A stretch of 20,810 bases of DNA, from IMG/VR virus record IMGVR_UViG_3300030328_002318, positions 1 to 20,810 of that record, one strand, 5' to 3'. Made by a program: the position numbers and the translations under genes. This stretch comes from a virus. How positions within the stretch are numbered: the first letter of the stretch is position 1; every line of letters begins with the position of its first letter. The notes below the pieces were generated by a model. It did not search any database. It was not told where the DNA came from and saw only the letters and a list, made by a program, of their open reading frames with translations. Positions 1-20,810 of this stretch are shown here, one piece after another.

Positions 1-93
1 TATGGTGTGTTGCAAACTATCTATTCTCATTTGCATTTCTTCTAATAGTTCTATAGTCTGAATATGATTCATCTTCTTCTTTGTTCTGGCCAT
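1..93 (-). CDS. Partial hypothetical protein, runs off the left edge
   Basis: An open frame begins with ATG at 93 and continues without a stop to base 1, giving 31 residues that start MARTKKKMNHIQTIELLEEM. The visible part is charged and reads like the start of an alpha helix. I do not recognise the family. The ATG lies only 5 nt after a consensus -10 hexamer, so the mRNA could be leaderless; the ATG at 72 (residue 8) is an alternative start but has no clear Shine-Dalgarno either. The reading frame is supported by the promoter placement and by its shared orientation with the three upstream small genes, but it is short and incomplete. Confidence 0.5.
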   Translation of the reverse strand, partial: MARTKKKMNHIQTIELLEEMQMRIDSLQHTI

Positions 94-98
94 AACAT

Positions 99-128
99 AT
101 TATACAATATTTAAGAATCTATTGTCAA
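99..128 (-). promoter_or_regulatory. Consensus sigma70-type promoter, minus strand
   Basis: On the minus strand TTGACA (128-123) and TATAAT (104-99) are separated by 18 bp; both hexamers match the consensus exactly. The predicted start site falls at or within a base or two of the ATG at 93. This would let the leftmost gene be expressed separately from the 92/45/61-aa cluster upstream, probably early and by the unmodified host polymerase. Confidence 0.75.
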
Positions 129-171
129 TAGTTATATAATAGGTGAATTGTAAAAAAAAGATTGATTTTAA

Positions 172-218
172 GACCCCTACAGTGGGGTTAAATGGTCTAC
201 CTGGGGTAATACTACCCC
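172..218 (-). terminator. Two hairpins ending the small minus-strand cluster
   Basis: Just past the stop of the 61-aa gene lie two GC-rich hairpins. The first is GGGGTA-ATAC-TACCCC on the plus strand (203-218, 6 bp, tetraloop). The second pairs ACCCC 173-177 with GGGGT 184-188. In the minus direction the second is followed, after 12 nt, by eight T residues (159-152). In the plus direction the first is followed by a T5 run at 224-228. The pair probably stops transcription leaving the cluster, perhaps in both directions. Neither hairpin has the T-run immediately against the stem, so the terminator call is moderate. Confidence 0.5.
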
Positions 219-229
219 CGTGATTTTTG

Positions 230-415
230 TTATTTTGATAATCTATCCATATGTGCATAGATACGACCAATTACTTTATCTAGACTCATAAGTTCTTGGC
301 TCATCATTGCTACCATTGTTTGAAGTTCTATAATTGTTATTAATGCCCAGGTAGATAAACCTAACAATATGGTTCCTAGCAAACCAATCAACATTGTATT
401 TGTTTTTCTTGTCAT
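230..415 (-). CDS. Small single-pass membrane protein, 61 aa
   Basis: The product has a short basic N-terminus (MTRKTN), one hydrophobic segment at about residues 8-28 (LIGLLGTILLGLSTWALITI), then an amphipathic, heptad-like stretch at about 30-58 that looks like a short coiled coil. This layout fits small phage holin-like or XhlA/spanin-like membrane proteins, but no residue pattern fixes the function. Its ATG overlaps the stop of the 45-aa gene as ATGA, indicating translational coupling. It is the last gene of the small minus-strand cluster and is followed by two hairpins. Holin accessory or inner-membrane spanin is possible; the assignment is inference only. Confidence 0.7.
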   Translation of the reverse strand: MTRKTNTMLIGLLGTILLGLSTWALITIIELQTMVAMMSQELMSLDKVIGRIYAHMDRLSK

Positions 416-549
416 TTACCTTGTCCTTTATATTTCTTATAACTTCTTCTTTTGGATTTGTTCATCATAGTTTTTGAATGTCTACCACCACCTATGCTAG
501 TCTTCTTAGGTTTTGTTTCGTGTTCTATTTGTTGCTTTACTTTTGCCAT
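412..549 (-). CDS. Small, highly basic conserved-type phage protein, 45 aa
   Basis: The frame starts with ATG at 549 and stops with TGA at 414-412. The product begins MAKVKQQIEHETKPKKTSIG, has GGGRHSK in the middle, and ends RRSYKKYKGQGK. Short Lys/Arg-rich proteins with a C-terminal KY(R/K)GQG signature are familiar to me from phages near the terminase genes, but I cannot name a function. Its charge suggests nucleic-acid or capsid binding. It starts 2 nt after the 92-aa stop and its TGA overlaps the next ATG, so the three genes form one translation-coupled unit. The tight coupling on both sides is the main reason to believe so short a gene. Confidence 0.7.
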   Translation of the reverse strand: MAKVKQQIEHETKPKKTSIGGGRHSKTMMNKSKRRSYKKYKGQGK

Positions 550-551
550 TG

Positions 552-830
552 TTATGTTATCTTTCTATAACTGAACTTTTTTGTTTTATATAATTTATTC
601 AATTTTTCAACCTGGCTTTTAGCTGTTCCTTCACTACCCCAACAATGTCTTTTATATTTGAAACCTAGTTGGCCAATATTAACATCACTACTGCTTCTAT
701 CAACTCTCAATTTAGCGAACTTGTCATCGTAGGTCAAGCAATAGACAGCATCTACTAATTGTAAGTCTTGTCTGAATTTTGTTTTTTTTAAGATAGCTTC
801 ATCTTCAATATGTTGTGTTCTTCTTGCCAT
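552..830 (-). CDS. Hypothetical protein, 92 aa
   Basis: This soluble-looking, basic product has no signal peptide or membrane segment. The middle reads LVDAVYCLTYDDKFAKLRVD and the C-terminal half contains GFKYKRHCWGSEGTAKSQVE followed by a basic end. I do not recognise the family. It is the first gene of the divergent minus-strand cluster. No Shine-Dalgarno precedes the ATG; instead TATAAATA lies on the minus strand exactly 5 nt upstream, and a sigma70-like promoter with a leader hairpin lies further upstream. The ordered composition and coupling to the 45-aa gene support it as a real gene. Confidence 0.7.
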   Translation of the reverse strand: MARRTQHIEDEAILKKTKFRQDLQLVDAVYCLTYDDKFAKLRVDRSSSDVNIGQLGFKYKRHCWGSEGTAKSQVEKLNKLYKTKKFSYRKIT

Positions 831-835
831 ACAAA

Positions 836-843
836 TATTTATA
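836..843 (-). promoter_or_regulatory. T4-late-like octamer TATAAATA, minus strand
   Basis: The minus strand reads TATAAATA at 843-836, an exact match to the T4 late promoter element. It ends 5 nt before the ATG at 830. With T4 geometry (-13 to -6), the A of that ATG would be +1, giving a leaderless mRNA for a gene with no visible Shine-Dalgarno. Chance occurrence in AT-rich DNA is possible. Confidence 0.4.
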
Positions 844-859
844 GATTAAAAAAGGTGAA

Positions 860-883
860 CCCTGTTGCCGCGAAACAACAGGG
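860..883 (-). other. Leader hairpin, possible attenuator
   Basis: CCCTGTTG (860-867) and CAACAGGG (876-883) form an 8-bp perfect stem with an 8-nt loop. On the minus strand it sits between the promoter at 924-895 and the 92-aa gene, and is followed 6 nt later by six T residues (853-848). It could act as an attenuator or end a very short leader RNA. An operator is also possible, because the inverted repeat is equally visible on DNA. Confidence 0.5.
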
Positions 884-894
884 TCCTATTGCAC

Positions 895-924
895 ATACTA
901 TTAAGGAGCATTACCTAATGTCAA
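895..924 (-). promoter_or_regulatory. Sigma70-like promoter for the minus-strand cluster
   Basis: On the minus strand TTGACA (924-919) and TAGTAT (900-895) are separated by 18 bp. The predicted start near 888 lies just upstream of the leader hairpin at 883-860 and about 58 nt before the 92-aa ATG. It faces away from the promoter at 986-1015, so the region is a divergent control region. Confidence 0.5.
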
Positions 925-985
925 ATTAAGATAATACTAATGATATTTATCTAAAAATGTAAAAAAACACCTCAACAGAAATATC

Positions 986-1015
986 TTGACAAGTATATTA
1001 TAAATAATATACAAT
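986..1015 (+). promoter_or_regulatory. Sigma70-like promoter facing the structured gap
   Basis: TTGACA at 986-991 and TACAAT at 1010-1015 are separated by 18 bp. The spacer also contains TATAAATA at 999-1006, a T4-late-like octamer. The sigma70-type start would be at about 1021-1022, exactly where an 11-bp hairpin begins. No protein gene follows for nearly 600 nt, which points to a noncoding RNA or a very long terminase leader. Confidence 0.6.
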
Positions 1016-1021
1016 AAAGCA

Positions 1022-1250
1022 ATTATGGGAAATCATTAATATCCTATTTTTCCATAATGGGGTCTAAAGAATGGACCGTCCATCACAATTTATTGTGACG
1101 ATTGCACAAATAAGGTTTTAGGGTGTTTTGAAAACAAACCAGCGAGACATACTTTCTGCAACGAGGTAGAGTAGCCAAGGACATAAACACGGCAGTGATA
1201 AACCATACTCTGGAAAAATTTGCATTCTGATAATACGACTATTTTTTCAA
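1022..1250 (+). ncRNA. Candidate structured noncoding RNA, 5' domain
   Basis: No convincing protein gene is visible in this stretch on either strand. Read from the promoter at 986-1015, the RNA would begin with an 11-bp stem (1022-1032 with 1048-1058, one G-U pair). Further possible pairings are 1061-1064 with 1074-1077; 1083-1088 with 1093-1098 (TCACAA-TTTA-TTGTGA); 1114-1117 with 1137-1140 enclosing 1124-1128 with 1132-1136; and 1168-1173 with 1206-1211 (AGAGTA/TACTCT). A six-T run at 1242-1247 might mark an end, but no strong terminator stem precedes it, so the RNA may continue into the hairpin array. It does not look like tRNA, tmRNA, RNase P RNA or 6S RNA. Large phage RNAs such as GOLLD and ROOL are the nearest idea by setting only; the boundaries are guesses. 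Confidence 0.45.
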
Positions 1251-1287
1251 ACTACTTCAAATAGAAAAGAAAAAAGCAAATAAGATA

Positions 1288-1574
1288 TTAATCAACGAAG
1301 TTGATTAATTGATTGATTGCAGAGCAATTGATCACAACACAATCATATATGAATCAATATTAAGAAGAAGAATTTGCCAATTGGTGTGAGTGCTCAATCA
1401 CTCTGCTTGTATCTCTCGTTGTCTGGTCAAGAGCTTCGCTCTCAACCAAAAAGGCATTCGCCTTTTCATATCTCTCTTGACTTCGTCACTCGCTTCGCTC
1501 TCTTTTGGCTTTGCCAATGCGAGAGGCCAAGAACGGTAGTGGGCGGAATAGCCCACAAGGCAAGGATCCGCTTG
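1288..1574 (+). repeat. Dense array of short hairpins upstream of the small terminase gene
   Basis: About eleven inverted repeats are packed into 287 nt. Arms are: 1288-1296/1300-1308 (9 bp, GAA loop); 1311-1320/1324-1333 (10 bp with two G-T, AGA loop); palindromes at 1343-1352 and 1377-1384; 1388-1392/1399-1403; 1425-1434/1438-1447 (8 of 10 paired, TTC loop); 1449-1455/1460-1466 (7 bp, ATTC loop); 1478-1481/1485-1488 (TTC loop); 1498-1502/1521-1525 enclosing 1505-1509/1513-1517; 1539-1544/1551-1556 (GTGGGC/GCCCAC); and 1561-1564/1571-1574. A competing long pairing joins GTCAAGAG at 1426-1433 to CTCTTGAC at 1474-1481. The stretch from about 1400 is visibly richer in G and C than its surroundings. 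A 69-aa TTG-started frame crosses it but looks like an artefact of the repeats. It could be RNA structure, a packaging site or a selfish palindromic repeat. Confidence 0.7.
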
Positions 1575-1595
1575 ACAATCTAATTTTATCTAATT

Positions 1596-1603
1596 AATAA
1601 ATA
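1596..1603 (+). promoter_or_regulatory. T4-late-like octamer before the small terminase gene
   Basis: AATAAATA ends 5 nt before the ATG at 1609, the same spacing as on the minus strand at 843-836. No Shine-Dalgarno is visible between the octamer and the ATG, so with T4 geometry the mRNA would be leaderless. Confidence 0.45.
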
Positions 1604-1608
1604 AGTAT

Positions 1609-2058
1609 ATGCCAAAACAGACAAAATTAAATCCCAAACAGAAACATTTCGTAGAAGTTTATTTGCAAACTTACAATGCCAGTGAAGCCTGCAGACAAGC
1701 AGGATTCAGTGATTCAATGGCTAATAAATTAATGCAAAATCCATTAGTATCAAATGAAATCAATAAAGGTATTGATGTTAGTTTGAAGAAAGCCAAGATA
1801 GATAATAGATCTGTATTAGGACAATTGGCCCAAATTGCAATGGAGCAGGATCCAGTCTCAAAAGGAATGAGATGGAGTGATAAATTAAGAGCTTTAGAAT
1901 TACTAGGTAAACATCTTGGAATGTTCAAATCAGAAGAAACAGATCAAGGTAAGATCCCTCAGGTCACTATTAATTTTGAAGGTGAGTCAGAGAAACTTGA
2001 AAAGCCTTCATTTGAGATAGTAGATTATGAGTCAAAAAAAGACAGAAGAGACAACTAA
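1609..2058 (+). CDS. terS: Terminase small subunit
   Basis: The 149-aa product begins with LNPKQKHFVEVYLQTYNASE (residues 7-26), then EACRQAGFS and a conserved NPLVSNEI. This is the Terminase_2/XtmA-type pattern of a helix-turn-helix DNA-binding domain that recognises the packaging site. The middle helices would form the oligomer; the C-terminal third is acidic and likely contacts the large subunit. It is the first plus-strand structural gene, immediately after the hairpin array, which is therefore a reasonable packaging-site candidate. Its end overlaps the start of the large terminase gene by 32 nt. The start has no Shine-Dalgarno; the ATG is chosen because it gives the full N-terminal motif and lies 5 nt after a late-promoter-like octamer. 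Confidence 0.9.
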   Translation: MPKQTKLNPKQKHFVEVYLQTYNASEACRQAGFSDSMANKLMQNPLVSNEINKGIDVSLKKAKIDNRSVLGQLAQIAMEQDPVSKGMRWSDKLRALELLGKHLGMFKSEETDQGKIPQVTINFEGESEKLEKPSFEIVDYESKKDRRDN

Positions 2059-3475
2059 CAAAACTGATCTAAAAGTATCCTTTACACCAAACCAACAACT
2101 TTGGTATCAGACACCTGCAACTGAAGTGTTGATTGGAGGATCATTTGGATCAGGTAAGTCATTTTTCTTGAGATGGGCTTCAATACTTTGGGCTATGGAG
2201 ATTCCTGGAATCAACATATTTCTTTTTCGTAGAACATTTCCAGATTTAAGGATAAACCATTTGGTTGGACCACAAAGTTATCTTTCCATATTGGAACCAT
2301 TGATTTCTGGTGGTTGGGTCAAGTATAATAGTGCTCATAACACTTTTAAATTTTGGAATGGATCTATTATTACATTATCACATCTTCAACAAGAAGCAGA
2401 TATGTATAGATGGCAAGGTTCAGAGATCCACTGTTTATTATTAGATGAAGGAACAACATTTACAGAAGCACAATACAAGTTTATGAGATCAAGGGTTAGG
2501 ATGAGTGGTGTAAAATTACCTGAAAAATGGAAAGGCTATTTTCCAAGGATTATGGTCAGTTCCAATCCAGGTGGTATTTCACACAATTTCTTCAAAATAG
2601 GATTTGTTGATCTATGTCCAAATAATAGGATAGTGAAGATGCCAGATGATGAAGGTGGATTATTGAGGCAATATCTTCCAGCAAAACTTATAGACAATCC
2701 ATATCTAATGAAAGAAGATCCTGATTATGTTAAAAGGATTATGGGTATGGGAAATACAGAATTAGTGACAGCTATGTTAGAAGGAGATTGGAATATTCCT
2801 TCTGGCCAAATGTTTTCAGATGTTATGGATGGTGTAAAATGCCTAGTTGGAGATTTTAGATTGCCAGAACATTGGGCATTAAGGAGAGGATTTGACTATG
2901 GTTATTCTGCTCCTTTTTCAGTGTTATGGTATGCCATAGCAGATGACACACCTTGCACAATTGACGGTAAGCAGAAAACATTCAAACCAGGAACCATTGT
3001 AATAGTAGATGAATTGTATGGATCAAAACCAAACAAACCTGCAGAAGGTGTTAGATGGTCACCAGGAGATATAGCAAGAGCAATAAAAGAACAAGAGAGA
3101 CACTTTGATAGACCAGTGAAACCAGGACCCGCTGATAATTCAATCTATGATGGTGATAGCAAGATAGCAGAAGAGATGGCCGTTCACGGAGTTGAATGGT
3201 GCAGATCAAACAAATCTCCAGGTTCAAGAAAAATAGGTTGGCAACAGATAAGACAGAAATTCAATGCTATGTTGCCTGAAACACAAGAAGAACCAGGATT
3301 AGTAATAACAAACAAGTGCCAAATGCTTTGGAGAAACTTAACAGGTTTGCCAAGAGATACAAACAATTTAGATGATGTTGATACCAAAAGCATAGATCAC
3401 GATGCTGACTGCCTGAGATATATCGTCTTAGACAAGCCAAAAACAGCAAAAATGATTCCATTACAAGGCTACTAA
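2027..3475 (+). CDS. terL: Terminase large subunit (packaging ATPase and nuclease)
   Basis: The 482-aa product is of usual length for a phage packaging motor. The N-terminal ATPase has a Walker A loop GGSFGSGKS (37-45), a Walker B LLLDE (137-141) with the catalytic Glu at its end, and SSNPGG (178-183), the usual coupling motif. The C-terminal RNase-H-like nuclease has RRGFDYGYSAPFSVLW (286-301), carrying the first acidic residue, and SIDHDADCLRY (455-465), a typical D-x-D-A-x-R-Y end motif. It pumps DNA through the portal and cuts concatemers. The start overlaps the small subunit gene by 32 nt in another frame, with no strong Shine-Dalgarno, so translation is probably coupled. Confidence 0.95.
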   Translation: MSQKKTEETTNKTDLKVSFTPNQQLWYQTPATEVLIGGSFGSGKSFFLRWASILWAMEIPGINIFLFRRTFPDLRINHLVGPQSYLSILEPLISGGWVKYNSAHNTFKFWNGSIITLSHLQQEADMYRWQGSEIHCLLLDEGTTFTEAQYKFMRSRVRMSGVKLPEKWKGYFPRIMVSSNPGGISHNFFKIGFVDLCPNNRIVKMPDDEGGLLRQYLPAKLIDNPYLMKEDPDYVKRIMGMGNTELVTAMLEGDWNIPSGQMFSDVMDGVKCLVGDFRLPEHWALRRGFDYGYSAPFSVLWYAIADDTPCTIDGKQKTFKPGTIVIVDELYGSKPNKPAEGVRWSPGDIARAIKEQERHFDRPVKPGPADNSIYDGDSKIAEEMAVHGVEWCRSNKSPGSRKIGWQQIRQKFNAMLPETQEEPGLVITNKCQMLWRNLTGLPRDTNNLDDVDTKSIDHDADCLRYIVLDKPKTAKMIPLQGY

Positions 3476-3476
3476 C

Positions 3477-3484
3477 AATAAATA
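3477..3484 (+). promoter_or_regulatory. T4-late-like octamer before the portal gene
   Basis: AATAAATA lies in the 33-nt gap after the large terminase gene. With T4 spacing the transcript would start near 3490, leaving a leader of about 19 nt that includes AGGA at 3497-3500 before the ATG at 3509. Confidence 0.4.
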
Positions 3485-3508
3485 TGATTATAGATCAGGA
3501 AAACTTAT

Positions 3509-5038
3509 ATGCCAGCAAATAATACACATCCAAATTATAACAATTGGGCTCACAAAGCCGCAAAAACAAGAACCGTAATAGAAGGCGAAGAAGCCGTAAA
3601 ATCAGCTGGAGAAATGTTCCTACCACACCTCAATGGTTTATCAGGTAGAGAATATGATGATTACAAAGAAAGAGCTCAGTTCTACAATGCAAGTAGAAGA
3701 ACTCTATCAGCATTAGTTGGTTCAGTTTTCAGAAGAGGTGCTACATTTTCAAGACCCGCAGAATTAGATGATGTGATCAATGATATTGATCTTGATGGCA
3801 CAACAGCAAATCACTTCACGAAACAAATACTAAAAGATGTATTGACAGTGGGCAGACACGGTGTTTTAGTTGACTATGATCAAAACACACAGAGACCATA
3901 TTGTAATCATTACATTGGTGAAACAATAATAAACCATAGAATGGGAATGCACAATGGCATATTACAATTAGAAATGGTCGTGCTACAAGAAAGCAAAGAG
4001 ACCGTTGATTTAAATGACGAATTTAAAACAGATTATGAAACTTGTTATAGAGTGTTAAGACTACAAGATGGAGTTTATACCCAACAAATTTATTACACAC
4101 AAGGCAACAGAGAGGTTGCAGGTGAAATCACAGTTCCTACTATACAAGGAAGAACATTAGAATATATTCCTTTTGTTATTATCAACACAACTTCTTTAGG
4201 TTGTGAATATGAAGATTCACCATTACTAGATTTAGTGAATATGAATATCAATCATTATAAGTTTTCAGCAGACATTGGTCATTCACTTCACTTTACAGCT
4301 TTGCCTACTCCGTATGCCACTGGTGTAGACAATTATGGAGGCGAAAGCAAAGAGGCAACACCGTTAAGGATTGGTTCAACAAATATGTTAATGCTACCAC
4401 AAGGATCATCAGTTGGTATGTTAGAATTCAGTGGTGCAGGTGTGAATAGTCTAAGGCAATACTTAAATGACTCTGAAAACAAGATGGGAAAACTGGGTGC
4501 AAGGTTATTAGAAAAACCTACAGCTCAGCCAGAGACAGCAGAAACAACTTCTATCAGACAAGCGGCAGAAGGATCTGCTCTTATCACAGTGGTAGAATCA
4601 GTAGATGCTGGTATAACAATGGCATTGAAATATTGTGCTGATTATATGAACATAGATATTGATTCAGTGGATGCTGAATTGAACAGAGACTTCATTGATG
4701 CTAAAATGGATTCTAAATCATTGATAGATTTAATCAAAGCATACCAAGAAGGTGGTATATCAGAAGAAACTTTATACTACAATCTACACAAAGGTGAAAT
4801 ATTACCACCTGATCATAACAGAACAGAAGAGATCACAAGATTACAAGGGCTGAAAGAAACAGTGGAGCAACCATTACAGCCTAAAGATTTAAGTCAACCA
4901 CATCCACCAATGCAAGACAAAGATTCATTGATAAGTCATATGAGAAGTATGATTGAACAAGGATACACTGACGAAGAAATCAAACAAGTTCATCCAGAAA
5001 TGGATAGTTATTTTAATGGAGGAGAAGAAAATGCCTAA
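3509..5038 (+). CDS. Portal protein (DUF4055 type)
   Basis: The 509-aa product starts with a HPNYNNWAHKAAKTRTVIEG block, then EEAVKSAGEMFLPHLNGLSG, then YKERAQFYNASRRTLSALVG and FRRGATFSRP. This is the characteristic N-terminus of the DUF4055 family, annotated as portals in many siphoviruses. The rest has the mixed wing and stem regions expected of a dodecameric portal, with a helical, acidic C-terminus from about residue 420. It forms the DNA channel at one capsid vertex and binds terminase, then the adaptor ring. Position after the large terminase gene is canonical. AGGA at 3497-3500 sets the start. Its stop codon overlaps a tiny lysine-rich gene. No minor head protein or protease gene follows. 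Confidence 0.88.
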   Translation: MPANNTHPNYNNWAHKAAKTRTVIEGEEAVKSAGEMFLPHLNGLSGREYDDYKERAQFYNASRRTLSALVGSVFRRGATFSRPAELDDVINDIDLDGTTANHFTKQILKDVLTVGRHGVLVDYDQNTQRPYCNHYIGETIINHRMGMHNGILQLEMVVLQESKETVDLNDEFKTDYETCYRVLRLQDGVYTQQIYYTQGNREVAGEITVPTIQGRTLEYIPFVIINTTSLGCEYEDSPLLDLVNMNINHYKFSADIGHSLHFTALPTPYATGVDNYGGESKEATPLRIGSTNMLMLPQGSSVGMLEFSGAGVNSLRQYLNDSENKMGKLGARLLEKPTAQPETAETTSIRQAAEGSALITVVESVDAGITMALKYCADYMNIDIDSVDAELNRDFIDAKMDSKSLIDLIKAYQEGGISEETLYYNLHKGEILPPDHNRTEEITRLQGLKETVEQPLQPKDLSQPHPPMQDKDSLISHMRSMIEQGYTDEEIKQVHPEMDSYFNGGEENA

Positions 5039-5111
5039 ATCAAAATACAACAAGAAAAAAACAAAAAGCAAAAAAAGTTCTTATGGCAAAAAAGGTCGTA
5101 AGAAATACTAA
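5031..5111 (+). CDS. Tiny lysine-rich peptide, 26 aa
   Basis: ATG at 5031 overlaps the portal stop by 8 nt in another frame and is preceded by a very strong Shine-Dalgarno, GGAGGAG at 5018-5024, with 6-nt spacing. The peptide starts MPKSKYNKKKTKSKKSSYGK and ends KGRKKY. About half the residues are Lys or Arg. There is no room for a folded domain; it may bind DNA, RNA or the acidic scaffold. It would be missed by usual length cut-offs. The Shine-Dalgarno lies inside the portal gene where it serves no other purpose, which is the strongest evidence that the peptide is made. The function is unknown. Confidence 0.65.
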   Translation: MPKSKYNKKKTKSKKSSYGKKGRKKY

Positions 5112-5114
5112 ATA
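5107..5114 (+). promoter_or_regulatory. Late-promoter-like octamer before the scaffold gene
   Basis: ACTAAATA overlaps the stop codon of the lysine-rich peptide gene and is followed by C. The same nonamer ACTAAATAC recurs at 7020 and 19908. The transcript would start near 5120 and carry a leader of about 40 nt with a weak 5-bp hairpin (5129-5133/5140-5144) before a strong AGGAGG at 5149-5154. Confidence 0.4.
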
Positions 5115-5160
5115 CTACTACAATAAAAGTTAACCGTGTTTAACAAATAGGAGGACTCGT

Positions 5161-5916
5161 ATGTCTAAAGAAGAAGCAAACACACAATCAAACGAACAAT
5201 CAAATCAACCTTTAACATTATTTGTAGATTCATTGGAATCAATTCCTGAATCATTACATTCATTTTATGAACAGCAAGAAGATGGTTATAAGTTAAATGT
5301 CAAGAATGCTGTTCCATCAGCGAAGTTAGATGAATTCAGAACTAATAATAGAAAACTAAATTCTGAATTAGAAGATCTAAGAAAACAGATGAACTATTTT
5401 GACAAAGATGAATATGACAGATTGAAAAATCAATATTCAAAAGATAAAGCAAAAGGTTCAATACCTGAAACTGATGTTGAACAAACTCTATCAAAAAGAA
5501 CTGCTGAAATGAAAGCAGACTATGAGAAGAAGTTAGAAGAGTTAAACAATCAATATAAAACAACAAATCAAAAATTATCAACTGTCTTGATTGACAATGA
5601 AGTTCAATCAAATGCAACCAAATACAATGTAAAATCAACAGCAATGGAAGATGTTCTTTTAAGAGCAAAGACTGCCTTCGTTCTAGAAGATGGTAAAGCT
5701 GTTGCCAAAGATCCAAATGGTGAGATAGTTTATAACTCACAAGGTGAGCCTTTAACAATTGAACAATGGGTCAACAAATTACAAAAGACGGCAGGACATT
5801 TGTTTGAAGAATCAACTGGTGCTGGAGCAAGAGGACAAAAGACTCCTGTTCAACAACCAGCGAGAAAAATGACAGGCCTTGAAATGATTAACCAAGGTTT
5901 GAAAAGAAAGAACTAA
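5161..5916 (+). CDS. Capsid scaffolding protein
   Basis: The 251-aa product is acidic and very helical. Residues about 58-145 are almost all heptad-like (RKLNSELEDLRKQM, then EMKADYEKKLEELNNQYKTT), typical of a coiled-coil scaffold core. The C-terminal tail (QQPARKMTGLEMINQGLKRK) is basic, as expected for a coat-binding end. Scaffolds guide coat assembly into a procapsid and then leave. The gene lies between portal and major capsid genes, the standard place. AGGAGG at 5149-5154 is 6 nt before the ATG. No prohead protease gene is nearby, so the scaffold is more likely released intact or removed in another way. Role rests on position and coiled coil, not on a signature motif. Confidence 0.82.
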   Translation: MSKEEANTQSNEQSNQPLTLFVDSLESIPESLHSFYEQQEDGYKLNVKNAVPSAKLDEFRTNNRKLNSELEDLRKQMNYFDKDEYDRLKNQYSKDKAKGSIPETDVEQTLSKRTAEMKADYEKKLEELNNQYKTTNQKLSTVLIDNEVQSNATKYNVKSTAMEDVLLRAKTAFVLEDGKAVAKDPNGEIVYNSQGEPLTIEQWVNKLQKTAGHLFEESTGAGARGQKTPVQQPARKMTGLEMINQGLKRKN

Positions 5917-5919
5917 ATA
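5912..5919 (+). promoter_or_regulatory. Late-promoter-like octamer before the major capsid gene
   Basis: ACTAAATA overlaps the scaffold stop codon. With T4 spacing the start would be near 5925, exactly at the base of the first of two leader hairpins that precede the capsid gene. Confidence 0.4.
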
Positions 5920-5924
5920 TCAAC

Positions 5925-5959
5925 ATAATATCCGTGATATTATAGGACAGACGATCTGT
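5925..5959 (+). other. Tandem hairpins in the capsid mRNA leader
   Basis: ATAATATC (5925-5932) pairs with GATATTAT (5936-5943) around a CGT triloop, giving a perfect 8-bp stem. ACAGA (5947-5951) pairs with TCTGT (5955-5959) around a CGA triloop. They lie 26 nt before the strong Shine-Dalgarno of the capsid gene. A 5' hairpin could stabilise the capsid mRNA or mark an RNA processing point. As DNA they could also be protein-binding inverted repeats. Confidence 0.5.
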
Positions 5960-6001
5960 TATGTTTATTAACTACAAGACATAATAAGGAGGAAAATAAT
6001 T

Positions 6002-6958
6002 ATGGCTTACTTAACACAATCACTTAATGCGGTTGTTTCTAATGAATTTTTCCGTAATCCTATATACCCAGGAATAGCGGATGCAATTCAAGAAGCGGCT
6101 TCATTTTATGAGTTCGTTCCTTTTACTGCGGTTAAAGGTTCATCAATTGGTGTCCAAGAGAACTCAGATCAAAACTTAACTGCTTTCGTGGCAGACGGTG
6201 GCGATTTAGACACTGGAAACTCAATCAACCAATTAACAACTGCATTCAGAAACTACAATATCAAATCAATAGCTGGTTTGGCAAATATTGGAACAGTATC
6301 TAATGCTGGTGCATCAGCAAATGGTGTTGACCTAATGGCTGTGGCAATTCAAGCGAAAGCAAGAGATATCGCAAGAAAAGTCTACAAACAAGTTGTTAAA
6401 GGAACTGATAACGGTGATGCATCAGGTTTCAGAGGCTTAGATGATTTCTATGCTGATTCTGATGGCGAACTACACGGCAAAAACGAGCTAACACCATCTG
6501 CTGGTGGTGATGATATAGCTGATGTTTTAGATCAACTTTTAAATTCAATCACAGCGGCTGATCCAGAATTCATTATGATGAATGGAACAATCTTGAACAA
6601 GTTCACAGCAAGAATGAGAGCTTCTGGGGCTGGTTTTAACTATGTGACTTCACCAATTACGAACAGAAACATTCTTTCGTATCAAGGTGTGCCAATTTTC
6701 AGAAATGATCACATCACAGTTCACACAACAGACAAGCACGAAATCTATGCTGGCTGTTTTGAAAAAGGTGGAAACACTGGTATCACAATGATCTATCCAG
6801 AAGGAACTCCAGCTGGTTTAGAAGTTGTAGATTTAGGTGAATCTGAAAAATACTTAGGCAGAGTGACAAGAGTAGCTCAGCATACTGCTTTGGCTGTTAT
6901 GAACAGCGAAGGTCTTGCTAAGATGACTGTTGACTTATCTGACAACGGATCTCTATAA
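6002..6958 (+). CDS. Major capsid protein
   Basis: The 318-aa product lies directly after the scaffold gene and has the strongest translation signal of the module, TAAGGAGG at 5985-5992. The N-terminus (FFRNPIYPGIADAIQEAASF) fits an N-arm and helix; the middle has GFRGLDDFY; the later part has NRNILSYQGVPIFRNDHI and GRVTRVAQHTALAVMN. These are typical of HK97-fold coat proteins annotated as phage major capsid proteins in marine phages, though I cannot fix the subfamily. There is no long N-terminal delta domain to be cleaved, matching the separate scaffold and lack of a protease. A terminator follows at once, so the coat is probably made at high level from its own short transcript. Confidence 0.88.
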   Translation: MAYLTQSLNAVVSNEFFRNPIYPGIADAIQEAASFYEFVPFTAVKGSSIGVQENSDQNLTAFVADGGDLDTGNSINQLTTAFRNYNIKSIAGLANIGTVSNAGASANGVDLMAVAIQAKARDIARKVYKQVVKGTDNGDASGFRGLDDFYADSDGELHGKNELTPSAGGDDIADVLDQLLNSITAADPEFIMMNGTILNKFTARMRASGAGFNYVTSPITNRNILSYQGVPIFRNDHITVHTTDKHEIYAGCFEKGGNTGITMIYPEGTPAGLEVVDLGESEKYLGRVTRVAQHTALAVMNSEGLAKMTVDLSDNGSL

Positions 6959-6981
6959 TTTTACATTATAGATATACCATT

Positions 6982-7009
6982 AAACAAGGGCCTTTACGGC
7001 CCTTGTTTT
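6982..7009 (+). terminator. Intrinsic terminator after the major capsid gene
   Basis: AAACAAGGGCC (6982-6992) pairs perfectly with GGCCCTTGTTT (6998-7008) around the loop TTTAC, and a T run (7006-7009) overlaps and follows the stem base. It is the clearest intrinsic terminator in the window. It lies 23 nt after the capsid stop and just before the next late-promoter-like octamer, so it separates head-shell from connector transcription. Confidence 0.8.
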
Positions 7010-7019
7010 CCCTATAATC

Positions 7020-7027
7020 ACTAAATA
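7020..7027 (+). promoter_or_regulatory. Late-promoter-like octamer before the adaptor gene
   Basis: ACTAAATA, followed by C, lies right after the capsid terminator, where a new start is needed for the downstream connector genes. A TATAAT at 7013-7018 immediately upstream could alternatively be a sigma70 -10 element, but no convincing -35 is seen. Confidence 0.5.
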
Positions 7028-7046
7028 CAAGTGAGGATCACATTAT

Positions 7047-7604
7047 ATGGCTTTAACATTAATTACAACTGCAGGTGCAACAAATTCAAACTCATATGCC
7101 ACTGTTTCAGAGGCAAATACCTATCACGATTCAATCAGAGAAGAAGCAGATCAAGTTTGGTCAGCATTACACGATGGCAAGAAAGAAAGACTTCTTGCTA
7201 TGGCAACAAGATTGATTGATGAACATTTCGTATTTTTAGGTTATAAAAGAAATTCAAATCAAGCATTACATTGGCCAAGATCAGGTGTTGTGAAAGATGG
7301 AAAATATGCTTATGGAACATTTGAAAACCTTGATGAAACAACGATACCACAATTTGTAAAAGATGCCACATCAGAATTTGCAAGATTACTTTCAGCAGAA
7401 GACACAACTGCTGATGATGATACTGCTGGCTTCAAACAATTAATGGTCCAAGGTATCAGTTTAACAATGGATCAAAGTTCAAGATTATCAAAAGGTGTTA
7501 TCAGATCAAGTGTTTATTCAATATTAAGAAAATATGGAGATTACATTCCATCATTAAATGCAGGATCAGGCGGCATAGGTCAAAATAGATTAGTAAGGAG
7601 TTAG
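7047..7604 (+). CDS. Head-tail adaptor protein (putative DnaT-like domain family)
   Basis: The 185-aa product contains SNSYATVSEANTYHDSI (about 14-30), a helical middle, then LHWPRSGV (about 75-82) and a second helical block with IPQFVKDATSEFARLL. This combination, S-Y-x-(T/S)-x-x-E-A near the start and a WPR-(S/A)-G motif in the middle, is typical of phage proteins labelled putative DnaT-like. In this position they are the first adaptor ring that docks under the portal (HK97 gp6-like). The name DnaT-like does not imply replication function here. GAGG at 7033-7036 precedes the start. The gene begins the connector cluster after the capsid terminator. Confidence 0.8.
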   Translation: MALTLITTAGATNSNSYATVSEANTYHDSIREEADQVWSALHDGKKERLLAMATRLIDEHFVFLGYKRNSNQALHWPRSGVVKDGKYAYGTFENLDETTIPQFVKDATSEFARLLSAEDTTADDDTAGFKQLMVQGISLTMDQSSRLSKGVIRSSVYSILRKYGDYIPSLNAGSGGIGQNRLVRS

Positions 7605-7608
7605 TCCA

Positions 7609-7971
7609 ATGGGATTAAGGTCTGCTATACAATCAGCAACAAATAGTGCTTTTAGTGCCTTAGGTGATATACCTATTTCAGTGACATACACTCAAGTTTC
7701 ATCAGGTGGATATAATGCTACAACAGGCACAACAACTGAAACAACAAGTTCAACAACATTGACAGCATTGATTACAAAATTTGAACAAGAAAACATAAAT
7801 GCAGGTTTGGCTCAATCAACAGATAGACAAATGTTAATTCCTGGAAAAGATTTATCATTAACACCAAAGCCACAAGACAGAGTAAATTTTGAAGATGCAG
7901 ATTATGAAGTGACTAAGGTTGAAAGAGATCCTGTGACAGCTTTATATAAATTACATATAAGGGAAAGATAA
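7609..7971 (+). CDS. Head-closure (stopper) protein
   Basis: The 120-aa product is small, beta-rich and polar: an N-terminal helix (GLRSAIQSATNSAFSALG), a Thr/Ser-rich loop at about 41-55, then LIPGKDLSLTPKPQDRVNFE and DYEVTKVERDP. The D-x-(V/I)-x-F-x-x-x-x-Y-x-V-x-x-V-x-x-D pattern is common to stopper proteins of the SPP1 gp16/HK97 gp7 type, which seal the filled head below the adaptor. It starts 5 nt after the adaptor stop, with AAGGAG at 7595-7600. The role rests on this pattern and on position between adaptor and neck genes. Confidence 0.72.
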   Translation: MGLRSAIQSATNSAFSALGDIPISVTYTQVSSGGYNATTGTTTETTSSTTLTALITKFEQENINAGLAQSTDRQMLIPGKDLSLTPKPQDRVNFEDADYEVTKVERDPVTALYKLHIRER

Positions 7972-7972
7972 T

Positions 7973-8281
7973 ATGGCTTTAACAATACCACAAGCATTAA
8001 AAAGAATTGATCAAATAATGAATCAAGTGCAAGAAGGTTTTACAACTGAAGGATCACAAACAGTGAAATCTAAAACACCTGTAAGAACAGGTAAATTACA
8101 AGGTGCTTGGAATTCAAGAAATGCAAAGTTTGGTCGTGTATCAGAAATAAACAATGATACACCATATGCAGGGTTCGTGGAAAACGGATCCTCAAAAATT
8201 AGACCAAGAAAGATGGCGGCTCAGACTGTTCAAAGTCTAAGAACTAGAGCAGACTCTATCGTCAGAAAGGCAGTGAAATAG
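7973..8281 (+). CDS. Neck / tail-completion protein (HK97 gp10-like)
   Basis: The 102-aa product has TVKSKTPVRTGKLQGAWN (about 29-46) and NNDTPYAGFVENGSSKIRPR followed by M. TPV-x-TG-x-L-x-x-x-W and YA-x-x-x-E-x-G are the signature of the HK97 gp10-like family, found at the neck between the head connector and the tail. It starts 1 nt after the previous stop and its own stop abuts the next ATG, so it is made together with its neighbours. The family is recognised with good confidence; its exact place in the virion is inferred from related phages. Confidence 0.82.
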   Translation: MALTIPQALKRIDQIMNQVQEGFTTEGSQTVKSKTPVRTGKLQGAWNSRNAKFGRVSEINNDTPYAGFVENGSSKIRPRKMAAQTVQSLRTRADSIVRKAVK

Positions 8282-8716
8282 ATGACCTTTCAAGCAGAGA
8301 GAGCCAGCATTGAACAGCGATTAGTTGACAACCTATCTGGAACATATATTCAATTTGATAATGTTCTTGGATTGGTTGACAATGCTGGTAATATCGTAAA
8401 CACACCTGAAGCATTAGACGAGTGGGTGAGCTTAACAATTTTAACTAATGATTCTACTCAAGCAGAATTAGGCTCAAAATTCTCAAGACAAGAAGGAATT
8501 ATAAGTGTCCAAGTATTTGTTAAAACGGGCACAGGAACACAAAGAGCTAGAGTATTAGCAGAATCAATTAGAACAATATATCATATAGTAAATTTTAGTG
8601 ATATTACAACAAGAGCTTGTAGTATGACAGTGGTTGGTGAACAAGCGGGTGGACAAGACACAGATAACTTCTATCAGGTTAATTTAGACATTCCGTATTT
8701 CAGGCATCAAGCATAA
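8282..8716 (+). CDS. Tail terminator protein (DUF4128-like)
   Basis: The 144-aa product opens with an N-terminal helix and strand (IEQRLVDNLSGTYIQFDNV), then EWVSLTILTNDS and RQEGIISVQVFVKTGTGTQR with ARVLAESIRTIY. The order helix, W-V/I strand, R-x-G-x-(I/V) strand, V-F-V-x-x-G-x-G and a following helix is that of tail terminators such as the DUF4128 and lambda gpU groups. These form a hexameric ring on top of the tail tube and stop its growth. The ATG follows the previous stop with no gap. The gene precedes the tail tube gene, its usual place. Confidence 0.78.
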   Translation: MTFQAERASIEQRLVDNLSGTYIQFDNVLGLVDNAGNIVNTPEALDEWVSLTILTNDSTQAELGSKFSRQEGIISVQVFVKTGTGTQRARVLAESIRTIYHIVNFSDITTRACSMTVVGEQAGGQDTDNFYQVNLDIPYFRHQA

Positions 8717-8719
8717 ATA
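8712..8719 (+). promoter_or_regulatory. T4-late-like octamer before the tail tube gene
   Basis: CATAAATA overlaps the tail terminator stop. It is followed by AGGAG at 8725-8729, so a transcript starting near 8725 would carry only a very short leader to the ATG at 8739. Confidence 0.4.
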
Positions 8720-8738
8720 ATAGTAGGAGAACAAAACA

Positions 8739-9740
8739 ATGGGAATACCAAGTGCAAGTTTAACAGAAATAACAATACAAAAAGAATCTACTTTAGCAGG
8801 TTCAAGAACAGATACTATTGCTACAATCAGAGCAACATCTGAAAGTATTGTTCCAGCTGTGTCAACTATCTCTTCAGAAGAGATTGATTCAACAAGAAAT
8901 GTATCTGATTTAAACAAGGTATCATCACAAGCAGAAGGTGACATTGAATTTGAATTCTCAGCAGATGGTCCAGTTGATGCATTAATAACATCAGTATTAC
9001 AAACAGGTAGTTCAGGTGCAAATGATGTAGATAATATGACAGATAACACTTCATATCAAAATGGCACAACTCAAACAAGTTATGCAATCCAAAAGAAAAC
9101 AACAGACGGATCAACAAACTTCTTCCAACTATACCAAGGTATGGTTCCAGCATCTTTAGAACTAACAGGTGAATCAGGATCATTTGTGACAGGGACAGTT
9201 AGTTTCGTAGGTTCTAAAGTAAATGCTATGTCAGGAAGTGCAACTTTAACATCAGCATTGACTACAACTACACAACCATTTTCAACTGTGGATTCAAACA
9301 CAGTGATTAAATTTAATGATGATGCGGCGACAGTGACAAATGCATCATATGATGATTTATCTAATGTAGTTCCAACTGCTTTCTCATTAAACTTTGATAA
9401 TGGTCTAAGAGCACAAACACAAATTGGAACAACTGATTTGGCAGGTATTGGTTCAGGTAGATTTGTTGCAACAGGTTCTTTAACCGTGTATGCTAACCAC
9501 ACAGACTCACAAACATTATTCAACAACTACATCAACACAACTAAATTTGGTATTTGTTTTCAAATTGGTAATTCAACAGACACTTACAGATTTTATCTTC
9601 CAGAAGTTATTATAACATCAGCTCAAGTATTAGCAGGTGGTAATGATGAAGATGTGTTAATGGAATTGGAATTCCAGGCTGTTAAGACAACGGTTGGTTC
9701 AGACACTTTCACTGTTCAATTAGTGAAAAACGAAACTTAA
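8739..9740 (+). CDS. Tail tube (major tail) protein
   Basis: The 333-aa product is Ser/Thr-rich and beta-structured with few charged helices. The N-terminal part has KESTLAGSRTDTIATIRATS, then VSTISSEEIDSTRNVSDLNK and QAEGDIEFEFSADGPVDALI. This pattern (strand, S-x-E-I-x-S/D-R, G-x-I-x-x-E) is typical of siphovirus tail tube proteins of the lambda gpV/Phage_tube_2 kind. It polymerises as stacked rings around the tape measure. At 333 aa it is longer than a simple tube protein, so it probably carries an additional surface domain. AGGAG lies 9 nt before the ATG. The neighbours (terminator before, chaperone after) agree. Confidence 0.85.
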   Translation: MGIPSASLTEITIQKESTLAGSRTDTIATIRATSESIVPAVSTISSEEIDSTRNVSDLNKVSSQAEGDIEFEFSADGPVDALITSVLQTGSSGANDVDNMTDNTSYQNGTTQTSYAIQKKTTDGSTNFFQLYQGMVPASLELTGESGSFVTGTVSFVGSKVNAMSGSATLTSALTTTTQPFSTVDSNTVIKFNDDAATVTNASYDDLSNVVPTAFSLNFDNGLRAQTQIGTTDLAGIGSGRFVATGSLTVYANHTDSQTLFNNYINTTKFGICFQIGNSTDTYRFYLPEVIITSAQVLAGGNDEDVLMELEFQAVKTTVGSDTFTVQLVKNET

Positions 9741-9761
9741 AATTTTACACTTAAAATCCTA

Positions 9762-9769
9762 TATAAATA
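9762..9769 (+). promoter_or_regulatory. Exact T4-late-like octamer TATAAATA before the chaperone gene
   Basis: TATAAATA lies in a 56-nt gap after the tail tube gene. The predicted start near 9775 leaves a leader of about 22 nt containing GAGG at 9784-9787 before the ATG at 9797. It could drive the long overlapping run from the chaperone to the adhesin gene. Confidence 0.5.
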
Positions 9770-9796
9770 CTTGTCTAACAAACGAGGTATAGAAGT

Positions 9797-10189
9797 ATGG
9801 ATTTTACAAAACAATATGGATCTACAGATCCAAAAACAAATGCACAATGGGTGGAGCATCAAGGTGCAAAATTCTTCATTGCTCCAGCAAATAACATAGC
9901 CTTCAAAAACAAAACTCTTGAAATGTTTAAAATGAATGAACTTCAAGGTGGAGGTTTAGACAAACTTACAGCAAAACAAGTGGTAGATATTGAATCTGAA
10001 ATCAAAGCCCACACTATCTTATTAGATTGGGAAAATGTTGAAGACAGAGGACAGACCTGTGGCTATAATCAAGACAAAGCCAAAGAGATGTTGACCAACT
10101 ATGAACAATTCAGAAACTTTATAGATGCTGAATCTTTAAAGATAGCAACTGAAATTAAAAAAGTAGTAGACAACAAAAAAAAGTCCTAA
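9797..10189 (+). CDS. Tail assembly chaperone, short form (gpG-like)
   Basis: The 130-aa product has a central helical region (LTAKQVVDIESEIKAHTILL) followed by DWENVEDRGQ, and a lysine-rich end (KKVVDNKKKS). The D/W-x-N motif and the position between tail tube and tape measure fit the first chaperone of siphoviruses, which coats the tape measure during tube assembly. The last codons contain a slippery A AAA AAG heptamer at 10177-10183. A -1 shift there fuses this protein to the next frame. GAGG at 9784-9787 sets the start. The sequence family is weakly conserved, so the call depends mostly on position and frameshift. Confidence 0.82.
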   Translation: MDFTKQYGSTDPKTNAQWVEHQGAKFFIAPANNIAFKNKTLEMFKMNELQGGGLDKLTAKQVVDIESEIKAHTILLDWENVEDRGQTCGYNQDKAKEMLTNYEQFRNFIDAESLKIATEIKKVVDNKKKS

Positions 10190-10221
10190 CCTCACTCACT
10201 AAATGGATGGCAGAGTGGGGT
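10177..10221 (+). other. Programmed -1 ribosomal frameshift signal
   Basis: The slippery heptamer A AAA AAG (10177-10183) is in the correct phase for the short chaperone frame. After a 5-nt spacer, ACCTCACTC (10189-10197) can pair with GAGTGGGGT (10213-10221), a 9-bp stem with one G-T pair and a 15-nt loop. A AAA AAG is the heptamer used in E. coli dnaX. The -1 frame is open from GTC at 10183 through to the ATG-containing second frame, giving a 238-aa fusion (129 plus 109 residues). Confidence 0.85.
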
Positions 10222-10512
10222 CCTTATTCTAATATACCAGCCATTCAATCAAAGGCACCTACATATCCAAAACACTTAGATATCTATGTAAGTGCTTATA
10301 ACTCTTTAGCCAATGACAGGTTAAATACAAGTGGAGGAGTTGGATTTATTCCATTTCCTTCAATTTTGCGATATTGTAAATGGTGTGGCATAAAGGATCA
10401 AGAAGAATTCATTGCTATTATCCAAGAAATGGATAGAGAGTATGTTTCTACTGCTCACAAACAGCAAGAGAAACAGATGAAAAAGGATAGTAAAAAATGG
10501 CAACAGAAGTAG
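10207..10512 (+). CDS. Tail assembly chaperone, frameshift extension (gpT-like part)
   Basis: The frame contains MAEWGPYSNIPAIQSKAPTY and GVGFIPFPSILRYCKWCGIK followed by a charged end. The pattern of a conserved G-F-I-P, a C-x-x-x-G-I and a following D/E-x-(E/F)-x-x-x-I helix resembles the T half of gpGT proteins. The ATG at 10207 has no Shine-Dalgarno, while the same frame is open back to the slippery site at 10177-10183. It is therefore probably expressed only as the C-terminal 109 residues of the 238-aa fusion, which would link the tape measure to tube subunits. Its end overlaps the tape measure start by 16 nt. Confidence 0.78.
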   Translation: MAEWGPYSNIPAIQSKAPTYPKHLDIYVSAYNSLANDRLNTSGGVGFIPFPSILRYCKWCGIKDQEEFIAIIQEMDREYVSTAHKQQEKQMKKDSKKWQQK

Positions 10513-12278
10513 TAAATCTTAAGATAACGGTTGATAGTTCAGGTGCCGTAAATTCCGTTAATAAACTCAAAACAAATCTAGGTGGTGTTAATAAGAGTTT
10601 TAGCAACACAGGAACAGCAGGTGCATTAGCATTTTCAAGAGTAAAAGGTGCTATTGCTACACTTGGTTTAGGTTTATTAATTAAAGAAGTAGCACAAACA
10701 TCAGCAGAGTTTGAAGATTTACAATTGGCCTTGAATGCTGTATTTGGCGGAGTAGATGAAGGTGCCGCGGCATTTGAAAGAGTCAAAGCCATAGCAGGTA
10801 AACTACCCTTAGACATTGATCTAATCACATCAGCATTCACACAATTAAAAGGTGCAGGTATTGAACCAACTGAAGAACTATTATTAAGTTTCTCAGATGC
10901 GGCTTCCGTATCAACTGACAAGGTTGGTGCTTTTAGATCATCAATTGATTTGTTTACCAGAACGATGCAAGGTGGTTTGGGTTTAGAAGAACTGCAAAGA
11001 TTACAAGACAGAGGTCTACCTGTATTTGATGTATTAAATGAAAAACTAGGTATTACCAGATTAGAAGTTTCCAACTTAGGTAAGACGGCTGAAGGTGCCA
11101 AAAAGATCAGAGATGCTTTATTTGAAGGCTTTGATGAAAGATTTGGTGGTGCCACAGAAATAGCCTTACAATCATTATCAACAAGATTCTCCAACTTTGG
11201 AGATGCTATGAAAAAAGCGGCCGTGGCTTTTGGTGGAAAAGGAAAAGGCGGATTCCTAGATGGATTAGCAGATGCCACTGGTGGATTAACAGAATTTATA
11301 GGTAAAAATGAAGACTTACTTGCAGGAATGGGTAGACTATTAGGACAAGGTTTGAATCTAGTAATTGATGCATTTGGTTTGTTATTTGATGCAATTAGAG
11401 TAGTAGTTGATATTGTGAATTCAACTGTGGATGCTTTTATATCAATGAAGAACACTTTGGTAGAAGTGGCTGATAGTGTAGTAGCATTTAAAAACAAAGT
11501 TTCAGGCAAGTTTGAAGAAATGAAAGACTCAGCTGTTGATTCTGCAAAAGGTTTATATGAAGGTGTCACAGGTTGGTTTACTGAAACAGAAAAAGATGTA
11601 GTGGGGCAAAGTATCGTCCCTGATATGGTTGATGGTGTTATTGTCCAATTCCATAGAATGGAAAGAGAAACTATATCAGCAACAAGATCAATGAGCCAAG
11701 GCACGGTTGGTATAATGAAAACAGAATTCAGTGATAGCAATTTAGCACATATATTAGTTGATCCAGTTGATAGAGCAACAAGACAAGTTTCAGGATCATT
11801 TAACAGAATGGAAAGTTCTTTATCAAACAATATATCAAGTGTATTAAAAGGAACAAAGAGTTTTAAAGATGCAATTATTGATTTAGGTGCTCAAGTTATA
11901 TCAAGTCAAATTGGAGGAATTTTTACTCCAGGAGGCGGAATAGGTGGAGGTCGTTCAAGTAGTGGAGGAATTGGTAGTTTAATAAGTTCTGTAGCTGGTA
12001 GTTTCTTTGGAGGCTTTTTTGCTAAAGGTGGAACATTAGCCAAAAACAAATTTGGTATCGCTGGCGAAAAAGGACCTGAAATAATTCAAGGACCTGCAAC
12101 TATAACACCTATATCAAAAAGTTCATCAGGTGTTTCTCCTGTGTTTAATTTTAACATCACAGGAAATTTAGGAACACAAACAAATGGGTCAGTCACTCAA
12201 AATGATTTAAACAGAATGGCTGGTAAAGTTTTAGAAGAAAGTATTAGAATAATGTCAACACAAGGGAGATTTGCATAA
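10497..12278 (+). CDS. Tape measure protein
   Basis: The 593-aa product has an N-terminal phage tail-length domain (KITVDSSGAVNSVNKLKTNL, then LKGAGIEPTEELLLSFSDAA and GLGLEELQRLQDRGLPVFDV), a hydrophobic helical segment at about 283-313, an amphipathic middle, and a Gly/Ser-rich stretch at about 478-500. The C-terminus has FFAKGGTLAKNKFGIAGEKG with PEIIQGPATITP, the usual A-x-GG...(V/I)-(G/A)-E-x-GPE end of lambda gpH-like proteins. At roughly 1.5 angstrom per residue it predicts a tail near 90 nm. AAGGA at 10483-10487 sets the start; the stop overlaps the next ATG as TAATG. A long antisense frame over its first two thirds is a shadow. Confidence 0.92.
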   Translation: MATEVVNLKITVDSSGAVNSVNKLKTNLGGVNKSFSNTGTAGALAFSRVKGAIATLGLGLLIKEVAQTSAEFEDLQLALNAVFGGVDEGAAAFERVKAIAGKLPLDIDLITSAFTQLKGAGIEPTEELLLSFSDAASVSTDKVGAFRSSIDLFTRTMQGGLGLEELQRLQDRGLPVFDVLNEKLGITRLEVSNLGKTAEGAKKIRDALFEGFDERFGGATEIALQSLSTRFSNFGDAMKKAAVAFGGKGKGGFLDGLADATGGLTEFIGKNEDLLAGMGRLLGQGLNLVIDAFGLLFDAIRVVVDIVNSTVDAFISMKNTLVEVADSVVAFKNKVSGKFEEMKDSAVDSAKGLYEGVTGWFTETEKDVVGQSIVPDMVDGVIVQFHRMERETISATRSMSQGTVGIMKTEFSDSNLAHILVDPVDRATRQVSGSFNRMESSLSNNISSVLKGTKSFKDAIIDLGAQVISSQIGGIFTPGGGIGGGRSSSGGIGSLISSVAGSFFGGFFAKGGTLAKNKFGIAGEKGPEIIQGPATITPISKSSSGVSPVFNFNITGNLGTQTNGSVTQNDLNRMAGKVLEESIRIMSTQGRFA

Positions 12279-12664
12279 TGGCGGCTAACACAGCATCAGC
12301 GGTTCATCCATCACCTACTGACACTAATTCAAATGTTATATCAGTTGGTCCAAGTGTCAACTCAACGGTAGAAACAGAAATTAGAATGGATATATTAGAA
12401 TTTGGAGATGGGTTTTCACAAAGAATTCCAGATGGTCCAGATAACTTAAGAAGAATTTATACAATAGTTCACGAGAACTTAAACACAACAGATGCCAGTT
12501 TATTAAGAGAATGGTATGAATTTTACAGCAAGGGGCAGACAATAACTGCACCTACAAAACCTACTGACGGAACAACAAGAAACTATTACATTAAAGAATT
12601 TAATGAACAACGATCAGGTCCTTTACTTCATACATTTACAGCGGTATTAGTAGAGGATCAATAA
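12278..12664 (+). CDS. Tail tip protein (lambda gpM-like)
   Basis: The 128-aa product has MDILEFGDGFSQRIPDGPDN at about 37-56, then a W-Y-E-F helix and APTKPTDGTTRNYYIKEF. (E)FGDG(Y/F)xQR followed by a strand and a loading-type T-x-P stretch is the signature of the minor tail protein M family. gpM sits at the distal tube end and links tube to tip. It starts in the TAATG overlap with the tape measure stop and its own last base is the first base of the next gene, showing tight coupling. The position right after the tape measure is canonical. Confidence 0.85.
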   Translation: MAANTASAVHPSPTDTNSNVISVGPSVNSTVETEIRMDILEFGDGFSQRIPDGPDNLRRIYTIVHENLNTTDASLLREWYEFYSKGQTITAPTKPTDGTTRNYYIKEFNEQRSGPLLHTFTAVLVEDQ

Positions 12665-13551
12665 TGCCTAACTTTCTAAACGATTGTAAAAACATAAATG
12701 AATACACTCCTATAGAGTTATACAAATTTGATTTTTCTACAATCACTCCAAGGTTCTTTTCAGCTGTTTCCACAACAGCTTTTTTAACACCACACAGGCA
12801 AGCAAATGGATCAAATATTTCAATGAATGGACAAACATTCACTCATTGTGCAATGAACATAGAAGGCATATCAAGTGAACTTGGTGCACAACCTTCTAGA
12901 CCAGTTTTAAAAATTAACAGAACAACATTTGATGCATTATCACCTGTTGCGGCTTTACAAACAAGTTGGACAGGTTTAGGACACTTACCACCCTTTCCAA
13001 TGAGAGGTGTTAAGGTAGAAAGATTCTTAACTTTATATGATTACAATGCAGACAGTGATTGGACAATGACCAGTGATCAAAGTTCAGGCACAGCGGCACA
13101 GAAAGCCGCCAAGCATACTGCGGTTTTACAGAGTGGAGTGTTGCAAAGATACTTTGTAAATGGTATATTAGATACAACTGGAAACTTTTTAGAATTAGAA
13201 TTAACACCAGCATTAGGTATTGAACAAAGAACAACAACAAATAGAAAAATGCCAACTGGTTTATGTAGTTTAAGATATAGAAGTTATGTAGGTGGTGCTT
13301 TTGTTTATACATCAATTGATGATGGTGGTTGTCCATATGGACAAACAAACAACCAAGGTAATCAAGCAACATTCACAAATTACTTTGATAGAACAAATGC
13401 AACAACCAGTAGTGCATCACAAGACTATTGTAATAAAACAGCCAGAGCTTGTAGACTAAGATGGGATCCTTCAAACAATGGAGCACCTTTACCATTTATG
13501 GGACAGTTTAAAGCAGGAACACCTGGAGCAACACACAAGGATGACAAATAA
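12664..13551 (+). CDS. Tail tip protein (lambda gpL-like)
   Basis: The 295-aa product has the gpL order: an N-terminal (P/I)-x-E-L-Y-x-F-D strand, (N)G-x-x-x-x-x-(C/A)-x-x-(N)IEGI, RPVLKINRTTF at 79-89, VKVERFLTLYD at 116-126 and CSLRYRSY at 201-208. Lambda gpL binds an iron-sulfur cluster through four C-terminal cysteines. Here Cys201, Cys223, Cys256 and Cys263 are present, with CNKTARAC giving the C-x6-C spacing I recall for the last lambda pair. An Fe-S site is therefore plausible but not shown. It ends LPFMGQF, like the usual LPFGGF. Overlaps on both sides tie it to gpM and the hub. Confidence 0.83.
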   Translation: MPNFLNDCKNINEYTPIELYKFDFSTITPRFFSAVSTTAFLTPHRQANGSNISMNGQTFTHCAMNIEGISSELGAQPSRPVLKINRTTFDALSPVAALQTSWTGLGHLPPFPMRGVKVERFLTLYDYNADSDWTMTSDQSSGTAAQKAAKHTAVLQSGVLQRYFVNGILDTTGNFLELELTPALGIEQRTTTNRKMPTGLCSLRYRSYVGGAFVYTSIDDGGCPYGQTNNQGNQATFTNYFDRTNATTSSASQDYCNKTARACRLRWDPSNNGAPLPFMGQFKAGTPGATHKDDK

Positions 13552-14678
13552 TGGCAAATACAAGAGATCCATTTAATTCTATAAAGACAGCGGCTTCCAG
13601 TTCTAAGAATGCAATAAAATCTAAAGACACTAATATTGTAGCTGGTGACTTATCAGACAAACAATTCTACACAGGTGAAGCAACTGATACCACATCTGTA
13701 AAGATACCAATTGTATATGGAACGGTATTAACAAAAGGTGTTATTGTAGATGAAGAGACTGTTAGTGAAACGGCTCCATTTGCTGGATCAGTTAGTAAAG
13801 ACATAATCAATTATAAGAATTACAAAATTTTAATCAGTGAAGGTGATTGTAATGGTATCAAATCAAATATACTAAATCACACAATCATCAATGGTGTTCC
13901 TTTACAAGATCCAACTACTCCAAGCATAGTAGAACTTGCAGGGGTAGAAGTTAAAGAACAAAAAACCACAACAAGTTCAAGTTGGGGTGCTTCAGCAAAT
14001 CAATTCAGTAGCAGAAGCAAAGATGTTGATATCAGTCCTTTCAAAACAGGAACAACTGATTTAGAAGATTCAATTATAAGAAAAGGTGGCTTCTTACAAG
14101 GACTAGCAGATGTGTCAGCAACTTTAACTAATAACCATATTTTAAAATATAATGCAGATGCAGAAAAGTTTGTATCTGTTCATCTTAATGATGCCGCAAA
14201 TGATATAGGACTATATCTAACTTCAGCATCATCACCATATGGTGTAATAAATGATTCATCAACCTGGATATTACCAACAGCTGGAACATTTACAGTCACA
14301 TTGGCAACAGATAACAGAGCAAGTCAAACACCATTTAGATGGTGGAAGAATGCCGCTGATGCAGGTGGTTCAGGTAATACAAATACTTCTACTGCTTATG
14401 CAGGAACCTGCTTACATATGGATGGATTAGCAAGACCAGATTTATTATTGTATGAAGGTGCCACATATAGTTTTGTTTGTAGTAGTTTAGGATCAGGAAA
14501 TGGTTTCTATATGACTACAGATGGAACAACAGAATACACAACAGGTGTCACAAATTCTAAAACAGAAAGTTCAACATTTACAATAACACCTACAAGTTCA
14601 ACACCAAGAGTTCTTTACTACAGAACAGTGGCAGGAATAAACACTGGTGGTAGAATATTAATCAAGGAGGTTGCATAA
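13551..14678 (+). CDS. Tail hub protein, N-terminal gpJ-like part with cupredoxin-like domain
   Basis: The 375-aa product has a gpJ-like N-terminal block at about 50-135: KIPIVYGTVLTKGVI, then YKILISEGDCNGIKSNIL and a NGVPL loop. A fibre-type motif follows at 184-210 (GLADVS...HILKYNADAEKFV). The C-terminal part (about 298-373) runs YEGATYSFVCSSLGSGNGFY, a DGTTEYTTGVTNS loop, a TFTITPTSS strand and LYYRTVAGINTGGRILIKE. That matches cupredoxin-like domains frequent in marine phage structural proteins, without an evident copper ligand set. Genes for gpK and gpI, usual between L and J in lambda, are absent. It is joined to both neighbours by TAATG overlaps. Confidence 0.72.
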   Translation: MANTRDPFNSIKTAASSSKNAIKSKDTNIVAGDLSDKQFYTGEATDTTSVKIPIVYGTVLTKGVIVDEETVSETAPFAGSVSKDIINYKNYKILISEGDCNGIKSNILNHTIINGVPLQDPTTPSIVELAGVEVKEQKTTTSSSWGASANQFSSRSKDVDISPFKTGTTDLEDSIIRKGGFLQGLADVSATLTNNHILKYNADAEKFVSVHLNDAANDIGLYLTSASSPYGVINDSSTWILPTAGTFTVTLATDNRASQTPFRWWKNAADAGGSGNTNTSTAYAGTCLHMDGLARPDLLLYEGATYSFVCSSLGSGNGFYMTTDGTTEYTTGVTNSKTESSTFTITPTSSTPRVLYYRTVAGINTGGRILIKEVA

Positions 14679-16888
14679 TGGGAACTTATATTAGAGCACC
14701 AGAAAGTTCAACACTAACAGGCTCATTGGATGTTAAGTTTAACACTGATTTCTTGTTCCATACATCAGCATCATCAACACAGGCCCAGTTAAGTGGATTA
14801 ACAATGTCTGGTATGGCAGATTATGAATTAACTTGGTTTGGTTTAGCAATTGGTGGTAATACATCACACATAACTTCAACAGCATTTCAACTTAACATAG
14901 ACAACACAAATATGACACAGGCTTTTGGAGCCACAGGTGGTAATGGTCTTGATTTTGATTTGGCATTGACTAAAAGTTTCAGTAAAGCTGGAAGTTCTGC
15001 TCCATCAACAGATTCAAGATTGTTTGCTCTTGTAGAAGGAGATTATTCTACTTTTGGCAATGTGACTGCTACAACATTATCTGAAGCCTACAAAGAAATA
15101 TGGACAGGTGGTAAACTAAGAAATGATACCAGTGCTCCATTGTATGCCAGTTATGTTCACAGTGGCATCACTCTTAATTTTGCCACAGCGGCAATGGGAA
15201 CAGGTGGACACATTTACGATTCTGATGCAACCAATGTCTTATTCATATCATTTTGGGGACCTGGTAGGTATGTTAAGGAAGTAGCCAAAAGACTTAAGAT
15301 AAGACCTACATCAAATGAGACCACAGAATTTATATTACAAGCCTGTGTGAGAACTGAAGATGTTGATACGGTATTTTCACCTATTTGTAGATTGAGAGAA
15401 TCATCTACAGGTTATGATCCAGATTTAACAACAAATTCATTTATATACAATCAAGGTGAGGAACAATCACTCTTTACATCTATCCACAAAGACAGCACAA
15501 CAGGTTTATTAGATAATGTAGTATATCCACACACTTCATTGGTTCAATTAAGTTATCCAAGACCTTCAACATTTAAAGATGAAGATGACACAACAACATT
15601 TTCATTTATCTATGAAGGTATAAAAGTTCCAAGTTTTTCAGCTGGCCCATCTGGTGCAGGTGAAGATCCAACATTAGGTTCTGATGCACATAGTTCAATA
15701 ACTGCATTGGTGGCATTAGACTATATTACATCTAAAAGATATGGAATGGGAGAAATGGTTGCTGATGTTAGTAGAACAGGTCAATCAAGTGGTAATGAAC
15801 AAGCGGCAAAGATAAACAATCAACTTTATGAAGCCTCACAAAGATGTGCAGATTCTTTAAAAGTCACAGCAACAGATGGATCTACTACTACACAGGACAG
15901 ATACACTTTTAATAGTGTGATTGATAGTGATCAAGACAAGTTTGAAACATTATCTAAAATCTTAAACAATATGCACAGTGAATTCTATTTCCATAATGGT
16001 TTCTTAAACATATATCAAGATAAACCAACTGATCCTGTAAAAATTGTAAATCAATCAAATGCACATAACATAGAATTCTCAGGTAGAAATCATTTACCAG
16101 AAGTGAATACAATGTATGTTAAATTTAATAATGAAAGAAAAATGTTTAAACAAGATGTAGCCTTTGATGAATTAAGAGATCAATTGAATACTGGTATGCC
16201 TGTAGTATCTAAAGAAGTTATTATGGCAGGTATAACAAACAAACATCAAGCATTAAGACATTCAAGATATCTACTTGAAAATGAAAGACATAAAAATGAG
16301 TTTGTGACATATACAGCTGGTGCGGATCATTGTTATATGAAACCAGGCGATTTATTATATGCTGATTCTACAAAAGATAATGGCAAAAAACATTCAGGTA
16401 GAATTGTAAGCATCAGTTCAACAACTGCTACAATAGATGGTGCTATTGAAATGGATGGTAGCAAAGGTTATAGGATTCTAATTGAAAATGGATTTACTGG
16501 TTCAAATGAATACAATGCACACGAACAGACAGTGGTCAACAACACAATATTTGAAACTTCAATAACAAATACATTTACAGGAACACAAGATATAACTCAA
16601 TTACAATTAGGTAGTGTGACAGGATTAAACGATATCAATGCTGGTAAATCTGCTTTGACAGATTACAATGGACAAGCATTTATATTGATAGAAGATACTG
16701 CACCTGCAACTAAACCTTACCAACAAGAAAAGATTTATAAAATAATAAGCATAACTGAAACTTCACCATTTGTATATGAAGTGGTGGCACAGAGATATGA
16801 TTCAAGCAAATGGGACACGGTGGACGAAGGCTACTTCTTTGGATATAGTTTATCAGAAAGTTTAGCAACAGGATACACGGAGACATAA
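14678..16888 (+). CDS. Tail hub protein, central and C-terminal gpJ-like part
   Basis: The 736-aa product continues the hub. After a beta-rich N-terminal third come FISFWGPGRYVKEVAKRLKI, ALVALDYITSKRYGMGEMVA and a Q-R-C-A-D helix. Further on come FETLSKILNNMHSEFYFHNG, LPEVNTMYVKFNN and PGDLLYADS. The (D/N)Y-(L/I)-(T/L)-x-x-R-Y-G-x-G motif followed by a (F)-x-x-(L)-x-x-(I/M)-(L)-x-x-(M) helix is diagnostic of the phage tail hub family to which lambda gpJ belongs. It probably forms the trimeric tip that binds the receptor-binding proteins. Splitting J over two genes is unusual; the overlap with the preceding stop suggests equal production of both parts. Confidence 0.82.
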   Translation: MGTYIRAPESSTLTGSLDVKFNTDFLFHTSASSTQAQLSGLTMSGMADYELTWFGLAIGGNTSHITSTAFQLNIDNTNMTQAFGATGGNGLDFDLALTKSFSKAGSSAPSTDSRLFALVEGDYSTFGNVTATTLSEAYKEIWTGGKLRNDTSAPLYASYVHSGITLNFATAAMGTGGHIYDSDATNVLFISFWGPGRYVKEVAKRLKIRPTSNETTEFILQACVRTEDVDTVFSPICRLRESSTGYDPDLTTNSFIYNQGEEQSLFTSIHKDSTTGLLDNVVYPHTSLVQLSYPRPSTFKDEDDTTTFSFIYEGIKVPSFSAGPSGAGEDPTLGSDAHSSITALVALDYITSKRYGMGEMVADVSRTGQSSGNEQAAKINNQLYEASQRCADSLKVTATDGSTTTQDRYTFNSVIDSDQDKFETLSKILNNMHSEFYFHNGFLNIYQDKPTDPVKIVNQSNAHNIEFSGRNHLPEVNTMYVKFNNERKMFKQDVAFDELRDQLNTGMPVVSKEVIMAGITNKHQALRHSRYLLENERHKNEFVTYTAGADHCYMKPGDLLYADSTKDNGKKHSGRIVSISSTTATIDGAIEMDGSKGYRILIENGFTGSNEYNAHEQTVVNNTIFETSITNTFTGTQDITQLQLGSVTGLNDINAGKSALTDYNGQAFILIEDTAPATKPYQQEKIYKIISITETSPFVYEVVAQRYDSSKWDTVDEGYFFGYSLSESLATGYTET

Positions 16889-16892
16889 TAAT

Positions 16893-19886
16893 ATGGCAAC
16901 ACTTAACATACCAATTGCATACACACAACACTCACCTTATGTGAGAGGCACAGTGACTTATTCTTGGGTTGATACAACGGCAATCACTGCCGTGTCAGGA
17001 TTCAATGCAGGTGCATCTGGTATTACAGGAGTGGCAACAAATTTATCAAGTGCCAATGTTGTTGTTTCTTTTGATTCAAATTCAAGTGCTACGGTTGATC
17101 TAACAGCCTGCACAACAGGTGGACAATTAACCGTGCCAACCAATTATAATAAAGATATAACATTAACAATTACAGCTGATTTACAAGTAGGACTAGTTCA
17201 TTCAGCTACATCTAATGTTAAGAAAGTTTTAAAACACACTTTCGTTGGAACATCAGATTCAACAGTGACAAGTTCAGCGGCAAACCCTACTTTCACTGAA
17301 GCAGAATTTGTAGCAGGCACAACAAAAGATCTTGGAAACTTTACAGTCAATGATGCTGACTCAGGAGCCACTTATATTGCCACAATGACTTATGATAAGT
17401 CTTTAGGAAGTATAACATATTCAGATACAAGCATTGTGACATCTAACCCAGCGAATGATGTTATAACAACTTCTACCGTTTCAACATTGAACACGGTGTT
17501 GAGTGGTATGATGTATAAACCATTATTGGTATCAAGTCCTACTGCTGGTGCTTATGCTTTACAAGATCAAACATTAACACTAACAATGAAAAACACACAT
17601 TCATCATTTAATGATGATAAGATAAATGGTCAACCAACAACAATGAATGCTACCATAAACAATTCTCTATCATTTGCAAAATCAGGATCTGCTCCAAGTT
17701 TTACAGAAACAGATTCAAGTGGATTTGATAACAACGGTAAGAGCCTTGGAACATTTACCTTATCACCAACAATTACTTTTTCAGGTGTTAATTTTGTTGC
17801 CAATGTCACTTATGACAAGAACAAGGGACAGATAACTTATCCAGATGCTTCAATTGTTCAATCATCAGGAATAGGAGATATTATAACAACAAATTCTTCA
17901 GCGACATTGAATACTGCATTAACCAATGCCACTTATGTTCCAACAACTTTGACATCAGGACAAGATCTTGAAGAAATATCAGCTGACACGATAACAATTG
18001 AAGTCACAACTGATCCACCTTTACCAATTACAAATTCAACTCAAACTGTGACCACAGTGGTTGCGGCAGATGAAGAAGAAATATCAGGAATAGCTGATTT
18101 CACTTATGTTGAAAACACTTTGAAAACTATATTCTCAAGCCTACAGATAACAGACACGGCAGATGCCGCTGGTGGAACAAATGAAGTCTATGCTATCGTA
18201 TTAAAACCAACTGCGAATACAGAAATCAATATCACTCAAGGTGATGCATACAGCAATACCACAACTTATGTAGGAACTTCGTTTGATTTAAACAACAATG
18301 GTGTGTCAGCTTTGAATTCAATGGTGATACAAGGATTTAAAACTGAATTGAATCAATGGTTAGCGGATGCAGACAACACAATAAACTATCTGCCTGCATC
18401 TGAAATAACATCATCTGACACAATGACTGTAGATGTGTATAGAGCACCACACGGGACTGCCTACAACTTAGATATCAATTCAAACTTTTCAACATTCAAA
18501 CAAATATTCAAAGGTGATACCGTAAACATTGATAATTCAAGCACAGTGACAACTCTGAGATTACAAGACAAGAGCTCATCAATGAGTTATAGAACTGGTT
18601 TGAATGTAATACAGAGTGAAACATTTGTTGATGCCACAACTTGGGGTGCTATAGATAATTTCAGAAATATATTACCAAATCCAAGGGTAGTTTTCAAATC
18701 AAAATACAGTGACAACATAAAATTAAAAGTTTCATTGAACACTTCACTGACAACGACAGAATTTGGAACTCTTGATTACTTTGATTCCATTGCAGGTGCG
18801 GCCTCATCCACTCATTCAGGAACATTCACAGCCGCTGACCAAGAACTTGTAGATACTTTGCCACAAGGTGGTCCAAATGGATATGCTGGTGGTTTGGGAG
18901 GGACTGTTGCAGGAGCAATAAACTATCTAAGTCATCACAATATGCAATATACACATCTATCTCATAACTGTGGCACTTTGTCAGCTGTATCAGATGAAGA
19001 AACAGCGACTTTGACATACACGGTTTCTAACACAGATGACACATTAGCAACTTCTGTTTCAATGCCATATCTAATCGTAAAAAGTGGTTCCACAAATGGA
19101 TTAATTACAACAACAGGAACACCATTTGCAACTGACTCATCAGGAACGATTATCAGTATGTGGTTATATACACCAAGCACATATGATATGATTGATAGTC
19201 ACCCAGCCGCAACAGATATGTTATTTGAAGCTGGAGACTTCGTAAATGCAGATCCAAATCCTTATTACATATATTGCAAGATGGATAGATCATCATCAGG
19301 TGGTAGTGCTCAATATCAAAGATTAAGATTTGGAATAAAACAAAGCACCACAGAAGGATTTTTTGGCGATCTAACTCTTGGCGGGGTAGGAGATCAAATA
19401 TTAAATTCAAATGGATGGAATCACATCATTGTTGGTTTCAGAACTAATTCAGGTGAAAGTATGACCCCAGAAGGTGGTGTAAATGGCCTTGCAGGTGCAT
19501 TTATAAATGACAATGCCTTGGCAGTTCCAAGCACCTGGGCTTCAGGTTTAAGTGGTATCAACAACTTGAGATTTCCAGCTGATGGAGGAGGTGCTTATAA
19601 GGCTCATATACAAATATTCAATGGATTCACAGGTGGAGATGTAAATGCTTCAGGCAAATACGGACCCAAGGCGAAACAATGTATATCAATTGAAACTAAT
19701 CCAAGTATCACAACTAAAGAACAATTCAGACCAACCGTTAGAAATGATCTACACGGTTTTATACACGGTGATGCAACAAGTTGGAGAGTTAAAGGAACTA
19801 TGGGTGGTTCTATATCAGCCGCAGGAACAGGACAGGCATTAGCACCAGCACCAAGTGGTGTAGATTATACTGTTCAAGCACCGTAA
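16893..19886 (+). CDS. Large tail-tip adhesin with cadherin-like repeats and a lectin-like domain
   Basis: The 997-aa product is Ser/Thr-rich and beta. Two related repeats lie at about 133-233 and 269-372; each runs F-T-E, DLGNFTV or SLGTFTL, (M/V)TYDKS/NxGxITY, D-x-IxT, STLNTVL or ATLNTAL, Y-x-P and a closing strand. A more diverged copy is at about 402-517. This scheme matches cadherin-like/surface-adhesin repeats. Residues about 740-930 (GTIISMWLYTPSTYDM, WNHIIVGFRTNSGE, LAGAFINDNA) resemble a concanavalin/LamG-type lectin fold that may bind host glycans. GGAG at 16879-16882 precedes the start. It follows the hub genes with a 4-nt gap. Receptor binding is inferred. Confidence 0.7.
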   Translation: MATLNIPIAYTQHSPYVRGTVTYSWVDTTAITAVSGFNAGASGITGVATNLSSANVVVSFDSNSSATVDLTACTTGGQLTVPTNYNKDITLTITADLQVGLVHSATSNVKKVLKHTFVGTSDSTVTSSAANPTFTEAEFVAGTTKDLGNFTVNDADSGATYIATMTYDKSLGSITYSDTSIVTSNPANDVITTSTVSTLNTVLSGMMYKPLLVSSPTAGAYALQDQTLTLTMKNTHSSFNDDKINGQPTTMNATINNSLSFAKSGSAPSFTETDSSGFDNNGKSLGTFTLSPTITFSGVNFVANVTYDKNKGQITYPDASIVQSSGIGDIITTNSSATLNTALTNATYVPTTLTSGQDLEEISADTITIEVTTDPPLPITNSTQTVTTVVAADEEEISGIADFTYVENTLKTIFSSLQITDTADAAGGTNEVYAIVLKPTANTEINITQGDAYSNTTTYVGTSFDLNNNGVSALNSMVIQGFKTELNQWLADADNTINYLPASEITSSDTMTVDVYRAPHGTAYNLDINSNFSTFKQIFKGDTVNIDNSSTVTTLRLQDKSSSMSYRTGLNVIQSETFVDATTWGAIDNFRNILPNPRVVFKSKYSDNIKLKVSLNTSLTTTEFGTLDYFDSIAGAASSTHSGTFTAADQELVDTLPQGGPNGYAGGLGGTVAGAINYLSHHNMQYTHLSHNCGTLSAVSDEETATLTYTVSNTDDTLATSVSMPYLIVKSGSTNGLITTTGTPFATDSSGTIISMWLYTPSTYDMIDSHPAATDMLFEAGDFVNADPNPYYIYCKMDRSSSGGSAQYQRLRFGIKQSTTEGFFGDLTLGGVGDQILNSNGWNHIIVGFRTNSGESMTPEGGVNGLAGAFINDNALAVPSTWASGLSGINNLRFPADGGGAYKAHIQIFNGFTGGDVNASGKYGPKAKQCISIETNPSITTKEQFRPTVRNDLHGFIHGDATSWRVKGTMGGSISAAGTGQALAPAPSGVDYTVQAP

Positions 19887-19907
19887 TATACTTTTTTTAT
19901 AAGGAAA

Positions 19908-19915
19908 ACTAAATA
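19908..19915 (+). promoter_or_regulatory. Late-promoter-like octamer before the 112-aa structural gene
   Basis: ACTAAATA, followed by CAAAT, lies in the 51-nt gap after the adhesin gene. A seven-T run at 19892-19898 lies before it, but no stem precedes that run, so I do not call a terminator. AAGGA at 19923-19927 precedes the ATG at 19938. Confidence 0.4.
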
Positions 19916-19937
19916 CAAATACAAGGAATAAACACTT

Positions 19938-20276
19938 ATGTCAGCAGGAACATTAAATTTAACAATAGAACAAGGAACTACATTCCAAAACAATATGACT
20001 GCGAATGTAGATGGTTCTACGAACATAACTACTTTCACTTTCGCAAGTCAAATTAGAACAGAAGCCATAAGTGATCATATTTTAGCCACATTTACAGTGA
20101 CTAAAACAGACAACACAGCAGGTGAATTTAACATCAGTCTAACTGACACACAGACAGCAGGTTTACCAGTGGGAACACACAAATGGGACCTTGCTTATGT
20201 AGATTCAAGTGATAGTTCAAGAAGAAGATTATTAGAAGGTAATTGCACCGTGGTAGCACAGGTGACAAGGAGTTAA
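19938..20276 (+). CDS. Small virion structural protein, tail-fibre associated
   Basis: The 112-aa product is an all-beta, Thr-rich single domain: LNLTIEQGTTFQNNMTANVD, then FTFASQIRTEA, a GEFNISLTDTQTAGLPVGTH stretch with KWDLAYVD, and LLEGNCTVVAQVTRS. The scheme I-x-(Q)-G-(T)-x-F, a (S/T)-(Q)-I-R strand, LP-x-G-x-(Y/H)-x-W-D-L and R-x-L-x-G-x-x-x-V-x-x-x-V-T recurs in small phage tail proteins, including Ig-like baseplate proteins. It may cap or attach fibres. It is followed, 3 nt later, by a fibre gene. I recognise the pattern but cannot give a defined role. Confidence 0.7.
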   Translation: MSAGTLNLTIEQGTTFQNNMTANVDGSTNITTFTFASQIRTEAISDHILATFTVTKTDNTAGEFNISLTDTQTAGLPVGTHKWDLAYVDSSDSSRRRLLEGNCTVVAQVTRS

Positions 20277-20279
20277 TAT

Positions 20280-20810
20280 ATGGCAACAACAGTCACAACA
20301 ACAGGATCAGTCACTAACATCACAGTCACAACAGGAACACAAAATCTATTTTCTAATGTTGCCGCAGATTCAGGCACAGTGGTTGTTGATTCAACAACTG
20401 ATGTATTAACAATAGCAGGCGGTGAAGGTATTGACACAACAGGAACACCAGGCACAGACACAATTACTATTGCTGGAGAAGATGCTTCAACAAGTAATAA
20501 AGGTGTTGCAAGTTTTAATTCAAGTCATTTCTCAGTAAGCTCAGGTGCTGTATCATTATCAACTGGAATCAATAGTTTATCAGATGTAGATACCACAGGT
20601 GTAGCAAATAACAAAATTCTAAGATACAATTCAACATCATCAAAATTTGTAATGGCAGATGCAACAGGTATATCACTGACAGATATAAGTGTGACAGATG
20701 CAGGTGGCGATGGATCATTAGCATATAACAATTCAACAGGTGTTATTACATACACAGGCCCAAGTGCTAGTGAAGTAAGAGCACATATTACAGCTGGTGA
20801 AGGAATTGAT
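20280..20810 (+). CDS. Tail fibre protein, partial at the right edge
   Basis: ATG at 20280 is preceded by AAGGAG at 20267-20272 and the frame remains open to the end of the window (177 codons). The product is repetitive and low in charge: an N-terminal [14 protein letters not shown], then [40 protein letters not shown] and [16 protein letters not shown], then [18 protein letters not shown] with SKFV. The TIAGG-x-GIDT and GEDAS-x-x-NKG-x-ASF repeats are typical of trimeric fibres in marine phages. The ending [12 protein letters not shown] begins another such unit. It is likely the receptor-reaching fibre of the tail; the C-terminal tip is outside the window. Confidence 0.8.

Follow-up and report, generated by a model that had tools for sequence, protein, structure and literature searches.

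Does the long gene-free stretch ahead of the packaging genes of an uncultivated aquatic phage encode a structured RNA, and if so, what might such an RNA do? The DNA examined here (hereafter the window), an IMG/VR virus record of 20.8 kb, carries three minus-strand genes that end by position 830, followed by terS (1609-2058), terL and the genes for portal, capsid and tail; both TerS and TerL are encoded. The nearest terL among annotated phages is only ~41% identical, and the phage is therefore assigned to an uncultivated group. A preliminary description of this locus proposed that the gap upstream of terS is noncoding and possibly holds a large structured RNA with at least five stems, starting at a hairpin that matches a promoter. 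ORFs of at least 40 amino acids are indeed absent from positions 831-1373, and the promoter is present where it was placed (Table 1). No tRNA genes were found in the window; the other loci discussed below were not part of this tRNA search.

Folding of positions 1022-1260 as a single sequence yields a z-score of -1.17, with 25 of 200 shuffled sequences folding equally well. This value is not significant, and thus the case for a structured RNA depends on comparison. One contig (L008) is a near copy of the window throughout, and a more distant one (L009, a contig that also appears as L034) can be aligned at ~71% across 1059-1509. The comparison of the window with L009 provided a signature, and IMG/VR was scanned with the patterns TAGCCAAGGACATAAAC, GGNNNTAAARNAYGNNCCGTCCRT, CAAGGACATAAAN{0,30}GATAAAC and AGGCN{6,7}GCCRAGGACATAWA. 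These scans yielded further loci with both signature halves and, together with one annotated phage, give 21 members in diverse gene contexts; all 19 stretches from the second scan look like genuine members. Matches to looser patterns (e.g., L050, L052-L058, L060, L081-L084 and L086) were discarded as chance or coding sequence. The annotated representative (L079) is carried by Phage DSL-LC06 (OR003941, 29.8 kb, circular) at ~740-1040, within an unannotated 755-bp gap (OR003941.1, 573-1327). A blast search of annotated phages with the RNA region of the window found no relative, and DSL-LC06 was reached only with another member as the starting point.

A covariance model (R2) trained on 15 members over their 3′ core, with the window and L034 withheld, matches the window (Table 1) and all other members too, the weakest member scoring 35.1 bits and the best false match 32.4 bits. 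Scanning ~85,000 prokaryote genomes for the 5′ signature returned nine matches, all without the 3′ core and attributable to chance, and the family therefore looks phage-specific at the sensitivity of that signature. Searches with Rfam 15 (cmscan) produced no match at the RNA in the window, in relatives at 12 loci, or in two focused regions with the laxest filters. Weak matches to drz-agam-2-2, TtnuCD5 and mir-302 were set aside, as they lie elsewhere in the window, in coding regions, and are sub-threshold. Nor did we find the family described in the literature searched, most subscription papers being outside its scope.

The preliminary description had named a lack of covariation, or of conservation among relatives sharing terS, as grounds for abandoning the RNA. 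Covariation is strong across the counted helices, and the predicted fold, including a long-range pseudoknot, is strongly supported by the alignment. This alignment (A3) combines blocks from the 21 members, with the variable central domain removed and some 3′ partners placed by hand. The helices counted number five and comprise 27 pairs; 97.8% of their cells are paired, compared with 65.6% in shuffles, and double-sided changes occur in 177 cells, compared with 52±6 in shuffles and 17-32 in a sliding control. Double changes are found at 22 of the 27 pairs, and compensatory changes in each of the five helices. Kinship of the members inflates the shuffle statistics; the sliding control retains kinship, and there the signal collapses. 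The outer two G-C pairs of P2 were set by the search pattern and are invariant, but P4, P5 and the loop/3′-end pairing occur in none of the patterns.

Table 1. Predicted features of the locus, in window coordinates
Feature	Position	Strand	Basis or remark
Promoter, sigma70-type, TTGACA-18-TACAAT	986-1015	+	score 11/12
P1 leader hairpin, 11 pairs, 1022-1032/1048-1058	1022-1058	+	only in the window phage and L008
P2 hairpin, 1061-1064/1074-1077, loop 1065-1073 (UAAAGAAUG)	1061-1077	+	pairing in 100% of cells; covariation at two pairs
Long-range pseudoknot, 5′ half, AGAAUG, in P2 loop	1068-1073	+	partner 1223-1228
Invariant GUCC	1078-1081	+	possible pairing with invariant GGAC, 1179-1182
P3 hairpin, UCACAA-UUUA-UUGUGA	1083-1098	+	covariation
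P4 5′ strand: CG, bulged A, UUGCA	1099-1106	+	8/8 counted positions covary in the family
P4b, 1115-1119/1144-1148, compact remnant of variable central domain	1115-1148	+	compensatory versus L034
P4 3′ strand: UGCAA, CG	1157-1163	+	fixed-geometry pairing, covariation
3′ core matched by model R2	1162-1211	+	52.8 bits, E 1.3e-9
Short stem, 1165-1167/1174-1176, in AGGU-AGAGU-A-GCC	1164-1176	+	read from alignment table
P5, 1168-1172/1207-1211, AGAGU/ACUCU	1168-1211	+	5/5 pairs covary
Near-invariant strand AAGGACAUAAA	1177-1187	+	alignment
P7 mini hairpin, CAC-GGCA-GUG	1188-1197	+	variable length; missing in some members
Near-invariant AUAAAC	1198-1203	+	alignment
Long-range pseudoknot, 3′ half, CAUUCU	1223-1228	+	partner is the P2 loop
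Downstream hairpin H1, UUAAUCAAC-GAA-GUUGAUUAA	1288-1308	+	equivalent common to relatives with other bodies
Downstream hairpin H2, 11 pairs, conserved tandem U.G/G.U	1310-1334	+	compensatory versus L009 and L002-L011

P2 conforms to the consensus GGNN-UAAARNAYG-NNCC in most members. In 18 of 21 members, the last six bases of its loop are complementary to a 3′-end strand of the same RNA; in cross-member controls, such complementarity is seen in 2 of 308 cases. The variants of this pseudoknot include AGAACG/CGUUCU, AACACG/CGUGUU, AGGACG/CGUCCU and AGAGCG/CGCUCU, besides AGAAUG/CAUUCU in the window. P3 comes after the invariant GUCC, whose pairing with GGAC remains only possible, since both strands are invariant and covariation cannot be tested. 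P4 starts exactly 3 nt after P3 and ends exactly 2 nt before AGG, its linkers pairing (CG/CG, TG/CA, GC/GC, CC/GG) around a constant bulged A. A search for P4 with any offset was unclear, and the fixed-geometry version is decisive: at least five of six pairs form in 21/21 members, compared with 8.6% of cross-member combinations. Within P4, the P4b strands read GUUUU/GAGAC versus GUGUC/GACAC in L034, a comparison of two sequences only. In P5, the five bases preceding N-GCC pair with five that lie 3-5 nt past AUAAAC. The loop of the stem at 1165-1167/1174-1176 takes part in P5, creating a putative H-type pseudoknot, and this stem changes from GGC/GCC to GGG/CCC in L036, L042 and L063, as read from the table of the alignment.

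Of the stems proposed originally, those at 1061-1077, 1083-1098 and 1168-1211 are each backed by covariation. The stem drawn at 1114-1140 was wrong in detail, the pairing common with L034 being 1115-1119/1144-1148, and an enclosing helix (1099-1106/1157-1163) had gone unmentioned. Four of the five exist; one of these, the first hairpin (1022-1032/1048-1058), does have its 11 pairs but is missing or different in other members. The coincidence of transcription start and stem base, formerly offered as an argument for an RNA gene, is peculiar to the window and its near copy because P1 is not conserved, and is not the evidence that counts. The label "large" is apt only in part, as the RNA spans ~220 nt in the compact version of the window and up to ~310 nt elsewhere, with ~170-270 nt from P2 to the 3′ end of the core. 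The central proposal of a structured phage RNA gene nonetheless stands, supported by covariation, conservation and a promoter-like sequence of its own, with transcription being inferred.

Close relatives of the window phage reveal how this RNA is arranged within its locus. In blast comparisons of the upstream region with terL relatives, L002-L007 align well with the window up to the -10 box (~1006-1016) and again from ~1592, and hardly between. The DNA of the terS region is 82-87% identical in relatives with another RNA body, which retain the promoter and the double hairpin, and phages whose TerS is ~93% identical lack the RNA and have a different body in its place. Conservation is seen across phages but does not extend to every relative with a shared terS, since the site is occupied by other RNA bodies in close relatives. 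A TTGACA-18-TATAAT version of the promoter occurs in L002, L003 and L005-L007 despite the different transcribed body, and the promoter at the same slot in L004 is degenerate. H2 reads UGAUUGAUUGC-AGA-GCAAUUGAUCA in the window and UGAUUGACAAC-GAA-GUUGUUGAUCA in others, and marks the 3′ border of the putative exchangeable cassette, possibly as a terminator or processing site. The slot holds body A in the window, L008 and L009; B in L002, L003 and L005-L007; C in L004; and D in L010 and L011, with a third type D body in L093 known only up to the end of the record. Comparison of these loci establishes that predicted RNA bodies have been replaced between promoter and double hairpin at one locus. 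This exchange of whole bodies between two constant elements suggests that RNA cargo is swapped like protein cargo.

Bodies B, C and D were considered as distant homologues of the window RNA and rejected, R2 giving no match in L002-L007, L010 or L011. Type D has one compensatory stem identified by eye (GAACAC/GUGUUC versus GAAUAC/GUAUUC), and types B and C were outside the covariation testing. The other bodies lie at 3145-3566 in L002, 1570-1959 in L003, 1847-2236 in L005, 1643-2383 in L004 and 3215-3527 in L093, and those of L010 and L011 lie around a GGTAAGGGTAAAGAGCC motif.

Promoters scoring 11-12 of 12 precede the RNA in the window, L034, L045, L047 and L048, at a distance from P2 of 44 nt in the window and 53-82 nt in the other four. 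Among other members, the -10 box is separated from the first conserved hairpin by 44-112 nt, frequently with an AGGCA-repeat leader; GGCA repeats occur in the leader of most members other than the five just named. Two to four AGGCA/GGCA repeats begin near the predicted transcript start in type A RNAs (L028, L036, L037, L041, L044, L045, L047, L048, L051, L063 and L079) and in type D RNAs (L010 and L011). We did not recognize them as a Shine-Dalgarno or CsrA motif.

Additional hairpins are present nearby. On the minus strand of the window at 924-857, a hairpin of 13 pairs and a T-run (886-857) come immediately after a promoter-like site (924-895). This element is conserved in most close relatives and is possibly a tiny minus-strand RNA or else an attenuator ahead of the gene at 552-830. 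A possible second small RNA upstream of the main one (~1960-2030 in L009, ~1130-1230 in L010 and ~1720-1790 in L011) consists of a promoter-like site, a ~75-nt hairpin (GGGTGGAAGG...CCTTCCACCC in L010) and a T-run. A series of short hairpins (GAGCTTCGCTC, AAGGCATTCGCCTT and others) occupies 1380-1560 of the window before terS, some with compensatory changes versus L009.

The genes surrounding the RNA differ widely among members. It is located upstream of terS in the window and L034, is convergent with tail genes at seven loci (L028, L037, L039, L044, L045, L047 and L048), and lies downstream of co-directional tail genes in L036, L041, L051 and L063. No downstream gene is common to all members, and scanned neighbors such as glycosyltransferases, DNA methyltransferases and asparagine synthetase are cargo genes. 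The RNA is not tied to terS; that link is local to the phage group of the window, and elsewhere the RNA sits in a variable cargo region. No IscB/TnpB-type nuclease, the gene expected beside RNA-guided nuclease RNAs (HEARO/omegaRNA), is annotated in the complete DSL-LC06 genome or present among the scanned neighbors (not every locus was scanned), and Rfam gives no match at the RNA. As far as sequence evidence can establish them, the predicted fold with its two pseudoknots, its occurrence across diverse phages, the promoter-like sequence and the lack of a fixed neighbor are secure.

We lean toward the view that the locus is an independently transcribed noncoding RNA gene. Its product would be an accessory ("moron") RNA that acts in trans on a host component and can be exchanged between phages; both transcription and function are inferred. 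Rightward transcription would begin from the promoter at 986-1015, and the RNA would end between ~1229 and the double hairpin at 1288-1334; no U-tract terminator follows the core. The predicted fold is a compact, doubly pseudoknotted body: one pseudoknot ties the P2 loop to the 3′ end, and the second, of H-type, displays the near-invariant AAGGACAUAAA and AUAAAC. During infection the RNA may bind a host protein or ribonucleoprotein for takeover or counter-defence, although neither partner nor step has been shown, and phages would swap it, as a cassette, for RNAs unrelated to it. A discrete transcript, action in trans and a host target are each inferences, and the role in trans is drawn from context alone. 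On the broader proposal, that such RNAs are a new class of compact, doubly pseudoknotted, trans-acting phage RNAs and one of several unrelated RNAs competing for a single cargo slot, we are evenly divided. If true, the arrangement would mirror moron gene islands at the RNA level: promoter and 3′ double hairpin would be fixed sockets for an exchangeable RNA. The structured RNA families known to be specific to phages are few, and the majority have no function. With a fold defined by covariation, a simple search signature, and occurrence in many phages including a complete annotated genome, the family is directly testable.

Other roles can be envisioned. A cis-acting late-operon leader, for example a riboswitch or an RNA for processive antitermination of the HK022 put kind, would control terS-terL and the structural genes. 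This role is not excluded in the window and L034, because there the RNA is upstream of a co-directional terS-terL operon and would be transcribed first, ahead of terS and the late genes. We consider it unlikely for the family, as the next long genes are convergent at the seven loci listed above, members share no downstream gene, and other bodies precede an almost identical terS in close relatives. The varied contexts and cargo neighbors argue against a leader and for cargo RNA. It is somewhat less probable still that the RNA serves in packaging or capsid assembly like phi29 pRNA, or marks a pac/cos recognition element. Its position adjoining terS in the window and L034, its compact fold and its loop pairings would suit such a role, but most members are not beside terS, phages with a ~93% identical TerS do without it, and no Rfam match exists. 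Compensatory changes that include G-U pairs, and the preceding promoter, indicate that the unit is an RNA and not a DNA site.

We give slightly less credence to a structural RNA that assembles with itself as GOLLD and ROOL do, its loops also linking copies. Phage origin, an unknown partner and loop pairings are in keeping with this idea, and GOLLD and ROOL form RNA-only cages (PMC12286853). However, the RNA measures ~220-310 nt, compared with >800 nt for many GOLLD RNAs, lacks an Rfam match, and in almost all members carries the loop complement intramolecularly, although domain-swapped multimers are not excluded. A new ribozyme is the least plausible of these alternatives. The double pseudoknot and long near-invariant unpaired strands are what such a catalyst might present, but no known active-site motif was recognized, nor any Rfam ribozyme match at the locus. 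An accessory RNA acting in trans remains our preferred reading.

How does this RNA compare with known systems? In phi29-type phages, which have no TerS, the pRNA is linked to the packaging ATPase and is required for packaging. Like it, the RNA of the window adjoins packaging genes, but the absence of TerS that characterizes the phi29 system does not apply, since TerS and TerL are both present, most members lie away from terS, and there is no Rfam match. Antitermination RNAs of the HK022 put type are structured too, and stand at the 5′ end of a phage transcript. The present family is larger, pseudoknotted and not consistently ahead of an operon; a cis leader should always be co-directional and upstream, an expectation that the seven loci convergent with tail genes do not meet. 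The cabRNA of staphylococcal phages is also a structured phage RNA from the terminase region, but arises from within the coding sequence of terS-terL, and no sequence is common to the cabRNAs of different phages (PMC10686824), whereas the RNA described here is intergenic, with its own promoter and a conserved fold. IMES RNAs, among them the listed family IMES-2 (PMC6962438), come from marine metatranscriptomes and similarly have an aquatic, mostly uncultivated origin; they differ in that the window RNA has no Rfam match, although the presence of IMES-1 in our Rfam copy is unverified. GOLLD and ROOL, whose cage-forming families have models in Rfam, are likewise phage-encoded, elaborate, pseudoknotted noncoding RNAs of unknown function (PMC12286853), but are much larger and often near tRNA islands. 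The present RNA does not have their very large size, nor does it have a tRNA nearby in the window, and the GOLLD, ROOL and OLE models, which PMC12286853 implies are part of Rfam, do not match at the RNA in cmscan, in agreement with the initial judgment that it is neither GOLLD nor ROOL. The family is new in sequence and fold, and as a kind it is comparable to GOLLD and ROOL, being a structured RNA carried by phages whose job is unknown. What an independent RNA gene should possess, its own promoter and a conserved, covarying fold, is present.
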